Shown one piece after another: positions 1 to 64,000 of a stretch of DNA of 64,000 nucleotides; positions within the stretch are counted from its first letter, which is position 1; each line of letters begins with the position of its first letter. The translations under genes were made by a program, and so were the position numbers. The notes under the pieces were generated by a model. That model had not been told where the DNA came from. It did no database searches and saw only the letters and a program-made list of their open reading frames with translations. This DNA comes from an uncultured Acidimicrobiales bacterium (GTDB taxonomy: Bacteria > Actinomycetota > Acidimicrobiia > Acidimicrobiales > Aldehydirespiratoraceae): contig CATOTC010000001.1 in assembly GCA_951812975.1 (NCBI GenBank), forward strand, positions 62,001 to 126,000, written 5' to 3'.

Positions 1-453
1 GCCGAGTTCGTTCGACACGCGATCAGCTATTCGTCCCGACCCGACATCTCGCTATCGGTGAGCGAGGAGGGCGAGTCGCTGGTGATCGTCGCCGACAAGC
101 GCCGCTTGGCGCAGGTCATTGCCAACCTCATCGACAACGCCGACAAGTACGGAGGCGGCAACATCGAGGTGGAGATCTCCAGTGAGTCCGACGTGGCGTT
201 CCTGGCGGTCCAGGACCGTGGACCGGGCGTTCCGGCAGCCGAGCGGCGGGTGATCTTCGACCGCTTCAGTCGAGGCAGTTCGGGAGGGCGACGCGGCCAC
301 GACACCGGCACGGGGCTCGGGTTGTCACTCGTATCAGAACATGTCCATCTGCACACCGGGGAGGTCTGGGTGGAGGATCGGCTCGATGGGATGCCGGGCG
401 CGCGGATGGTCGTGGCCCTGCCGATAAGAATCGATCCGGAAGACGACCAGTGA
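1..453 (+). CDS. Sensor histidine kinase, C-terminal part (5' end outside window)
   Basis: The reading frame is open from base 1, so the start lies outside the window. What remains is the HATPase_c catalytic domain of a membrane sensor kinase. The N-box (NLIDNADKYG), the G1 box (DRGPGVP) and the G2 box (GTGLGLSLV) follow in the usual order, and they bind ATP for histidine phosphorylation. The ORF track begins at an internal ATG at 58, but the residues before it (AEFVRHAISYS) continue the same fold. The next gene overlaps the stop codon, so the two are translationally coupled. A response regulator would be expected just upstream, outside the window. The family call is secure; the stimulus is unknown. 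Confidence 0.9.
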   Translation, partial: AEFVRHAISYSSRPDISLSVSEEGESLVIVADKRRLAQVIANLIDNADKYGGGNIEVEISSESDVAFLAVQDRGPGVPAAERRVIFDRFSRGSSGGRRGHDTGTGLGLSLVSEHVHLHTGEVWVEDRLDGMPGARMVVALPIRIDPEDDQ

Positions 454-1091
454 GGTGGGTCACCAACTCAACGTTGGTCATCATGCTCCTTGTCGCCGCT
501 TGCGCAGTTCCCACTGACGGGCCGGCGTCGGAGATCTCCGCTGACGACCTGCCCGAGAACCTTCGACCGGGCTACACCACGACCACGACCACCGCGCCCG
601 TGGTCCCCACCGAGCCTGCCGTCTTCTATCTGATCGACCAGGTTGAATCGATCGTGGTTCCGGTCCTCAGAGAGATCCGAACGTTCACCACCAACGCGGG
701 ACGGCTGCGGCCGCTATTTGACGAGTTCCGCAGCGAGGAGGAGCGGAATGCGGGCTTTGTGAACCAGTTGCTCGAGTTCGAGTTGTTGAGCGCAACCCGG
801 GACCGGGACCTCTTGACGATAAACATCACTCAGGACGACCCCGAAGCGGACGTGAGTCCGATTCTGCTTGAAGCCGTGGCCCAACTCGTCTGGACCGCGA
901 CGGAGCCCGACAACGTCAACCGGGTCCGAGTATTGATCGATTCTCAGCGCCAAGCACTCCCGACCAGCGCCGAGACCACTGACGAGGACCAAACGGTCGA
1001 CCGCAGCAACTACGCTTCCTTCAACCCCGAATCTCAAGCTCAAGGTGAGCCTGAGTCTGGAGATGGAGATCCAGATGACGTAGAGGGTTAA
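450..1091 (+). CDS. Lipoprotein with GerMN-like domain
   Basis: 213 aa. A GTG start overlaps the stop of the sensor kinase. The N-terminus is a lipoprotein signal with a lipobox ending in VAAC at about residue 18, followed by a flexible Thr-rich linker (TTTTTTAP) and a domain resembling GerMN/sporulation-type modules (EIRTFTTNAGRLRPL and later TINITQ, IDSQRQ). Lipoproteins of this kind sit beside two-component systems in actinobacteria, as LpqB does with MtrAB, so a role in modulating the kinase is plausible. That role is inferred from position, not shown by the sequence. The acidic, low-complexity C-terminus (about 40 residues) is probably disordered. It converges on pfkA with a 33-bp gap. 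Confidence 0.72.
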   Translation: MRWVTNSTLVIMLLVAACAVPTDGPASEISADDLPENLRPGYTTTTTTAPVVPTEPAVFYLIDQVESIVVPVLREIRTFTTNAGRLRPLFDEFRSEEERNAGFVNQLLEFELLSATRDRDLLTINITQDDPEADVSPILLEAVAQLVWTATEPDNVNRVRVLIDSQRQALPTSAETTDEDQTVDRSNYASFNPESQAQGEPESGDGDPDDVEG

Positions 1092-1124
1092 GCCTTTGTT
1101 CGCAGTTCCGCTTCACCGAACAGT

Positions 1125-2153
1125 TCAAGGGAAGAATGTGCGAGCCACTTCCAGCAGATCCGGGTCCGCGTATTTCAGCGTCGAGACACACTCATCTAGA
1201 CGCCTCCGGACGACCTTGTTGTTAATGAAAGCAACCATCGTCCCGAAGTCACCTTCGTGCGCCGCACTCATGGCGGCAACCCCGTACCAAGTGGAAAGCA
1301 CTCTGTCCAGCGCGGAGGGGGTGCCACCACGCTGGACATGTCCAAGCACGGTGACCCGCGTCTCAAAACCAGTACGTTGTTCGATCTCCTCAGCCACAAC
1401 GTTGCAGATTCCACCGAGTCTGGCGTGTCCGTATTCGTCGATGGTCGGCTCGGCTACCTCAAGCGTTCCAGGTACAGGAACTGCTCCCTCCGCAACTACC
1501 ACTATCGAGGAGAAGCGCCCTCGCCGATGCCTTCTCCTGAGGGACTCACAAATCGCGCCTATATCAAACGGCACCTCTGGAACCAGCACTATCGTGGCGC
1601 CACCGGCGATCCCGGCCCAGGTGGCTATGTGCCCCACATGACGGCCCATCACCTCAACAACAATCACTCGATCATGGGACTCTGCTGTGGTGTGAAGTCG
1701 GTCGATCGCATCAGTCGCAGTCTGTACCGCGGTGTCGAAACCGAAGGTCCGCTCCGTCCCGTCGATGTCGTTGTCGATGGTCTTGGGTACACCAACCAAA
1801 GGTACGCCATCGGCGTAGATTCGAGAGGCAGCCGAGAGCGTCCCCTCTCCTCCGATGACGATCAGCGCATCAACGCAGTGTCGGGCCATGGTGGCTTTCA
1901 CCCGCTCAACCCCGTCATCAAACATGTAGGGCTGGTAGCGACTCGTCCCCAGAACGGTGCCTCCGCGGGTCAGAAGTCCTCGGCAAGCCTCAACATCGAG
2001 TGGCATCCAGCGATCATCGAGCAGGCCGCTCCAACCGTCGAGGAACCCGACAACCATGTCGCCGTATTCCCGTTCGGCCTTGCGCACGACGCCTCGGATC
2101 ACCGCGTTCAAACCAGGACAATCGCCTCCACCGGTGAGCACCCCAACTTTCAT
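1125..2153 (-). CDS. pfkA: 6-phosphofructokinase (probably ATP-dependent)
   Basis: 342 aa, the normal length for a single-domain PFK. It phosphorylates fructose 6-phosphate in glycolysis. The N-terminal nucleotide loop GGGDCPGLNA, the GGEGT loop (Gly at the E. coli 104 position), PKTIDNDI with catalytic Asp residues (Lys at the 124 position), MGRHVGHIA, and the C-terminal GHVQRGGTP are all present. Gly104 indicates ATP use, whereas Lys124 is commoner in pyrophosphate enzymes. This mixed signature is known from actinobacterial ATP-PFKs such as those of Streptomyces. It is transcribed away from glpK, with only 33 bp between the two start codons, so the promoters must overlap or lie inside the coding sequences. 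Confidence 0.93.
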   Translation of the reverse strand: MKVGVLTGGGDCPGLNAVIRGVVRKAEREYGDMVVGFLDGWSGLLDDRWMPLDVEACRGLLTRGGTVLGTSRYQPYMFDDGVERVKATMARHCVDALIVIGGEGTLSAASRIYADGVPLVGVPKTIDNDIDGTERTFGFDTAVQTATDAIDRLHTTAESHDRVIVVEVMGRHVGHIATWAGIAGGATIVLVPEVPFDIGAICESLRRRHRRGRFSSIVVVAEGAVPVPGTLEVAEPTIDEYGHARLGGICNVVAEEIEQRTGFETRVTVLGHVQRGGTPSALDRVLSTWYGVAAMSAAHEGDFGTMVAFINNKVVRRRLDECVSTLKYADPDLLEVARTFFP

Positions 2154-2186
2154 TCCAGCGACGCTACCAACAGATAACGTCGGGTC

Positions 2187-3668
2187 ATGGGACTTGTTAT
2201 CACTATCGATTCAGGCACGACCGGAGTTCGCACATTCGCCGTCGACGAAGCGGGCGTCCCGCTCGGCTACGCCTACCGGGAATTCACCCAGCACTTTCCA
2301 AGACCGGGCTGGGTCGAGCACGACCCCGTCGAAATATGGCAAGCGGTCCTGGAGACCCTCGCCGAGATCGTAGAGACGACTGCTGAACCCATCAGCGCGA
2401 TCGGCATCACCAACCAGCGGGAGACGGTGGTGGTCTGGGATCGGCGCAACGGCCAACCCCTCCATCGGGCCATCGTCTGGCAAGATCGACGCACCGCGAC
2501 ACGATGTGAGCAGTTGCAGGCCGAAGGGCATCTCGACTTGGTGCGTTCAACCACAGGACTCGTCCTCGACCCCTATTTTTCTGCAAGCAAACTGGAATGG
2601 TTGTTCAAGCACGGGGGTGTCACGCCCGACGAGCATCTGGCATTCGGAACGGTCGACTCGTGGCTCGTTTGGAACCTCACCGGCGGGCACCACGCCACAG
2701 ACACTTCCAACGCCAGCCGGACCCTGCTGTTCGACATCGGCGCAATGTCGTGGAGTGACCAGATGTGCTCATTATTCAATGTGCCGATGACCGCGCTGCC
2801 GGAAGTACTGCCATCGTCAGGACGATTTGGCGAGACAACAGCCGACATTCCCACGGGCGCCAAAATACCGGTCAGTGGGATCGCCGGTGACCAGCAGGCC
2901 GCGCTGTTCGGTCAAACCTGCTTTTGGCCCGGGCAGGCCAAGAACACCTACGGGACCGGGTCCTTCGTGCTGATGAACGTCGGCGCACAACGTCCCGAGC
3001 CAGTGGAGGGGCTCCTCTCAACCGTTGCATGGACTATTGAAGACGAAACGACATACGCCTACGAAGGAGCAATCTTCGTCACCGGAGCAGCGATTCAGTG
3101 GCTACGCGACGGTCTCGGCATAATCGACGATGCGGCCGAGAGCGGACCACTCGCCGCGTCGGTCTCCGACACTGGTGGCGTCGTTTTCGTTCCCGCACTT
3201 GCAGGGCTCGGTTCACCCCACTGGGATGCACGGGCGCGCGGCACGATAGTAGGCCTCACCCGCGGCACCGGTCGCGCAGAAATCGTCCGCGCAACGGTGG
3301 AATCCATGGCCTACCAGTGCCGTGACGTGGTCGACGCGATGTCTGCCGCTTCCGGAACGCGTCTTCGCGAGCTCCGAGTCGACGGTGGCGCATCGGTGAT
3401 GGATGTCCTATTGCAGATCCAGGCCGATCAGCTCGGCGTTCCGGTCATTCGCGCAGCTGTTGCCGAGACAACCGCGCTAGGCGCTGCCTACCTGGCGGGA
3501 ATTGCTGAAGGAGTTTGGAGCGGGCTTGACGATGTGGCCAGTCTGTCGGGGCAGTCCGACGCTGAACGCAAATTCCAGCCGGATCCCGACCGCAGGCGTG
3601 CTGATGCAGGCTATGCCCAATGGCAACGAGCAGTGAGTCGATCTTTGGAATGGGATCTAACCGAATAG
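2187..3668 (+). CDS. glpK: Glycerol kinase
   Basis: 493 aa FGGY-family sugar kinase, typical GlpK length. It converts glycerol to glycerol 3-phosphate with ATP in the cytoplasm. The N-terminal phosphate loop reads DSGTTGVR (usual form DQGTTSSR). The glycerol-binding Arg-Glu pair appears in TNQRETVVVW, and the catalytic aspartate segment GIAGDQQAALFGQ matches GlpK closely. The C-terminal ATPase half contains NTYGTGSF and DGGASVMDVLLQ. The ATG start is 33 bp from the divergent pfkA. No glpF or glpD is visible nearby. The loop differs a little from model GlpK, so another FGGY kinase of similar substrate is the main alternative. Confidence 0.88.
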   Translation: MGLVITIDSGTTGVRTFAVDEAGVPLGYAYREFTQHFPRPGWVEHDPVEIWQAVLETLAEIVETTAEPISAIGITNQRETVVVWDRRNGQPLHRAIVWQDRRTATRCEQLQAEGHLDLVRSTTGLVLDPYFSASKLEWLFKHGGVTPDEHLAFGTVDSWLVWNLTGGHHATDTSNASRTLLFDIGAMSWSDQMCSLFNVPMTALPEVLPSSGRFGETTADIPTGAKIPVSGIAGDQQAALFGQTCFWPGQAKNTYGTGSFVLMNVGAQRPEPVEGLLSTVAWTIEDETTYAYEGAIFVTGAAIQWLRDGLGIIDDAAESGPLAASVSDTGGVVFVPALAGLGSPHWDARARGTIVGLTRGTGRAEIVRATVESMAYQCRDVVDAMSAASGTRLRELRVDGGASVMDVLLQIQADQLGVPVIRAAVAETTALGAAYLAGIAEGVWSGLDDVASLSGQSDAERKFQPDPDRRRADAGYAQWQRAVSRSLEWDLTE

Positions 3669-3698
3669 CCCCTGAAGCCCGAATAGCCCCCTGAGGCC
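3662..3698 (+). repeat. Imperfect 17-18 bp tandem duplication over the glpK stop
   Basis: The unit ccgaatagcccctgaag is followed at once by cccgaatagccccctgagg. The first copy contains the TAG stop of glpK. It directly precedes the dispersed repeat that starts near 3711, so it may be part of the same variable 3' region. Confidence 0.6.
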
Positions 3699-3710
3699 GA
3701 GCGGCTTGGT

Positions 3711-3836
3711 CCCGCACACGGCAGCGACAGAACGAGGCCGTGGCCCGAGCGGCCCGCCCGCGGCCGAGCGGCCCGTGAGCGAAGCGAACAAGAGCAGGAA
3801 TGAAGCGCAGCGAACAAGAGCGGGTATGAAGCGAAG
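3711..3836 (+). repeat. Dispersed intergenic repeat, copy A
   Basis: Copy A of an element also found at 8519-8696 (inverted) and 11157-11281. The shared core reads gaggccgtggcccgagcgg, then ccgtgagcgaagcgaac and aagagcgg. This copy carries about three tandem versions of a roughly 25-bp unit ending in gaacaagagc, plus internal GGCCGAGCGGCC half-palindromes that could fold. It lies between convergent glpK and the aminotransferase gene, so a 3'-end or transcription-boundary role is possible. No ORF in it looks real. Confidence 0.8.
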
Positions 3837-3841
3837 CGGTG

Positions 3842-5020
3842 CTAGGCGAGTTCGGTCAAAGCAGAGCGCATTTGACGTATTGCCTGGTTGATTCGCTGTT
3901 CGTTCTCGATCAGGGCAAATCTCACATTGCCCTCCCCACCGGGACCGAATCCGACGCCCGGCGAAACCGCGACGTTGGCCTCGGTGACGAGCATCGACGC
4001 GAACTCCACCGAACCCATGTGGCGGTACGGCTCCGGAATCGGCGCCCAGGTGAACATGGTCCCTTTCGGTGGCTCAACCTCCCAGCCGATACGGGCGAGC
4101 CCGTCACAGAGAGAGTTGCGTCGACTCTCGTAGATCTCACGGGCTTCGCTGGGATAGTCCGCGGCTTCGTTCATGGTCACGGTCGCGGCGATCTGCACCG
4201 GCTGGAACGTGCCGTAGTCGAGGTAACTCTTCAGCTTCGCCAGCGCTGCGATCGTCTGGGCGTTCCCGACCATGAACGCGACCCGCCAACCCGCCATCGA
4301 GAAGCTCTTGGTCATCGAATAGAACTCGACGGCCACCTCTTTGGCTCCTTCGGCTTGGAGGATCGAACTCGGCATGTATCCGTCGTAGCCGAGATCGGCA
4401 TAGGCGAAGTCGTGCACGACGACGACATCGCGCTGACGCGCGAAGTCCACCACCTGTTGCATGAACTCAAGGTCGACGCAAGCCGTTGTCGGGTTGTGCG
4501 GGAACGACAGCACTATGGCCCGCGGACGGGGCCAGGAGTACTCGAAGCGGGTCCTCAAGGTGTCGAAGAAGGCTCCCTGGTCGCTGGTCAGGGGCATCTC
4601 TCGAACGTTGGCACCCGCGAACAGGGGTGCGAACAGGTGGATCGGATAGGACGGCGAGGGCACGAGCACTGAGTCTCCCGGCTCCAACAGCACCCACATC
4701 AGATGGCTGAATCCCTCCTTGGCGCCGATCGTGTTGATGATCTCGGTCTCCGGGTCGAGTTCGACTCCGAAACGCCGCTGATAGAGGCCGGCTACCGCTT
4801 CTCGGAGCTTCGGGATCCCCCGACTCGACGAGTACCGATGGTTGCGGGGGTTCTGGGCCGCCTCGATCAGCTTGTTGACCGCGGTGGGAGGGGACGGCAG
4901 GTCGGGGTTGCCGAATCCGAGGTCGATCACATCCTCACCCGCGCGACGTGCCTGGATCTTCAACGAGTCGATGATCGTGAAGACATAGGGCGGAAGCCCG
5001 TTGATCCTGCGGAACTCCAT
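3842..5020 (-). CDS. Class I/II PLP aminotransferase, AlaC-like
   Basis: 392 aa fold-type I aminotransferase. Family features are GNPDLPSP near residue 38, the substrate/PLP loop SYPIHLF, the FPHNPTT segment, the aspartate in HDFAYADLGYDGY, and the Schiff-base Lys near residue 238 in YSMTKSFSMAGWR. The wording of these motifs is closest to the AlaC/YfdZ group, which makes alanine from pyruvate and glutamate. An LL-diaminopimelate or aspartate aminotransferase role cannot be excluded. It is the last gene of a leftward group beginning at 7343 or upstream, with a 9-bp gap to the preceding small gene. Confidence 0.85.
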   Translation of the reverse strand: MEFRRINGLPPYVFTIIDSLKIQARRAGEDVIDLGFGNPDLPSPPTAVNKLIEAAQNPRNHRYSSSRGIPKLREAVAGLYQRRFGVELDPETEIINTIGAKEGFSHLMWVLLEPGDSVLVPSPSYPIHLFAPLFAGANVREMPLTSDQGAFFDTLRTRFEYSWPRPRAIVLSFPHNPTTACVDLEFMQQVVDFARQRDVVVVHDFAYADLGYDGYMPSSILQAEGAKEVAVEFYSMTKSFSMAGWRVAFMVGNAQTIAALAKLKSYLDYGTFQPVQIAATVTMNEAADYPSEAREIYESRRNSLCDGLARIGWEVEPPKGTMFTWAPIPEPYRHMGSVEFASMLVTEANVAVSPGVGFGPGGEGNVRFALIENEQRINQAIRQMRSALTELA

Positions 5021-5029
5021 AGGTGGCCG

Positions 5030-5284
5030 CTACTGATCAGCAGCGGAGGCTTCGGAGCCGCCGCTGTCGTCGGTGAATCTGAATCCTCTGCTGAACGCGT
5101 CGACAAAGGACCGTCCCTTCGCGGCTACCGCGGCCAGTGCTTCAGGATCCTCAATGACCCGCTCGGTCGCTTCGATCAGCCACTTCAGCGAGGCCAGAAC
5201 CGCTTCAGCGGCCTCCCGAACCTCATCGAATCGGCCCTCCTCGTCAGCAACAGACTCGCTACAGTCCATTGCTGGCGTGCTCAT
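5030..5284 (-). CDS. Small conserved-looking acidic protein
   Basis: 84 aa, not recognised. It is rich in Glu, Ala and Asp, with a central predicted helix (EAAEAVLASLKWLIEATERVI) and a charged tail. There is no signal peptide or metal motif. It fits neatly between the SRPBCC gene (15 bp upstream) and the aminotransferase (9 bp downstream) on the same strand, which supports a real co-transcribed gene. Function unknown. Confidence 0.6.
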   Translation of the reverse strand: MSTPAMDCSESVADEEGRFDEVREAAEAVLASLKWLIEATERVIEDPEALAAVAAKGRSFVDAFSRGFRFTDDSGGSEASAADQ

Positions 5285-5299
5285 CGGTCCACGGAGCCC

Positions 5300-5752
5300 T
5301 CACGACGAGCTGCTCTCAACGTGTCTGGTGAAATCCTCCAGGGCGGTGCGCAACAGGCGAGCCTCGGCGCGGCGCTTGACGAAGCCCGGCAGAGGGACCT
5401 TGACCTCAACGGCGAGGTGGTACACGACCTCGGTTGATCCCGGGTCCGAAGGCACCGGCAGAAACTCATACTCGCCATCGAGACGCCTGGTGATGTCGCC
5501 GCGTTGTAGACGCCAGGCGAGACGACGCGGGTTGGCGCCATAGAAGTACCTCAGCGTGTAGGTGGTGCTGCGGCCCATGGCCGCGGCCCGGTATTCGACG
5601 TCGACTGCGCGGCCTTCATCGTCACGCGAGAGGACCCGGGCCATCTTGATGTCAGAAGCCCACTCCGGGTACTTCTCGAAGTCGATGGCCGTGGCATAAC
5701 ACTGCTCCGGCGTCGCCATGATCGTTGTTCGTTCGGTCGCTTGATCAACCAT
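5300..5752 (-). CDS. SRPBCC / polyketide-cyclase-like lipid-binding protein
   Basis: 150 aa. The ORF track runs to 6385, but upstream residues are Arg/Gly-rich shadow of the membrane-protein gene. The ATG at 5752 (MVDQATERTTIMATPEQCYA) gives the normal START-like fold. Typical SRPBCC features are I-x-A-x-PEQCYATAIDFEKYPEWASDIK at the N-terminus, alternating beta strands (VDVEYRAAA, TYTLRYFY), and the C-terminal helix VKRRAEARLLRTALEDF. Such proteins bind hydrophobic ligands; many actinobacterial ones are annotated as cyclase/dehydrase without known substrate. The neighbouring mannosyltransferase and membrane protein suggest an envelope-lipid context (inference). Confidence 0.82.
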   Translation of the reverse strand: MVDQATERTTIMATPEQCYATAIDFEKYPEWASDIKMARVLSRDDEGRAVDVEYRAAAMGRSTTYTLRYFYGANPRRLAWRLQRGDITRRLDGEYEFLPVPSDPGSTEVVYHLAVEVKVPLPGFVKRRAEARLLRTALEDFTRHVESSSS

Positions 5753-5763
5753 TACCGCTGACC

Positions 5764-6216
5764 CTAACCGCTCTGCGGGTCTGTTTTGCGCACCTCGAAT
5801 TCGCCGTGGCGAGCACACCACAGTCCCGTCAGACCGAGAGCCCATACAGGAACCAGGAGCCCGAATGCCGCGGGCGTGTAACTCCGTATCGATGCCGTGG
5901 CCAGCGCCACCACAATCTCGACCGCGAGGGAGCTCAACAAGATCCTCCGCACCACAGAACCGGCGCTGCCCACCGCGAAATAGAGGCCCGCGATCCCAAT
6001 GACGTGGTGGCGACTGCGCTCCACGGCTATCAACAGGGCCCACCCCATCACGAAGGTTCCGGCAGCGAACAACACCAGCGACACGACTGCGTTGAGCCAT
6101 TCGAAGGTGTCCGGCCAGACTGTCGCTGTGACCGCGGTGAGCGTGAACACCCCGGTACCGAACCACGACCAATTGAGAATGGCCTGCCCCGCCGCCCATT
6201 GCTCCCGCCGTGTCAT
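5764..6216 (-). CDS. Small integral membrane protein
   Basis: 150 aa with four predicted membrane segments: a pair near residues 18-65 (FTLTAVTATVW, AVVSLVLFAAGTFVMGWALLIAV) and a pair near 75-130 (VIGIAGLYFAVGSAGSVV, AAFGLLVPVWALGLTGLW). No catalytic motif was seen. The start overlaps the end of the glycosyltransferase by 4 bp (ATGA), so the two are translationally coupled. It may help envelope glycolipid assembly, but this rests only on position. Confidence 0.75.
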   Translation of the reverse strand: MTRREQWAAGQAILNWSWFGTGVFTLTAVTATVWPDTFEWLNAVVSLVLFAAGTFVMGWALLIAVERSRHHVIGIAGLYFAVGSAGSVVRRILLSSLAVEIVVALATASIRSYTPAAFGLLVPVWALGLTGLWCARHGEFEVRKTDPQSG

Positions 6217-7343
6217 CGCCGCACCATGGCGTTGATTGCCTCAGCCAGCTGTTCGGCCAGAGTGTCGTAGGAGGACTCCCGTTCGGCGCGCTCCCTGGCC
6301 GCCCGCGCCATTGCGTCGCGTCGTTCGTCGTCGTCGAGCAGTTCGGTGATCGCCCGCGCCGCGGCATCGGCGTCGGTGGGGTCATCGACTATCAGACCCG
6401 TCTCTTGGTGCACCACCGCCTCGTGCGCGCCGCCGCTGCGACCGGCGACCTGCGCAACGCCGGCCGCTGCCGCCTCCATGAAGACAATGCCGAAGCCCTC
6501 CTGTTCCAACCCGCCCCAACGGCTGCGGCAGAGCATCGTGAAGACGTCGCCGCAACCGTAGAGGAGGCTCAGCTCATCGGTGTCGACTCTTCCCAGCAGC
6601 TTCACGGGTGCGTCGAGGCGGGCGATCAGCGAACTGAGTCGTCTGTGGTCGCGGCCGGCACCGGCAATTGCGACACAGACCTCCGGCTTGCTCCGGCGAA
6701 TCTCCACCGATGCTCGAATCAGCGTGTCCATGCCCTTGCGGGGAACCAGGCGGCTGACTGACACGACCAACGGGCCCGCGGTCGGCAGGCCCAGGGACTT
6801 TCGGGCGGCCTGTTTGGCGGCGCGGTCGAGGGGGACGAAACGTTCGGTGTCGACACCGGGCGCAATGATGCTGACAGGCAGGGGGCGCCCCAGTGACAAC
6901 TCCCCCTGCTGCGCCGGGTACCCGCCTGCTGCAATCACGCCTGCGGCCCCATCGAGTACTCGGTTCAGCAGACTGCGAATACCGGGGATACGGCTGGGAA
7001 TCGTGACTTCTGCACCATGGAGAACGACTCCGTAGGGAATGTCGAGATGCGGACCGATCAGACCGACCGGCACCGCCGGGTCGAGGATCACGAGTTCGGC
7101 GCCGCAGGTGCTGGCCAAGCGGTCTACACGACGCGCCAGCAGCGGATGCGGCAGCAACCAGGGTTCACGGCTGCGAACAACGGTGAACGGTTGCGCGGCG
7201 TCGAAGGCGCCAGCGTTGGCGTGGGGGGTGCAGTAGACGACCACCTCATCAGCGGGGAGGCGCCGCCAGAGCTCCCACAGGTAGTTCTGAATGCCACCGA
7301 TCTTGGGGGGAAAGTCATTGGTGACGAGTAGATGGCGGGCCAC
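6213..7343 (-). CDS. pimB: GT4 glycosyltransferase, PimB-like (phosphatidylinositol mannoside synthesis)
   Basis: 376 aa GT-B fold, family GT4. The N-terminal domain starts LLVTNDFPPKIGGIQNYLWEL, the acceptor-side signature of actinobacterial PimB' enzymes. The C-terminal nucleotide-sugar domain has VSRLVPRKGMDTLIRA and the E-x7-E motif in EQEGFGIVFMEAAAAG. PimB' adds the second mannose from GDP-mannose to phosphatidylinositol monomannoside at the inner membrane. The DNA shows a membrane-associated GT4 enzyme; the exact acceptor is inferred from similarity. It is coupled to the downstream membrane protein and lies 9 bp below queG. Confidence 0.82.
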   Translation of the reverse strand: MARHLLVTNDFPPKIGGIQNYLWELWRRLPADEVVVYCTPHANAGAFDAAQPFTVVRSREPWLLPHPLLARRVDRLASTCGAELVILDPAVPVGLIGPHLDIPYGVVLHGAEVTIPSRIPGIRSLLNRVLDGAAGVIAAGGYPAQQGELSLGRPLPVSIIAPGVDTERFVPLDRAAKQAARKSLGLPTAGPLVVSVSRLVPRKGMDTLIRASVEIRRSKPEVCVAIAGAGRDHRRLSSLIARLDAPVKLLGRVDTDELSLLYGCGDVFTMLCRSRWGGLEQEGFGIVFMEAAAAGVAQVAGRSGGAHEAVVHQETGLIVDDPTDADAAARAITELLDDDERRDAMARAARERAERESSYDTLAEQLAEAINAMVRR

Positions 7344-7352
7344 AGCACGCCA

Positions 7353-8459
7353 CTATGCCACGGCGGTGACTGACCACCGGAGTTCTTCTCGCACCATCTC
7401 GTCGAGTTCGCGGCCGTTCAACTCGGCCAGCAGATCGTCCCTGTTCAGTCGCCGGGCCGCCCAGACGGCGTGAGCCGCGACGACCGGAGATTGATGGGCC
7501 AGCGATCGGGCCAGCACCGCTGCAGTTCGTTCGTCGTCGCCGCTACCGATGTTGCCGAGCACTACCAGGGCATTGCGCCGCAGGTAGTCGGGATTGCGCT
7601 GCGGTACGTACCAGCGCCCAAGACGGGCCATCAGAGTCTCATCATCGGACTCCAGAAGGTCGAGTATCGGGACCCAGGCACCGTCGCCACCTTTCGCCGC
7701 AGGTTGCTTGCGGCGGATCTGGTTCGGTGGGCAGACGTCCTGGCAATCGTCACATCCGTAGATGCGGTCGCCGAGCAGCTCCCGGTACTCGACGGGGAAT
7801 CGACCCGATGCCTGCAGCAGCCACGCCAAGCACCTGTTGGCATCAACCACACCGGGCGAGATGATCGCCCCTGTCGGGCATCCGTCGAGACACTTGGTGC
7901 ACGTTTTGCAACCATCGGTGGCAACGGCGACCGCTTCGAGCTCGAGGGGTGCGTTGGTCAGCACCGAGCCGAGCACGACCATGCTGCCGACGCCCGCGAT
8001 CAGCACATTGGAACTCTTTCCCCACCAGCCGATACCTGCGCGGTGTGCTGCTGCTCGGTCGACCAGCTGATTCTGGTCGGCCAGCACAAGAGCCTTGTAG
8101 CCCTGCACGCGCAGCGCGACGGCAATCTGTTCGAGAGCTGCACGCAAAAACGCGTAGTGGTCTTCTGAGCTGTAAGCGGCAACTCTTCCAGTCGGTTGAT
8201 CCGCGGGGCGGGGCGGGAGCTCGCGTTGGAAGTCGTACGCCCCTACGATCAGGCAGGTGGCATCGCTCATGGTCCGGCGTGGATCTGTTGAGCGTGACGG
8301 GTTGCGGTAGGTGAATTGCATTGTGCCGCTGAGCCCCTCGGCCTTGCGCTGCTCGAGGTCGACGCGGGTGCGTTCGAAGGGGGTCGCTTCAGTCGCGCCC
8401 ACCGCGGCCAGCCCTGCGGCGCGCCCTATGTCTATGAGCTCGGCGACAGTCAGATCCAC
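7353..8459 (-). CDS. queG: Epoxyqueuosine reductase
   Basis: About 368 aa from a GTG at 8459 (VDLTVAELIDIGRAAGL). The ORF track extends 14 codons further upstream to 8501, but those residues do not look like the family. QueG reduces epoxyqueuosine to queuosine in tRNA using cobalamin and two 4Fe-4S clusters. Both clusters are visible: CKTCTKCLDGCP and CDDCQDVCP, with another Cys in NRCLAW. The C-terminal HEAT-like region (RRNALVVLGNIG, VAAHAVWAARRL) is also typical. It needs B12, yet the only cobalamin gene in this window, cobQ, is broken. Confidence 0.9.
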   Translation of the reverse strand: MDLTVAELIDIGRAAGLAAVGATEATPFERTRVDLEQRKAEGLSGTMQFTYRNPSRSTDPRRTMSDATCLIVGAYDFQRELPPRPADQPTGRVAAYSSEDHYAFLRAALEQIAVALRVQGYKALVLADQNQLVDRAAAHRAGIGWWGKSSNVLIAGVGSMVVLGSVLTNAPLELEAVAVATDGCKTCTKCLDGCPTGAIISPGVVDANRCLAWLLQASGRFPVEYRELLGDRIYGCDDCQDVCPPNQIRRKQPAAKGGDGAWVPILDLLESDDETLMARLGRWYVPQRNPDYLRRNALVVLGNIGSGDDERTAAVLARSLAHQSPVVAAHAVWAARRLNRDDLLAELNGRELDEMVREELRWSVTAVA

Positions 8460-8518
8460 CCGTCCATGGTGGCACGACAAATCAGAAATGAGACACAACA
8501 ACCGACGCGAGGGACTAA

Positions 8519-8696
8519 GACGTGCGCGGATTGAACAGCGGGGTGCGCTGACACCAGTTGTTTCCCGCTCTTGTTCGCTTCGCTCCGCCCCCGCTCTTGT
8601 TCGCTTCGCTCACCGGCCGCTCGGCCGCGGGCGGGCCGCCCGGGCCACGGCCCCGCTCGGTCGCGGTCGTGTGCGGATCAATCCGCTCGGTCTCTA
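8519..8696 (-). repeat. Dispersed intergenic repeat, copy B (inverted)
   Basis: Read on the minus strand it matches copy C across its whole length: ccgagcggat at one end, a gccgtggccc centre, gagcgaagcgaacaagagcgg, then ctggtgtcagcgc and gttcaatccgcg at the other end. It also shares the core with copy A. It fills the gap between the queG start and the stop of the Cys-rich small gene. Edges are approximate. Confidence 0.8.
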
Positions 8697-8969
8697 GACG
8701 GCGTCGGAGCGGGGGACGAACCTGCTCGACGGGACGAGCCCGGCGTCGTTGAGCAGCTCATAGGCGCGTCTCTCCTCGAAATCGAGGACCACCGGCGTGC
8801 CGGCGACATGACCGACTAGATAACTCACTACGCAATCGTCACACGCTTCTGTGTGCTGCATGACGCACATGTCGCAGTCGATCATCAACCCCGCCTGCTC
8901 GCCGGCCGTTGCGCCGCAATGAGCGTCGAGCTCATCGCCAACCAATCGAAGATAAGTGTGTTCTGTCAT
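8694..8969 (-). CDS. Cys-rich small protein, possible metal-binding
   Basis: 91 aa, family not recognised. A cluster of cysteines and a histidine (DCDMCVMQHTEACDDC, residues about 31-46) forms two CxxC pairs separated by ten residues and could bind zinc or an iron-sulfur cluster. The rest is acidic without membrane segments. It is divergent from the Tat/GMC pair with a 48-bp gap. The frame is clean and its stop sits at the edge of repeat B. Confidence 0.65.
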   Translation of the reverse strand: MTEHTYLRLVGDELDAHCGATAGEQAGLMIDCDMCVMQHTEACDDCVVSYLVGHVAGTPVVLDFEERRAYELLNDAGLVPSSRFVPRSDAV

Positions 8970-9017
8970 GCCTCCAAGCTACGCAGGGGGTGTGACACTG
9001 CTCGATAGATTGAGACG

Positions 9018-9557
9018 ATGGTCAACGCCGATGCACCCGATACTTCGGCTCCGGTCAGCGACTCCCCCACCGCAGTCGAGGGCCCCGACTTCTCGCGGCG
9101 CCAAGTCCTGCGACTCGGCAGCGGGGGCGCGCTCGCCCTGGTCATCGGCGCCGGTGTCGGCTGGCTCGACCGATCCCGCAACCGGGGGCCCGAATCAGTC
9201 TCACCGCTGAGGGACACCACCGGCGCCACGACGACCAGCACGACAGTCGGCACCACAACCACGACGACCGAGCCGATAACTGTGAGCGGGATCGGTGAGG
9301 TGGACCCGCGGATAATCACCCTCGGTCAGCGAGTCGTCGAGGTGACCGGCGAGAACGACATCGCTGAACTGCTCGCTCAACTCCCCACGGCCGAGCGCGA
9401 CAGCGATCCGCTCGAGCGTGCCGCTGCGCGTGTCAGAGCCGATTTCGAACAGAGCGACACCATCACTGTCGACGGTTGGATCCTCGCCGCATCAGAGGCC
9501 AGGGCGGCCGCGGTGATCGCTCTGGCATGTTCAGAGTCCGTTCAATCCACATGCTGA
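9018..9557 (+). CDS. Tat-signal small partner of GMC oxidoreductase
   Basis: 179 aa. A twin-arginine signal (FSRRQVLRLGSGGALALVIGAGVGW, residues about 25-50) is followed by a Thr-rich linker and a helical domain. Its stop overlaps the start of the GMC flavoprotein (ATGCTGA), a strong sign of coupled synthesis. Many periplasmic GMC dehydrogenases, such as gluconate and fructose dehydrogenases, have a small Tat-borne subunit that carries the signal-less flavoprotein across the membrane folded. This gene looks like such an escort (inference). Similarity to the known gamma subunits is weak by eye, and no cytochrome subunit is nearby. Confidence 0.7.
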   Translation: MVNADAPDTSAPVSDSPTAVEGPDFSRRQVLRLGSGGALALVIGAGVGWLDRSRNRGPESVSPLRDTTGATTTSTTVGTTTTTTEPITVSGIGEVDPRIITLGQRVVEVTGENDIAELLAQLPTAERDSDPLERAAARVRADFEQSDTITVDGWILAASEARAAAVIALACSESVQSTC

Positions 9558-11152
9558 CCGACGCTCGCACACTTCGCTCGGGAAGCGCCCTGGAAGCAGA
9601 CCTGTGCATCATCGGCGGAGGCGCGGCAGGAATATCGATGGCAATGGAACTGCTCAATTCCGGACTGCGGGTACTGCTGATCGAGTCTGGAGGCACAGAA
9701 TCCGATGCTGCCACACAAGCACTGATGACCGGCGACAGCATCGGCGCGCCCGTGACCACGCTCGACAACCCGGTGACTCTCGACCAGACCCGTCTGCGTT
9801 ACTTCGGCGGGACCACCAACCACTGGGCCGGTTACTGCAGACCGCTGGCCCCTGTTGATTTCGAACACCGGGACCATCTTGGCGTCTCGGGATGGCCGAT
9901 CAACCACACCGACCTCGCCCCATACTGGGACCGGGCGACGCAATGGGTACGGATCACCGACGGAGACTTCTCAGTCGACACTTGGGAACGGCGTCTGGGG
10001 GTGAAAGCTCCGCCGGTGGAGACCGACGCAGTCGAACCTTTCGTGTTCCAGGTCACGTTCCCGACGAAATTCGGCGACCTGTACGGCGCAGAACTGACCG
10101 CTGCGGCCAATATCGAGGTGCTGCTCCACGCCAACGCGCTGAACCTCGCCACCGACAACGGGCGCTCGGTCACCCATCTCGATGTCGCCACCTTGAGGGG
10201 CGTCTCCTTCAAAGTCACCGCGCGGGCCTACGTGTTGGCCGCCGGGGGGATCGAGAACGCGCGGCTGTTGTTGGCTTCAGTCGACCATGACCCGGCCGGG
10301 CTCGGCAACAGCAACGACCTCGTGGGCCGCTTTTTCAGCGAACACCTGCAGATCTACGCCGGGTTCGGGGTGTTCGAGTCGGACTTCGACGCGCTCAGCG
10401 GTCTGGGCGGCGGCGAGGTGGCCATCGCCCAGGGACGCCATGCCGGACATCTCCACGGCGCCAAGTTCGCTCTCGGACTGAACGACGCACACCTGCGTTC
10501 AGCGGCGACCACCGGTCTCGAGCTGCAGTTCCTTGTCGGCTCCCTACCCGATGGAGTGCCGTTTCAGGCGCGGGGAGCCACCGTCGGCGACGTCGGTGCG
10601 CTCATGGCCCACACCGGGTCGGAGCCCCGCACAGCGGCATATCTCCAAGCCCTGGCCGAACAGGAACTGAATCCGCACAGCCGCGTCACCCTGGGGTCCA
10701 GGACCGACGCTCTGGGAATGCCGCAGATAGTGCTCGACTGGCAGTACACCGCGGCTGATCGACGGCGGGTGGTCGCCGGACTGAAGGTCATGGCCGAAGC
10801 CATAGGCGCGACCGGCTGGGGACGGGTCCAACTCGTGCCAGGTGGAGTCCACGCCGACGCCCACGACAGTGCGATCAGCGGAGAGTTCCTGACCGTCTTC
10901 AGATCGGTCCCTGAAGAGATCGACCTGAGAGGGTTTCCGGTGGGGGTGGGCTTCCACCACATGTGCACCACCCGAATGTCGGACGATCCTGCACAAGGCG
11001 TCGTCGATGCCGACTGTCGCATGCACGAAGTCGACAATCTCTGGGTCGCTGGGAGCAGCGTCTTCGCCACCGGCGGGACGGCCACGCCGACATTCACGAT
11101 CGTGGCGTTGGCAATTCGTCTCACAGACCACCTGCGAGACCTGCTCGGCTAG
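9551..11152 (+). CDS. GMC-family FAD-dependent oxidoreductase
   Basis: 533 aa from the ATG at 9551. The ORF track starts 25 codons earlier, but those residues overlap the Tat gene and lack family character. The Rossmann FAD motif CIIGGGAAGISMAMEL follows at about residue 15. Family segments include RYFGGTTNHWAGYCRPL, AAGGIENARLLL, HHMCTTRMS and the C-terminal GGTATPTFTIVALAIRL. It probably oxidises an alcohol or sugar and passes electrons to a carrier. It has no signal of its own, which fits co-export with the Tat partner. The substrate is unknown. Confidence 0.87.
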   Translation: MLTDARTLRSGSALEADLCIIGGGAAGISMAMELLNSGLRVLLIESGGTESDAATQALMTGDSIGAPVTTLDNPVTLDQTRLRYFGGTTNHWAGYCRPLAPVDFEHRDHLGVSGWPINHTDLAPYWDRATQWVRITDGDFSVDTWERRLGVKAPPVETDAVEPFVFQVTFPTKFGDLYGAELTAAANIEVLLHANALNLATDNGRSVTHLDVATLRGVSFKVTARAYVLAAGGIENARLLLASVDHDPAGLGNSNDLVGRFFSEHLQIYAGFGVFESDFDALSGLGGGEVAIAQGRHAGHLHGAKFALGLNDAHLRSAATTGLELQFLVGSLPDGVPFQARGATVGDVGALMAHTGSEPRTAAYLQALAEQELNPHSRVTLGSRTDALGMPQIVLDWQYTAADRRRVVAGLKVMAEAIGATGWGRVQLVPGGVHADAHDSAISGEFLTVFRSVPEEIDLRGFPVGVGFHHMCTTRMSDDPAQGVVDADCRMHEVDNLWVAGSSVFATGGTATPTFTIVALAIRLTDHLRDLLG

Positions 11153-11156
11153 AGGA

Positions 11157-11281
11157 CGAGCGGATTTATCCCGAACACGACCGCCGCGAACGAGGCCGTG
11201 GCCCGAGCGGCCCGTGAGCGCAGCGAACAAGAGCGGAAAAGATCTGGTGTCAGCGCAACCCCTGTTCAATCCGCGTGCGTT
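11157..11281 (+). repeat. Dispersed intergenic repeat, copy C
   Basis: It begins five bases after the GMC stop. The order is cgagcggat, cgaacacgac, gaacgaggccgtggcccg, gagcgcagcgaacaagagcgg, ctggtgtcagcgc and gttcaatccgcgtgcg. It lacks one internal cccgcggccgagcgg unit found in copies A and B. It is inverted with respect to copy B, so the two bracket the 2.5-kb GMC region. Confidence 0.8.
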
Positions 11282-11348
11282 CTCGGCTTGACGTCGGTGA
11301 CATGCTGACATCCTTGACATCAAGGGTCTGTTCGGGCAGTGTGTTGGA

Positions 11349-13124
11349 ATGCCCGAACAGACGTTCGCCCTCCAGCAGAGCTTCGAAGACCTCGGCACCC
11401 CCCTGTACGAAGTCACGTTCGTCGTCATAGACCTCGAGACGACCGGTGCTTCTGCAGCGGACTGCGCTATCACCGAAATCGGCGCGGTGAAACTCCGCGG
11501 CGGCGAGTGCCTGGGCACATACCAGACATTGGTCGACCCGGGATCTGCGATCCCGCCGGAGATCACGGTCCTCACCGGGATAACTCAGGCCATGGTGATG
11601 CGGGCGCCCCGGATCGAATCGGTGATGCCGTCGCTGTTGGAGTTCATCGACGGCGCGGTGATCGTGGGTCACAACGTTCGCTTCGACCTCTCATTCCTCA
11701 ACGCGGCCCTACAGCAATTGGGGCGTCCCCGCCTCGCGGCACGCTGGATCGACACACTCGCGCTGGCTCGCAGACTGGTGCGCGATGAGGTGCCCAACTG
11801 CAGGCTCGGCACGCTTGCGGACCGTCTGCGACTCAGCCACAGACCCAGCCACCGCGCCCTCGACGACGCCCTGGCAACCGGAGACCTGCTGCATTTCCTT
11901 CTGGAGCGGGCCGCCACTCTGGGAGTGTTGGGCCTCGAAGACCTCATTGCGCTGCCGACGCTCGCCGACAGCCCCCATGCCAAGAAACTGAATCTGACCG
12001 ACGGGCTGCCCCGCAGGGGCGGCGTCTATCTCTTTCGCGACGCTCGCGACGAAGTGCTCTATGTCGGCAAGGCCACCAACCTGCGATCCCGGGTTCGCAG
12101 CTACTTCTCGACCGACGAGCGTCGCAAGGTCTCGCAGTTGCTTCGCGAGACGCATCGCATAGACCATCACGTGTGTCGCAACGGACTCGAATCTGCTGTG
12201 TTGGAGTTACGGCTGATCCAACAGCATCTGCCGCGGTTCAATCGGCAGGGCACCCGGGCGGGCAAGTATCCATACATCAAGCTGACCCTCAATGAACGCT
12301 TCCCCCGCCTGTCGATAGTACGGACGGTCCGAAACGACGGAGCCCTCTATCTGGGTCCGGTGGCATCGACACGGGCGGCCAAACGGGTAGTAGAGGCGAT
12401 CCACAGAGCGACGCCGATTCGGCGTTGCGGTCTCGCGTCGAGGGCTTCGACGACCGCGAGTGTCTGCGCTTCAGCCCAGTTGGGGGTGTCGTGCTGTCCG
12501 TGTTCCGGGGCGACCCCGCAAACCGAGTACGCGGCTGTGACAGAAGAACTCGTCACCAATCTGACATCGCGCCCCGACCTGCTGTTGGCCCCGCTGGCCG
12601 CGAGGATCGAGAAGTTGGCGGAACAACAGCGCTATGAGGAGGCAGCTGACGTGCGGGACCGCGCTGAAGCACTGGCGGGCCTGTTGCGACGTCATCGACG
12701 CTTCGACCTGCTTCGACGAGCCGGGCGTGTTCGCCTGGGAATCGGCAACACCTGGGTTGAGCTTCATGAAGGAAAACTCAGTCGCAGCGGCCACGCAACT
12801 GACGCCGACGAGCCCAGTGATCCATTTCAACTCTTCACCCCATCAGCACCGAGTGCCGCCCCGACCCCGACCACAGAGCCTTTGCCGGTTCCGCAGCGCC
12901 ATGAGGCCGACGAACTGCTCACAGTCGTCGGCTGGATCGAACGCAATGTCCACAAGCTGACGATCGAGGAGGTTGAGGGAGTGTTGGCCAGTCCCCTGCC
13001 GGCCCTCCCGGCCTTCAAGCCGAAGACCAGGAGTCCAGCCCGCCGCACGACCAAGCGCACAGGCGTCGAATCGTTGCCGGACTCGCTCACACGGGCGCCT
13101 GCGCCGAGGTCGCGGGTCGCCTAG
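11349..13124 (+). CDS. DEDDh 3'-5' exonuclease fused to a UvrC-like GIY-YIG nuclease
   Basis: 591 aa, two nuclease domains. Residues about 20-185 are a DnaQ-like exonuclease with Exo I VIDLETTG, Exo II GHNVRFDLSF and Exo III HRALDDA. Residues about 222-345 match the UvrC/Cho N-terminal GIY-YIG nuclease (GGVYLFRDARDEVLYVGKATNLRSRVRSYF). A UVR-like helix (KLAEQQRYEEAADVRDRAEAL) comes after a Cys-containing segment (CPCSG). The RNase H-like and HhH parts of true UvrC are absent. This architecture is known in mycobacteria and other actinobacteria and is thought to act in DNA repair; substrates are poorly defined. The Pro/Lys-rich tail looks disordered. Confidence 0.88.
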   Translation: MPEQTFALQQSFEDLGTPLYEVTFVVIDLETTGASAADCAITEIGAVKLRGGECLGTYQTLVDPGSAIPPEITVLTGITQAMVMRAPRIESVMPSLLEFIDGAVIVGHNVRFDLSFLNAALQQLGRPRLAARWIDTLALARRLVRDEVPNCRLGTLADRLRLSHRPSHRALDDALATGDLLHFLLERAATLGVLGLEDLIALPTLADSPHAKKLNLTDGLPRRGGVYLFRDARDEVLYVGKATNLRSRVRSYFSTDERRKVSQLLRETHRIDHHVCRNGLESAVLELRLIQQHLPRFNRQGTRAGKYPYIKLTLNERFPRLSIVRTVRNDGALYLGPVASTRAAKRVVEAIHRATPIRRCGLASRASTTASVCASAQLGVSCCPCSGATPQTEYAAVTEELVTNLTSRPDLLLAPLAARIEKLAEQQRYEEAADVRDRAEALAGLLRRHRRFDLLRRAGRVRLGIGNTWVELHEGKLSRSGHATDADEPSDPFQLFTPSAPSAAPTPTTEPLPVPQRHEADELLTVVGWIERNVHKLTIEEVEGVLASPLPALPAFKPKTRSPARRTTKRTGVESLPDSLTRAPAPRSRVA

Positions 13125-13156
13125 CTCGCGGGTTGCCCCACCCACCTGGGGAGGTC

Positions 13157-14212
13157 TCACCAGGTGTTCGACACCAGCGCTGAGAGCTTGGCTTCGGCGC
13201 GTCCGTCGTCGATCGCGTCGGCCGCGAGCGGGACTGCTTCGCTGAGGTCCGCCGCGAGTCCCGCTACCACCAATCCGGCAGCCGCGTTGAGCACGACCAT
13301 GTCTCGATGAGGCCCCACCTCGCCTGCAAAGACCGAGCGGGCGATACGGGCGTTCGTGTCGGCATCACCCCCTGCGATGTCCGCCGGCGACGCCGGAGCC
13401 AAGCCGACCGACGACGCCGTAATGGCCAGTTCCGTGATCTCCCCGTCCTCGAGCGAGAGGATTCTCGAGGGACCCGTCGTGGACAGTTCATCCAATCCCC
13501 CGTCACCGTGCACAACCAGAGAACGACGCGATCCCGTTGCTCTGAGCACTTGAACCATGCGCATTGCGGCGGACCAGTCTCCCACACCGACGACCTGGCA
13601 CCTCAAGCGACCCGGATGACTCAACGGGCCCAAAATATTGAACACCGTCGGGATGCCGAGCTGCGCCCGTACAGGACCCACATGGCGCATCGCCGGATGA
13701 AAACTCCGAGCGAAGGCGAACCCCAGGCCGATGCTGTCGACTTGAGCCTCGAGCTGACCGGGAGTGATGTCAACATCGATTCCGAGAGCCTCCAGCAGGT
13801 CGAAGCTGCCTGAGGTGGACGAGGCCTTGCGGTTGCCGTGCTTGCACACGGTCGCACCGGCTGCGGCAGCCACGAACGCCGCCATTGTCGAGACGTTGAG
13901 AGCATGGCGCATCCGGCTGGGCGAACCTCCCGCACCAACGATGTCGATTGTGTTGTCCGGCACCGACAGCGGAGTCGCCGAATCAAGCATTGCCACCTGG
14001 AGTCCCACCAACTCCTCCACCGTCTCACCCTTGATTCGCAGACCGACGATGAACGCGGCTGTCTGCGCGTCTGCAGCCTCACCATTGAGGATCGTGGAGA
14101 GAACCGCTCTCGTGATCTCCGCGCTGAGGTCAGCGCCATCGGCCAGCGTTCCGAGGACGGCCGGCCAACCGCCATGCTCGTCGATGCTCGTCGCAGGTGT
14201 CATAGGTTTCAT
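13157..14212 (-). CDS. trpD: Anthranilate phosphoribosyltransferase
   Basis: 351 aa from the ATG at 14212 (MKPMTPATS), or 348 from the second ATG at 14203; the ORF track's upstream 72 codons are shadow. It joins anthranilate to PRPP in tryptophan synthesis. Visible motifs are the PRPP loop in the form DIVGAGGSPSRM (usual GTGGD), NVSTMAAFVAAAAG, KHGNRKASSTSGSFDLLEALG, the anthranilate-site HPAMRHVGPVR and FNILGPLSHPG. The GAGGS loop with three extra residues differs from model TrpD enzymes, but the remaining motifs fit well. No other trp genes are adjacent. Confidence 0.88.
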   Translation of the reverse strand: MKPMTPATSIDEHGGWPAVLGTLADGADLSAEITRAVLSTILNGEAADAQTAAFIVGLRIKGETVEELVGLQVAMLDSATPLSVPDNTIDIVGAGGSPSRMRHALNVSTMAAFVAAAAGATVCKHGNRKASSTSGSFDLLEALGIDVDITPGQLEAQVDSIGLGFAFARSFHPAMRHVGPVRAQLGIPTVFNILGPLSHPGRLRCQVVGVGDWSAAMRMVQVLRATGSRRSLVVHGDGGLDELSTTGPSRILSLEDGEITELAITASSVGLAPASPADIAGGDADTNARIARSVFAGEVGPHRDMVVLNAAAGLVVAGLAADLSEAVPLAADAIDDGRAEAKLSALVSNTW

Positions 14213-14276
14213 GTTCGTCTCTGGCGGGGTCAACAGTCTGACTACGCAACCGTAGCGCGCTGCTAGCCTCGGCTCC

Positions 14277-14678
14277 GTGTCAAAGTCCCTGTTTCCTGCA
14301 GCAATTCGGGCCGGAACTGCGATCTGTCTGGTTGTCTCGGTTCCCGCCGCAGTGGCACAGGCAGTCCTTGCTGACGGCGACGGGAGCGAGCAGTCGAACT
14401 GGGTGTACCTCACGTTGTTGGCGATCATTGCGGCCTACCTCGTGGGCGGTGCGGTTGCGGGTCGGATAGCGACAGACGCGCCGATGATCAACGGCGCGGC
14501 CGCGACGGTCACTGCGTTCGCGGTCGTGCAACTCGTGGCCGGCGTCCTCCGCATCGCCGGTGGCAGCGGGATCAACCCGCTGGCGTTGGTCTTCAATGTT
14601 CTGTTGGCTGCGTCGATCGGAACTGTCGGTGCCGGAATTGGCGCGTACCTTTCCAATCGGGCCAAAGTCAACGGGTAG
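14277..14678 (+). CDS. Four-helix small membrane protein
   Basis: 133 aa, GTG start, 64 bp from the divergent trpD start. Four hydrophobic segments are visible (AICLVVSVPAAVAQAVL, YLTLLAIIAAYLVGGAVAG, ATVTAFAVVQLVAGVL, ALVFNVLLAASIGTVGAGIGAYL), with Gly/Ala-rich packing as in small DUF-type transporters or scaffold proteins. No functional motif was recognised. It precedes the DegT-fold gene by 29 bp on the same strand and may share its transcript. Confidence 0.7.
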   Translation: MSKSLFPAAIRAGTAICLVVSVPAAVAQAVLADGDGSEQSNWVYLTLLAIIAAYLVGGAVAGRIATDAPMINGAAATVTAFAVVQLVAGVLRIAGGSGINPLALVFNVLLAASIGTVGAGIGAYLSNRAKVNG

Positions 14679-14707
14679 AGATTCTGTTCACAACCAAAGG
14701 GCATCAG

Positions 14708-15898
14708 ATGAAGCTTCCAGTTTCGGGCGCGGTTCACGACGAGCGGGAGATCGAGGCGGTCGTGGAGGTGTTGCGCTCCTCGGCACTCGACATCGGCGAG
14801 AACGTCTTCGAGTTCGAGCACAGGATCGCTTCGCTGTTGTCCAAACAGCACGGGATCATGGTCAACAGCGGATCGTCGGCCCTGCGCATCGCGGTTGACC
14901 TGCTCCAACTCGAACGCGGCGACGAGATCATCACATCGCCGCTCACCTTCTCAACCGACATCGCCACCATGGTGCAGTCGGGTCTCGTCCCGGTGTTCGT
15001 GGACATCACGCAAGACACCTACCAGATCGACCACACCAAGATCGAAGCCATGATCGGGCCTCGAACAAAGGCGATCCTGACTCCGAACCTGTGCGGCAAC
15101 TGCCCTGACTGGGACGCGATCCGTGCCATCGCAGACGCTCACGGTCTCACCGTCGTCGAGGATTCGTGCGATGTGCTCGACTCCTGGCAGCGAGGTGAAC
15201 GTACCGGCGCGCGGGCCGACATCGTGGTGACCAGTTTCGCCCGCAGCCATGCCATGACCGCAGGCGGTGCCGGTGGTCTGGTCGGAGTCGACGATCCGGA
15301 GCTGTTTGATCTGGGGCTCGAGTTGAGACGCTGGGGCCGGCGCTCGGAACCTTACCTGTACGGCACGCGCAAAGGCCGACAGGACCGCTTCGGATACCTC
15401 GCCGACGGCACACCCTATGACATGATCTTCACGTTCGACTCGATCGGCTACAACTTCGAGCCGACCGAGATCAGCGCCGCCTACGGACTCGTCCAACTCG
15501 AGAAGCTCGCCGGTTTCAACCAACAGCGGCGCGACAACTGGCGTCGGCTCGATGACTTCCTGGCGACCCGCGGGGGTGTGACCCGGGGCCGTACCACACC
15601 TGAGACTGACACGACCTGGATGCGGTTCTGCTTCACGATCGACGACGACCTCGGCATCGACCGCAGCGAAGTCCAGGAGCGGCTCGAAGCACGCGGTGTA
15701 GCGACGCGTATGGTCTGGACCGGCAACATCCTGCGTCAGAAGGGGTTCGCGGGGATCGAGCACCGCGCCCCCGAAAACGGGTTGCCGAATTGCGACTACA
15801 TCATGGACAAAGCCGTGTCGTTGCCGATCCACCATGGTCTCAACGCGGATCACATGGGCTACCTGTGCGAACAACTCGACGCGGTGCTCGACGTCTAG
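14708..15898 (+). CDS. DegT/DnrJ/EryC1-fold PLP protein with His replacing the Schiff-base Lys (3-dehydrase-like)
   Basis: 396 aa, full length for the family. The sugar-aminotransferase fold is clear: NSGSSALRIAVDLL, SPLTFSTDIATMV, VEDSCDVLDS, and the C-terminal PIHHGLNADHMGYLCEQL. The residue that should be the PLP lysine is His181 (SFARSHAMTAGGAGG). In ColD and the RfbH/E1 enzymes a histidine at this place turns the aminotransferase into a PMP-dependent 3-dehydrase of nucleotide hexuloses. No C-x-C iron-sulfur site like that of E1 was seen, which leans towards the ColD type. No nucleotide-sugar genes are adjacent, so the substrate is open. Confidence 0.85.
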   Translation: MKLPVSGAVHDEREIEAVVEVLRSSALDIGENVFEFEHRIASLLSKQHGIMVNSGSSALRIAVDLLQLERGDEIITSPLTFSTDIATMVQSGLVPVFVDITQDTYQIDHTKIEAMIGPRTKAILTPNLCGNCPDWDAIRAIADAHGLTVVEDSCDVLDSWQRGERTGARADIVVTSFARSHAMTAGGAGGLVGVDDPELFDLGLELRRWGRRSEPYLYGTRKGRQDRFGYLADGTPYDMIFTFDSIGYNFEPTEISAAYGLVQLEKLAGFNQQRRDNWRRLDDFLATRGGVTRGRTTPETDTTWMRFCFTIDDDLGIDRSEVQERLEARGVATRMVWTGNILRQKGFAGIEHRAPENGLPNCDYIMDKAVSLPIHHGLNADHMGYLCEQLDAVLDV

Positions 15899-15977
15899 CG
15901 ACCTTGAGCATCGACAACTGGACCACAGCGTCGAATATGTCGGGACAAACGCGCCTTCGTTGGGGCAGACTGAGGGG

Positions 15978-16341
<364 letters not shown>

Positions 16342-16345
<4 letters not shown>

Positions 16346-17166
16346 ACTTGCTGCTTCGCTTCGCGGGGGTCTTCTAAAGTGATGGTCCAGCCGGGGCCGA
16401 GTTCGCTGTCGAAGCGATGCTGGAACATACCTAAGAGCATTGACGCGGGCAGGATGCATTCGGCGCAGGCTTCGTCGGGAATGTGGAGACGGAGCCTGAT
16501 GTGGCGTCTGGCGACTGAGGCGGTGAGGTCGGCACGATCCGCACGCAAGACAGCCGCCAATCTCTCAACCACACCAGCCGCGTCGGCGGCGGTGGACGCA
16601 CCAGCCACTCCAGCCGGGTCGCGTGCAGCGGGTTCGTCGGCGGCTGTGGTTAGCAGAGCCAGCACGGTCGGGGTTGCCGCATCAGCAAGGGCCTTTGCCT
16701 CAGCCGTGGTCAGGCTGCCGATCGGGTGCGGCACCGTGGCAAACGGATACTCAGCGAAACCCTGCAGTTCAGCGATTGCGGTGCCGGTAACGGCAAACGG
16801 TTCAGTCACAACCGCCACGGCGGGCACGCCTCGCTGCTCGAAGTTGACAGCATCGAGCACACTGCTCGACGAACAACTGCCTCAATCACCAATGGCCGCG
16901 ATGATCGCTGACACATCGGCGGCCAACGACTCCACATCCTCGGGGCTGGCTGGAAGGTTGGCAGTGGGCTTCATCACCAGCACAGAATCACGTGCCCCGT
17001 GGAGGTCTATGAGATTCTGGGCAACCCGTTGAAGGATCCCTGGGGCGTGCGTCTTTCCGTTGCTCACCAGCCCGATCACCGCACCCTCCAACGAGTCGGG
17101 CCGCGGCGCCCGCGCGGCGCCGGAACTGGGAATGGTCAGCGTCGGGTCTACCAAGGTAATGGTCAT
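16342..17166 (-). CDS. UGSC-family selenoprotein (in-frame UGA at 16882-16884 read as selenocysteine)
   Basis: 274 aa if UGA is read as Sec. The ORF track splits it into 94 aa (16882-17166) and 172 aa (16342-16860), but these are one continuous frame: ...IAAIGD-U-GSCSSSS-VLDAVNFEQRG... Sec95 and Cys98 form U-G-S-C, the hallmark of the UGSC (seleno)protein family, a redox-type U-x-x-C pair. The second half starts without an independent start codon or Shine-Dalgarno site and continues the fold (GVPAVAVVTEPF, YPFATVPHPIGSLT, then a helical stretch and IPDEACAECILP). A SECIS-like hairpin follows the UGA at the right distance. The gene overlaps its upstream partner by 4 bp (ATGA). Biochemical role unknown; a thiol/selenol reductase or adduct-forming enzyme is a guess. 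Confidence 0.9.
16851..16871 (-). promoter_or_regulatory. Bacterial SECIS-like hairpin downstream of the Sec UGA
   Basis: On the minus strand the sequence cgtcgagcAGTGTgctcgatg folds into an 8-bp stem (one G-U pair) with a 5-nt loop. The loop starts about 19 nt after the UGA and has G at its second base. Known bacterial SECIS elements have an apical loop 16-37 nt from the UGA with a G among the first two loop bases, where SelB binds. Confidence 0.8.
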
Positions 17167-18224
17167 GGCATGAGTATCTCCCGGGTGATGAGCGGAACGC
17201 TGCGGTCCCGGCTCCAGGTTGGAAAGAAAGACGAGTGGCCGCCGGCATCACCGCCGCCGACCATGAGCGCAATGTCATCGGGGCAGGTGCCACGGGGAAC
17301 GTTGATGCGCTCATCGCCCGGCAGAACTTGCGGGTCGGTTTCCATCCATTGGGTGGGATGGAAACCACTGACGTTTCCGGCCGCTTCCACCTTGCCGCCG
17401 CGTTTCACTTCGGCATAGCTGCGGGTTGCGTGAGTGAACAGATATTCCTGCACCTGAGGCCGGGTCCAGCCCGCCGCACCGATTTTGCGGGCGTGCTCGG
17501 GAGCGAACACCACCAGCGATCGCCCTGAACTGAGCGATCCGAGGGCCGACATCGTGTCGGCGAACGTGCCGAGCAACCCCTCAGGATCAGGCGAAGCGTG
17601 GTTCAACACGTTGTGACCCGACTCGGCTGCCATGACCGTGACCGTACTCTGGCCAGGCGCATAGCCAAGCGAGACATGATACGGCTCCCATGGGCTAGCC
17701 GCCTCGTGTTCCCCGAAACACATCGCGTACTTGCCGGCCCAGCCTTGAGTGCTTTTGTCGAGCTTGCCAGGAATGGACGAGAGGCAGTTCCGCAACACCA
17801 GCCGCACGGCACGTCCGATCGTGGCGTTGGCCCGAAAACCCGGGCCAAACAGGTTCTCCTTGTAGTGGATACCGACCTCGTCGCGGATCGGTCCGTTCAC
17901 GGCGGTGAGAATTGCTGCGCCACCAGTGCTGGCCGACACAGCATGCAACTCGAAGGTCGGGTCGCCGATAGCTGCGAGCACTGCGCCCAAGACCGGAAAA
18001 TGCTCGGGCAGGCATCCGGCCATTACAGCATTCGCGGCTGCCTTGTGAGCGGTGACCTCAAGATTGCGCGCGGGTTCGTGCAACAACACTTCGTGGGTGT
18101 CCCACACACCACCGGCCAGCATGGCGCCGACCAGCGGCTCGGTCGGCGGCACCACCGGCAGGCCGTCGGTCCAACCTGATTCATAACAAGCCTCAATGGC
18201 CTGCCAGGGGTCGCTCAGTTTCAT
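17163..18224 (-). CDS. Conserved protein coupled to the UGSC selenoprotein
   Basis: 353 aa from the ATG at 18224 (MKLSDPWQAIEACYESGWTDGLPVVPPTE); the ORF track's extra 47 codons upstream look unrelated. I do not recognise a named enzyme family. Visible features are a Gly/Ala-rich core (AHKAAANAVMAGCLPEHFPVL, GPIRDEVGIHYKENLFGPGFRANATIGRAVRLVLRN), an MCFGEHEAASPWEPYHV segment with His and Glu residues, and GNVSGFHPTQWMETDP. It has no signal peptide or membrane helix. Its stop overlaps the selenoprotein start (ATGA), so the two are almost certainly made together and may form a complex or act on the same substrate. Confidence 0.85.
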   Translation of the reverse strand: MKLSDPWQAIEACYESGWTDGLPVVPPTEPLVGAMLAGGVWDTHEVLLHEPARNLEVTAHKAAANAVMAGCLPEHFPVLGAVLAAIGDPTFELHAVSASTGGAAILTAVNGPIRDEVGIHYKENLFGPGFRANATIGRAVRLVLRNCLSSIPGKLDKSTQGWAGKYAMCFGEHEAASPWEPYHVSLGYAPGQSTVTVMAAESGHNVLNHASPDPEGLLGTFADTMSALGSLSSGRSLVVFAPEHARKIGAAGWTRPQVQEYLFTHATRSYAEVKRGGKVEAAGNVSGFHPTQWMETDPQVLPGDERINVPRGTCPDDIALMVGGGDAGGHSSFFPTWSRDRSVPLITREILMP

Positions 18225-18246
18225 GCGGGCCAAGTGTAAGTGCGGG

Positions 18247-18735
18247 CTATCTGAGGTGCTCGCCGGGTAGTCGACCCGAACTGAACAGCAGCCGGCGGTT
18301 CTCTGCCCGGGTGAGTTCAAAGCGGTGGACCAGCCAACCCGCTGCGCAGACTCCGAGCAGTTCAAACAGGATCAGCACTGCGAGGGGACGGTCGAACTCC
18401 GGCAGTGGAGCCGCCGCGATCCCGTCGAGCCCGGCGACGGGCCACCAGAACAACTCGGTACGAGTCCATGCGCCCGAGACCACAAGAAAGACGAACGTTC
18501 CGATCGGCACGCCCAGCAACCGACGCCGCAACAGCCGCGACCCGACCGTGGACAACATCACCAGACTCAGCAGCACAACCGAACCCAGCAGGGTGTGGAG
18601 GATCAGCGGGCGGCCCGTCACCCCCTCTGCGAGTGGCAGCACCGCGCCTGCGGCGACGTAGCGGTAGTCGACGGCAGGGCTGTCGAACACCATCAGCACA
18701 CCGAGCACTGCGGCCGCGACGAAGAAGAGGAACAC
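18247..18735 (-). CDS. Integral membrane protein
   Basis: 162 aa with four predicted membrane segments (MFLFFVAAAVLGVLMVF; ILHTLLGSVVLLSLVML; GVPIGTFVFLVVSGAW; LAVLILFELLGVCAAGWLV) and a basic C-terminal tail. No motif with a known role was seen. It ends 22 bp before the start of the 353-aa selenoprotein partner and starts 1 bp after the zinc-ribbon gene, so all four leftward genes may be one transcript. Function unknown. Confidence 0.72.
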   Translation of the reverse strand: MFLFFVAAAVLGVLMVFDSPAVDYRYVAAGAVLPLAEGVTGRPLILHTLLGSVVLLSLVMLSTVGSRLLRRRLLGVPIGTFVFLVVSGAWTRTELFWWPVAGLDGIAAAPLPEFDRPLAVLILFELLGVCAAGWLVHRFELTRAENRRLLFSSGRLPGEHLR

Positions 18736-18736
18736 G

Positions 18737-19444
18737 TCAGAGCAGAACGATCCGGCCGCACTCGTCGCACGACAGGACGTCCGCGGTTGAATGTTTCATC
18801 CGGTCCGCCTCCATTGCCGGCATCATCGACGGGCAGCCCATACACTTTCCGTTCTCGAAGCGCACCACGGTCGCCGAACCGAACATCGACCGCAGACGCT
18901 CATAGTCGGCGATCAACGAACTGTCGAGGTCCGCTTCGAGTTCCGTCCGATTTGAACGGACGGTCTCCAAGCGAGCGTCGATCTCCGCCTCGGCAGAGTT
19001 GATCTCGGCGTTCAGGTCTCCGATGCGCTGGTCGCACACATCAACCTCGGTACTGAGCGCGGCCGCCCTCGATGCCAGCGACTCGGCCTCCTCCATGGCG
19101 TTGAGAGCCTCGTCTTCAAGATCGCTCTGGCGGTTCCGCAACGAAGCGATCTCATCTTGGAGGGCCTGCAGGTCACGGAGTCCTGTCACTTCGCCGCTGT
19201 AGAGGCGCGCCTCATCGGTCTCGATCCTGGCCGCGACGATCTGAGCCTCGTCTTCAAAACGTTTCTGGCGTGTCGCGACTTCAATTTGGATGAGCGAGAT
19301 CTGATCGATCTCCGCAGTGAGACGCTTCCGCTCATCGGTAGCTTCCCGCAGTTGCCCGCGCTGTGCGAGCACAGCTCTGCGATGCAGCAACTGGTCGGTC
19401 TCGACGTCAAGGCGTTGAACTTCGAGAAGATCGTGGTGACTCAT
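18737..19444 (-). CDS. Coiled-coil protein with C-terminal C4 zinc ribbon
   Basis: 235 aa. Residues 1-175 are a long heptad-type coiled coil rich in Glu, Arg and Leu (TDERKRLTAEIDQISLIQIEVA, LEDEALNAMEEAESLASR). The C-terminus has a zinc ribbon of four cysteines: CMGCPSMM then about 20 residues later CDECGRIVLL. This is the architecture of the widespread PF02591-type family, including mycobacterial Rv2229c, whose role is uncertain. ATG start; possibly the first gene of the leftward selenoprotein transcript. Confidence 0.88.
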   Translation of the reverse strand: MSHHDLLEVQRLDVETDQLLHRRAVLAQRGQLREATDERKRLTAEIDQISLIQIEVATRQKRFEDEAQIVAARIETDEARLYSGEVTGLRDLQALQDEIASLRNRQSDLEDEALNAMEEAESLASRAAALSTEVDVCDQRIGDLNAEINSAEAEIDARLETVRSNRTELEADLDSSLIADYERLRSMFGSATVVRFENGKCMGCPSMMPAMEADRMKHSTADVLSCDECGRIVLL

Positions 19445-19541
19445 TGATCAAATGGCTCCCTGTTGCGAATGCGCCCAATAATGACCTGAGTATGAGACAG
19501 TACCGAACTTGGACCGTCAACGCCCCAGGCGCAGGTTCGCT

Positions 19542-20459
19542 GTGACCACACTGGCGATCATCGGCGCCGGCAGGGCGGCAGCGGTTCATGCCGAATCCTC
19601 GCGCGCGGTCGCCGGTGTGCAACTGATCGGGATCGGCGGACGTGCTCCGGGGCGTGCGCGCGAGGCTGCTGCGGCACTGGGCTGCGAAGAACTCAGCGTT
19701 GCCGAGATGATCGGACGCGCCGACATGCTCATTGTTGCTGTACCTCCGGCCGAGGTCGCCGGAGTATTGGCACAGATTCCCCCTGACCGTCCCATGATCG
19801 TCGAATCGCCGGTGGGGGTGAACTCGCGCTGTGACCCCGGCGACCGGCCGAACACGATGCTCGGTGCCAACCTGCTCCACGCCCCGATAGCGCGACAAGG
19901 GCTGGCCGCGATCAACGATCTCGGCGAGCCGCACCACCTTGTGCTTCGCGCCACCGCCCCCCGGCCCTTGTGGCACACGCCCCCGGCGGCGCGCAGCGGC
20001 GCCATGTTGGACCTGGGAGGTCGTCTCCTTCCCGTCCTGTTGGCCGCGGCCGCTCAACCGGTGGTTGAAGTCTCCGCGAGTCTGAACCTTCAAGACGGTG
20101 TAGACACTGGTGCCGATCTGGACCTGCGAATCGCTGGCAGACGGTCGGTTCGCGCCAAGTTGCACTCCGACGAGGGCCCTACGTCAGCGAACCTGGAGGC
20201 GGCCAGTGGCAGCGCGGTCGTTTCCGTCGACCTGTGGCCGTTCCCTGTGCTCGAAGTCGATGGCGACGAGATCGCTTCGGCCGAGGGCCAGGAACCGCTG
20301 CACGCTCTCGGATTCGTGTCTCAAATGAGACGCCTCGCCGCGGTTGCGGCGGGCCGGGCTGCTGTGTGGCCTGAACTCTCCAGCGGTCTCGGGGCGTTGC
20401 GGATCATTGAGGCGGCGGAACTCAGCGCCCGCAGCGGTCGAGTCCAGCGACTCGGCTGA
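19542..20459 (+). CDS. Gfo/Idh/MocA-like NAD-binding oxidoreductase
   Basis: 305 aa from a GTG at 19542 (VTTLAIIGAGRAAAVHAESSRA); the ORF track's TTG at 19509 adds 11 basic residues that do not fit the fold. The Rossmann motif is IIGAGRAAA, followed by an acidic/Gly strand (LIGIGGRAPGRA) and the family segment ADMLIVAVPPAEVAGVL. The usual EKP lysine motif appears as VESPVGV, with no lysine. Together with a short C-terminal domain, this suggests a divergent or non-catalytic member. It is divergent from the zinc-ribbon gene (97 bp apart). Confidence 0.75.
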   Translation: MTTLAIIGAGRAAAVHAESSRAVAGVQLIGIGGRAPGRAREAAAALGCEELSVAEMIGRADMLIVAVPPAEVAGVLAQIPPDRPMIVESPVGVNSRCDPGDRPNTMLGANLLHAPIARQGLAAINDLGEPHHLVLRATAPRPLWHTPPAARSGAMLDLGGRLLPVLLAAAAQPVVEVSASLNLQDGVDTGADLDLRIAGRRSVRAKLHSDEGPTSANLEAASGSAVVSVDLWPFPVLEVDGDEIASAEGQEPLHALGFVSQMRRLAAVAAGRAAVWPELSSGLGALRIIEAAELSARSGRVQRLG

Positions 20460-20495
20460 TTCGCCGCGCAGGCGCTCCGAAGACCGGACAGGAAC

Positions 20496-20963
20496 TCAGT
20501 AGGCGCCTGAGAGCTTGCGATGGTCCCAGCTGACAACTTTTTGGGCTTCCACGACTACAGCCGTGCGCTTGGCCGCCATCTGGGTGGCGGCCTGCTCCAA
20601 AAACTCCTCGGGGACGTCGGGCTGGTTCCGCTTCATCACCTCGAGCGCCAACGGGAACACTTCGGAATGGTCGGTCACGAGCTGAGCGGTCCCTTTGATC
20701 ATCACGCCCCGCAACTGGTCGTACACGTCGCCGTCCTCCCACAACAGGGTGATCCGCGGGTCTCGTTGGAGGTTCTTGATCTTCTGGGACTTGGTGTAGG
20801 TCTCGAAGACGACTCGCTTGTCCACGTAGGCGAACCACAACGTCGACAAATGGATGCTGCCGTCACGCTCGATCGTGCCCACTTGAAGGCTCTTCTGCTC
20901 CTCGATGAACGCGTCGACCTCCGACTCATTCATGCGGATCACGTCTCGTCTGTTCGTCGCCAT
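20496..20963 (-). CDS. PPOX/flavin-reductase-like split-barrel protein
   Basis: 155 aa, the usual length for pyridoxamine-phosphate-oxidase-fold proteins. Features are the N-terminal helix and first strand (EVDAFIEEQKSLQVGTIERDGSIHLSTLWFAYVDKRVVFETY), KSQKIKNLQRDPRITLLWEDGDVYDQLRGVMIKGTA, and the C-terminal VVEAQKVVSWDHRKLSGAY. In actinobacteria many such proteins bind F420, others FMN or haem. The sequence alone does not decide the cofactor, although two LLM/F420-type enzymes lie in the same window. Single gene, ending close to the convergent Gfo/Idh gene. Confidence 0.83.
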   Translation of the reverse strand: MATNRRDVIRMNESEVDAFIEEQKSLQVGTIERDGSIHLSTLWFAYVDKRVVFETYTKSQKIKNLQRDPRITLLWEDGDVYDQLRGVMIKGTAQLVTDHSEVFPLALEVMKRNQPDVPEEFLEQAATQMAAKRTAVVVEAQKVVSWDHRKLSGAY

Positions 20964-20990
20964 CCGCTCACCTTAGAACGTGCACAGGCT

Positions 20991-21022
20991 GAATAAGAAA
21001 AGGGCACCCAGTGGATGCCCTT
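20991..21022 (-). terminator. Rho-independent terminator of the cold-shock gene
   Basis: On the minus strand a perfect 7-bp stem (aagggca/tgccctt) with a 9-nt loop is followed by ttcttatt. It lies about 40 bp after the csp stop. Confidence 0.8.
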
Positions 21023-21063
21023 CTCAGATCTGTTGTTTTCTGATGTGTTGAACGAAAGTCCGC

Positions 21064-21264
21064 TCAGACCACTCGGACGGACAGGGCTTCGTCACCCTTG
21101 CGGCCCGGACCGATCTCGAACTCGACGTTTTGGCCCTCCTCAAGAGTTCGGAACCCGGAACCATCAATGTTGGAGAAGTGCACGAACACATCGTCACCGT
21201 CGGTACGGGAGATGAATCCGTAGCCTTTCTCGTTGTTGAAAAACTTAACTGTGCCCGTTGGCAT
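21064..21264 (-). CDS. Cold-shock protein, CspA family
   Basis: 66 aa. Start taken at the ATG at 21264 ([18 protein letters not shown]), because a Shine-Dalgarno AAAGGA lies 9 nt upstream of it; the ORF track's earlier ATG at 21273 directly abuts that site. RNP1 (KGYGFI) and RNP2 (DVFVHFSNI) single-strand nucleic acid binding motifs are intact. The protein is an RNA chaperone of the cytoplasm. It is a single-gene unit ending in a strong terminator. The roughly 130 bp upstream hold its leader; no structured element was recognised there. Confidence 0.95.
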
Positions 21265-21398
21265 TCTGGGCATTCCTTTCGATTAGCGCGACATCCGACG
21301 CGAATGCCGCCCGCACAGCCTATGGAGTCGCCATGTGATTCCACCGACTGTTGCCAGATGTGTGCAAGTTGTCACACGCTTCGTTCCCGCCCGACCGC

Positions 21399-22355
21399 TC
21401 AGCGTCCTGCGACGGACTTGCGTCCTGTGACGGAATCGAAGGCGTCTACCAGTTCGCGGATCCGTTGCTCCGCATCGAGTGCTTCGGGTGTGAAGCGCAA
21501 ACCGAGCCGAAAGTCGGTCACTCCGGCTTCAAGCAGTCGCGGGACCGGCGACATGGTGGCTTCAATGTCGAACGAGCCGTCGTCGCGGCTGACAACGCCG
21601 AGGTTGGACACCACTTCGATGTCATCGGGGTCACGGCCGTGCGCACTGACCGCCGCTCTCATTCTGGCTATACCGCTGGTGATGTCGGCCGCATCGGGGC
21701 CCCAGGGGATCCACCCTTTTCCGAAACGGGCGAGACGGCGCATCGACGCTGCATTGACGGTACCGCTGACCCAGATCGGCACGCCCCCCTCCTGAGTGGG
21801 TTTCGGCATCTGGTGTATCCGCGAGAAATGCAGGCGGTCAGACGAATACTCGGCAACTTGTCGAGTCCACAGCGTCTGGCACACCTCGAGCGTGTGATTG
21901 AGCTGCGCTCCGCGGTCGCGGTAGTCGAGTCCCGCCGCTTCATACTCCTCGCGTTGCCAACCGACACCGACGCCGAGGTCAACTCGGCCGCCCGACAAGA
22001 CGTCGATGGTGGCCAGCGTCTTGGCCAGCACCACCGGCCGACGCAACGCCGCGATCAGGATTCCGGTGGTGAATCGGATGTGTTCGGTCACCGCGCTGAG
22101 GTGGGCGATCGTCGTCAGCGGTTCCAACCAGTGACCGTCTGGACCGGTCGGTTGCCGACCGCCCGCCAGGCCGCCAGTCCTGGGGTCGCTGTAGGCCTCG
22201 AGGTTCTCTCCGAAAGCGACATGATCTGCCAGTGCCAGCCGATCGATACCGGCGCGGTCCGCTATCTTGGCCCGCTCAACGAGGTGCTCCCAACCTCCAG
22301 GATCGTCGGCCGAGAACGTGATCAGCATCGTGGAGAGTCTTGGGACGATCGACAT
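21399..22355 (-). CDS. LLM-class flavin/F420-dependent oxidoreductase
   Basis: 318 aa luciferase-like TIM barrel. Family features are LALADHVAFGENL, TTGILIAALRRPVVLAKTLATIDVLSGGRVDLGVGVGWQREEYEAAGLD and VPIWVSGTVNAASMRRLARFGKGW. Actinobacterial members with this wording usually use reduced F420 rather than FMN, which is an inference here. An internal Met at residue 10 (MLITFSADD) is an alternative start. It probably acts in secondary oxidation or detoxification of small molecules; no neighbour reveals the substrate. Confidence 0.85.
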   Translation of the reverse strand: MSIVPRLSTMLITFSADDPGGWEHLVERAKIADRAGIDRLALADHVAFGENLEAYSDPRTGGLAGGRQPTGPDGHWLEPLTTIAHLSAVTEHIRFTTGILIAALRRPVVLAKTLATIDVLSGGRVDLGVGVGWQREEYEAAGLDYRDRGAQLNHTLEVCQTLWTRQVAEYSSDRLHFSRIHQMPKPTQEGGVPIWVSGTVNAASMRRLARFGKGWIPWGPDAADITSGIARMRAAVSAHGRDPDDIEVVSNLGVVSRDDGSFDIEATMSPVPRLLEAGVTDFRLGLRFTPEALDAEQRIRELVDAFDSVTGRKSVAGR

Positions 22356-22453
22356 TGCCTACCTCAGTCGCTGTTGGCCTCTATGGCCAGTGATTCACTC
22401 GCATGTAAGCACATCACGGCATCGTCTCGACAACCGGGTGCCACTCGGGGCGC

Positions 22454-23434
22454 TCAGCCGCGCCGCCGTCGACGCCGCTGCGAACGGTCGTAGGGGCGCT
22501 CAGTCCGGTTCGAGCGACTCTCGGGAATGCCTGCAGCAAGGGGGTCCGGTACCGCGATCGTGCCGTCCAGGACCCCGCGGATGAACGACACGTGGGCAGG
22601 AGTGTTCCCACAGCAGCCGCCGATGATCTCCGCGCCTGCAAGTCGCACCCGCTGCGCATGGGCACCCATGACCTCGGGGGTGCCGCTGTAGGACAGTTCA
22701 GCGCCGCGCCATTGCGGTATCCCGGCGTTCGCCTTGGATATGACCGGCACGCTGGCGACCGCCCGCATCTCGACCAGAGCGGCTTCTGTGTCTGCGAGAT
22801 TGTTACCGCAGTTGGCGCCCATCGCCGCGACTCCGAGTTCGGTGAGACGTGTGGCGGCCTGCCCACCTGTGACGCCCATCATTGTGCGACCGGCGGTGTC
22901 GAAGCTCATGGTGACCGCGATGGGAAGGTCACAGCTCTGTCGAGTCCCGACGACGGCAGCTTCAACCTCCGCTAGCGAACTCATCGTCTCGATCCAGATG
23001 ATGTCGGCGCCTCCTGTGCTGAGCCCCGCTGTCTGTTCGGCGAATGCATCCACGGCGTCCGCGAATTCCAGCGGGCCCAACGGAGCGATCAACTCGCCGG
23101 TAGGACCGACCGACCCTGCCACCAGGATCTTGCGGTCTGCTTGGTCTGCGACGGTTCGACCGTTGTTGGCGGCAGCTTCGTTGACTTCGACGACCCGGTC
23201 GTCGAGCTTGTGCAGTGCCAACCGATGGCGGGTGCCACCGAATGAGTTGGTCAAGAAGATGTCGGAGCCGGCGTCAACATAGGCCTGATGAATCTCCTGA
23301 ACCTTTCGGGGAACATCGAGGTTCATGCGTTCCGGTGCGTCACCGGCGGTCAGGCCTCGGGCGAACATCTCGGTTCCCATGGCTCCATCAACGACGAGGT
23401 GGCCTCGTTGCGCGACCATCTCTTCAAGCGCCAT
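22454..23434 (-). CDS. Homocysteine S-methyltransferase family protein
   Basis: 326 aa from the ATG at 23434 (MALEEMVAQRGHLVVDGAMGTEMFARG); the ORF track's 75 upstream codons are shadow of the liv operon leader. The zinc-binding cysteines are visible in GANCGNN and GGCCGNTPAH. The barrel carries LTNSFGGTRHRL and VAGSVGPTGELIAPLG. Such enzymes transfer a methyl group to homocysteine, using betaine, S-methylmethionine or another donor, without B12. Closest by eye to betaine-homocysteine methyltransferase-like proteins; the donor is not certain. The Arg-rich tail (RSQRRRRRRG) is unusual. Divergent from the Liv transporter. Confidence 0.83.
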   Translation of the reverse strand: MALEEMVAQRGHLVVDGAMGTEMFARGLTAGDAPERMNLDVPRKVQEIHQAYVDAGSDIFLTNSFGGTRHRLALHKLDDRVVEVNEAAANNGRTVADQADRKILVAGSVGPTGELIAPLGPLEFADAVDAFAEQTAGLSTGGADIIWIETMSSLAEVEAAVVGTRQSCDLPIAVTMSFDTAGRTMMGVTGGQAATRLTELGVAAMGANCGNNLADTEAALVEMRAVASVPVISKANAGIPQWRGAELSYSGTPEVMGAHAQRVRLAGAEIIGGCCGNTPAHVSFIRGVLDGTIAVPDPLAAGIPESRSNRTERPYDRSQRRRRRRG

Positions 23435-23543
23435 GGCCGCTGACGCTACCCGCAGGCCAACGGCTAACCGCGTTGCGCGCACCCTCTGGCCCTTTTCTGG
23501 TATCGAGTCTGACCGACACGGCGACGCGTGGAACACTGAGACT

Positions 23544-25679
23544 GTGCCGCGCTCTTGTCCGAACCCCGGATCCTTCCGCAGCGGCAGCGGCGCACCGGGC
23601 ACGTCGGCCCATATTGGACGACTCTCGTGGCTCACCTGGCCCGTGGTCCTCATCGCCATTCAGTTGTTGTTCTTCCCGGCACCGACAGCCTCTGTGCTCT
23701 CGGGGGTGATTCTCGGACTGATTACTGCACTGGTAGCGCTGGGCATGTACCTGGTGTACAGAGCCAATCGGGTCATCAACTTCGCGGCGGGCGAGATGGG
23801 ACTGTTGCCCACGGTTCTGTCGCTGTTGCTGTTGGTGGAGTCCGGTTGGCCCTGGTATCTGGCATTTCCGGTGGGACTGTTGGCATCTGCGGCATTGGGT
23901 CTCGTTGCCGAGTTCCTGTTGATTCGCCGATTCTTCGACTCGCCTCGCCTGGTCGTTACTGTGGCTACCTTCGGTGTTGCCTCCCTGTTGGCACTGATTG
24001 CTGTCTTCATGCCTGCATGGTGGGACTCGAAACTGCAGTCCCAGCGCATCGCTCCTCCGTGGGACATCAGTTTTACGGTTGGAACCCGGCCATTTCACAG
24101 CAACCACATTCTTGCCCTGCTGGTGGCGCCGCTGGCGATTGTTGCCGTCGGCGCGCTCCTGCGCTACACCCGCCTCGGCATCGCTGTTCGCGCCGCGGCG
24201 GAGATGCCGGCGAGGGCCGCAATGCTCGGCATTCCTGTCAAGGGACTCCAGGGGGTCGTGTGGGGCTTGGCCACAACCTTGGGGTTCCTTGCCATATTCC
24301 TGCGCGCCGGGATCTACGGCATTCCCGTTGGTGGTCAACTCGGCTTGCTGCTGTTTCTGCGCTCGCTCGCCGCGCTGACGCTGGGGCGTATGGAGCACCT
24401 GCCGACGATCATCGCCACATCCATCGGTCTGGGCATCCTTCAAGAGGGCATCGTCTGGAACTCCGGTGCGATCACCGCAGACGCCACGATGGGAGCCATA
24501 ACCGGAGTCGTGATCGTGGTCGCCCTGCTGGCCCGGCGAGACAGAGGCCTGCGCTCGGAGATCGACCCGTCTGTGTGGCAGAGCACCAGCGAGACCCGGC
24601 CGATCCCTGAGATCTTCGCCAAGATCCCGCTGGTCCGGATCGGCCGCCGAATCGGGATGGCCGCGTTCGCATCGGTGATCGTCGCGCTGCCCTATGTGGG
24701 TTGGATCTTCGACACCTCGGTGATTCTGCGTTTCGGCGAGATCTACATGTTCGCGATCGTCTTCGTGTCGCTGGGAGTACTCACCGGTTGGGCCGGGCAA
24801 CTGTCTTTGGGCCAGCTTGCCTTCAGCCTCCTCGGTGGAGCGGTGGCAGCCACGTTGACGATGAGATACAACGTCGACATCATCTTGGCAGTCTTCGTCT
24901 CGGGCGTTGCCGGGGCACTTGTCTCGCTCGTGATTGGCATTCCCGCGCTGCGACTGCGAGGGGCCTATCTGGCCGTCACGACCCTCGCTTTCGGCGTGAC
25001 GATGAGCCAGTACTTCCTCAACCCCCGCTTCTTCGACTGGGTTCCGGCTCAAGGTGAGCGGATACCCCGCAAACCCATCCTCGGCGTGATCGACTGGAGT
25101 TCGTCACGCGGGCTCTACTACGTGTGTCTGGTAACGATGCTGCTCGCCTTCGCCGCGGTGAGGGGCATCCGCAACAGTCGATCCGGGCGGGTGTTGATTG
25201 CGTTGCGCGACAACGAGGCCGCGACCGAGGCCTACGGGGTGAGCCCGTTGCGGGCCAAGTTGACTGCTTTCGCCATCGCAGGGTTTCTCGCCGCGGCTGC
25301 GGGTGCCATATACACCCATCATCAGCAGGCTTTCTTCGTTTGGGACCCAGGGTTCTCGGTAGGGATCTTCGTTGGCGCCGTGATCGGCGGGCTCGGCACC
25401 TCGGGCGGCGCGTTGTTGGGCGCGCTGTACTTCAACGGATCCTTCTTCTGGCTCAAGGGAAACTGGTTCCTGTTCGCGACCGGGGTCGGAATCCTCGTCG
25501 TGCTGCTGGTCGCTCCGAGGGGTCTGATCGGATTCTGGTATGACATGCGTGATCTGGCCGTCCGGGCGCTCGGTCGCCGTCTGGGCATCGCCGAAGACGC
25601 TCCTGGCGACCAGTCCCCTGCCTCTGTTGAAGGTTCGTCGGATTCATCGGCGTCACCCGATTTCGGGGTGCCGACATGA
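23544..25679 (+). CDS. Fused LivH-LivM branched-chain-amino-acid-type ABC permease
   Basis: 711 aa from a GTG at 23544 (VPRSCPNPGSFRSG). Residues about 30-330 are a LivH-type permease (GVILGLITALVALGMYLVYRANRVINFAAGEMG) and about 370-680 a LivM-type permease (FAIVFVSLGVLTGWAGQLSLGQLAF; GAYLAVTTLAFGVTMSQYF; AATEAYGVSPLRAKLTAFAIAGFLAAAAGAIYTH). In E. coli these are separate proteins that pair in the membrane; here one polypeptide supplies both halves. The next gene overlaps the stop by 4 bp. Substrate could be branched-chain amino acids, urea or other small polar compounds of the HAAT family. Confidence 0.88.
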   Translation: MPRSCPNPGSFRSGSGAPGTSAHIGRLSWLTWPVVLIAIQLLFFPAPTASVLSGVILGLITALVALGMYLVYRANRVINFAAGEMGLLPTVLSLLLLVESGWPWYLAFPVGLLASAALGLVAEFLLIRRFFDSPRLVVTVATFGVASLLALIAVFMPAWWDSKLQSQRIAPPWDISFTVGTRPFHSNHILALLVAPLAIVAVGALLRYTRLGIAVRAAAEMPARAAMLGIPVKGLQGVVWGLATTLGFLAIFLRAGIYGIPVGGQLGLLLFLRSLAALTLGRMEHLPTIIATSIGLGILQEGIVWNSGAITADATMGAITGVVIVVALLARRDRGLRSEIDPSVWQSTSETRPIPEIFAKIPLVRIGRRIGMAAFASVIVALPYVGWIFDTSVILRFGEIYMFAIVFVSLGVLTGWAGQLSLGQLAFSLLGGAVAATLTMRYNVDIILAVFVSGVAGALVSLVIGIPALRLRGAYLAVTTLAFGVTMSQYFLNPRFFDWVPAQGERIPRKPILGVIDWSSSRGLYYVCLVTMLLAFAAVRGIRNSRSGRVLIALRDNEAATEAYGVSPLRAKLTAFAIAGFLAAAAGAIYTHHQQAFFVWDPGFSVGIFVGAVIGGLGTSGGALLGALYFNGSFFWLKGNWFLFATGVGILVVLLVAPRGLIGFWYDMRDLAVRALGRRLGIAEDAPGDQSPASVEGSSDSSASPDFGVPT

Positions 25680-28645
25680 TCTCCTCAGCTGCGAAGCAGA
25701 TCGGACCGAACAGCGAAGGCTTGCTGTCGCGAATCGCTGACGGTGGTCCGACGCTCCCGCTGGTGGTCTTCTTCGGTCTCAACGCCGTCGATGAACTCGA
25801 TCGAAGTGCCGCCGCGATCCTCACCCCGGAGATCCGCCAGCATTTCGATCTGTCGCGGGCCCGTTACCTGGGCTTCGTCGCGCTAGTCGTGTTGGGTGGT
25901 CTGCTGCTTCAACCGGTGGTTGCGATCTTCGCTGACCGTTACCCGAGGATCCGCCTGGCGCTAGGGGGCGCGGTCCTCTGGGCGTTGTTCTCGTTCATGA
26001 CGGGCCTGGCGCTGGGGCTCGTGCTGTTCCTAGTGGCACGTTCCGGGTCCGGTATCGGCAAGGCCGTCAACGACCCGACCCACCGCCCGCTGCTCGCCGA
26101 CTGGTATCGGCCGCGGACCCGGCCGAAGGTCTACAGTCTGCACGCTGCGGCCAACGCCGTGGGAGCAACGGTCGGCCCGCTCAGCGCAGGGTTGCTTGCC
26201 TACTACTTCGGCTGGCGCACGCCGTTCCTGTTCTTCGCGATCCCGACGCTGGTCTTCGTGGCGGTGGGCCTGCGGTTGCGGGAGCCCGTTCGGGGCGCTC
26301 AGGAGCGGGCCCTGGCGGGCGGTTCGAGCGAAGCAGTCAACACTGAGGAGTTGCCTCCATCGGCGGGAGAAGCCTGGCGCATGTGTTGGAAGATCGGGGC
26401 CCTTCGTCGCATCTGGTTGGCGACGCCGTTCCTGTCGGCGTCGCTGATCGGTTTCGGCACTCTGGCGTCGGAGTTGTATGCCGATGCCTACGGACTCGAT
26501 GAGAGGGCCCGCGGGATCGTCGCGGCTGCCGCCGAACCCGGTCAGCTGATCGGGCTGGTCATCGGCGCACGGATCGCGACCAAACTGCTGGAACGCGATC
26601 CCGGACTCATCCTGCGGTTCCTGGCGGTGGTGTCGACTATCACGTCTGCTCTGTCAGGCGTGTTCGCGATCGTTCCCAGTCTCGCGGTAGCGATCGCTGC
26701 GAACGTGACGATCGCGCTGTGCCTGGCCATTGTCGGCCCGGGAATTGTTGCTTCCCTGTCGCTGGCGATCCCGCCGCGGGCACGGGCCATGGGCTTCTCG
26801 ATCGGTTCGCTGTTCATCGTCCCGGGTCTGCTGATCCTGCCGATGATCGGCTGGATCGCGGATTCTTGGGGCATTCGCACGGGGATGAGCGTGATGGTGC
26901 CGGTCTTCTTCATCGGCGGCCTGGTGATCTCAACTGGGGGCAACGTGATTTCCGCCGATATCGAGCAGGTGCGGCGCACCACACTGGCTCGAGCCGAGGT
27001 GCTGGCCGCCCGCCGACGCGGCGAGGTGAAGCTGCTCTACTGCAGGGACGTGAGTGCCGGCTACGACGGTGTGAGAGTGCTCCACAAGGTCGACTTCGAG
27101 GTCGACCGGGGTGAGATCGTGGCCCTGCTGGGGACCAACGGTGCAGGCAAGTCAACCTTCCTGAAAGCAGTCTCGGGCGTGGTTCAGGCGGACCGCGGGG
27201 CGATCATCTTCGATGGGCGCGACATCACCCACGCTCCTCCCAACGAGATCGCCGGGTTCGGTATCGTTCAGATTCCCGGTGGTGCCGGAGTCTTCCCGGG
27301 CCTCACTGTAGGCGAGAACCTTGAGGCCGCAGGCTGGTTGACCCGAAGGAACCGGTCCGAGCAGAACGCGGCGCAAGCCAAAGTCCTCGAGGCGTTCCAT
27401 GAACTGACGGAGCGCCTCGACGACCGGGCCGCGGACCTCTCCGGGGGTCAGCAGCAGATGTTGGCGCTCGGCATGACCTTCCTGTTGAAACCGAAGCTGC
27501 TGATGGTTGACGAGTTGTCGTTGGGTCTGGCTCCGATCGTGGTGGAGCGCCTGTTGGAGATGGTCCGTGAGATCGCCGCGGACGGGGTGACGGTGATACT
27601 GGTCGAACAGTCGGTCAACGTGGCTCTCGAGTTGGCGGAGACGGCGTACTTCATGGAGCGCGGGCGCATTCGTTTCAACGGCCCGACCCAGGAGCTGCTG
27701 AGTCGCCGTGACCTGCTCAGGTCGGTCTTCCTGGGCAAGGTTGGCGGCCACGCGACACCGGATGAAGTTCAACCTGACCTTGAGACTCATCCTGACCTTG
27801 AGGTTCAAGCCGTCTCTGAAGTTCGACTAGGCGCTGGCGTGCGCGCAGTCCCTGGAGTTCAGGCGGACACGGTTCCAGAGCTCCTGCAAGTCTCCGGGAT
27901 GGCACGGCGTTTCGGGGGGGTACACGCCGTCTCCGACATTTCATTCACCGTGCGGCCCGCGGAGATCGTCGGGCTCATCGGCCCCAACGGTGCCGGAAAG
28001 ACGACTCTGTTCGATCTCATTGCCGGATCCACCCCCGCTGATTCGGGCACAGTGGTCCTTTCGGGGCAAGACGTCTCGCGTCTGTCCGCCAGTGCGCGGG
28101 CACGCCAGGGACTGGGGCGTTCGTTCCAGGATGCCCGGCTGTTTCCTTCGTTGACGGTCACCGAGGTGATAGCGGTGTCGCTGGAACGTTGGATCTCCTG
28201 GGGTGATCCCGTCAGCGCCGCGCTCTATCTGCCGATGGCCTTCGACAGTGAGGCCTCGATCGCCGAGCGGGTCGACGAGCTCATCGAGCTGATGGGCCTC
28301 GATCCCTACCGGCACAAGCGCGTCCGAGAGTTGTCCACGGGGACCCGACGGATCGTCGATCTCGCCTGTGTCCTAGCCCACCGAGCGACTGTGGTGCTCC
28401 TTGATGAACCGTCGAGTGGGATTGCTCAAGCGGAAGTCGAAGCCCTGGCGCCCCTGTTGTTGCGGATGCGCAGCGAGATGGGAGCTTCTCTGCTAGTCAT
28501 TGAGCACGATATGAGTCTTGTAACCACCATCTGTGACCGTGTCCTGGCGCTGGATCAAGGGGCCGTGGTGGCGACCGGTTCACCGACCGAAGTGCTCAAC
28601 GATCCCCAAGTGCTCGCCGCCTATCTCGGCAACCCCGCCGAGTAG
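25676..28645 (+). CDS. MFS transporter fused to LivF- and LivG-type ABC ATPases
   Basis: 989 aa, three modules. Residues about 25-430 are a 12-helix MFS domain (FGLNAVDELDRSA; RPRTRPKVYSLHAAANAVGATVGPLSAG between helices). Residues about 445-690 are a LivF-like ATPase: Walker A GTNGAGKST, signature LSGGQQQ, Walker B LLMVDELSLGL. Residues about 740-989 are a LivG-like ATPase: Walker A GPNGAGKTT, signature LSTGTRR, Walker B VVLLDEPSSG, switch His in VIEHDMSL. A charged linker with repeated LE-x-H/Q units joins the two ATPases. The ATPases would power the upstream LivHM permease. The MFS part may serve as a membrane anchor or a second transport route (inference). Confidence 0.88.
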   Translation: MISSAAKQIGPNSEGLLSRIADGGPTLPLVVFFGLNAVDELDRSAAAILTPEIRQHFDLSRARYLGFVALVVLGGLLLQPVVAIFADRYPRIRLALGGAVLWALFSFMTGLALGLVLFLVARSGSGIGKAVNDPTHRPLLADWYRPRTRPKVYSLHAAANAVGATVGPLSAGLLAYYFGWRTPFLFFAIPTLVFVAVGLRLREPVRGAQERALAGGSSEAVNTEELPPSAGEAWRMCWKIGALRRIWLATPFLSASLIGFGTLASELYADAYGLDERARGIVAAAAEPGQLIGLVIGARIATKLLERDPGLILRFLAVVSTITSALSGVFAIVPSLAVAIAANVTIALCLAIVGPGIVASLSLAIPPRARAMGFSIGSLFIVPGLLILPMIGWIADSWGIRTGMSVMVPVFFIGGLVISTGGNVISADIEQVRRTTLARAEVLAARRRGEVKLLYCRDVSAGYDGVRVLHKVDFEVDRGEIVALLGTNGAGKSTFLKAVSGVVQADRGAIIFDGRDITHAPPNEIAGFGIVQIPGGAGVFPGLTVGENLEAAGWLTRRNRSEQNAAQAKVLEAFHELTERLDDRAADLSGGQQQMLALGMTFLLKPKLLMVDELSLGLAPIVVERLLEMVREIAADGVTVILVEQSVNVALELAETAYFMERGRIRFNGPTQELLSRRDLLRSVFLGKVGGHATPDEVQPDLETHPDLEVQAVSEVRLGAGVRAVPGVQADTVPELLQVSGMARRFGGVHAVSDISFTVRPAEIVGLIGPNGAGKTTLFDLIAGSTPADSGTVVLSGQDVSRLSASARARQGLGRSFQDARLFPSLTVTEVIAVSLERWISWGDPVSAALYLPMAFDSEASIAERVDELIELMGLDPYRHKRVRELSTGTRRIVDLACVLAHRATVVLLDEPSSGIAQAEVEALAPLLLRMRSEMGASLLVIEHDMSLVTTICDRVLALDQGAVVATGSPTEVLNDPQVLAAYLGNPAE

Positions 28646-28665
28646 AAGCCGACGAGAGTAGTCAC

Positions 28666-30498
28666 ATGCAACCGTCCTCAGCGGAACCCCGAGGCTCAGA
28701 CTGGCAGCGAAAGCTGAGGCGGTTCGGCCCGATCCTGGCGATCGTGGTGGTCGTCGTGGCAGTGATCGTGATCGCGGCGAGCGGTGGCGACGATTCCGGT
28801 GACACCGAGGCACTCAGCGAAGGTACAGGGGAACTCGACGACGAGACTTCCGCACCGGAGACTACTGACACCGGTACCGACGCTGCCGTTGAGACTATGC
28901 CCGAGGGCACAGAGCAAGACCCCGACGACAACGCAACCGTCGACACCGGTCTCCCCGATGGGGTCATGACTTTCAGCGTCGCTGAAGAACTCGGCTTGGA
29001 CATCGACTTCGGCCAGCGTTGCGACGAGGAACTCGGCACCCTCGCGGTGCCCAACTTCTTCGCTCCCGAGTGTGTCGCTCCATTCGAGGGCGACAACGGG
29101 GGCGCCACCGCGCAGGGTGTGACCGAGGACTCAATAAAGATCGTGTGGTGGACCGCCCGCGACGCCGACCCGGTTCTCAGCTATGTCACCTCGGCGATCC
29201 TCAACGATGACACGACCGCGGACGACGAACACACGATGCACAAACTCGTCGAGTACTACGAGACCTACTACGAAACCTACGGGCGCGACGTCGACCTGGT
29301 GGTATACGAAGGCTCAGGCAACATCAACGACATTGGCGCGGCCAGAGCCGACGCCGTGGAGATCGCCGAGGAGCACAAACCGTTCATGGTCTGGGGCGGA
29401 CCCACGCTCACCAATGCGTTCGCAGAGGAACTGCACGCCCGGGGCATTCCCTGTATCGGCTGCGGACCTGGTCAGACCCAGGAGTACTACGTTGACCGAC
29501 CGGGCCTCGCCTACACGATCACCAAGGGTCCCGACCAACTGAATCTGCTGGTGGCCGAGTACATCGGCAGACGCTTGGCGCGCGAGGATGCGATCCACGC
29601 GGGCGACGAGTCGATGCACTCCAAAGAACGGGTCTTCGGTCGCATCTGGATCGAGGCCAGCGCTGCATCCGCGGAGTCGAACAGGCAGTTCGAAAAGGCG
29701 TTGCGCGACTGGGGCGTGGTGATCAGAGAATCACAGAATTACGTGCTTGATCCGGGCACTCTGCAAGAGTCGGCCTCGACGGTGATCGCCCGGATGAAAC
29801 AGGCCGGTGTCACTTCGGTGATCTTCAACGGCGATCCCATCGCTCCCAGAGAGTTCACCAACGAAGCAACCGCGCAGGACTACTGGCCGGAATGGATTGT
29901 CACCGGCTCGGTGCTAGTCGATACCACTGCCTTCTCCCGCACCTATGACCAGGATCAATGGGCGAATGCGTTCGGTGTGTCGAACCTCGCCGCCCGAGTC
30001 GACCGAGTCATCGGCGGGGTCCACTCGCTGTATGTCTGGTTTCATGGCGAACCGCCCCGAGCCGACGACAACATCGGAGTCATCAATCCCACCATTCAGA
30101 CCTTCTACTCCTACTACCAGCTGGTGGGACCCGAGTTGACGATCGACAACTTCCGCGACGCAATCTTTGCCGCTGAACCGACTCGCCGGGCGCTGACCGC
30201 GCCGTCGATCTCATACGGCTACCAGCGAATCTGGCCGCCAGGGTTAGAGCCGGACTACCGCGGCATCGACGACGTGGCTGAGGTCTGGTGGGACAACACG
30301 GTCCGCGGCCTCGACGAGATCGATCGGGACGGGGTCGGCATGTGGCGGTTCGTCAACGGCGGCCAGCGCTACAAGCTCGGTGAGACTCCGCTAGGGCCCC
30401 CGGATGCTTTCGTGCTCGAAGGCTCGGTCACGATCTACGAACAGCGTCCCGACGACGAGGAGTTCCCCGACTACTACGAGCCGCTGCCGGCTCGCTGA
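28666..30498 (+). CDS. Membrane-anchored substrate-binding protein of the Liv-type transporter
   Basis: 610 aa, larger than typical LivJ (about 370). An N-terminal membrane helix (FGPILAIVVVVVAVIVIAASGG, residues 19-40) without lipobox is followed by an acidic, Thr-rich spacer to about residue 100, then a type I periplasmic-binding fold (TEDSIKIVWWTARDADPVLSY, VWGGPTLTNAFAEELHARGIPCIGCG, AYTITKGPDQLNLLVAEYIGRRLA, VIARMKQAGVTSVIFNGDP). It starts 20 bp after the ATPase gene, so the three genes form one operon. Uncommon Trp/Asp-rich stretches suggest a substrate other than leucine. Ligand not determinable by eye. Confidence 0.85.
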   Translation: MQPSSAEPRGSDWQRKLRRFGPILAIVVVVVAVIVIAASGGDDSGDTEALSEGTGELDDETSAPETTDTGTDAAVETMPEGTEQDPDDNATVDTGLPDGVMTFSVAEELGLDIDFGQRCDEELGTLAVPNFFAPECVAPFEGDNGGATAQGVTEDSIKIVWWTARDADPVLSYVTSAILNDDTTADDEHTMHKLVEYYETYYETYGRDVDLVVYEGSGNINDIGAARADAVEIAEEHKPFMVWGGPTLTNAFAEELHARGIPCIGCGPGQTQEYYVDRPGLAYTITKGPDQLNLLVAEYIGRRLAREDAIHAGDESMHSKERVFGRIWIEASAASAESNRQFEKALRDWGVVIRESQNYVLDPGTLQESASTVIARMKQAGVTSVIFNGDPIAPREFTNEATAQDYWPEWIVTGSVLVDTTAFSRTYDQDQWANAFGVSNLAARVDRVIGGVHSLYVWFHGEPPRADDNIGVINPTIQTFYSYYQLVGPELTIDNFRDAIFAAEPTRRALTAPSISYGYQRIWPPGLEPDYRGIDDVAEVWWDNTVRGLDEIDRDGVGMWRFVNGGQRYKLGETPLGPPDAFVLEGSVTIYEQRPDDEEFPDYYEPLPAR

Positions 30499-30548
30499 GG
30501 CGGCCCGCCAAGTTGCAGATCCGCCGACAGCGTCGTGGCAGCTGCCGG

Positions 30549-32108
30549 CTATTCTCGTTCGCGCAGCTCGCGGCGCAGGATCTTGCCAGATGCACTCTTG
30601 GGGACGGCGTCGATCACCTCGAGTTGACGGACCTGCTTGTAGCTCACCAGATGCTCGCCGACGAGTGCCTGGACCTCTTCGAGGGTGACGGTCGCGCCGG
30701 GGGCGCAGACCACGAAGGCTTTGGGGATCTCACCGGCTTCGACATCGGTAACCCCGATCACAGCCACATCAACGATCGACGGATGGGTGATGAGCACCGC
30801 TTCGATCTCCGCGGGAGGGACCTGAAACCCCTTGTATTTGATGAGTTCTTTGATGCGGTCCACGATCGAGTAGTGCCCTGCCTCGTCGAGCACGGCCACG
30901 TCGCCGGTATGCAGCCAACCGTCTGCGTCGATGGTGGCGGCTGTGGCCTCGGGGTTGTTGAGGTAGCCCTTCATCACCATCGGGCCGCGTACCCACAGTT
31001 CGCCCCGTCCTCCGACGTCTTGATCCTCACCTGTCTCGGGGTCGACGATGCGGCACTCGGTGTTGGACACAGCTTTGCCGCTGGTGCCGGGCCGGTAGTC
31101 GCCTTCTGGGGTGGCGTGTGTGACCGGGCTGAGTTCGGTCATTCCGTAGCCCTGGACGACTTCGCATCCCACCCGGTTGGCCGCTTCTGCCGCCAGGTCG
31201 GCACCGAGGGGTGCGGCGCCCGAGAACACCTGTTTCAGGCTCGACAGGTCGTAGTTCTCCACGAGCGGCGCCTTGGCCAGGGCCAGCACCATCGGGGGAA
31301 CCGCGAAGAAACGGGTGATCCGCAACGACTGAACGAGCGTCAGCGCGGCTTCGAGATCGAAGCGCGGCATGGTCACCACGGTCACCCCGTTGGCCAGCAG
31401 CCCGTTCATCAGGACCTGCATCCCGTAGATGTGGAAGAAGGGCAGGGCCGCCAGTCCCAACTCGTCTTCGTCGTATTGGAGCACATGCTCCATCTGGCAG
31501 ACGTTGGCGACCAGGTTGCGGTGGGTGAGCATCACCCCTTTGGGCAGGCCCGTGGTTCCCGAGGAGTACGGCAGAACCATCACGTCGTCGTTGAGGTCGA
31601 TGTCGACCTGGTCGATCGGGTCGCCCATCAGCGAAGCCATCGGTGTGGCCGCCGGCCCACCGGTTGGCGGCTCTCCCACCACGATCACCTCGCTGACCCC
31701 GGTGCCCTCAATAGCGGCGAACGCAACCTCGAGGAACGTCGGAACGGTCAACAGCAGCGAAGCGCCAGAGTCCTGGAGTTGGAACCGGACCTCCTCCGCG
31801 CCGTAGGTCGGATTGATGGTGGTGAGAGTGGCGCCCGCTACGCCCACAGCGTGGAAAGCGACCGCGTATTCGGGCACGTTGGGGGCCATGATCCCGAGCA
31901 CATCGCCGGGACCGAGCCCTCGAGCCGACAGACCGCCGGCCATCGACCGGATCGCTCTGTCCAATTCGGCGAAGGTGTACGACGAAGCACCGCCGTCGGT
32001 GACGGCCACGCGGTCGGGGACCCTCTGGGCATGTCGCATGACCAACTCGGTGATCGAAACGTCGGGAATCTCCACGCTGGGGAGAGGGCTGGTGTGGATG
32101 ATTGTCAT
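30549..32108 (-). CDS. AMP-forming acyl-CoA synthetase, 4-coumarate-CoA-ligase-like
   Basis: 519 aa ANL-superfamily enzyme of normal length. It activates a carboxylic acid with ATP and joins it to CoA. Motif A3 is PYSSGTTGLPKGVMLTHRNL; others are QGYGMTELSPV, GELWVRGPMVMKGYLN, GDVAVLDEAGHYSIVDRIKELIKYKGFQVPPAEIEAVL, and the C-terminal catalytic lysine in VPKSASGKILRREL. The wording is nearest to 4CL or medium-chain fatty-acyl-CoA ligases. It stands alone, converging with the Liv operon; its real substrate is unknown. Confidence 0.9.
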   Translation of the reverse strand: MTIIHTSPLPSVEIPDVSITELVMRHAQRVPDRVAVTDGGASSYTFAELDRAIRSMAGGLSARGLGPGDVLGIMAPNVPEYAVAFHAVGVAGATLTTINPTYGAEEVRFQLQDSGASLLLTVPTFLEVAFAAIEGTGVSEVIVVGEPPTGGPAATPMASLMGDPIDQVDIDLNDDVMVLPYSSGTTGLPKGVMLTHRNLVANVCQMEHVLQYDEDELGLAALPFFHIYGMQVLMNGLLANGVTVVTMPRFDLEAALTLVQSLRITRFFAVPPMVLALAKAPLVENYDLSSLKQVFSGAAPLGADLAAEAANRVGCEVVQGYGMTELSPVTHATPEGDYRPGTSGKAVSNTECRIVDPETGEDQDVGGRGELWVRGPMVMKGYLNNPEATAATIDADGWLHTGDVAVLDEAGHYSIVDRIKELIKYKGFQVPPAEIEAVLITHPSIVDVAVIGVTDVEAGEIPKAFVVCAPGATVTLEEVQALVGEHLVSYKQVRQLEVIDAVPKSASGKILRRELRERE

Positions 32109-32183
32109 CGGGTTCTCTCAAGGGCTCAGTTGGAGCCGGATGCTAGCGTGAACAACTTCTGCAGGCCCACGCAGATTAAGGAT

Positions 32184-32597
32184 ATGGTGGATGTGTGCTA
32201 CGGCAGGCTCGCAACCGGGACAGAGCCGGAGCTGAACCGTTCAACCCGCATGTGGACCCCTATGGACCCTTTTTCAGACCCGTCTGATCCTCGCAGAGTT
32301 TTCAACCGAAAGCGTCTCCGTGCCTTCGTTCGGCGAGTCATGCGACCGGCGGCCCGTCCCCGGTCAGAATCCGACATCTTCACCGCGGCCCGTCACGTGA
32401 CGGGCGCGATCGGAGCCGGCACCAGCCCGGCCTACGAGGCGCTGGCCCAGGGGGGTGAGAGGCTCAACCGTTCGCTGCGGGAGAACCCGCTGCCTCCGAG
32501 CACCCACATCTCGCATCGTGACTCCACCCGTCACAATATTCCGGTCCCGCTGTCGGAACGGTGCATCGAGGACTACCACAAGACCACTGACCCGTAA
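32184..32597 (+). CDS. Hypothetical basic protein (weak)
   Basis: 137 aa from an ATG at 32184, or 115 aa from the ATG at 32250 (MWTPMDPFSD). It is rich in Arg/Pro/Ser with no recognised motif (RRVFNRKRLRAFVRRVMRPA is the most striking part). The ORF track joins it to a long shadow frame on the ligase. It fills the space between the ligase start and the next gene, which is the main support; no neighbour gives a clue. It could be spurious. Confidence 0.4.
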   Translation: MVDVCYGRLATGTEPELNRSTRMWTPMDPFSDPSDPRRVFNRKRLRAFVRRVMRPAARPRSESDIFTAARHVTGAIGAGTSPAYEALAQGGERLNRSLRENPLPPSTHISHRDSTRHNIPVPLSERCIEDYHKTTDP

Positions 32598-32669
32598 TCT
32601 GTCACCGGGCTGCCGCTCGACCGTTCGGAGTGGTCGTTGCGAGGACGGTGTTTGTTGGAGCAGTGCTTG

Positions 32670-34025
32670 CTAGGGCAACAGGAGCAAGGCGTTGCCCGCA
32701 CGCGTGGGCGCGCCGAGACTGGTCAGGTCGACGGAACTTATTTCTGCTGTGGGCAAGTCCAACACCCACAACCGCGGATCGGTAGTCGCTGGGTCCAGCC
32801 ATACCGCGAGAGTCGAATCGGGCGCCCAAGCAACCTCATTGCCGACCTTGCCGCTCAGCGGTGTGAGTTCTGCCGCTGCGACATCGTAGAGGAGGTCTGG
32901 ATCCGACAGATTCGTGTCCTGGTTCGTCAACAGGAGAGAGCTTCCATCGGGAGCGATCGTGACGTTCGCCGAACTGCCGGCGAATTCCACCGGCAGGTCC
33001 AAGACCTCGCTCGAGGAATGATCGACCAGCACCGGAGTACAAACCAGCGGTTCAGTGCAGCGAATCTCAACATGGTGCGTCGCGTTGGCGGCGACCACCG
33101 GCCAGTCGGAGTAGTGCGTGAATCCACTCTGAGTGGTGACGAAAGTCTCACCGGTCGAGGAGACCGCAAGCACGCCAACGGAGGGTACGGCGAGCAGTTC
33201 GGCTCCAACCGGCACGTCGATTCGCGACATGAACAGCCCCGACGAGTTCCCGACGTAGAGGTGGTCGGCGGTTTCGGAACCGCCGACGGCCAGCGTAAAA
33301 CTGCTTTTTTCGCCTGCGATGACCTGCCCTTGAGTGAACAGGAGGTAGACCCTCTGGGTAGCTGATTCGGCGTCGCGTTTGAAACCGTAGGTATGGCCTT
33401 GTTCATCGAACATGGAGAATGAGTCGAAACCGGTCAGCAGGTCGTTCATGGTCACTTGTTCGGCTGTGACGACGCTCACTGGGTCCACCGACATGGGGTT
33501 GACAATAACCACGCCGTCAGTAGCAACATACGCAAGTCGATGTCGGCCCATAAGCGACGCCAGAGTTCTTTGGGTTGTCACGACGGCGCCTTCAGACAAG
33601 GCGCCGTCGGTGAGTTCACCGTCGACTTCATCGCCCCCGGTACCATCGGTCGTGTCTGCGATCGGGCCTTCGTTGGAAGTGTTCTCGGTGAAGGGAAGCA
33701 GACCGTCGGGTTCGCTCATCGGCTCGGACCTCTCGCCGCGCCACCCGATGAACAACGCCGCGGCGAATATCGAAAACAGCGCTACCGCGAACCATTTCGC
33801 TGGTCCGACACGACCGGCCGCCTGCACCGCTTCAGTCTCTTCGATGAAGCCGCTGTGGTCGGAATGGCCCTCCTGGCCCTGTTGGAGCTTCTGACCGCAG
33901 GTTGGACACACATGCTCGTCGAAGCGCTCGTGGGCCGCAATCGAGAGGTGCTGAATGCGAGCAGGGCTTCGACCGCTGTCCTCGTCATTGCCTCGATCGG
34001 TGTCTCGCTGAGTGTCTCGCCTCAT
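32670..34025 (-). CDS. Membrane-anchored protein with N-terminal CxxC and beta-rich extracytoplasmic region
   Basis: 451 aa, not recognised as a family. A cytoplasmic N-terminus with CPTCG near residue 40 (half of a zinc ribbon) leads to one membrane helix (WFAVALFSIFAAALFIGW, residues about 78-95). After a long acidic/Thr-rich spacer comes an extracytoplasmic beta-rich region with propeller-like strands (VTIAPDGSSLLLTNQD, VAWAPDSTLAVWLDPATTDPRLWVLDLPT). This plan suggests a surface sensor or scaffold. It ends near the window's hypothetical 32184 ORF and is divergent from the CobW gene. Confidence 0.75.
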   Translation of the reverse strand: MRRDTQRDTDRGNDEDSGRSPARIQHLSIAAHERFDEHVCPTCGQKLQQGQEGHSDHSGFIEETEAVQAAGRVGPAKWFAVALFSIFAAALFIGWRGERSEPMSEPDGLLPFTENTSNEGPIADTTDGTGGDEVDGELTDGALSEGAVVTTQRTLASLMGRHRLAYVATDGVVIVNPMSVDPVSVVTAEQVTMNDLLTGFDSFSMFDEQGHTYGFKRDAESATQRVYLLFTQGQVIAGEKSSFTLAVGGSETADHLYVGNSSGLFMSRIDVPVGAELLAVPSVGVLAVSSTGETFVTTQSGFTHYSDWPVVAANATHHVEIRCTEPLVCTPVLVDHSSSEVLDLPVEFAGSSANVTIAPDGSSLLLTNQDTNLSDPDLLYDVAAAELTPLSGKVGNEVAWAPDSTLAVWLDPATTDPRLWVLDLPTAEISSVDLTSLGAPTRAGNALLLLP

Positions 34026-34151
34026 CTGCGCCCGAATCTAGTTCGCCCCGTGCCGCCCAGTTCAGAGCAGCCGGATCCGGTGGCCCTTATGGATCACGGC
34101 CATGCTTAGAATGGATCTATTCGTTGGCCGCTTAACGGAGTCAAGATTCGG

Positions 34152-35057
34152 GTGGTTGTTCAGGAACCATATTCAGAGATAATCGCCCCTTGGGACGGGC
34201 GCCGTGTACCCGTGACTTTGCTCGGCGGATACCTCGGTGCCGGCAAGACGACGGTGATAAACGAGGTGTTGGCTGCAACGGACCGGCCGATCGCGGTGCT
34301 GGTGAACGACGTTGGTGAGGTGAACGTCGATGCCTCGCTGGTTCGTCGTCGCCACGGCGACACGATTGAACTGACCGACGGATGTGTCTGCTGCAGCCTG
34401 GCCGGTGGGTTGGCTGCAGCCTTTGACGGCTTGAGGGAGCGAGACACCCCGCCTGATCACGTCATCGTGGAACTGAGCGGTATTGCTGATCCCGCTCGGG
34501 TGGTGCCTTGGGCGTCTTCACCAGGATTTTCGCTCGACGGTGTGGTGGTGCTGGTCGACGCCGATCAGTTCCTGGAACGTCTCGACGATCCGGCTACGGC
34601 CGCTTCGGTGGAGACTCAACTCGCCGCTGCGGATCTGCTTGTTCTCACCAAACTCGACCTCGCATCGGCGGCTGATGTGACCGAGACTCGGTCAGTGCTG
34701 CAGAACCGAGTTCCTGGTATCCCGATTCTCAACAGCGACGACGCGGTTGCGAGTGCATCTTTTGTCGGTCTCGCCACTCGTAGACCCGGCGGTGCCGCCG
34801 ATGTCGGGCCGGCGAACCTGTTCGACGCCCACGAAGTGACCACTGTGGCGATACCGCGGCCTATCACCGCCGCTGATTTCGAAGCGATGATCGAGTCATT
34901 GGAGCCAACGACGCTGCGCGCCAAAGGCATCGCGACCACCCCCGACGGCACCCGCCTCCTCGCTCAAGTCGTTGGCCGCCGCCGTTCAGTCACCGTGCTC
35001 CCCGACGCCGAGTCCCAACCCCCCACCAACCTGGTAGTGATCACCCCCCGGCTCTAA
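34152..35057 (+). CDS. CobW/G3E-family GTP-binding metal chaperone-like protein
   Basis: 301 aa, slightly short for the family. GTPase motifs are Walker A GGYLGAGKTT, the metal-binding CxCC in DGCVCCSLAGGL, EL-SGIADP (switch/Walker B region) and the NKxD equivalent TKLD. G3E proteins of this kind deliver zinc, cobalt or nickel; CobW members serve B12 synthesis, others zinc homeostasis. The start is a GTG at 34152. The C-terminal CobW_C domain is reduced (RAKGIATTPDGTRLLAQVVGRRRSVTVLPD). Metal unknown; proximity to the broken cobQ is only suggestive. Confidence 0.86.
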   Translation: MVVQEPYSEIIAPWDGRRVPVTLLGGYLGAGKTTVINEVLAATDRPIAVLVNDVGEVNVDASLVRRRHGDTIELTDGCVCCSLAGGLAAAFDGLRERDTPPDHVIVELSGIADPARVVPWASSPGFSLDGVVVLVDADQFLERLDDPATAASVETQLAAADLLVLTKLDLASAADVTETRSVLQNRVPGIPILNSDDAVASASFVGLATRRPGGAADVGPANLFDAHEVTTVAIPRPITAADFEAMIESLEPTTLRAKGIATTPDGTRLLAQVVGRRRSVTVLPDAESQPPTNLVVITPRL

Positions 35058-35162
35058 CCTCCACGGTTACCCAAACATCGAGAATGTCGTCGGGACTGAG
35101 GAGCAACGCGACTTGCGCCCGGGGTGATCGAGCACGCCAGCCGACGGTGACAACCGGGATTG

Positions 35163-35513
35163 TCAATCGAGGGCTAGGTGGAGTCGTAGGGCGTTGTCGA
35201 GCCGGGCCATGTGCTCGAAGTCGACGATCCCGATCATGCGGCCGATCCGTTCCACCGATACGGACCTGACTTGCTCAGCCTGCGCTTTCGAGTCAGAGTT
35301 CAGCCCGGTATCCACCGACCTCAACAAAACCTGAAATGGATAGACCCGCTCAGTGTTCGAGGTCACCGGCACCACCGTGATCACGCCGCGCCCCAGTCGT
35401 CTGGCGCTGGAGTTGGCACCGTCATTGCTGACGATCACGGCGGGCCGAGTACGAGCAGCCTCAGAACCGACGGCGTCACTGAAGTCAACAATGCGGATCT
35501 CGCTGCGGCGCAT
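35163..35513 (-). CDS. MazF-type endoribonuclease toxin
   Basis: 116 aa from the ATG at 35513 (MRRSEIRIVDFSDAVGSEAARTRPAVIVSND). It is a MazF/PemK family toxin that cleaves RNA. The typical TRPAVIVSNDGAN core, ITVVPVTSNTERVYPFQVLL with the conserved VPVTS stretch, and the C-terminal SVERIGRMIGIVDFEHMARLDNALRLHL helix are present. The start overlaps the antitoxin stop by one base (TGATG), the usual coupling of such pairs. The ORF track's extra 13 codons upstream belong to the antitoxin gene. Confidence 0.9.
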   Translation of the reverse strand: MRRSEIRIVDFSDAVGSEAARTRPAVIVSNDGANSSARRLGRGVITVVPVTSNTERVYPFQVLLRSVDTGLNSDSKAQAEQVRSVSVERIGRMIGIVDFEHMARLDNALRLHLALD

Positions 35514-35734
35514 CAGTTGGCGGTGAGCCCGTCGGCAACCGTGGTGTCCCACACGTGGGACTCGTCGTCGTCCCAGTCTTCAAACGCATCGGCGTAACTC
35601 TGCGACAACTGAGACGCGCGAAGAAGCCTGACGGCTCGCTGAAGCGCACCCGAGCGCGACAGACCGTTGTGTGCTTCGGAGTATTCGGCGAGGAACCGTA
35701 GATCTTCGTCCGGAAGGTTCACGCTCACTTTCAT
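35513..35734 (-). CDS. MazE-type antitoxin
   Basis: 73 aa. The N-terminal ribbon-helix-helix (MKVSVNLPDEDLRFLAEYSEAHNGLSRSGALQRAVRLLRA) binds DNA. The acidic C-terminus (FEDWDDDESHVW) is the usual part that wraps around the toxin. It is upstream of and coupled to the mazF-like gene, and probably autoregulates the pair. An operator was not identified in the 50 bp between its start and the divergent PIG-L gene. Confidence 0.87.
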   Translation of the reverse strand: MKVSVNLPDEDLRFLAEYSEAHNGLSRSGALQRAVRLLRASQLSQSYADAFEDWDDDESHVWDTTVADGLTAN

Positions 35735-35784
35735 ACTGTTGATGCTACCAAAGTAGGAACTCAGTTACCACCAGACCTCAATGC

Positions 35785-36582
35785 ATGAGTTTGGCCTTAC
35801 GCAGAGCCGAGGCGATTAGGGTGAGGTCGGTGAGCGGGACCGAACCAGGCGAGCAGCAGCGGGAGGCGGGTCGAGTTCTTGCCACGGTACCGGAGGACTG
35901 GGAACGGGCACTAGCGGTGGTGGCCCATCCCGACGACCTCGAATATGGGGCTTCGGCGGCGGTCGCCCGCTGGACGGACATGGGCAAAGACGTCCGTTAC
36001 GTGTTGGCCACACGGGGCGAGGCCGGCATCGATTCCATGCATCCCGGCGAGGCTGGTCCGCTTCGCTCAAAAGAGCAGGTGTCTGCCGCAGCCGCCGTGG
36101 GTGTCTCGGTGGTTGAGTTCCTCGATCACCCCGACGGCCTGGTAGTCAACGGAATCGAACTGCGGCGGGACCTGGCCGCGGCGATCCGTCGTCACCAGCC
36201 GGAAGTGATCATCGGATCGAACTACCGCGACCGGTGGGGAGAGTCCGGACCCTGGAACCACGTCGATCACCGGGAGCTCGGCAGGGCTCTGCCCGACGCG
36301 GTTCGCGACGCCGCCAATCGCTGGCTGTTCCCCGAAGCGGGCGAGCCGTGGGACGGGGTGCGCTGGATCGCTTTCGCATCCTCTCCTGTGCCCACACATG
36401 GAGTCGACGTGACCGATCATCTCGCGGCCGGCGTGGACTCATTGCTCTGTCACCGCGTCTACATCGAGAGCCTCGGCGATCCGAGCTTCGATCCCGATTC
36501 GTTCCTGAGCGACAACTGCCGACAGGTCGGCGAGACGCTCGGCGTGCAGTACGGAGTCGCCTTCGAACTGATCCCAATGTGA
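35785..36582 (+). CDS. PIG-L (LmbE-like) deacetylase family protein
   Basis: 265 aa from 35785, or 250 aa if a GTG at 35830 is the start (VSGTEPGEQQREAGRV); the leading basic residues make the later start attractive. Zinc and catalytic motifs are AHPDDLEYG near residue 47 and WNHVDHREL. The middle VLATRGEAGI and IGSNYRDRWGES also match. Family members remove acetyl from N-acetylglucosaminyl groups (MshB in mycothiol synthesis, Mca for conjugates) or other amides. The sequence does not separate these roles. Confidence 0.87.
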   Translation: MSLALRRAEAIRVRSVSGTEPGEQQREAGRVLATVPEDWERALAVVAHPDDLEYGASAAVARWTDMGKDVRYVLATRGEAGIDSMHPGEAGPLRSKEQVSAAAAVGVSVVEFLDHPDGLVVNGIELRRDLAAAIRRHQPEVIIGSNYRDRWGESGPWNHVDHRELGRALPDAVRDAANRWLFPEAGEPWDGVRWIAFASSPVPTHGVDVTDHLAAGVDSLLCHRVYIESLGDPSFDPDSFLSDNCRQVGETLGVQYGVAFELIPM

Positions 36583-36606
36583 CCCCGTACCAGCGGATCC
36601 CCCATA

Positions 36607-38141
36607 TCACCTAGAGCGCAGAGCCATGGCGCGGCGAATATGGTCCATATCCACATTCTCCCGCACAAGGGCGGCCAGCTTGTCGTACTCGACGTTGAGG
36701 TCGACGTCACTGCCGGCCTGCGGCAAGGTGATGCCTTTGCGCTCAGCGATGAACTCGAGCACCGAACACCTGACGCCGCGATTGTGGAACAGCCCGTGCA
36801 TGTAGGTACCGAGGGTCAGCCCTTCGTCATCGAGCTCACCGTCGGCCGAACTGACGCCGGCGCCTGAACGCGACTCAATGACGAACGGGCTGGTCAGAGA
36901 GTCTTTGTCGGGCACACCCATGTGAATCTCGTAGCCGGTCAGCGCTGCTCCAAGGCAACCGCCCAGCAGACCGCGCCCGTCCACAACGCGAGCCGAAACC
37001 TGGTGTGTGACCTTCTCCGTCGAAAAGGCAGTCGATGTGGACAACAGGCCGAGACCCGCAGTGCTCAGCTGAGTTGATTCAACGCCGGCGGGATCGCGAA
37101 GTTCGCTTCCCAGCATCTGGAATCCTGCGCAGATGCCCACAACCGGCGTTCCCGACTCGCGGGCTGCGATGATCTGGTCGGCCAAGCCGTTCGTGCGAAG
37201 CCAGCCGAGGTCATGCACGGTTGTCTTACTGCCCGGAATCACACCAGGTCAGGTTGCCCGAAGTCACCGCTGTCGTCGACGTAGCGGACCCGCACGCCCC
37301 GCTCGTGGCGCAGCGGGTCGAAGTCGTCGAAATTGGAGGTGTGGGGCAGTCGCATGACGGCGACGTCGACGAGCACTCCCTCGTTGCCTTCATTGCTCGA
37401 CCCAGCCGGTTCAAGGCCGAGTGTGTCTTCTTCGGGGACGTGAATGTCGAAGAAGTAGGGCAGCACACCGAGGACCGGCGCGCCCGAGTGTTCTTCGAGC
37501 AGGTGCAGTCCTGATGTGAGCAGCGAGGGGTCGCCGCGAAACTTGTTGATCACGTGCCCGGTGACCAGTGCACGCTCTTCGGGTTCCAGCAGAATCATCG
37601 TGCCGACAATCTGGGCGAAGACCCCTCCGCGTTCGATATCACCAACCAGAATCACCGGCGACTCGGCGTGCCTCGCCACGCGCATGTTGACAAGGTCGTA
37701 CTGCTTCAAGTTGATTTCGGCCGGACTGCCGGCCCCCTCGATCACCACAACGTCGAAATCACGACGCAGAGTATCCAATGCCGACGTGATGACAGGCCAG
37801 AGCCGCTGTGTGAGCCCGTAATATCCCCTCGCGGACTTTGTCGTTTGCGGCCTCCCCCATCACCACGACCTGTGAGCGAGCGTCAGCCTCCGGTTTCAAC
37901 AGGAGGGGTTCATTTCAACCCGGGGTTCAACCATCGCCGCTGCACCCTGGACCGCCTGTGAACGGCCGATCTCGCCGCCGTCTGGTGTGACATATGAGTT
38001 GAGGGACATGTTCTGTGCTTTGAAGGGAGCCACCTGATACCCGTCCTGCGCGAAGATCCGGCACAACGCTGCCGCCACGATCGACTTGCCGGCGTGCGAC
38101 GACGTTCCCTGCACCATGATCACTCTCGCGGGTTCGTTCAT
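36607..38141 (-). pseudogene. cobQ: Cobyric acid synthase broken by three frameshifts
   Basis: The parts in order are the N-terminal P-loop-like region (37896-38141; [34 protein letters not shown]), a short stretch in another frame ([18 protein letters not shown]), the middle (37239-37778; VVVIEGAGSPAEINL, VGDIERGGVFAQ), and the C-terminal glutaminase-like half (36607-37242; IPGSKTTVHDL, GICAGFQMLGSEL). Frame changes occur near 37895 (one base missing after MNP), near 37820 (one extra base before GYYGL) and near 37240 (one base missing after PDLV). The residue order is otherwise complete, about 505 aa. CobQ amidates cobyrinic acid a,c-diamide. It may be a true pseudogene or a poor-quality stretch of sequence. 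Confidence 0.88.
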
Positions 38142-38219
38142 CGCTTGATCCCCTGGGTTCGCATCGTTTAGTTGTACAGCTTGACAACGGCTTCCGAGTT
38201 GAGACGATGCACAAACGGG

Positions 38220-39152
38220 TCAGGTTCCCGCCAGGCGGGCGACGACGGGGGCCAACTCGTCCATGGATTCAATTCCCAGGCCGATGTAGCTGATCCCGAG
38301 TTCTTCTCGTTGACGGACCAGCTTGTCCACCAACTCTTCAACCGTTCCAACCAGGATGTGAGGCGACTCCAGGAACTGATCGGCTTCGAGCCCGAAAACC
38401 GGAGCCAGGGCCCCGACTAGGCCAGACGAGTCTGAGGTCACAGACGAAACATGGACCCGAGTGTGCAACTCCAGATCCTCGAAGCGGTCCGCACCCTCAT
38501 CACGGATCCAGCCGATCTTGGCCGCGGTCGCAGCAAGCGTGGCCGACGGCCCGACCCGCTGGTCAATGACCCCGGCCGACATTGCTGGGTTCACGCCAAC
38601 AATGTCGGCACACTGCGCGGCCAGCCGCAGAACCCGCTCAGAACCACCGGCGACGATCAGCTGCGGACCTCCAGCCCGAACCGGCGCAGGCAAGCCCTGC
38701 AGGCCCTCAATGGAGTAATACCGACCGGAGAATGTAACCGTCTCCCCAGCGAGCAGACCCCTGATGATCGCCAGCGCTTCGCTCAGCCGTTCGATTCGAA
38801 CACCGGGGCGCTCCAGCGGGATACCGGTGCTCTGATAGTCACTGCTCTGCCACCCCGCACCGATCCCCAACTCGAATCGCCCTTCCGAAAGGACATCGAG
38901 AGTCGACGCCTCCTTGGCCAGCACCGCCGGATGCCGGAAATCGTTGGCCAGCACCAGAGTCCCCACCTTCAACGTCGTTGTGGCCTCGGCTGCAAACGCC
39001 AGAGCCACCATCGGGGAGAGTCCCCCGTCGAGGTGGTCGGGCACGCTCAAGATGTCGTAACCCATATCTTCAGCGCGTCGGGCCGCCTCCCTCCATTGCT
39101 GCGCGTCCTCGAAACCGCGAGCCTGAACCCCGAAACGAAACGCCCGCATCAT
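38220..39152 (-). CDS. LLM-class F420-dependent oxidoreductase (TIGR03621-like)
   Basis: 310 aa from ATG 39152 (or the adjacent ATG at 39149); the ORF track's 70 upstream codons are shadow. Luciferase-like barrel with FRFGVQARGFEDAQQWREAARRAEDMGYDILSVPDHL, LVLANDFRHPAVLAKEASTLDVLSEGRFELGIGAGWQSSDYQSTGI, and VAGGSERVLRLAAQCADIVG. It matches the family of F420-type enzymes annotated in mycobacteria with unknown substrates. The start overlaps the HAD gene stop (ATGA), so the two are coupled and may act in one pathway. Confidence 0.85.
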   Translation of the reverse strand: MMRAFRFGVQARGFEDAQQWREAARRAEDMGYDILSVPDHLDGGLSPMVALAFAAEATTTLKVGTLVLANDFRHPAVLAKEASTLDVLSEGRFELGIGAGWQSSDYQSTGIPLERPGVRIERLSEALAIIRGLLAGETVTFSGRYYSIEGLQGLPAPVRAGGPQLIVAGGSERVLRLAAQCADIVGVNPAMSAGVIDQRVGPSATLAATAAKIGWIRDEGADRFEDLELHTRVHVSSVTSDSSGLVGALAPVFGLEADQFLESPHILVGTVEELVDKLVRQREELGISYIGLGIESMDELAPVVARLAGT

Positions 39153-39727
39153 GAGAGCAAGTCTGCAAGTTCTGTCAGAGATTCGCATTCCGGCGAACCA
39201 AACAACCATGCATTCATCCCAAGCAACTTCGCCGCCTCGACGTTCCGATTCCGATCGTCGATGAACAGGCAGTCGTTCGCGGCAGCGCCGGTCGCGTCCA
39301 AGACCGACTGGTAGGCGGCAGCATCGGGTTTGCGGAAGCCAATATCGCCCGAGATGCACCAATGATCGAAATAGTCCGTCAACCCAAAGTTCTCACGCAA
39401 CAGAATCGACCATTCGCTCACATCGTTCGAAAGACACACCAAGCCGATCCCCCGGGCACGCGCCACACCAAGCAACTCGAACAGGCCGACCGAGAGTGTG
39501 TGCCGACTGATGTACTCGGCGTCGACGCCATCAACACGACACGCGGCCCAAAACTCGGCACTGCTCCGACGGCCGAGGCTCGCCTCAAGATAGAGACTCC
39601 CTATCTCCGCATCTCCAAGGCGGCAGCCCCGGTCCCGCAAGTACGGAATCAGGATCTCTTCAACGTCATCACAGGACCGGTAGATGACTCCCATCGCATC
39701 AAGCACCAGCCAGAGACACTCGTCCAT
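39149..39727 (-). CDS. HAD-superfamily hydrolase, second catalytic Asp replaced
   Basis: 192 aa from the ATG at 39727 (MDECLWLVLDAMGVIYRS). The ORF track's 105 upstream codons are shadow. Motif I reads LVLDAMGV, with Met where most phosphatases have the second Asp. Motif II is VCLSNDVSEW, the motif III lysine is in GDIGFRKPD, and motif IV is FIDDRNRNVEAAKLLGM. Loss of the second Asp occurs in dehalogenase-type members such as L-2-haloacid dehalogenase (DAYGT), so a non-phosphatase reaction is possible. Coupled to the downstream LLM oxidoreductase. Confidence 0.82.
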   Translation of the reverse strand: MDECLWLVLDAMGVIYRSCDDVEEILIPYLRDRGCRLGDAEIGSLYLEASLGRRSSAEFWAACRVDGVDAEYISRHTLSVGLFELLGVARARGIGLVCLSNDVSEWSILLRENFGLTDYFDHWCISGDIGFRKPDAAAYQSVLDATGAAANDCLFIDDRNRNVEAAKLLGMNAWLFGSPECESLTELADLLS

Positions 39728-39906
39728 GCGCAGCGATTCTGTTCGAAGAACAACCTGTCGTGCACTCAATTTACGTGTCGGTTCAGTCAACGAGGAGCGG
39801 TGCAGACGGTTAGCCGCCCAGGACCACACCATCGCCCTCGACCAAACCCCCAAGACAACATGGCCGGCAAAAGAAAACGGCACTTGAGACATCGTGCCGG
39901 TGCCGG

Positions 39907-41109
39907 TCACTCGTAGCGCAGCGCCTCGGTGGGCGACAGGCGGGAGGCCCGGATCGCCGGATAGATCCCCGCCAGCGCACCGATCGCGAACGCCGCGCCG
40001 AGACCGCCCCAGACCGCTATGTCGGGAATTATCACCCGCCATCCCTGGGTTGCCGAATACCCGGCGGTGACCGCAACACCGAGCAGAACTCCCGCTGCAC
40101 CCCCCGCCGCAGACAACAGCAGCGACTCAGTCAGGAACTGGCCGAGGATGTGACCCCGGGTAGCCCCGATCGCTCGTCGCAGACCGATCTCGCCGCGCCG
40201 CTCGAGCACACCGATCACCATCACGTTGGCGATACCGATCCCGCCGACGAACAAAGCCACCGCACCCAAGCCGAGGAAGAGATTCGCGAACTGGTTCTCC
40301 GCGGCCTCCTGTGCCTCCAGCAGGTCCGACGGGCGGCTCACCTCCACCTCTTCGGGGTTCGCCGGATCGGCCGTGGCGGGCATGACGTCGCGGGTGATGT
40401 CGATCCACCCTTCGTCGACTCGCAGATAGACCGTCGTCGCTGCGCCGTCAGCGTCGAAATAGTCGATCGACGCCTGATGCCCGATAATGGCCGCCCGGTC
40501 CAGGTCGGGGGCAAGCGCGAAGGGTTCCAAGATTCCCATCACCTCCACCCAACGGTCGCCGATGAGTACCCGCGGCCTGTGGGTCAGGTCTCTGATTCCG
40601 AGCCGCTGCGCTGTGACCGACCCCAGAACCACGGCCGGATACTCGAGGGCTGCCTCGGTGAGGAACCTGCCGTGGGCGATCTCTCCGTTGAGGGTGTCGA
40701 GCAGGGCCATGTCGCTTCCCACCACCGAGATGCCGCCAGTCCGGCCCGACGGGATGAAGTCGCTGCGGTACACGCCCGCGTCGACTGAGGACACGAAGGA
40801 GATCTCCTCCACGCTCCCCACCCGTCCGATCATCGCCACAGCCTCATCAGGAAGAGTGGCATCGCCGGCACCGAAACCGGCGGATGGGGTCACCTGCAAC
40901 AGGTTGGTGCCCAGAGCATTGATCTTGTCGAGAAGGTCGGACTTCGACGACTCAGAAAGACCGAGCACTCCCACCAGCGAAGCGATGCCGATGGCGATAC
41001 CCAGCGCTGAGAGGGCAGCACGCAGCTTCCGGGATTGAAGCCCCGCAAACCCGACGCGAATCACATCGAACGGCCGCAGCCGGCTTGGCTGGACCCCCGC
41101 ACTCACCAT
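39907..41109 (-). CDS. MacB-type ABC permease (FtsX-like)
   Basis: 400 aa. Four membrane helices: one near the N-terminus (LRAALSALGIAIGIASLVGVLGLSESSK) and three near the C-terminus (LFLGLGAVALFVGGIGIANVMVIGVLERRGEIGLRRAIGA; LLLSAAGGAAGVLLG; WGGLGAAFAIGALAGIYPAIRASRLSPTEAL). The large extracytoplasmic domain between lies at about residues 50-270. The ERRGEIGLRRAIGAT and PAIRASRLSPTEALR motifs are typical of MacB. It ends the efflux operon; its start overlaps the ATPase stop by 7 bp. Confidence 0.9.
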   Translation of the reverse strand: MVSAGVQPSRLRPFDVIRVGFAGLQSRKLRAALSALGIAIGIASLVGVLGLSESSKSDLLDKINALGTNLLQVTPSAGFGAGDATLPDEAVAMIGRVGSVEEISFVSSVDAGVYRSDFIPSGRTGGISVVGSDMALLDTLNGEIAHGRFLTEAALEYPAVVLGSVTAQRLGIRDLTHRPRVLIGDRWVEVMGILEPFALAPDLDRAAIIGHQASIDYFDADGAATTVYLRVDEGWIDITRDVMPATADPANPEEVEVSRPSDLLEAQEAAENQFANLFLGLGAVALFVGGIGIANVMVIGVLERRGEIGLRRAIGATRGHILGQFLTESLLLSAAGGAAGVLLGVAVTAGYSATQGWRVIIPDIAVWGGLGAAFAIGALAGIYPAIRASRLSPTEALRYE

Positions 41110-41807
41110 GTCCGCCTCGTATCGGACTGCACCTGCCCATCGAGCAGACGCACGATTCGGGGAAGTTGTCCAGCGATCTCATCGTTGTGGGTGACCACGA
41201 CAATCGTGCTCCCCTCGGCATGCAAACGCTCGAACAGTTCGATGATCGAAGCGCTCGACTTGGAATCCAGGTTGCCGGTGGGCTCATCGGCCAGGATCAG
41301 CGCCGGGTCGTGCACCAGGGCTCTGGCGATCGCGACCCTCTGCCGCTCACCCCCGGACATTTTCGAGGGAATGTGGGACATCCGGTTTCCGAGGCCCACG
41401 CGGTCCAGAGCTGCCGCCGCCCGTTCCCTGCGTTCTCTGGGGGCGACACCCAGATAGAGCAGTCCCCCGGCGACGTTCTCCAGAGCCGAGGTCCCCGACA
41501 ACAAGAAGAACCGCTGGAACACGAACCCCAGCTTGCGCCCCCGGATCGCAGACAGATTCCGCTCAGAGAGCTCCGATGTGTCCAGCCCGTCGACCAGCAC
41601 GGTGCCGCTGCTGGGCCGGTCGAGCGTGCCCATCATGTGCAGCATGGTCGACTTGCCGCATCCCGACGGACCCACCACCCCCAGCATCTCGCCGGGCTCA
41701 ACGGTGAGGCTGACCCCGTCGAGCGCAAGCACTGGCGGAGTGCCCAAGTACGACTTGGTGGCCGAACGAAGTTCCAGCGCCGGGGCGGCTACCTCAGCGG
41801 CGGTCAC
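41103..41807 (-). CDS. MacB/LolD-type ABC transporter ATPase
   Basis: 234 aa, single ATPase. Walker A is GPSGCGKST, signature MSGGERQRVA, Walker B ALILADEPTG, D-loop GNLDSKS and switch His in VVTHNDE. The insert LSERNLSAIRGRKLGFVFQRFFLLSGTSALENV is characteristic of the lipoprotein/macrolide-efflux group. A GTG start overlaps the adaptor gene stop (GTGA). It would power the adjacent permease. The exported compound is unknown. Confidence 0.93.
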   Translation of the reverse strand: MTAAEVAAPALELRSATKSYLGTPPVLALDGVSLTVEPGEMLGVVGPSGCGKSTMLHMMGTLDRPSSGTVLVDGLDTSELSERNLSAIRGRKLGFVFQRFFLLSGTSALENVAGGLLYLGVAPRERRERAAAALDRVGLGNRMSHIPSKMSGGERQRVAIARALVHDPALILADEPTGNLDSKSSASIIELFERLHAEGSTIVVVTHNDEIAGQLPRIVRLLDGQVQSDTRRTW

Positions 41808-44179
41808 GGGATCACGACCTCCAAATCCGGGGCCAGTCCATTGCCGGAGACCTCCACGTATCCATCAGCGAACAGTCCGGTGCCGACCCCGACGAGGCGG
41901 ACGCTTCCGTCGGATTGGACGATCTCAACTGCGTAGCCCCCCTCCTGTAGAGCAAGCAGGGCGCTAACAGGAACACTCAGAACACCTTGCGCTATCTCAG
42001 TGGCGAAGCGAACCTGAACGGTGGCCCCCGTCCAGTTCGGGTCTACCGACTCCAACGGGGCGATGACCACATCCAGATATGACGATTCGTTACTCTGTTC
42101 GGTCGCTGAAACGATCACCGGGACGGCACCCAACTCAATCACTTCGCCGGCCACCTCAGTATCGTCGGGAAGCTCGATCGTCACAGAAGTACCCAGTGCG
42201 AGCAGATCCTGGTCGACGAGGTCGAGCCGGGCGGTGACGCGTTGGGCGGTTACCGTCTGGTCTTGGACCCCGTCGGGCCCGACGGTGCTCGACACCAGTT
42301 CCACCGCAGTCAACTCGTAGAGGACAGCGCCCTCGTTCACCGAATCGCCACGCGAGACTGCCAAGGCGCTGACCGGGGCCGGCCCTGCAATGAAGACCAC
42401 TTGTCCCAGAGGGATCTCGCCGGTCACCGTCACACCGACATCCGTCTGCCATGCCATGACCGCGTCGGCCGTGTCAGAGTCGAAGACGTCATCCACTTCG
42501 AGGTCTCCGTAGCCGAGAGTGACCAGGTTGGTTTCGAGCCATCCGATATCCGGGCCGGGTGTGGTGTCGACGGACATGGAACGCCAAGCGGCTCCGTCGC
42601 CATAGAACAGAAATGCCGTGTCGGCGCCGGCAAGCAGATCGTTGTAGTCGTCCTGAGAGGACTCCAGGGTGAGCTCCGCCGACAACAGGTTCCGACGGGC
42701 CCTCAGCAGTTCGACCGTTTCGGGGTCGGCGAGCAGATCACTGAGCCTGGTTTCTGCCGACTGCAGATTGGAACGAGCCTGTTCAACCTCGAGGGCATCC
42801 GGTCCCTGCCGCAGTTCCTGCAACTGCTCCTCAGCCGATTGCAGGCTGTTGAGCGCACTATCAATATCGGCCGCCGAGGGACCAGCCAACAACTCCGCGA
42901 GAGAATCCTCGGCCGTATCCAAACTGGCAAGCGCACTATCAATATCGGCCACCGAGGGACCAGCCAACAACTCCGCGAGAGAATCCTCGGCCGTATCCAA
43001 ACTGGCAAGCGCACTATCAATATCGGCCACCGAGGGACCAGCCAACAACTCCGCGAGAGAATCCTCGGCCGTTTCCAAGCTGGCAAGCGCCGAATCGTGG
43101 CCTGCCACATCGGAATTGTAGGTCAAGTTGTCATTGAGAAGACGCTCCGACAGATCCGCCCAATCTTCTTCGGTTGATGGCGACCCATACTTCTCGGCTT
43201 CGGCGCGAGCCTCGGCGATGTCGTCGGTGAGGGCCACCATCTGCCCCTCACTCAGAGGCAGACGGCTCAGAGCAGAACCATTGCACAGCGACGCGATCGC
43301 TCTGTCGGTCCAGTAGCAGTATTCGCTCCAGGTGATCTCCAGAGAAACGTAGGACAGGTCCCGCGCGGCCCTAGTTGAGCCAACCCGCTGTTCTGCTAGT
43401 TGGATTGCCGCGGTGGCCTCGGCTATGTCCGTCGGGTCCGGCTCAGCAGTCAGGTCGTCGTAAGCCTCCTGGGCGCGGGCGACTGCCGCTCTGGCGGCTC
43501 CCAATTCGGCTTCAGTAGGTGAATCGAGCAGATCATCGTAAGTCTCCTGCGCACGAGCAACTGCCGCTCGACCCGCGCCCAACTCCGCCTCGGTAGGCGC
43601 AGCAAGCAGATCATCGTAGGTCTCCTGCGCACGAGCAACTGCCGCTCGACCCGCGCCCAATTCAGCTTCGGTAGGCGCAGCGAGCAGATTGTCGAGCGTC
43701 AAGCGGGCCTGGGCAACAGCTGCTTCCGCAGAGGCCAGATCGGCGGGTCCAGCCCCGGATTCAAGATCGTCGAGCGCGATCTCAGCACTCGCCACCGACG
43801 CCTCGGCGGATGCAATCCTCTGTTCGGCCTGCGTCACCTGTGAATCTGTGACCATCGAGTCGATTGCGAACAGTCGGTCACCGCGTTCCAACCGGGCCCC
43901 CTCCTCGGGGACTTCCACCACGACACCACTGCTGGGAGCAACCACGACAAGGGCGTCGTCGTAGGCCAAGGTCCCCGAGATGGTGGTCGTCTCGGAAAGG
44001 TCGCGCACTTCAATAAGGTCGGTGTTCAGAGTGGATGCGGCGGGAGCGTCTGTGCTTTCGCTTTGGTCGGCAACCAGCCAGACCACGACACCTCCGGTGA
44101 CAAGTACCAGGATCAGGATCGCTGTTGAACCCAACCAACGGCGCTTGCGCCGTTTCGGTGGTGCGGACGTCTCGTTCAC
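41804..44179 (-). CDS. HlyD/MacA-type periplasmic adaptor with internal 26-residue repeats
   Basis: 791 aa, far larger than MacA (about 370). N-terminal membrane anchor (RRWLGSTAILILVLVTGGVVVWLVA), then half of the lipoyl domain (SGTLAYDDALVVVAPSSGVVVEVPEEGARLERGDRLFAID), a long helical hairpin to about residue 560, a PG-binding-like piece (IGWLETNLVTLGYGDLEVDDVFDSDTADAVMAWQ), and beta-barrel/membrane-proximal parts. Both hairpin arms contain near-identical 26-residue repeats (VARAQETYDDLLAAPTEAELG on one side, LDTAEDSLAELLAGPSVADID on the other). It starts at a GTG overlapping the previous stop by one base and is coupled to the ATPase. Confidence 0.88.
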   Translation of the reverse strand: MNETSAPPKRRKRRWLGSTAILILVLVTGGVVVWLVADQSESTDAPAASTLNTDLIEVRDLSETTTISGTLAYDDALVVVAPSSGVVVEVPEEGARLERGDRLFAIDSMVTDSQVTQAEQRIASAEASVASAEIALDDLESGAGPADLASAEAAVAQARLTLDNLLAAPTEAELGAGRAAVARAQETYDDLLAAPTEAELGAGRAAVARAQETYDDLLDSPTEAELGAARAAVARAQEAYDDLTAEPDPTDIAEATAAIQLAEQRVGSTRAARDLSYVSLEITWSEYCYWTDRAIASLCNGSALSRLPLSEGQMVALTDDIAEARAEAEKYGSPSTEEDWADLSERLLNDNLTYNSDVAGHDSALASLETAEDSLAELLAGPSVADIDSALASLDTAEDSLAELLAGPSVADIDSALASLDTAEDSLAELLAGPSAADIDSALNSLQSAEEQLQELRQGPDALEVEQARSNLQSAETRLSDLLADPETVELLRARRNLLSAELTLESSQDDYNDLLAGADTAFLFYGDGAAWRSMSVDTTPGPDIGWLETNLVTLGYGDLEVDDVFDSDTADAVMAWQTDVGVTVTGEIPLGQVVFIAGPAPVSALAVSRGDSVNEGAVLYELTAVELVSSTVGPDGVQDQTVTAQRVTARLDLVDQDLLALGTSVTIELPDDTEVAGEVIELGAVPVIVSATEQSNESSYLDVVIAPLESVDPNWTGATVQVRFATEIAQGVLSVPVSALLALQEGGYAVEIVQSDGSVRLVGVGTGLFADGYVEVSGNGLAPDLEVVIP
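42853..43089 (-). repeat. Three tandem 78-bp in-frame repeats (descending arm of adaptor)
   Basis: Copies begin near 42853, 42931 and 43009 on the plus strand (gcgcactatcaatatcgg), exactly 78 bp apart and nearly identical at the DNA level. The encoded unit is about SALASLDTAEDSLAELLAG plus PSVADID, 26 residues. Confidence 0.85.
43455..43690 (-). repeat. Three tandem 78-bp in-frame repeats (ascending arm of adaptor)
   Basis: Repeats of cgtaggtctcctgcgcacga with the same 78-bp spacing. The encoded unit is about RAAVARAQETYDDLLAAPTE plus AELGAG, 26 residues. Copy edges are approximate. Confidence 0.8.
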
Positions 44180-44961
44180 TACGGGTTTCCTCCTGCTTGC
44201 GTTCCGCCGCCACCGAGACCGCCGAGTTCTCCCCGGCAGGCTTCGACGGCGTCCTGCACATCTGGATCGGTCGGGTCGAATGCTTCCCCGAACAGCCGCG
44301 TCCCGGGATTGTCGCCGGTGCCGGTGACGAGCCTCGACAGCTCGGGGTCGTCCACTTCAATTCCTTCCGCACGCAGGCATTGGGCGAATTCGAGCAGCGT
44401 GTCCTCCACCTCGGTCGGGTCGAAGCCGCCTCCGTCCCCTCCGAAGGCGAGACCCTCAAGGTGGTGTCGGCAGACGTCCAGTCCCTGCTGAAAGTCATCT
44501 GATGCGGGGTCGATGCCGGAGTCCGCGAACATCTGACGCCACTGCACGGTACCGGTGGCGTCCACAGTCGGATCAACGAAGTCCGACAGTCCGTTCTCCC
44601 TCATGCACTGGGCGAATTTCAACAACGCCTGCTCGGGGTCCGTTTCCGCAGCCTCGGACTCGACTTCTGTAGCCTCAGGGTCAACCTCCTGCGCCGCGAC
44701 CCCCTCAGAGAAGTCCTCCCCGACGGTGCGGATCTCAGATACGCGGCTCTGGCCGTCGGATGCCGAGGGGATCGTCGCCGCCACCGACTCCGATGTTGTT
44801 GCTTCGGGCGTCGCCGCAGCAGTGATGAGCGTGTCGGTCTCCAGAGGTTCCGCTCCAACCAATGTGGCCACTCCCCTGCTCTCGTTGCCTCGATCGCCGC
44901 CGCCACAGGATGCGGCGATCAACGCGATTGCGAGTGCCGCCGCCATAAATTGGAGTCTCAA
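44179..44961 (-). CDS. Putative lipoprotein of the efflux operon
   Basis: About 260 aa. The likely start is the TTG at 44961, which has a GAGGGGGGA site just upstream and gives MRLQFMAAALAIALIAASCGGG, a lipoprotein signal with lipobox IAASC. The ORF track's earlier start at 44979 and the ATG at 44946 are alternatives. The mature part has two similar Asp/Gly-containing segments (LLKFAQCMRENGLSDFVDPTVD and LLEFAQCLRAEGIEVDDPELS). This duplicated AQCxRxxG motif is known from actinobacterial secreted proteins of unknown role next to MacAB-like systems. The stop overlaps the adaptor start. Confidence 0.8.
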   Translation of the reverse strand: MRLQFMAAALAIALIAASCGGGDRGNESRGVATLVGAEPLETDTLITAAATPEATTSESVAATIPSASDGQSRVSEIRTVGEDFSEGVAAQEVDPEATEVESEAAETDPEQALLKFAQCMRENGLSDFVDPTVDATGTVQWRQMFADSGIDPASDDFQQGLDVCRHHLEGLAFGGDGGGFDPTEVEDTLLEFAQCLRAEGIEVDDPELSRLVTGTGDNPGTRLFGEAFDPTDPDVQDAVEACRGELGGLGGGGTQAGGNP

Positions 44962-45067
44962 GGTGTCCCCCCTCGCCAAACTCAGTCCAGACCCGGAATC
45001 AGACAGACCTCATATCTTGGCTCAGATCTCCCGAGAACCCGGCATCGGTGGTCAGTCGCGCATCATG

Positions 45068-45141
45068 TGGGCGCGGAGGGATTCGAACCCCCGACTTCTT
45101 CCTTGTAAGGGAAGCGCTCTAACCAACTGAGCTACGCGCCC
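45068..45141 (-). tRNA. tRNA-Val (anticodon UAC)
   Basis: 74 nt cloverleaf. A 7-bp acceptor stem (GGGCGCG with CGCGCCC) holds the ends, the D-arm reads GCTCAGTTGGTTAGAGC, the anticodon loop is CUUACAA, and the T-arm contains GGTTCGAATCC. The discriminator is A, and CCA is not encoded. The anticodon UAC reads GUA. Confidence 0.93.
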
Positions 45142-45166
45142 CGAAGAGCAAAGGCTACGGGGGAAT

Positions 45167-45954
<788 letters not shown>

Positions 45955-45958
<4 letters not shown>

Positions 45959-47454
45959 CGTTCTCCGACTCCGAGGTGGCGCTCGAGGCGCTGGCTTTCT
46001 TTGGACATGGTGTAGCTGATGGCCCAGTAGGCGAAGGCCACGAACACCAGGGTTTCTGCAATTGCTGTGGTAGTGAACTGCTGCTGGGAATGGATCAGCT
46101 CGCGGGCTCGGTAGAACTCCACCACGCTGATGAAGGCGAACAGCGTGCTGTCTTTGTACAGGCTGATGAACTGGCCAACCATGGCGGGGATGACTGCCCT
46201 GAGGGCTTGGGGTAGCACGATGAGCCTCATGACGGCCGGTGGTTGAAGGCCCAGGGCTTGCCCAGCCTCGACCTGGCCTTTGGGAATAGCTTGCAGACCG
46301 CCGCGCACCACCTCGGCCAGATATGCCGAGCTGAAGATGGTGAAGACAATGATCGTCCGGGTTATCAAGGAGAGCGGCGTGTCGATGTCGAGGAAGAAGT
46401 CGATGAAGATCTTGGCCACGAACAGCAGGGCGATGAACGGGACACCCCTGAAAACCTCGATGTAGCCCACGCAGAGCCAGCGAACGGCGGGAAGTGAGGA
46501 GCGCCGTCCCACTGCCAGCAGCAGGGCCAGCGGGAATGACAGGACGATGGCCGCTCCTGAGGCCACCAATGTGAGGTACAGGCCCGACCAGTCGTCCCAG
46601 CTCACGCTGGAGGTCTCGCCGATGAACAAATAGGCGATGCGCACCAAAACCGCTGCGGCGACCAAGGCCAAGATCTGGGCTACCCGCTTCAGCCTGACCA
46701 GGTCACTTGCGGTGACGAGCCGAGTACGGCCGAATATCGGCAAGCTCATCGTCGTTCCCAAGTATCTGGTGAGATCTCTCGCGCCGGCGAGTTGGAAGGC
46801 GGCGAGGCCGAACAGCGCACTGGTCCACCACCATGCGTTTCCGTTCGCTCCTGAAACCACCTGGAATGACACGATGGCCATAAAGGCTGACGCGTACCAG
46901 CAGATGCGACGGGAGGAGCGGGGCAAGCGCATGGCGCCGGTGCGGACCGCGAGCCCGACCGCGAGGGTGGAGAGGGTGAACAGGGTTGGCCAGATGGTTC
47001 GGGTAAACACGAGAATGACGGCGAGCAGCAAAAGGATGGACCAGTAGCGGCGCAGCAAATCGAGGGGAGTGGGTCGCTGTGCCACAACGCCGGTGTCCTC
47101 GGCCCGGTCGTGGCTTCGGGCTGTGGCCGTTCCCCAGGCCAGACCCAGAGCCGAGGCCACCATGTACATCTGGACCACGAGCCGCCAATGCTCGTTGCGG
47201 GGGTACACGCCCAACATGAGAAGCGTCAGGTTCCTGCGCACCGCCTCCCACTGGCCGGTGACGAATATGAAGCGTCCGCAGTAGAAGAGGAGGATTGCTC
47301 CGATCACCGCGGCTACCGCGGTGATCAGGGTGTTGTACCAGTTGTTGAACAGGTTTTTGCGCACCCAGGTGCCGGGCGATACTCGCATTTCGGGCGGCAG
47401 CCGGGACGGTTCGCCCTGCGGGCTGGTCTCGGGGTAAGGCACGGTAGCGGTCAT
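45955..47454 (-). CDS. aapM: Polar amino acid ABC permease, AapM-like
   Basis: 499 aa, longer than usual AapM (about 380). The N-terminal [24 protein letters not shown] is the typical AapM lead-in. The middle holds extra hydrophobic segments absent from model proteins. The C-terminal binding-protein-dependent transport domain has the EAA-like loop ([53 protein letters not shown]). It forms the membrane channel with AapQ; 4 bp separate it from the upstream permease. Confidence 0.9.
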
Positions 47455-47458
47455 CGGT

Positions 47459-49012
47459 TCATCGCTCTTTTAGCTGGATCGATCGGTTGTACACGTTCAA
47501 CAGCGCCGACACGATGAGGTTCATGGTGAGGTACACAATCATGACTATGAGGATGAGCTGGGGAGCGGGGAAGTTGATGCCCCAAGCGGTAACGGCCACG
47601 AGGAAGAGGTCGGGGTAGGCCACGGCGAGTCCCAAAGACGTGTTCTTGATCAGGTTGGCGCACTCGCTGATGTAGGGGGGAATGGCGATCCGCTGTGCTT
47701 GGGGAAGGACGACATGGCGGTATCTCTGGCTGGATTTGAGGGCCACCGACGTTGCGGCTTCAGTCTGGCCTTTGGGGACGGCCAGGATAGATCCACGGAT
47801 GATCTCGGCCACGAAGCTGGCCGTGTAGAGGCCCAAGCCCAGAGTCAGCGCCATGTAGCCCGAGTTGGTGCTGAAACCCCCGACCACTCGCCGCCCGTTC
47901 TCCGACACTGCGGGCCACGACCAGGAGTAGGGGCCACCTAGGGCCGCGAAGCACGCCACCACGATAACTGCGAAAACCCCCACCGACCACAGCAAGCGGT
48001 GATGGGGCTCGCCCGTGTCGATATTGCGACGGGTCCGCCATTGCCACACCGCCACCGCGATGATTGCCGCAGCCAGCACGAGAAGCCAGAACACTCCGAC
48101 ATTGCTCTCAGAGGCCACCGAGGGGACAGCCCATCGGTCCCGGCTGACAATGATCCAGTTGCTGTCGGAGCCGAAGAAAGTACCTTGCCACGGAGGGCTG
48201 GTCGGATTGAAGCGGGGGAACGGGCCGAAGGTAAAAAGGGCGGAGCCGAAAAAGATGATGACGATCAGCGGCGGGATATTGCGGAGGCTTTCCACGTAAA
48301 GGCTGGCCCCTTTGGCCACTAGCCAGTTGGAGGAGAGCCGGGCGATGCCCACGAACAGCCCCACAACGGTCGCGATGATGATTCCCACTACCGAGGCTGC
48401 GACAGTGTTCTGAAATCCGATGAGCAGCCCTTTCCAGACTGGATCGCGTACGTCAAATCCATGGGCGTCGCGTAGGGCAACTCCGTAGTTGGAGTCGAGG
48501 AAGCCGAAGCCCTTGGGCAGGCCGATTTCGTCCATTCTCACGATGAGGTTGTGGAACATCCATCGGATGAGAGCCACTACAACAACCACGGCCAGCAACT
48601 GTGCGGCCAACCGCAGGACACGTACATCGCGCCACAGTGCGGGGATGCCGGGTTCGGGGACTCTCGGATCATCAGTGGGAAGAACCCGCTTTGTCGTGCC
48701 GTCGTAAATGGAACGGACCCCCACCGCTGCCATACCCGGTGTTTGTCCGATGCGCACCGCATCGATCACCACAATTGCCACGATCGCCGCGGGAATAGCC
48801 ACGGCGAACAGCCATGCCAAGGCCAGCTCGGGAATGTCGCTGTAGTTGTCGAGCAGCCGCATTCCCAGTTGCCAAACCGAGATGACTCCCACTAGGGCCA
48901 GAATCAGCAGGTCGGTCAGAAGCGCCAGCACCCGGCGGCTGGAGGGCGCGGAAGGTACTGCGGTGAGATCAGCTTGTGTGCTGGCAAGATCAGCGGTGCT
49001 GCTCATAGACAC
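47459..49012 (-). CDS. aapQ: Polar amino acid ABC permease, AapQ-like, with RDD-like N-terminal extension
   Basis: 517 aa from a GTG at 49012, or 515 aa from the ATG two codons later. The C-terminal half is a regular AapQ permease (VESLRNIPPLIVIIFFG; YTASFVAEIIRGSILAVPKGQTEAATSVALKSSQRYRHVVLPQAQRIAIPPYISECANLIKNTSLG). The first about 110 residues look like an RDD domain fused in front: RRVLALLTDLLILALVGV near the N-terminus and GQTPGMAAVGVRSI after two helices. Such a fusion is not known to me from model AapQ proteins. It pairs with AapM to move amino acids inward. Confidence 0.88.
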   Translation of the reverse strand: MSMSSTADLASTQADLTAVPSAPSSRRVLALLTDLLILALVGVISVWQLGMRLLDNYSDIPELALAWLFAVAIPAAIVAIVVIDAVRIGQTPGMAAVGVRSIYDGTTKRVLPTDDPRVPEPGIPALWRDVRVLRLAAQLLAVVVVVALIRWMFHNLIVRMDEIGLPKGFGFLDSNYGVALRDAHGFDVRDPVWKGLLIGFQNTVAASVVGIIIATVVGLFVGIARLSSNWLVAKGASLYVESLRNIPPLIVIIFFGSALFTFGPFPRFNPTSPPWQGTFFGSDSNWIIVSRDRWAVPSVASESNVGVFWLLVLAAAIIAVAVWQWRTRRNIDTGEPHHRLLWSVGVFAVIVVACFAALGGPYSWSWPAVSENGRRVVGGFSTNSGYMALTLGLGLYTASFVAEIIRGSILAVPKGQTEAATSVALKSSQRYRHVVLPQAQRIAIPPYISECANLIKNTSLGLAVAYPDLFLVAVTAWGINFPAPQLILIVMIVYLTMNLIVSALLNVYNRSIQLKER

Positions 49013-49036
49013 GGTGACCTTGAACTATAGACAAGG

Positions 49037-49067
49037 GCGGCCCACCGGTCGGTGACCGGTGGGCCGC
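49037..49067 (-). promoter_or_regulatory. Strong hairpin between binding-protein and permease genes
   Basis: A perfect 14-bp stem (gcggcccaccggtc/gaccggtgggccgc) with a 3-nt loop and no T-run. Such hairpins after binding-protein genes usually stabilise the upstream mRNA or reduce read-through, so the binding protein is made in excess. Confidence 0.75.
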
Positions 49068-49111
49068 TAATCGTTCACTGTTCGCTCGCTATGAAACGAG
49101 TCGAGGTTTCC

Positions 49112-50251
49112 CTAGCGGTAGGGCGGCACGTACATGAGCCCGCCGTTGGACCAGAGGTCGTTGACGCTGCCGTCGAGGACACCCAACTGCGGGTAGCGAT
49201 TGAAGATCTCCTCGTAGTTGCCCACCTGCTCAACCACGTTCACAGCGAAGTCGCCGGGCAGATCGAGGCCGGGATCGAAATTCTCGCGACCCAGGAAGTT
49301 CAAGATGTTGGGATCGGTGCCGTCGTAGCTGCCGATGTTGCTGGAGTCGAGTCCGAACTCCCAAGCCTGAACGGTAGCCATGGTGGCCCAGTTCACAACC
49401 TGCGCCCATTCGGTGTCGCCGTCACGAACCACGGTGCCCAGAGGCTCCTTGGAGATGAGCTCGGCCATGATGTGCTGGTCCGCACCGCCCTTGCCCTCGA
49501 TCTCGAACTTGAACACGCCGAGCACGCTGCTGTCAGCAGTCATCGCCTCACACTGGCCCTCTTCGTAGGCCGGCACCAAGGTGTCGAAGCCCTCGAAGGT
49601 GACCGGGTTGAAGGGAATGCCGCGGGCGGCGAACACTGCGGTGAGGTTCAGCTCGGTGGTGGTACCGGTGCTCACGCAGATATTGGCGTCAACCAGGTCG
49701 TCCAGTGTGGTGAAGCCGGTGGAGGCCGGCACCATGACGCCCTGGCCGTCGTAGTAGGTGGTGAACAAGAAGTTGGCGCCCTCGGTACCGTCACGGGTGG
49801 CCGTCCATGTGGTGTTGCGGTTCATCACCTCGAACTGGCCTGATGCCAGGGCGGTGAAGCGCTCGGCGCTGGTGACCGGCACGATTTCCACGGCATCGGC
49901 ATCGCCGAAGATGGCGGCGGCCACTACGCGGCACATGTCGATGTCGAAGCCTTCGTACTCGCCGTTCTCGTTCAGCAGCGCGAAGCCGGGCACGTCGTCG
50001 CGGGAGCCGCACCGCACGTGGCCGCGATCCAGCACGGTCTGCAAGGTACCGCCGTCGGAGGCCATGTCATCGCCGTCGTCGGAGGCCATGTCATCGCCGT
50101 CGTCGGAGGCCATGTCGTCGCCGCCTTCGTCTACCATTTCCTCTTCAGCGTCGTCGCCAGCGTCTTCATCGTCGTCGCCACAAGCGGCGGCTATGAGGAC
50201 GATGGCTAGTAGCGCTGCAAGCAAATGCAGCAATTTACTGTTCTTGTTCAT
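49112..50251 (-). CDS. aapJ: Polar amino acid ABC substrate-binding lipoprotein, AapJ-like
   Basis: 379 aa from the ATG at 50251 (MNKNSKLLHLLAALLAIVLIAAACGDDD), which has a GGAAGGGA site about 8 nt upstream; the ORF track's earlier 36 codons are leader. Lipobox IAAAC is followed by an acidic spacer with three DDMASDDG-type units, then the AapJ domain: GHVRCGSRDDVPGFALLNENGEYEGFDIDMCRVVAAAIFGDA, RFTALASGQFEVMNRNTTWTATRD, YYDGQGVMVP. It binds amino acids outside the membrane and delivers them to AapQ-AapM. First gene of the operon. Confidence 0.92.
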   Translation of the reverse strand: MNKNSKLLHLLAALLAIVLIAAACGDDDEDAGDDAEEEMVDEGGDDMASDDGDDMASDDGDDMASDGGTLQTVLDRGHVRCGSRDDVPGFALLNENGEYEGFDIDMCRVVAAAIFGDADAVEIVPVTSAERFTALASGQFEVMNRNTTWTATRDGTEGANFLFTTYYDGQGVMVPASTGFTTLDDLVDANICVSTGTTTELNLTAVFAARGIPFNPVTFEGFDTLVPAYEEGQCEAMTADSSVLGVFKFEIEGKGGADQHIMAELISKEPLGTVVRDGDTEWAQVVNWATMATVQAWEFGLDSSNIGSYDGTDPNILNFLGRENFDPGLDLPGDFAVNVVEQVGNYEEIFNRYPQLGVLDGSVNDLWSNGGLMYVPPYR

Positions 50252-50333
50252 GGATTGTTCCCTTCCAGAGTGACCTGACCCGTATCGGATGGCGCGCGAC
50301 GTGGGATCACGGCCTGGGTCATGGTTGGCCACA

Positions 50334-50361
50334 AATCTAGCGGAATTAGCAACGAGCACAA
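50334..50361 (-). promoter_or_regulatory. Possible sigma-A-type promoter of the aapJQMP operon
   Basis: On the minus strand TTGTGC is followed 16 nt later by TAGATT, about 80 bp before the aapJ start. The match to TTGACA/TATAAT is partial, so this is only a candidate. Confidence 0.3.
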
Positions 50362-50381
50362 CCGCAACAGCGCAGCCCTGG

Positions 50382-51128
50382 TCAGTGGCTCGGATCTGCG
50401 CTTCTCCGTATCGATAGCAAGTGGGGTATCAATGCCGGAGGCGCGGCAACGGGTGATCTCCGAGCATGGTGATCAATGACCGCCAGTTCTCGATTCTTTG
50501 CATCAACCACGACCACTCCTACCTCACGACAGACGAGCAGAGCGCCCATGTAGTCCCAGACGTGAAGTGTGCCGGCGAAGTCGACGAATCCGGCGAAACG
50601 CCCGTCTGCCACCGCACACAATTCCAGCGCACAGGAACCCATGGTCCGGAACTGCCACCAGCCCGCCCCGGCCGGGGGCACCCCGTTCACCGCTACAACC
50701 GCTTCGGAGAGCTCCACTGTTCGGGGCGACGTCAAGGCAACACCGTCGAGGGCCGCGCCCCGACCACGGATCGCTGTGTAGCGCCGATTGCCGGGATGGT
50801 CATGCACAACGGCCACCCATGGGCCTGCTTCGTCAACTACACACAGACTCGTCGCGAACCACGGCAGCGGCAGTGATGCGTTGGTGGAGCCGTCGACAGG
50901 ATCAACAACCGCCACTAGTCCCGCACCGGGTCCAAGGCCACTCTCCTCGCTGAGAACCCGGAGATTCGCGGCACCGAGCACGCCGAGCACCGCTTCATCA
51001 GCGACAAGGTCCGGAACGTACTGATCGTGGCGCAAACCCGACTTGCTCCAGTCGCGCTGATCGACGAAGGCGTCGACCACCGCATCGGCCGCTTCGTGCA
51101 GGACCGTGAGCACATCGTCAGCGTTCAT
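50382..51128 (-). CDS. Inositol monophosphatase family protein
   Basis: 248 aa from the ATG at 51128 (MNADDVLTVLHEAADAVVDAFV); the ORF track's extra 32 residues are unlikely. Metal-binding motifs are VLSEESGLG, VAVVDPVDGSTNASLPLPWFATSLCV and the C-terminal WDYMGALLVCREVG. Family members are Mg-dependent phosphatases of inositol phosphate, histidinol phosphate or fructose 1,6-bisphosphate. The usual motif I glutamate/aspartates are present, so it is likely active. Substrate not decided; HisN-type activity is an alternative. Confidence 0.85.
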   Translation of the reverse strand: MNADDVLTVLHEAADAVVDAFVDQRDWSKSGLRHDQYVPDLVADEAVLGVLGAANLRVLSEESGLGPGAGLVAVVDPVDGSTNASLPLPWFATSLCVVDEAGPWVAVVHDHPGNRRYTAIRGRGAALDGVALTSPRTVELSEAVVAVNGVPPAGAGWWQFRTMGSCALELCAVADGRFAGFVDFAGTLHVWDYMGALLVCREVGVVVVDAKNRELAVIDHHARRSPVAAPPALIPHLLSIRRSADPSH

Positions 51129-51252
51129 CTCGTCAACCTCGCTCCTGCACGCGACGCGCGCGCAATCGGACAGATTCGTACAATTCAGGCAATACCAATT
51201 CAGACAATACGGTCGATCGCCCACACGATAGGCGCCAAGTCATGGCAAGCTA

Positions 51253-51822
51253 GTGGCAATGGCAGTAATCGACCTACAGGGATTCGTTGCTGATCTCAAG
51301 GATCATGTCGTCGAACACGGATTCCACGTTCATGACGAACGGCACTTCATCGAGACTTACACCAACCGCCAAATCTGGGAAGTAGACCTGCACCCCGATC
51401 AGGCGTGCGACGGTCCGCTGGACATGCATGTCGCGCTCGAGGTCGGCTCTCGCGCACTGATCATGTTCGAGGATGAGCTGCTCGGCTTGGATGAAGGCGA
51501 CGAAGCGTCCTCCGACATTCGCCTGCCGCTGACAATCAGCTTCGCCCTCCCACCGTTGCCGTCGGCACCCGATCTGTTGATTCTGGCGACCGACCTCGCC
51601 GGCATCGGCACCACAGAGCTGCCGCTCGAGGTGAGCGCCCTCGACAGCTTCGGGGCGGTCACCGACGCCCCGGTCCGCGCGATCAGCATCGTCGCGCGGG
51701 TCCAGGTCGAGTTGGCGAGGATCTTCTATGGACGAGACGTCTTGTGCGACGTGCTCGACCGCTGCTCGAAGGTCGCCGAATTCCTGCTCGACCGCGCGCC
51801 CGCCTGGATTGACGAAGCCTGA
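51253..51822 (+). CDS. Conserved hypothetical protein
   Basis: 189 aa from a GTG at 51253, or 187 aa from the ATG at 51259; neither has a clear Shine-Dalgarno site. No membrane helix or signal peptide. It is acidic with alternating strands and helices (MFEDELLGLDEGDEASSDIRLPLTISFALPPLPSAPDLLILATDL) and a C-terminal helical part (VQVELARIFYGRDVLCDVLDRCSKVAEFLLD). I do not recognise a family. Divergent from the phosphatase gene. Confidence 0.7.
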   Translation: MAMAVIDLQGFVADLKDHVVEHGFHVHDERHFIETYTNRQIWEVDLHPDQACDGPLDMHVALEVGSRALIMFEDELLGLDEGDEASSDIRLPLTISFALPPLPSAPDLLILATDLAGIGTTELPLEVSALDSFGAVTDAPVRAISIVARVQVELARIFYGRDVLCDVLDRCSKVAEFLLDRAPAWIDEA

Positions 51823-51873
51823 GGGTCCCGTTCTCGGACAGGCCTTAGGCTTCGCTCTGCAGCTGACCTTGGT

Positions 51874-52008
51874 TCAACCGACCGTACTGGTCCGCAGGTA
51901 GCAGAACAGGCCCGATGGCCCGGTTGCAATCAGTTCGTCCAGAGTCACCGTGTTGCCGTGTTGGTCACTCAGGCTGAAGTTGCAGACTACGTCCCCTCGG
52001 CTCAGCAT
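51874..52008 (-). pseudogene. Peroxiredoxin N-terminal remnant
   Basis: 44 codons from an ATG with an excellent GGAGGT site 8 nt upstream: MLSRGDVVCNFSLSDQHGNTV then DELIATGPSGLFCYLR. This matches the start of AhpC/TSA-type peroxiredoxins (DF-L-DQ-G-V-L, then VLFFYP). It stops at TSTVG just where the catalytic TPGC motif should come, and no continuation was seen in other frames. It is not in the ORF track. Likely the remnant of a deleted gene; a short functional protein cannot be excluded. Confidence 0.55.
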
Positions 52009-52056
52009 CGATTGTCACCTCCGTCGTTCACGCTCTGCCGTTCACGCTCCGTCGTT

Positions 52057-53370
52057 TCATAGAGCGGCCGCCGCAAACCCCTTGTCGAGATCCGCGATGA
52101 TGTCTTCGATCGACTCTAGTCCCACCGACAGCCTCACCAGCCCCGGAGTGACGCCAGTGGACTCCTGTTCTTCGGGGGTCAACTGGGAGTGGGTGGTGGC
52201 TGCAGGCTGGATCACGAGGCTGCGGGTGTCGCCAATGTTGGCCAGGTGGCTGTGCAGCTCGAGTGCCTCAACGAACTTCTTGCCTGCTTCGAGACCACCC
52301 TTGATCACGAAGGCTGGGACCGAGCCGTAGCCCTTCCCGTCGCCGAGTTCGTTGGCGATGTCGTGCCAGGGAGAGTCGGGCAGTCCTGCGTAGGCGACAG
52401 ACTCGACCTGCTCGTGGGAGGCGAGATAGTCAACGACTGCGTTCGAGTTGGAGAAGTGACGTTCCATCCGCATGCTCAGCGTCTCAAGACCCTGAAGCAG
52501 AAGGAACGAATTGAATGGCGCGATTGCGGCACCAATGTCCCGAAGGAGTTGCACCCGGGCCTTGATGATGTAGGAACCGGGGCCGAGTGCGGGCCAATAG
52601 GCCAGGCCGTGGTAGCTGGGATCCGGCTCGGTGAACATCGGATGCTTGCCGGACGCCCCGAAATCGAAGCTGCCTCCATCGACGATCACTCCGGCGATTG
52701 CAGTGCCGTGCCCGCCGATGAACTTCGTCGCCGAGTGGACGACGATGTCTGCACCGTGCTCGAACGGACGGATCAAATACGGAGTGGCCACAGTGTTGTC
52801 GACGATGAGCGGCACATTGTTTGCATGCGCGATGTCTGCGACTTTGGCGATGTCAACGACGTTGTTCATCGGGTTGCCGATCGACTCGCAGTAGTACGCC
52901 TTGGTATTGGGCTGGGTGGCCGCTTGCCAGGCCTCGAGATCATCGGCGTCGTCGATGAACGTGCAGGTGATTCCCATCTTCGGCAACGTGTAGTGGAAGA
53001 GGTTGTAAGTCCCGCCGTAGAGGGCCGCGGCCGACACGATGTGATCGCCGGACTCGGCCAGATTCAGAATCGCCAAGGTTTCTGCTGCTTGGCCGGACGA
53101 AAGCGCAAGTGCCCCGGGAATACCGACTGCGGTGTCTGTGCCGCCTTCCAGACTGGCGAGGCGGGCTTCGACCACGGCTTGGGTCGGGTTCATTATCCGG
53201 GTGTAGATGTTGCCTATCTCGGCTAGGGCGAACAGGTTCTTGGCGTGATCTGTATCACGAAACTGGTAGGCCGTCGTCTGATAGATCGGAACGGCGCGGG
53301 CACCAGTGGCCGGGTCGGCTTCTTGTCCCGCGTGGATTTGGCGGGTTTCGAAACCCCAGTCGTTGCTCAT
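52057..53370 (-). CDS. metY: O-acetylhomoserine sulfhydrylase (Cys/Met metabolism PLP enzyme)
   Basis: 437 aa from the ATG at 53370 (MSNDWGFETRQIHAGQ) with AAAGGT about 8 nt upstream; the ORF track's 61 upstream codons belong to the leader. It makes homocysteine from O-acetylhomoserine and sulfide. Visible are YQTTAYQFRDTDHAKNLFAL, YTRIMNPTQAVVEARLASLEGG, the PLP lysine in VVHSATKFIGGHGTAIAG and the C-terminal RLSVGLESIEDIIADL. The length of about 430 fits MetY rather than MetB or MetC. The 155-bp leader holds a hairpin that might be regulatory. Confidence 0.92.
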   Translation of the reverse strand: MSNDWGFETRQIHAGQEADPATGARAVPIYQTTAYQFRDTDHAKNLFALAEIGNIYTRIMNPTQAVVEARLASLEGGTDTAVGIPGALALSSGQAAETLAILNLAESGDHIVSAAALYGGTYNLFHYTLPKMGITCTFIDDADDLEAWQAATQPNTKAYYCESIGNPMNNVVDIAKVADIAHANNVPLIVDNTVATPYLIRPFEHGADIVVHSATKFIGGHGTAIAGVIVDGGSFDFGASGKHPMFTEPDPSYHGLAYWPALGPGSYIIKARVQLLRDIGAAIAPFNSFLLLQGLETLSMRMERHFSNSNAVVDYLASHEQVESVAYAGLPDSPWHDIANELGDGKGYGSVPAFVIKGGLEAGKKFVEALELHSHLANIGDTRSLVIQPAATTHSQLTPEEQESTGVTPGLVRLSVGLESIEDIIADLDKGFAAAAL

Positions 53371-53414
53371 GGATGCACCTTTCGTAGCTCGGTCCTTGTC
53401 TCTTCTTGGAGAAA

Positions 53415-53454
53415 CAGTGGACATCGCCGGTTGTGGGTTCACCGGCGACCACTG
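53415..53454 (-). promoter_or_regulatory. Structured leader hairpin upstream of metY
   Basis: On the minus strand cagtgg pairs with ccactg, and inside it cgccgg pairs with ccggcg around an 11-nt loop (tgaacccacaa). Two stacked 6-bp helices separated by short bulges, about 45 bp before the start codon, could be a regulator. It does not match a SAM riboswitch that I can recognise. Confidence 0.45.
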
Positions 53455-53525
53455 GAGCCTACAGCAATAACTGACAAGATCGGTCGGAATTGCTTTGCCC
53501 TCGGCGCGGCGGACTCGGCGCTGTC

Positions 53526-53601
53526 TGGTGGGCTCGGTGGGGATCGAACCCACGACCGAAGGATTATGAGTCCTCTGCTCTAACCACTGAGCTACGAGCC
53601 C
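53526..53601 (-). tRNA. tRNA with CAU anticodon (Ile2 or elongator Met)
   Basis: 76 nt with an encoded CCA end. Acceptor GGGCTCG/CGAGCCC, D-arm GCTCAGTGGTTAGAGC, anticodon loop CUCAUAA, T-arm GTTCGATCC. GACTCATAATC within a GTGG-type D-loop resembles the lysidine-modified tRNA-Ile2, but elongator Met has the same anticodon loop, so identity is left open. Confidence 0.9.
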
Positions 53602-53673
53602 AACGCGACACTACCGCTGCAGCCCATGGAACGGCGAAGCAGACCGCACCTTGCGTGCGGCCCGCATCGTCAG

Positions 53674-53746
53674 CTCCGGGGGTGGGGATCGAACCCACGA
53701 CAATTCGGTTAACAGCCGAGCGCTCTGCCAGCTGAGCTACCCCGGA
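53674..53746 (-). tRNA. tRNA-Asn (anticodon GUU)
   Basis: 73 nt. Acceptor TCCGGGG/CCCCGGA with discriminator G, D-arm GCTCAGCTGGCAGAGC, anticodon loop CUGUUAA, T-arm GTTCGATCC. CCA is not encoded. It is the first of the two tRNAs ahead of metY. Confidence 0.93.
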
Positions 53747-53754
53747 CCGGCCTA

Positions 53755-53780
53755 GAGATGATACCGCGAGATGATACCGC
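53755..53780 (-). promoter_or_regulatory. 13-bp perfect tandem repeat with TATCAT boxes before tRNA-Asn
   Basis: gagatgataccgc occurs twice in a row. On the minus strand each copy contains TATCAT, a possible -10 box. A TTGAAC lies 15 nt upstream of the first. A tRNA promoter is plausible but unproven. Confidence 0.4.
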
Positions 53781-53815
53781 CACTAGATGTTGTTCAATAT
53801 GGTTCAGTTCTCGGA

Positions 53816-54772
53816 TCAGCGGGATTCCAAGTAATCGCGCAACTGCTCGCTGCGGTGCGGGTGGCGCAGCTTCGTGAGCGTCTTGGCTTCGATCTGGCGG
53901 ATGCGTTCACGGGTCACACCGAAGGCCTCGCCCACTTCTTTGAGTGTCCGGGGCCGGTCCTCATCAAGCCCGAAACGCATCCGCACGACTTCCTGCTCCC
54001 GCTGGGAGAGCTCGCCCAGCACCTCTCGAACAGCCTCCACGAGCAGCGTGCGGGTCGCCGCGTCACCGGGGGCGACCGCGTTCTGGTCCTCCACGAAGTT
54101 GGCCAGGCTCGAATCTTCACTCTCCCCGATCGGGGAGTCGAGCGACAACAGGTCCAAAGAGATCAGAAGGATCTCTGAGACCTTCTCGATCGGCTGGTCG
54201 AGTTCCGCTGCCAGTTCTGCGACTGTCGGTTCACGCATCAGTTCCTGGCGCATCTGCCATTGCACCCGCTTCACGCGGTTGACGGTCTCGGCCACATGCA
54301 CAGGTATGCGAATGGTGCGCGACTGATCCGCGACCGCGCGGGTGATCGACTGGCGGATCCACCAAGTGGCATAGGTCGAGAACTTGAAGCCCTTGCTGTG
54401 GTCAAACTTCTCGACGGCTCGTATCAAGCCGAGATTTCCTTCTTGGATCACGTCGAGGAGGGCCATCGAGCGGCTCGCATAGCGCTTGGCGATCGATACG
54501 ACCAACCGCAGGTTCGCCTGCGTCAGTTCATCGCGTGCCGCTTCGCCGTCGCTGACCAGACGCTCGAGTCGAGTGCACTCCTCGGCGCTCAACTCCTCGC
54601 CTGTGACCGATAGTTCGGCGAGGGTCTCGGCAGCCTCTCCCCCGCGCCGGATACGAGCCGCTATCCGAACTTCCTGCTCGGGATCGAGCAGGGGCACACG
54701 GCCGATCTGCTGGAGGTACAGACGCACGGCGTCGTCGGCCGATCCCGTCTCGGAACCTGCGCCGGAAGGCAC
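53816..54772 (-). CDS. sigA: Primary-type RNA polymerase sigma factor
   Basis: About 318 aa if it starts at the GTG at 54772, which follows the dnaG stop by two bases and has GAGG five nt upstream; the ORF track begins at 54811, overlapping dnaG. Region 1.2 [28 protein letters not shown], region 2 [12 protein letters not shown] to the -10-reading segment [22 protein letters not shown], region 3 [12 protein letters not shown], and region 4 with [30 protein letters not shown] are complete. The acidic region 1.1 is missing. dnaG-sigA order is the classic macromolecular-synthesis operon. Confidence 0.92.
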
Positions 54773-54774
54773 GC

Positions 54775-56628
54775 TTACCTCGCCCTCCATTCTGCGTGTC
54801 TGATCAACCACGGCAGCAGTCCGTCGACGGCGCTTCTGCGTGTCGCCGGGTCGTCGAGTCGCTCCAGCTCGGCTTTGAGCCAGGTGGCCGAGCGGCTCAC
54901 TTCGATCGCCAATTCGTCGGTTGCGCCAAAGGGGCGCAGACCGCGACCGATACCGTCGAGCGTCCTCCGACCGGCAAGGCGGGCCATCCCGGCCAGCACA
55001 TCGTCACGATCAGCGTCGAAACCTTCAACAGCCAACCGCCGCAGCAGATCGGCGGCTTGCGGTCCGCAACGCTGTGCCGCCCCCTCGAATCCATGGTCCC
55101 TCAGCGCTTGGAAAGCCTCTTGACGCACGCTGTGGCCGAACAGGTTGGCGTGCAGCCGCGCGGCCTCGCCCGGGCGGTCGATAACCAGGCGGATCGCTTC
55201 GTCCTCCGCGGCCGCGGCGTTCGAGTCCGGGAGTCTCGGCTGGTGTTGGGGAGCGTGCCCGCCCTCGTCGGGCGCATTGGGGACCTCCCGCTCCATCGCT
55301 TCGGGGGTGCCCTGTTGGCCGCGGCTCCTCGGAGCGGCCGGTTGTGGACGGGGCTTGGAGGCGAGCTCCCGCAGACTCGCCACCTCGACCCGGCAACGGT
55401 CGGCGATCTCCACGAGATACGGGTCGCGGACAAGCTCATTGGGATGTTCGGCGACGACGTCGACTGCTCGCTCCGCGGCGCGGGCCCGGCCCTCCGGACT
55501 CGACAGATCACCGGCTGCCAGGGCTCTCTCCATACGAAAACGCATGTAAGGAATGGCCTGGAGCACGGCTCTGGCCAGTTCCGCTGGGTCTTCACGGGCT
55601 ACGTCGTCGGGATCGACGCCGGGTGGCAGGTCGGCCACCCGCACATCTAGTTCGAAGCGCTGTTCCCATTCGTAGACGCGTTCGGCAGCTGCGAGTCCAG
55701 CCGAGTCGGTGTCGAATGCGAGCACCAAGCGATCGGCCGAGAACCTCTTGAGCAGCTTGATGTGCTCTTCGGTCAGCGCCGTGCCGCAAGTTGCCACAGC
55801 CCTCAAGATGTTGGCGTTGGCGAATCCGATCACGTCGGTGTAGCCCTCACAGATGATGGCTTCACCGTCCTTGACGATGCCTTCGCGGTGGGTGTGCAGC
55901 CCGTAGAGCAGCTTGCTCTTGTCGTAGACCTCTGCATCGCCGATCGTGTTCTTGTACTTGGGGCCCTCTCCACCTGGGAGTTCGCGTCCGCCGAAGCCCG
56001 TGAAATCGCCCCGCTCATCGGCGATCGGGAACATGATCCGGGCACGGAAGGCGTCTTGTCGGCGACCTGCCCTGTTGACGAACCCGAGGCCGCTGTCGGT
56101 CAGGTCGGCGGTGTTCAGTTTCAGGTGCTCCGCCAGTTCATCCCAGCTGTCGGGCGCCCAACCGAGCTTGTACTTGCTCACCACCGCGCGGTCATAGCCT
56201 CGCGAGCGCAGATAACCCCGGGCCGCGCCTGCGTCGGCCCCGTTGAGCAGCCTTTTATGGTAGAACTCGGCTGCTTTGGCCACCGCGTCGAGCAACAGCC
56301 TCCTGCGTGCCCGGGTAGTTCCCTCATTCGGTGTCGTGTAGCGCAGCTGAAAGCCGTAGCGGGACGCGAGCGACTCGACCGCGCCGACGAAGTCCAGTTT
56401 CTCGATCTCCTGGACGAAGGTGATCGCGTCGCCGCTGCGCTGACAGCCGAAACAGTAGTAGACGCCCTTCTCGGAGTTGACCGAGAGCGAGGGCGTGCGT
56501 TCACCATGCAGGGGACAACGGGCCATCCAGTTGCGGCCCGAACGCTTGATGTCGGTGTGTTCGCCGATCAGCGCGACCAGATCGGCCGCGGTTCGCACCT
56601 TGGCGATGTCGTCATGGTGAATGCCCAT
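54775..56628 (-). CDS. dnaG: DNA primase
   Basis: 617 aa from the ATG at 56628 ([24 protein letters not shown]). It makes RNA primers at the replication fork. The zinc-binding domain shows [13 protein letters not shown] and [15 protein letters not shown]. The RNA polymerase core shows [18 protein letters not shown], the Toprim motif [13 protein letters not shown] and LAFDTDSAG. The C-terminal helicase-binding part is long and ends in EWRAR*. Its stop lies just before the sigma factor start. Confidence 0.94.
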
Positions 56629-56683
56629 CAATCCGCAAGCTAGCCGAAACCCGCGCTCACCAATAAGGGGCCCGTGGGGCAAC

Positions 56684-58012
56684 TCAGCCGAGGCGCGCCG
56701 CTAGGAACCCCTCGAGTTGATCGATCGAAATCCGCTGTTGTTCACGCGTGTCCCGTTCACGCACGGTGACGGCCCGATCATCGAGGCTGTCGAAGTCGAC
56801 GGTCACGCAGTAGGGCGTACCGATCTCATCCTGGCGGGCATAGCGTTTCCCGATCGACTGAGTCTGGTCATAGTCCGCCATCCAACGAAGCTTGACGATC
56901 TCGAAGACCTCCTGAGCCACCGATGTGAGCGTGTCCTTGTTGGACAGCGGCAGCACCGCAACCTTGTACGGCGCGAGTCTCGGATCCAGGCGCAGCACGG
57001 TGCGGACGCTGTCGTTGACCGTCTCGGTGTCGTAGGCAGCCATAAGGAAGGCCATCGCCGCCCGTGTGGCCCCTGCCGCCGGCTCGATGACATGAGGTAC
57101 GTAGTGCCGGTTGTTCGCCTGGTCGAAATACTCCAGCCGCTCCCCGGAATGGGCGGCATGGACGCTGAGGTCGAAATCACCCCGATCGGCTACGCCCTCG
57201 AGTTCGTCCCAACCCCACGGGAAACGATACTCCAGGTCTGAAGTTCCCGACGAGTAGTGGCTCAGCTCGTCGGCACCATGGGGCCGCAGGCGAATATCGG
57301 CTGGGGGAATGCCCAAGTCCAAGTACCAGTCCAGCCGCTGATCGCACCAGTACTTGAACCAATAGTCGGCCTCGTCGGGTGGAACGAAGAACTCCATCTC
57401 CATCTGCTCGAACTCGCGGGTTCGAAAGACGAAGTTTCCCGGGGTGATCTCGTTGCGGAACGACTTGCCGACCTGGGCTATGCCGAACGGTGGCTTCTTG
57501 CGGCTGGTCTGCAGCACGTTGGCGAAGTTGGTGAAGATGCCCTGGGCTGTCTCAGGGCGCAGGTAGACCTCGGCAGTCGAATCGGCCATCGGACCGGCGT
57601 GGGTCTTGAACATGAGGTTGAACTGACGGGCCTCGGTGAGGCATCCGGTGGTTCCGCAGCTTGGACAGGTCTCGGGGTCGGTGAGCTTGTCCTGGCGGTG
57701 ACGGGCGTTGCAGTTGGTGCAGTCGACCAGCGGGTCCGAGAAGTTGGCGAGGTGACCGCTCGCCTCCCAGACCTGGGGTGGAGAGAGGATCGAGGCGTCG
57801 AGACCGACCACATCATGGCGGTGCTGCACCATCGAGCGCCACCAGGCATCCTTGACGTTGCGCAACAGCAGAACACCGAGCGGTCCGTAGTCGTACGTGG
57901 AACGGAAACCGCCGTAGATCTCGGCTGACTGGAAGACAAATCCACGGCGCTTGGATAGGTTCACTATCTTGTCGAACAGACCTGGCTCGTCGAACAGTTC
58001 TGGGTCAGCCAT
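56684..58012 (-). CDS. glyS: Glycyl-tRNA synthetase, alpha2 type
   Basis: 442 aa class II synthetase of the eukaryote/actinobacterial single-chain form. It charges tRNA-Gly. Motif 1 region KDAWWRSMVQ, the Cys/His zinc-like cluster VDCTNCNARHRQ...CPSCGTTGC, motif 2 region FAQVGKSFRNEITPGNFVFRTREFEQMEMEFFVPP, and motif 3 with the C-terminal anticodon-binding domain (APYKVAVLPLSN, IGKRYARQDEIGTPYCVTVDFDSL) are in place. It lies just upstream of dnaG in the same direction with a 55-bp gap. Confidence 0.94.
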   Translation of the reverse strand: MADPELFDEPGLFDKIVNLSKRRGFVFQSAEIYGGFRSTYDYGPLGVLLLRNVKDAWWRSMVQHRHDVVGLDASILSPPQVWEASGHLANFSDPLVDCTNCNARHRQDKLTDPETCPSCGTTGCLTEARQFNLMFKTHAGPMADSTAEVYLRPETAQGIFTNFANVLQTSRKKPPFGIAQVGKSFRNEITPGNFVFRTREFEQMEMEFFVPPDEADYWFKYWCDQRLDWYLDLGIPPADIRLRPHGADELSHYSSGTSDLEYRFPWGWDELEGVADRGDFDLSVHAAHSGERLEYFDQANNRHYVPHVIEPAAGATRAAMAFLMAAYDTETVNDSVRTVLRLDPRLAPYKVAVLPLSNKDTLTSVAQEVFEIVKLRWMADYDQTQSIGKRYARQDEIGTPYCVTVDFDSLDDRAVTVRERDTREQQRISIDQLEGFLAARLG

Positions 58013-58041
58013 GGCCGAGAGGCTACCGGAGGCGCGCTGAT

Positions 58042-58983
58042 ATGGAGTCCATGCGAACCAACGATCCCCCGGGTGGCGACCCGACCGCTGTGTTCGGTCG
58101 CCGTTGTTCTGCCTACATCATTGATTTCATCATCCTGCTGGTTGTCGTAGTGATCGCCATCTCTTCGTTTGCCACGTTGGAAGAGTTCGATGATCCCGAT
58201 TCGGCCGCCGAGGTGTGTAGAGAATTTGAGGACTTGAAAGCTGACGACCTCTGCTTCAATGTCGAGTCGAGCGTGTTCGTGCTTGAAGCCGACGCGATCG
58301 GCTATATCGCAATCCTCGTCATCGCTGTTGCGGCCCTGAACTCGGTCATCATTTCTACGATCACCGGTGGTTCTCTGGGCAAACTCGCGGTCGGCATTCG
58401 CGTCGTCGACAAATCAACGTTCGAGAGAACCGGCTTTCTCAAACACCTGCTCCGCTGGATCCTGCTGATTGTGGACACGTTCCCGTGGTTCCTGTTGGTG
58501 CCACTCACGGGGCTCATCTTGGGGCTGGCCTCCAGAGGGCACCGCCGTGTCGGTGACTTCGCCGCCGGTACTCTGGTAGTCGAGAAGAGACATGTCGGCA
58601 GACCCGCGCTAGTCCCCGGAGTCAACGAGGCCGCGGTGTCGCCCGTAGGGTTGCCGGGCCTGTGGGACCCACCAGTTCAACCGCCGCCGACACAACCGCC
58701 GCCGACACAGCCGCCGCCCACCGAACCGATTGCACCCGAGCCAATCGCAGAGCAGCCCACCACAGCGGCCCACCCGGAACCCGACACCTCAGGCGTTCAC
58801 GAACCGCACGCAGGTGGCACACCAGAGCCTGACCTTGCCGGTCAAGCCCAAGGCGCACAGCCGGGAGTCGACGCACCAACCTGGGACACGGCGCGCGACA
58901 CCTACATCCAATGGGACCACGATCTTGAGGCGTGGATGGAATGGGACGAGTCTCAGGGACGCTGGATCCCCATCAGTCAGTAA
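58042..58983 (+). CDS. RDD-family membrane protein with Pro-rich tail
   Basis: 313 aa. Residues 15-175 form an RDD domain: the Arg in FGRRCSAYIIDFIILLVVVVIAI, and GGSLGKLAVGIRVVDK after the second helix pair. Three or four membrane helices. The C-terminal cytoplasmic tail has PPPTQ repeated about three times, then a region ending in YIQWDHDLEAWMEWDESQGRWIPIS, which resembles a Trp-rich actinobacterial tail motif. Function unclear; some RDD proteins are ion exchangers. It is divergent from glyS (29 bp) and converges on recO (20 bp). Confidence 0.82.
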   Translation: MESMRTNDPPGGDPTAVFGRRCSAYIIDFIILLVVVVIAISSFATLEEFDDPDSAAEVCREFEDLKADDLCFNVESSVFVLEADAIGYIAILVIAVAALNSVIISTITGGSLGKLAVGIRVVDKSTFERTGFLKHLLRWILLIVDTFPWFLLVPLTGLILGLASRGHRRVGDFAAGTLVVEKRHVGRPALVPGVNEAAVSPVGLPGLWDPPVQPPPTQPPPTQPPPTEPIAPEPIAEQPTTAAHPEPDTSGVHEPHAGGTPEPDLAGQAQGAQPGVDAPTWDTARDTYIQWDHDLEAWMEWDESQGRWIPISQ

Positions 58984-59002
58984 TCGTTGCAACCCGCTCG
59001 GC

Positions 59003-59731
59003 TCAGGTCTGGTCCAGCACGGCGATGGACCGCAGTCGCCGCTCCAAGTGGTGCTCCAACAGAGCGGTCGCCAGCGCTTCAACTTCAGTCGACGCGCCCG
59101 ACGGTGAGGTCGACTCCTCGGCGAGCACGCTGCCCAGTCCACCGCCGAGGATCCGCCTCATCAGATCGACAGCCTCCGCAGAGACGGGGCGTCCGCGACG
59201 GCACCGGCGGCAGAGCACACCTCCATCGTCGAGATCGAAGGCCACAAGCTCGGCCTGCGTTCCGCACCTGTAGCAGACGTCGAGTTGCGGCTGCAGACCC
59301 TCATGGGCCAGGAGCTTCAGGAAGAAGGCGGCGACCACCAGGCCGCTGTCGCGTTCGGCGAGGGTACTGAGCGCCTTGACCAGCATGACATGAAGCACCC
59401 GGTCCGGTTCCCGGTCTTGTGCAACCCCCTCGACCGCCTCGAGCAGCGCCTGGGCACGTGCGAAACGCTGCGGATCGCCGCGCAGCGAGACGAACCGCGA
59501 GATCGTCTCAACCTGGGTGATGGTGTCGAGGTCACTGCGTCCTCGATACATCTGGATCGACACATGGCTCAACGGTTCAAGGCGCGCCCCGAACTTGGAT
59601 TTTGTTCGACGGACCCCTTTGGCGACGCCGCGGACCTTGCCGTTGTCGTAAGTGTGGAGACTGACGATCCGGTCAGCCTCGCCGAGCTTCCAGGATCGCA
59701 ATACCACAGCCTGATCCCGGTAGAGGCTCAT
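59003..59731 (-). CDS. recO: DNA repair protein RecO
   Basis: 242 aa from the ATG at 59731 (MSLYRDQAVVLRSWKLGEADRIVSL); the ORF track's 90 upstream codons are uppS in another frame. RecO anneals DNA and loads RecA with RecR in gap repair. The N-terminal OB fold is followed by helices and the zinc-finger CYRCGTQ...GVLCRRCR typical of the family. A one-base gap separates it from the uppS stop, so both are one transcript. Confidence 0.9.
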   Translation of the reverse strand: MSLYRDQAVVLRSWKLGEADRIVSLHTYDNGKVRGVAKGVRRTKSKFGARLEPLSHVSIQMYRGRSDLDTITQVETISRFVSLRGDPQRFARAQALLEAVEGVAQDREPDRVLHVMLVKALSTLAERDSGLVVAAFFLKLLAHEGLQPQLDVCYRCGTQAELVAFDLDDGGVLCRRCRRGRPVSAEAVDLMRRILGGGLGSVLAEESTSPSGASTEVEALATALLEHHLERRLRSIAVLDQT

Positions 59732-59732
59732 C

Positions 59733-60458
59733 TCAGCCGCCGCCGTCGACCCCGCCGAAACGGCGGTCCCGGTCCTGGAACTCTCTGATGGCCGCGAAGA
59801 ACTCCCGGCGTTGGAACTCCGGCCAGGGAGTGTCGGTGAACACCAACTCGCTGTAGGCCAGTTCCCACAACAGGAAATTCGAGATGCGGTACTCGCCGGA
59901 CGTGCGGATGACCAGGTCCGGGTCGGGCATCTGGGGGTCGTAGAGATTCCGGGCGATGGTCGATTCGGTGATCTTCTCGGGAGCTGTGCCCGAAGCCGCA
60001 ATCCGACGCACCGCGTCGACTATCTCGGCACGCCCGCCGTAGTTGAAGGCGATGGTGAAGGTGAGCTTGCGGTTCTTCTCCGTCAGCTCCGACGCCTCGT
60101 CCATGCGCCGTATCAGACGCTTCGGAACCCGCCAGTCTCGACGACCGACGAAGCGGATCCGCACACCCCGTTCGTTGAGCTCATCACGTCGACGCAACAG
60201 GATCTCTTCGTTGAAGTTGATCAGGAACCGCACCTCGTCACGGGGTCGCCTCCAGTTCTCGGTGCTGAAGGCGTACACCGTCAGCCACTCAACCCCAATT
60301 TCGAGGCAGGCATCGACGACGTCGAACAAAGAGTGTTCACCGGCGCGGTGACCCTCGGTACGGGGCAGACCCCGCGCCTGGGCCCATCGGCCGTTGCCGT
60401 CCATCACACAGGCGATGTGACGGGGGATCCGATTCAGATCGAGCAGATCGGCTGGCAC
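59733..60458 (-). CDS. uppS: Isoprenyl transferase (undecaprenyl-diphosphate synthase-like)
   Basis: 241 aa from a GTG at 60458 (VPADLLDLNRIPRHIACVMDGNGRWAQARG). It builds long polyprenyl diphosphate carriers for wall synthesis. The catalytic Asp is in MDGNGRWA. Other motifs are GHRAGEHSLFDVVDAC, VEWLTVYAFSTENWRRP, FTIAFNYGGRAEIVDA and PDLVIRTSGEYRISNFLLWELAYSELVF. The ORF track's start at 60728 is 90 codons too far upstream. Divergent from the dinG remnant. Confidence 0.92.
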   Translation of the reverse strand: MPADLLDLNRIPRHIACVMDGNGRWAQARGLPRTEGHRAGEHSLFDVVDACLEIGVEWLTVYAFSTENWRRPRDEVRFLINFNEEILLRRRDELNERGVRIRFVGRRDWRVPKRLIRRMDEASELTEKNRKLTFTIAFNYGGRAEIVDAVRRIAASGTAPEKITESTIARNLYDPQMPDPDLVIRTSGEYRISNFLLWELAYSELVFTDTPWPEFQRREFFAAIREFQDRDRRFGGVDGGG

Positions 60459-60597
60459 GCAGTAGAACCTATCGGGTCGGAGCGCCCGGCTAATCGACCG
60501 TCGAACGAACCCGACGGCCGGTTCTCCAAGAACAGTCCGCGCGGTGCCTATGGTCGGGATCTGAGACCGTTGGGAACGCACGAAAGCCCACCTGCCA

Positions 60598-61054
60598 TGA
60601 AGATCACCGAGACTGCTGTTGAACTGCTCGCCGAGGTCACCGCCGGTCTGCCCGACGGCGGTGAGCAGCGCTCGGGACAGATCGAGATGACAGCAGCGGT
60701 CGCAGAAGCTCTGGTGAGCGACGGCCATGTCGTGGTGCAGGCGGGCACCGGAACCGGGAAGTCACTCGCCTACCTGGTTCCCATCGTCGTGTCGGGCCGC
60801 AAGGTCGTGGTGGCCACTGCAACCAAGGCACTGCAGGACCAACTGGCCGGCAAAGACCTGCCCCTGGTGTCGAGCCGGCTCCCCGCACCGATCGACTTCG
60901 CCGTTCTCAAGGGTCGCTCCAACTACCTCTGCCTGCAACGCCTCAACGAAGCGGAATCCGACCAGACCCTCAGCCTCGGGCTCTCCCCCCGATGCGCCGC
61001 ACCAGAGACCGTTCCGAAGCCGAGAGCTTTCTACAAGCGCTGCAGAACAACTAG
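60598..61054 (+). pseudogene. dinG: DinG-like helicase with large internal deletion
   Basis: Starting at the ATG at 60598, about 125 codons match the N-terminus of DinG: RSGQIEMTAAVAEALVSDG, Walker A VVQAGTGTGKSLAYLVP, ATATKALQDQL and LKGRSNYLCLQRLNEA. In the next 60 bases the frame loses similarity. In another frame SPPMRRTRDRSEAESFLQAL ends at a TAG at 61052-61054, which looks like the normal C-terminus of such proteins. About 500 codons between are missing (family usually over 600). The last stop overlaps the era stop at CTAG, as two intact convergent genes would. Either a true deletion or an assembly gap. Confidence 0.78.
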
Positions 61055-61932
61055 TAGCCGAGGCGTTGGACAAGTTCGGGGCGGCGCTGCCAGTTCTTCT
61101 CGACCTTTACGAAGAGTTCGATGAAGACGTCCTCGCCTATCTCGGCACGAACAGCCGTGCCGACCTTCTTGAGCACCTCTCCACCCTTCCCGATCACCAT
61201 CGGTTTCTGGGATTCTCGTTCAACGAGGATCTCGCAGCGGATCCGGGGCCATTCCCATTCAGTGACCCTGGTAGCGACACTGTGCGGGAGTTCGTCACGG
61301 GTGAGGGCCAGCAGTTTCTCGCGCACGAGCTCGGCCACCCAGAACTCATCACCGACATCGGTGACCATCCCGGGGGGATACAGACGAGGCCCCGAAGGCA
61401 TCCTGGTGGTCAGGTAGGAGACCAGGTCCTCGATTCCGTCGCCCGTTCGTCCGCTCACCGGGAACCATTGGGCCGCGTCGAGGTCAGACGTCGCCGCGAG
61501 CTGCTCGGCGATCTGGTGACGCGAGGCGATGTCGGACTTCGTCACGACTATCACAGAGTCTTTGGACAGGCGCTCAGCTATAGCGGCGTCACCCCGGCCG
61601 TACGGGGCGGTCGCGTCGAGCACGAAGCACACGACATCGACCTGTGAACTCGCCTGGTTGGCGGTGGCATTGAGGCTGGATCCCAAGGCGGTCCGGGGCT
61701 TGTGGATGCCGGGGGTGTCCACGAACACGAGCTGTGCACCAGGGCGGTCGAGGACCCCGCGGACCTGGGTGCGGGTCGTTTGGGGCTTGTCGGAGACGAT
61801 CGACACCTTGAGACCGAGGATCTTGTTGAGCAGGGTCGACTTTCCGGCGTTGGGACGGCCGAGAAGCGTCACGAAACCCGAGCGCTCGCAGGCAAGTTCA
61901 CCTCGCTGCGTGTCTGGGCGCTCAGTGGCCAT
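61051..61932 (-). CDS. era: GTPase Era
   Basis: 293 aa from the ATG at 61932 (MATERPDTQRGELACERSG), overlapping the corC-like stop by 11 bases; the ORF track's earlier start at 61962 is less likely. Era binds 16S rRNA and helps 30S maturation. G1 is GRPNAGKST, G3 DTPGIHKP, G4 VTKSD. The C-terminal KH domain shows ILVERESQKPMVIGKGGEVLKKVGTAVRAEIGE. Confidence 0.94.
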   Translation of the reverse strand: MATERPDTQRGELACERSGFVTLLGRPNAGKSTLLNKILGLKVSIVSDKPQTTRTQVRGVLDRPGAQLVFVDTPGIHKPRTALGSSLNATANQASSQVDVVCFVLDATAPYGRGDAAIAERLSKDSVIVVTKSDIASRHQIAEQLAATSDLDAAQWFPVSGRTGDGIEDLVSYLTTRMPSGPRLYPPGMVTDVGDEFWVAELVREKLLALTRDELPHSVATRVTEWEWPRIRCEILVERESQKPMVIGKGGEVLKKVGTAVRAEIGEDVFIELFVKVEKNWQRRPELVQRLGY

Positions 61933-62833
61933 CGGCGGTGCTGGTCCGACCGAGCAGTTCAACGGGCGTGAGGCGCACCTTGGTGATTCGGCGGCCCTCC
62001 ATGCGTTCGACCCTCAAGAGCACGCCGCCCTGTTCGATTGACTCGCCAACCGTCGGGACGTGACCCAGAGTGCTGAAGATCAATCCCCCCACCGTGTCCC
62101 AGTCCCCCTCACCGAGTTCTGATCTCACCAGGGAATTGAGTTGATCGACCGGCATCCTTCCGTGGACCAGCACCTCCCCGCCCACAAGAGGCTCGACTAG
62201 GGGCTCCTCAACATCGAACTCGTCGACGATCTCGCCGACCAGCTCCTCCACCACGTCTTCAAGGGTGACCAGACCGGCGGTTCCGCCATACTCGTCAACC
62301 GCGATCGCGAGGTGGTAGCGGCCCGCTTGCATTTCCCGCAACAGGACCCCCGCCTGCTTCGTCTCGGGCACGAAACGTGCGCGGCGCATGAGTGTCGCTA
62401 CAAGCTGATCGCCCCGCCCCGCCCGTTCCGCACGGGTCAGGTCCTTCATCAGGCACACACCCACGATGTCGTCGAGGTCCTCGCCGAAAACGGGAAGTCG
62501 ACTCAACCCCTTGTCGATAGCGAGATCGACGACCGCGGCAATGCCCAGATCCGATGCCACCGCGACCATGTCAGGACGGGGCACCATCACCTCCCGCACG
62601 ATCGTGTCGTCCAGTGCGAAAACGGACTCGATCAGTTCCCGCTCCTCATCATCGATCACATCATCAGCAGCGGCGGCCTCGGTGAGCGCCATCAATTCGT
62701 CCTCCGAGGCGACCGGAGCTTCGAAGCGCTTCACCGACAGCCGTTTGGGGATGCGGTCGGCGAGGGTCAGCGCGACACCGGCCACCATCCCCGCTGCCAG
62801 AGACACAACAACGGTCAACACGATCCAGATCAT
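61922..62833 (-). CDS. CBS-domain CorC/HlyC-type protein
   Basis: 303 aa. One N-terminal membrane segment ([24 protein letters not shown]), then a pair of CBS domains (VREVMVPRPDMVAVASDLG, LPVFGEDLDDIVGVCLMKDL, FVPETKQAGVLLREMQAG, YHLAIAVDEYGGTAGLVTLEDVVEELVGEI) and a C-terminal CorC/HlyC domain. Members are linked to magnesium or cobalt efflux. It is part of the phoH-ybeY-era cluster, as in other actinobacteria; its stop overlaps the era start. Confidence 0.9.
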   Translation of the reverse strand: MIWIVLTVVVSLAAGMVAGVALTLADRIPKRLSVKRFEAPVASEDELMALTEAAAADDVIDDEERELIESVFALDDTIVREVMVPRPDMVAVASDLGIAAVVDLAIDKGLSRLPVFGEDLDDIVGVCLMKDLTRAERAGRGDQLVATLMRRARFVPETKQAGVLLREMQAGRYHLAIAVDEYGGTAGLVTLEDVVEELVGEIVDEFDVEEPLVEPLVGGEVLVHGRMPVDQLNSLVRSELGEGDWDTVGGLIFSTLGHVPTVGESIEQGGVLLRVERMEGRRITKVRLTPVELLGRTSTADGH

Positions 62834-63306
62834 GCGCGGCGGTGGTGCCGACCCAGAAGAGCCTGCTCGCAGGACTGCATCCGAGTCGTCGTCGGTGTGT
62901 CGTAGTGGTCGTGGCCGAGCACATGCAGCACGCCATGAACTATCAGCAGTGCCAGTTCGTCATCAAGGGACCCGTCGTGGCCTGGGAGGCCCTCATGGTC
63001 GCCTGCTTGAGCCGCAGCCCGAGCCGGACACACGACCACATCACCGATCAGGGACTCACCCAGCTCGGCAGCATCTGGACCGTCGAGGGGAAACGACAGA
63101 ACGTCGGTGGCGTGATTCTCTCCCATGTGCCGGGCATTCAGCTCTGTCATCGAAGGTTCGTCAACAAAGATCAGATTGAGTTCGCCGTTCGTGACTCCCG
63201 ACGTCTCGAGGGACTGTGCAGCAAGCCGCTGCCAGCGACACGTATCGATTTCGATGGCGTCCTGCTCGTTGAGCACCACTACCATCGGGCCGGGCGAGTC
63301 GTTCAC
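62830..63306 (-). CDS. ybeY: rRNA maturation RNase YbeY
   Basis: 158 aa from a GTG at 63306, or 151 aa from the Met at residue 8. The zinc motif [11 protein letters not shown] near residue 125 and the middle [22 protein letters not shown] are diagnostic. YbeY acts in 16S rRNA 3'-end processing and quality control. Its start overlaps the phoH stop and its stop overlaps the corC-like start. Confidence 0.93.
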
Positions 63307-64000
63307 GCAGGTCCGCCGGGGGGTTCACTGAAGTCGCTCGCCTTCTCGTATGCGTCGACGATCTCCTGCACGATGCGGTGGCGCACCACATCCCGCTTGG
63401 TGAGCCACACGAAGCCGACACCTTCAATAGCACCCAGAATCGGTTCCAGACCTGCGAGGCCACTGCGACCGGTCGCTACGTCGACTTGGGTGATGTCACC
63501 GGTAACGACTGCCTTCGATCCATGACCGATCCTCGTCAGGAACATCTTCATCTGTTCCGCTGTGGTGTTCTGGGCTTCGTCGAGGATTATGAACGACGAG
63601 TTGAGCGTGCGACCGCGCATGAATGCGAGCGGCGCCACCTCCACTACCCCTCGTTCCATCAACCGCTCAACACCGTCGGCACCGGCCATGTCGTGGAGCG
63701 CGTCGTACAGCGGGCGAAGATAGGGGTCGACTTTGGCCATCAGGTCGCCGGGCAGAAACCCGAGACGCTCTCCGGCCTCGACGGCAGGCCGGGTCAGGAT
63801 GATCCGTTCAACCGATTCGGATTGAAGAGCGGCGACTGCAGTCGCCACCGCCAACCAGGACTTCCCCGTCCCGGCCGGACCGATCCCGAAGGTGACGACA
63901 TTGTCCGCGATCGCTTCGACGTACCGCTTCTGCCCGCTCGACTTGGGACGGATCACCCTGCCTCGGTCAGACCGCAGAATCTCATGGTTCAACAGGCTCG
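63303..64000 (-). CDS. phoH: PhoH-family ATPase (5' part outside window)
   Basis: The frame stays open to the window edge ([13 protein letters not shown]), so the start is missing; the TTG at 63992 in the ORF track is internal. Walker A is [16 protein letters not shown], Walker [13 protein letters not shown], followed by [24 protein letters not shown]. PhoH proteins are cytoplasmic ATPases often found beside YbeY and linked to RNA metabolism. About 230 of the usual 320-350 residues are present. Confidence 0.93.

Follow-up and report, generated by a model that had tools for sequence, protein, structure and literature searches.

The window analysed here, a contiguous 64-kb stretch from the genome of an uncultured Acidimicrobiales bacterium, carries three copies (A, B and C) of a dispersed repeat, all of them in gaps at gene ends, as a preliminary description made from the sequence had stated (Table 1). 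No fourth copy is found elsewhere in the window, and the nearest one outside lies 882 bp past its right edge (G000:C1:126882). The copies have a core in common, with 27 nt exactly common to copies A and C, and the arms of copies A and B are 88% complementary over 113 nt. Two details of the preliminary description required amendment: the interval given, 3711-3836, lies inside copy A but begins too late to take in the left inverted repeat (from 3693); and the tandem unit, put at 25 bp in variable number, does vary in number but is 26 bp long, at a spacing of 26-27. Two stop codons in the window are completed by the repeat: the TAG of a 91-aa ORF (8694-8969, minus strand) consists of the TA of CTA and the first G of copy B, and the TAG of an oxidoreductase gene (9551-11152) consists of the TA at the junction and the first G of copy C. 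The aminotransferase gene beside copy A (3842-5289) is absent from the same-genus genomes G005 (L371, G005:C168) and G003, where the flanking genes are syntenic. Elsewhere in the window there are in-frame tandem repeats of three copies each, of 78 bp (42828-43090 and 43451-43684) and 24 bp (50049-50144), which probably lie in coding sequence.

Table 1. Positions of the three repeat copies and their parts in the 64-kb window.
Feature	Position	Strand	Description
Copy A	3693..3838	+	Left inverted repeat, core and about 2.5 26-bp units; right arm missing
Copy A neighbours			Glycerol-kinase-like gene (ends 3668); convergent aminotransferase gene (stop 3842-3844)
Copy A putative mini-hairpin	3775..3789	+	GTGAGC-GAA-GCGAAC; from sequence and compensatory variants
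Copy A 26-bp units	3778-3803; 3804-3829	+	First; second
Copy B	8519..8694	-	Complete, 176 bp; two arms, two GGCC hairpins, two 26-bp units
Copy B right-end target duplication	8516..8518	-	TTA (element orientation), differing from CTA at one base
Copy B left-end target duplication	8695..8697	-	CTA
Copy B putative mini-hairpin	8599..8613	-	GTGAGC-GAA-GCGAAC; from sequence and compensatory variants
Copy C	11152..11282	+	Complete; short form of 131 bp with one unit
Copy C left junction	11149..11151	+	CTA; right side without matching triplet
Copy C putative mini-hairpin	11214..11228	+	GTGAGC-GCA-GCGAAC; from sequence and compensatory variants

The preliminary description staked its repeat family on further copies in the genome, and these are abundant. 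With one mismatch allowed at most, the 14-mer AGCGAACAAGAGCG has 133 matches in the 3.02-Mb genome against 0 for a reversed control pattern, and BLAST searches with copy B and with the short consensus returned 67 pieces each. Copies were resolved from stretches around the matches, and five 20-kb stretches were taken as controls; this gave a lower bound of at least 65 copies, all between genes and overlapping any called gene by at most 60 bp. Most are 131-203 bp long, no conserved ORF was seen in them, and the 26-bp unit is not a multiple of 3. The element is ordered as a left arm (GAGGCCGAGCGGATTGATCCC), a spacer, the core (ACGAGGCCGTGGCCCGAGCGGCCCGTGAGCGNAGCGAACAAGAGCGG), a second spacer and a right arm (...TTCAATCCGCGCACGYTC). 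The ends form imperfect inverted repeats (GAGGCCGAGCGGATTGA... and, as reverse complement, GARCGTGCGCGGATTGA...; consensus GAGGCCGAGCGGATTGAT and, as reverse complement, GAGCGTGCGCGGATTGAA), and the left and right arm consensus sequences are identical at 13 of their first 17 positions. The short form measures about 131-135 bp, and in longer forms a GGCC-hairpin unit of 19 bp is added, together with at least one 26-bp unit (AGCGNAGCGAACAAGAGCGGGNNTGA). About half of the copies in this genome lack the right arm, and some are reduced to the core, without ends. Copy-by-copy pairing of the two arms gave P = 0.13 in this genome and P = 0.0003 over all genomes, a signal which can reflect subfamilies. 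Searches of Rfam (up to E = 1) and of plasmids gave no match to the repeat. One copy (L181, C2:156223-156959) has four 19-bp GGCC-hairpin units followed by 23 perfect 26-bp units (G000:C2:156349-156959), a large bacterial minisatellite, and at another locus (L250, G005:C9:31992-32265) two complete elements stand head to tail with one TAG triplet between them, common to both.

The flanks of the copies bear the mark of transposition, and the target duplications that the preliminary description proposed looking for were found. With element boundaries set at GAG...YTC, 13 of 40 copies have exact 3-bp flank pairs against 2.6 expected; in an enlarged set which includes these first 40, exact triplets flank 32 of 101 copies against 6.7 expected, the best of 5000 re-pairings reaching 16. 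Flank matches show no enrichment at lengths of 2 or 4 bp. The duplicated triplets are mostly TNA, with TTA, TAA, TCA, CTA and TGA among the pairs, and since C tends to precede them and G to follow them, the target resembles CTNAG. A TNA target of this length agrees with the IS5 subgroups that duplicate 3 bp. Copies A and C are without a clear 3-bp duplication. All three window sites are empty in orthologous gaps of same-genus genomes, for copy A in G001 and G004, for copy B in G001, G003, G004 and G005, and for copy C in G001, G003 and G005; the repeat was gained recently at each of them. For copy B the exact empty site, CCGTCTAGTCC, is preserved in G005:C168 (92% identical), where our genome reads CCGTCTA-element-TTAGTCC, flanks in which a CTA was duplicated and one base later altered. 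The stop codon at the empty site is made of TA from the target and a G, and the filled site gets this G back from the element.

Loci of DDE_Tnp_1 transposases in relatives were scanned for the ends of the repeat, and this led to IS5-type elements, each about 0.95 kb long, from the same order and the same genus, whose transposases match PF13340 and PF01609 and the NCBIfam model NF033580 (IS5 family). Their ends read GGAGGCCGCGCGGATTGG (also given as GGAGGCCGCGCGGATTGGTGACC) and GGAGGCTCAGCGGATTGG in G038, GGAGCGAGCGCAAATAGGTGG in G022 and, each after a TTA, GAGGCCGCGCGGATTGG in G044, GGACCCGCGCGGATAGG in G042, GAGGCCGAGCGGGTAGGTG (also given as GAGGCCGAGCGGGTAGGTGACC) in a relic or fragment in the same-genus genome G003, and GAGCGCGCGCAAATAGG..., closed by a second TTA, in a frameshifted element of the same-genus genome G001. 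The G001 element (L273/L319, G001:C27:12395-13175) has perfect 17-bp inverted ends, a TTA target duplication and its transposase in two frames. From these sequences the IS elements have two types of end, and two subfamilies of the repeat carry corresponding ends, GCGGATTG in its own genus and GCGAATAGG / GCAAATAGG in the sister genus g5; the sister-genus ends (GAGCGAGCGCAAATAGGTGAG) match the second IS type, as found in G001 and in L288 of that same sister genus. No own-genus IS was found with ends identical to those of the repeat over their whole length. Genes matching NF033580 occur in 9 of 16 relatives with the repeat and in 7 of 45 without it (Fisher P = 0.003, kinship ignored), and PF13359 transposases are absent from our genome and from near genomes. 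The preliminary description had also proposed looking for a linked transposase. The genome itself (93% complete) has no intact IS5 transposase, and keeps only a 44-codon transposase relic (C3:392153-392284) without recognizable ends, so that any present movement of the repeat in it would depend on a transposase coming from outside or encoded in the 7% that the assembly lacks.

Of the two halves of the preliminary label "REP/MITE-like", it is the MITE that stands, on the inverted-repeat ends, the 3-bp duplication, the empty sites and the matching IS5-family elements. The repeat is very probably a non-autonomous MITE of the IS5 family with a minisatellite interior, targeted to TNA and moved in trans. 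An IS5-type DDE transposase (an ORF of about 250-310 aa with PF13340 and PF01609, NF033580) would recognize the inverted ends and insert the MITE at CTNAG-like sites with duplication of 3 bp (TNA), while the 19-bp GGCC-hairpin unit and the 26-bp hairpin unit grow and shrink in number like a minisatellite. The MITE and the IS elements have their ends alone in common, whereas the latter are autonomous and carry a transposase ORF; the MITE is therefore not a plain deletion derivative.

Several points count against the MITE reading: the genome's lack of an intact IS5 transposase, the sharing of nothing but ends with the IS elements, the want of an own-genus IS with fully identical ends, the frequent loss of the right arm, the missing clear duplication at copies A and C, and the conservation of the core. 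A comparison of the own genus with g5 gives 94% identity for the 47-bp core, 64-77% for the ends and 59-77% for arms and spacers, so that the core is better conserved than the ends, an unusual situation and the reverse of the usual expectation for a MITE. The core can be drawn as a hairpin, GTGAGC-GNA-GCGAAC (15-mer GTGAGCGAAGCGAAC), with the GNA loop in 215 of 224 instances and N varying. A paired change, GTGAAC-GNA-GTGAAC, occurs in copies of this genome and in G169, from another order, and L229 holds two core units in tandem, in which a fully Watson-Crick hairpin, GGCGGC-GAA-GCCGCC, takes the place of the one with G.A pairs; because the changes are paired, they support a plus-strand hairpin. 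GCGNAGC, present in most hairpin units, is known among DNA mini-hairpins for its exceptional stability. The d(GCGNAGC) mini-hairpin, a structural motif rather than a mobile element, has been used in aptamers (PMC4686876); its formation in the repeat is putative. DNA folding with standard energies, which give tandem G.A pairs no score and for that reason miss it, does not predict it. Folding, which the preliminary description had proposed for the consensus, gave the whole element no advantage over shuffled sequences (z = -0.5 and -1.3). It is conceivable, at perhaps the strength of a minority view, that selection maintains the core as a functional module, a hairpin formed strand-specifically in single-stranded DNA or RNA and carried by different IS5-type ends in different lineages; the ends would then follow the local transposase, while the core would be kept across the class, perhaps through a host or transposition factor recognizing the hairpin.

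The position of the copies bears on whether such a core might serve the upstream gene. In our genome 17 of 52 left ends begin within 1 base of a stop codon whose gene has the same orientation, a position expected for only 5.4% of noncoding TNA sites (P = 9e-10). The bias is weak in the same-genus relatives (5 of 52), most of the pooled excess coming from our own genome; pooled with relatives, the counts at a stop codon are 25 of 127 for left ends and 7 of 62 for right ends, a difference which is not significant (P = 0.21). Enrichment in convergent gaps is not significant either (P = 0.26). The core could on this basis be a 3' untranslated RNA element, a terminator or mRNA-stability hairpin kept for its benefit to the gene before it, and the abutment of left ends on stop codons, the hairpin favoured on the element plus strand by G.A pairs present on one strand only, and the conservation of the core all agree with this; but the orientation in codirectional gaps is unbiased (20 same versus 14 opposite, P = 0.39), left and right ends do not differ significantly, a terminator-like site is present in no copy and the copies in the window are recent gains, and we regard this explanation as improbable. 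Under the IS5-family MITE reading the simplest account is that insertion of a TNA-targeting element into a stop codon would be tolerated, because the duplication, or TA with the element's first G, would restore the stop; copies would be found at gene ends because such insertions are harmless and those within genes are purged.

Spread by recombination or slippage, not transposition, of a purely structural or host-protein-binding repeat would fit the growth of the 26-bp unit to up to 23 perfect copies and the core-only copies without ends, and tandem growth inside the element is probably indeed slippage. Transposition is nevertheless needed to explain single copies that are dispersed and exactly bounded, with 3-bp duplications and a precise empty site, which makes this second alternative very unlikely. 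Slightly less credible still is a REP, BIME or REPIN, that is, a palindrome which a REP-associated tyrosine transposase of the Y1 type (RAYT) moves as single-stranded DNA. High copy number, intergenic position and a core hairpin with compensatory variants are shared with such elements, but two of their defining features fail. The cognate enzyme is missing, since a PF01797 gene was found in 0 of 6 same-genus genomes and in 5 control genomes that served as positives; and Y1 enzymes are not known to make a target duplication, whereas here there is one of 3 bp, around a unit of 130-180 bp with inverted-repeat ends rather than a palindrome of 20-40 nt as the whole unit, and one whose overall fold is unexceptional. 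Chance similarity of GC-rich gene-end sequence, for which the GC-rich, low-diversity motif might speak, is refuted by the matchless reversed control.

The preliminary description spoke of a family "for this lineage", which is correct provided that the lineage is taken as the class Acidimicrobiia. A 23-mer of the unit occurs in at least 120 stretches of the species-genome collection, those among the matches listed all being from Acidimicrobiia. The core was found in 7 of 296 sampled genomes of the class, including other families and another order, and the hairpin with its tail in 2 of 397 sampled genomes of the phylum, both of this genus; on these searches the distribution appears patchy and class-specific. 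Outside the family, G197 carries a complete element with an ATA duplication (L301). The same-genus locus L219 (G004) is identical in sequence to L089, a locus of Acidimicrobiaceae bacterium COS4_bin_1.

Among known elements the nearest is BrickBuilt of Porphyromonas gingivalis, likewise an IS5-type MITE with a minisatellite (PMC4596501). It has IS5-family-like ends starting with GAG, is always intergenic, contains an internal tandem minisatellite (23 nt, compared with 26 bp here), often misses one end and holds no transposase remnant. It differs in its 19 copies in one strain, its restriction to Porphyromonas and its target duplications, inconsistent in length where those in Acidimicrobiia are uniformly 3 bp; the section of that account consulted reports no cross-genus conserved hairpin core, and no sequence relation was noted (PMC4596501). 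ATR of Neisseria meningitidis is also a MITE attributed through its ends to an IS5-family parent, but is AT-rich, and a 26-bp hairpin minisatellite is not mentioned for it there (PMC4596501). Among autonomous elements, IS5-family members (NF033580/PF13340 and PF01609; IS427/IS1031-like; compare IS1237 and ISLxx6 of Leifsonia, the latter an actinobacterial element with a 3-nt insertion site; PMC2516522) share, in their Acidimicrobiia copies, the matching inverted ends and the 3-bp TNA duplication.

No earlier report of the repeat was found in the open-access literature searched, and this MITE family of the Acidimicrobiia, a class known largely from metagenomes, seems not to have been described before; a probable transposase family and an exact target rule can now be named for it. 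It provides a second IS5-type MITE with a minisatellite, unrelated in sequence to BrickBuilt, and it therefore becomes testable whether the combination recurs for a reason. The conservation of the core above that of the ends which the transposase would recognize is the one surprising feature, and deserves to be followed up.

Follow-up and report, generated by a model that had tools for sequence, protein, structure and literature searches.

Among described selenoproteins, the closest relatives of the locus reported here belong to the UGSC family (PF24696, NF041046), which was named by Zhang and Gladyshev in 2008 (PMC2398784) and is itself already known. In that paper, UGSC proteins are placed among the most abundant selenoproteins of aquatic metagenomes, are considered likely to be thioredoxin-like (Trx-like), and are said to occur in a fusion with a domain called 'Unknown_1'. 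A review from 2026 likewise lists UGSC among the Trx-fold proteins. A second point of reference is given by PrdB and GrdB, the selenocysteine (Sec) proteins of proline and glycine reductase, which are homologous to one another (PMC13188914). Finally, the natural recoding of stop codons other than TGA to Sec is known (PMC10778597).

Here, we analyse a UGSC locus from an uncultured Acidimicrobiales bacterium. The window (the whole stretch of DNA analysed, 64,000 nucleotides) holds the following features of interest:

16342-17166, minus strand: gene for a UGSC-family selenoprotein of 274 residues, Sec95 included, followed by a TGA stop
16882-16884, minus strand: TGA codon, almost certainly read as selenocysteine (Sec95), as judged from the TGA/Cys pattern, the Sec machinery and a TAG in Geodermatophilus ruber
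16648-17154, minus strand: UGSC domain (residues 5-173), from Pfam, with AlphaFold2 pLDDT of about 95-98 over the core
16846-16881, minus strand: SECIS-like hairpin whose apical loop, GUG at 16862-16860, lies 19 nt beyond the TGA
16345-16590, minus strand: C-terminal NifU-like CxxC domain (Cys234, Cys237) in one chain with the UGSC domain, common to four orthologues
17163-18224, minus strand: partner gene, 353 aa, with the motif GWTDGLPVVPPT and an ATGA overlap with the UGSC start codon

One reading frame across an in-frame TGA

On the minus strand, the frame 17166-16342 runs through 94 codons to a TGA at 16884-16882, and then through 179 further codons to a closing TGA at 16344-16342 (MTITLVDP...AIGD-TGA-GSCSSSSVLDAV...REAKQQV-TGA). 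Read through, it gives a product of 274 residues with the motif IGD-U-GSC-SSSS, in which Sec is residue 95 and Cys98 is the C of U-x-x-C. A preliminary description of this DNA had taken two adjacent minus-strand ORFs for a single frame split only by the TGA, and had assigned the product to the UGSC family. Both points are borne out. Pfam PF24696 spans the TGA with a single domain (residues 5-173, 166.6 bits, E=7.6e-49, cut-off 25 bits), compared with 56 and 70 bits for the halves on either side; NCBIfam NF041046 scores 124 bits, 1 bit short of its cut-off of 125. Moreover, the third-position bias (from codon-position differences against four orthologues) is equal before and after the TGA. The single-frame structure across the TGA is conserved far beyond chance. 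Mechanical ORF callers indeed yield two ORFs at this locus, as had been foreseen for automated annotation.

Two further remarks of that description need revision. The second ORF was said to have no credible start; amended, this becomes that its 'start', a GTG at 16860, lies within the SECIS-like hairpin and inside the conserved core. Coupling to the 'next gene' had also been offered in support of readthrough, and this argument is withdrawn, since the four-base overlap with the UGSC start (ATGA, 17163-17166) involves the gene that comes before UGSC, whose coupling is therefore uninformative on readthrough. The downstream neighbour is the gene for an RNA on the opposite strand, namely a class A RNase P RNA (15985-16342, plus strand), which is convergent with the UGSC gene and whose 3' end coincides with the final base of the UGSC stop codon.

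The codon at the Sec site is strongly patterned across relatives. Among 117 distinct UGSC relatives of the order it is TGA in 111 and TGT or TGC (Cys) in the other six (L070-L074, L076), and TGA is again the codon in nearly all UGSC genes at 80 loci of other phyla that were located through the partner. A conserved stop that is not followed by a continuation of the frame was found in none of the homologues examined, the sole stop other than TGA being the TAG of G. ruber. The host genome (3.02 Mb, six contigs) encodes selA followed directly by selB, a tRNA-Sec with anticodon TCA (65.5 bits), and a selD that is itself Sec-encoding (SHGAG-U-GCK; G000 C3:215187-216113, L018), as well as two further UGSC genes with one TGA each. 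UGSC genes are present in 68 of 148 genomes of the order. Some relatives carry UGAC, UGGC or UGNC at the motif (L191, L195, L201, L215, L216, L221, L227), so the name 'UGSC' is narrower than the family.

The G. ruber gene (L230, 5400-6100) has TAG at the Sec site, is otherwise intact and adjoins a partner gene. The top-scoring tRNA-Sec match of this species (66.6 bits) carries a CTA anticodon, which is why ARAGORN labels it 'Pyl'; the other match above the cut-off is an ordinary tRNA-Ser. The codon at the Sec site thus tracks the anticodon of tRNA-Sec. Two more UGSC copies in the same genome contain no stops (L255 is also listed for G. ruber). Other stop codons recoded to Sec were reportedly described by Mukai in 2016, with Geodermatophilus said to be among the cases.

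A SECIS hairpin lies inside the reading frame just after the TGA, for which the evidence is strong at the level of the family and weak in the single-sequence z-score. Folded alone, the window's hairpin reaches -17.5 kcal/mol with a z of -1.7, and so is weak on its own. Across 192 genes, however, the mean folding energy is lowest in the segment that starts at the TGA (-17.3 kcal/mol, against -10.8 to -15.6 elsewhere), with the apical loop most often 17-19 nt downstream of it. Pairing in the eight-pair stem reaches 85% over 154 distinct sequences, compared with 16-52% for slid partners, and exceeds all 500 shuffles. The closing pairs of the stem swap between C-G and G-C (CAGTGTG vs GAGTGTC), that is, a compensatory change. 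The six Cys-containing UGSC genes fold about as well as the Sec genes, and six is too small a number for a no-SECIS control, so that the argument for the hairpin rests on position and covariation.

The comparisons proposed in the preliminary description (Cys-GSC homologues at residue 95, the genes selA to selD, and homologues with a conserved stop) therefore come out on the side of its central claim, an in-frame UGA that encodes the selenocysteine of a UGSC selenoprotein: the Cys versions exist, selA, selB, selD and tRNA-Sec are in the genome, and the one TAG is paired with a CTA-anticodon tRNA-Sec. Beyond what that description had noted, the analysis brought out the partner gene, the NifU-like tail, the relation to PrdB/GrdB and the SECIS element. 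Together with the SECIS covariation, this leaves us nearly certain that Sec is incorporated at TGA 16884-16882 via SelA, SelB, SelD and tRNA-Sec.

The partner gene

The gene preceding UGSC, whose start at 18224 was picked from homologues, belongs to a family with the conserved motifs GWTDGLPVVPPT, AGC, GR and E, and with conserved Cys71 and Cys169. Its closest named match, at 76% identity, comes from an Acidimicrobiia genome. None of the 74 family members tested matched a Pfam or NCBIfam model, and an identity as a pyruvoyl subunit was rejected, there being no significant Pfam match (GrdE/PrdA type included).

Within the order, about 110 of the 117 UGSC copies either are fused to the partner or have it on their own strand no more than ~600 nt away, on one side or the other. 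In 16 cases of this set it forms the C-terminal half of a fusion; four loci have no partner match, two of them at contig ends. Such C-terminal fusions were verified as one frame, for example in L145 and L227. Five apparent N-terminal fusions (L032, L043, L097, L106, L134) were rejected, as their frame was unchecked and their partner ORF lengths are those of separate genes. Both genes occur in 66 of the 148 genomes, UGSC only in two and the partner only in one, and copy numbers are similar (3/3 in the host genome, 10/10 in genome G012). The pair extends to Dehalococcoidia, Rokubacteria, Alpha-, Beta- and Gammaproteobacteria and others. In these other phyla 79 of 89 partner copies lie at most 700 nt from a UGSC gene (one of the 79 on the opposite strand), while the remaining ten include four at contig ends and the TAG case. 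One scan of genome contigs with the partner profile returned more than 500 partner loci in species representatives, where a scan with a single protein had found nothing. Given the adjacency in either gene order, the fusions, the co-occurrence and the similar copy numbers, UGSC and its partner very probably form a functional complex.

The structure model of the partner (pLDDT 91.7) has no confident fold match in the PDB, the weak ones being class I fumarases and cyclic amide hydrolases (E>0.01, TM<0.4). Sequence hits to designed TIM barrels in the PDB were rejected as composition artefacts, and a joint UGSC-partner alignment for modelling the fused protein was dropped because it wrongly placed UGSC tails against the partner.

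Around UGSC loci, the neighbours (transporters, dehydrogenases, CoA enzymes, amidohydrolases) vary widely, and no dominant gene family emerged from enrichment analysis of these loci, so that no substrate can be named. This variety fits catabolic enzymes acting on varied substrates. In addition, the ten UGSC and ten partner genes of G012, a genome of the order (L076-L083 and other contigs), suggest substrate diversification, and UGSC paralogues probably differ in substrate.

Predicted fold and proposed chemistry

AlphaFold2 models the UGSC core as a five-stranded Rossmann-like alpha/beta domain (pLDDT ~95-98). Sec95 is predicted to sit between strand 87-93 and helix 96-111, with U-G-S-C at the end of strand 3. 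No thioredoxin fold is among the 50 PDB structures that match the model best, and its Foldseek matches are to generic Rossmann-like alpha/beta folds with E above 0.001. The predicted fold is thus Rossmann-like, and not thioredoxin-like as published. With a PrdB-like profile built from selenoproteins of the same order, hhalign aligns UGSC over 83 columns (83.8% probability, E=7.9e-6, ~20% identity; 0.4% probability for the control pair), with the two Sec residues superposed and Cys98 opposite Cys174 of PrdB. The next-best weak hits are the NCBIfam models of GrdB and PrdB, for which the UGSC protein stays far below the cut-offs of TIGR04483 and TIGR01917 (E=0.036 and 0.0064). We infer a shared ancestry with the PrdB/GrdB Sec domain, in the sense of remote homology only. 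PrdB-like selenoproteins with U-P-x-C are themselves found in many genomes of the order, including one in the same genus (L239-L254), and in these PF07355 extends no further than the Sec codon.

Four close orthologues share the C-terminal domain (residues 193-274, with C234-A-E-C237). Taken by itself, the window copy finds no match in Pfam. Small separate genes belonging to its family lie near other UGSC pairs; two of them do match PF01106, the NifU model (E=1.7e-11 and 8.4e-9), and the order partner-UGSC-short-chain dehydrogenase-NifU-like recurs at L030, L062, L072 and apparently L077. Overall, a minority of UGSC loci have a NifU-like domain.

On balance, we favour the view that the locus encodes a two-subunit reductive selenoenzyme, in which Sec95 and Cys98 act as in proline and glycine reductase. 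Here, the TGA is almost certainly decoded by SelA, SelB, SelD and tRNA-Sec with the help of the in-frame SECIS hairpin, and the preceding gene supplies the near-constant, fusible partner. Sec95, placed where a central strand ends and a helix begins within a Rossmann-like domain akin to the PrdB/GrdB Sec domain, would attack as a selenolate a substrate held mainly by the partner. A carbon-heteroatom bond would be broken reductively, leaving Sec95 in an Se-S bridge with Cys98, and a carrier would re-reduce this bridge. The candidate carrier in the window is the fused NifU-like CxxC domain, which might alternatively serve an Fe-S cluster in the partner.

The strength of this reading differs between its parts. 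Computation gives good support both to the use of Sec and to the association of the two genes. The PrdB/GrdB-like chemistry is put forward tentatively, from homology and structure prediction: it is suggested by the Sec-on-Sec hhalign alignment, the weak GrdB/PrdB hits, the Rossmann-like model and the NifU-like domain. Several points count against the explanation, namely the missing GrdE/PrdA match, the lack of a confident partner fold, a PrdB link of only ~83 columns, generic Foldseek matches, a NifU-like domain in a minority of loci, and widely varying neighbours. With the same reserve, UGSC and the GWTDGLPVVPPT protein may represent a widespread and hitherto unrecognised class of two-subunit, selenium-dependent reductive enzymes in bacteria outside the classic Stickland fermenters, and it is conceivable, as one joint proposal, that this class shares the Sec domain of proline and glycine reductase while a new substrate-binding subunit replaces the pyruvoyl subunit.

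Two other enzyme types are each unlikely in our estimate. UGSC could be a general Trx-type thiol-selenol oxidoreductase that reduces peroxides or disulfides, with the partner as its substrate protein; the redox-like UxxC motif and the published Trx-like assignments noted above point this way, but the confident model has a parallel Rossmann-like sheet with no thioredoxin among its best 50 PDB matches, profile comparison brings the Sec into register with that of PrdB, and the presence of as many as ten paralogous pairs in a genome points to substrate-specific enzymes. An equally improbable candidate is a non-redox or Fe-S-dependent lyase or hydratase, with a catalytic or metal-binding Sec and a NifU-like domain delivering Fe-S to the partner. 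The conserved Cys71 and Cys169, the weak resemblance of the partner to class I fumarases and the NifU-like domain (as a fusion or a separate operon gene) would agree with such an enzyme, whereas those fold matches are far below confidence, the NifU-like domain occurs only in a minority, and UxxC is typical of redox selenoproteins. That the TGA is a true stop, so that the locus makes two proteins or is a truncated pseudogene, is consistent with the two mechanically called ORFs and the hairpin z of only -1.7, and has a negligible chance against the conserved TGA-or-Cys pattern, family-wide SECIS covariation, the coding pattern continuing after the TGA, the full Sec machinery and the match of the G. 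ruber TAG with a tRNA-Sec(CUA).

Comparison with known systems

No function has been assigned to UGSC since its naming, and the partner, together with the PrdB/GrdB homology, turns this into a concrete question, namely what the complex reduces. There is also a practical side: gene callers will go on cutting UGSC genes in two, and partner genes are likewise without a Pfam or NCBIfam model. The literature searched mentions neither the fold assignment and the relation to PrdB, nor the NifU-like fusion, nor the TAG/CTA case. The near-constant partner gene is missing from it as well, unless it corresponds to the fused 'Unknown_1' of the 2008 paper (PMC2398784), which may indeed be the partner.

Compared with the described UGSC family (PF24696, NF041046), the protein agrees in motif, Sec position, core-domain length and the far commoner use of Sec than Cys, and differs in its C-terminal NifU-like domain. 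The latter resembles PF01106 in its CxxC within an alpha/beta fold and in length, with separate operon relatives above the Pfam cut-off, while in the window this domain forms part of a selenoprotein and its sequence has drifted too far for Pfam to recognise it. Relative to PrdB and GrdB (TIGR04483, PF07355), UGSC differs in having no significant full-family match, a partner unlike GrdE/PrdA, and hosts not known for Stickland fermentation. What it has in common with them is the aligned Sec and +3 Cys, followed by a helix, a G-[IV]-P strand and a P-[IL]-G turn.
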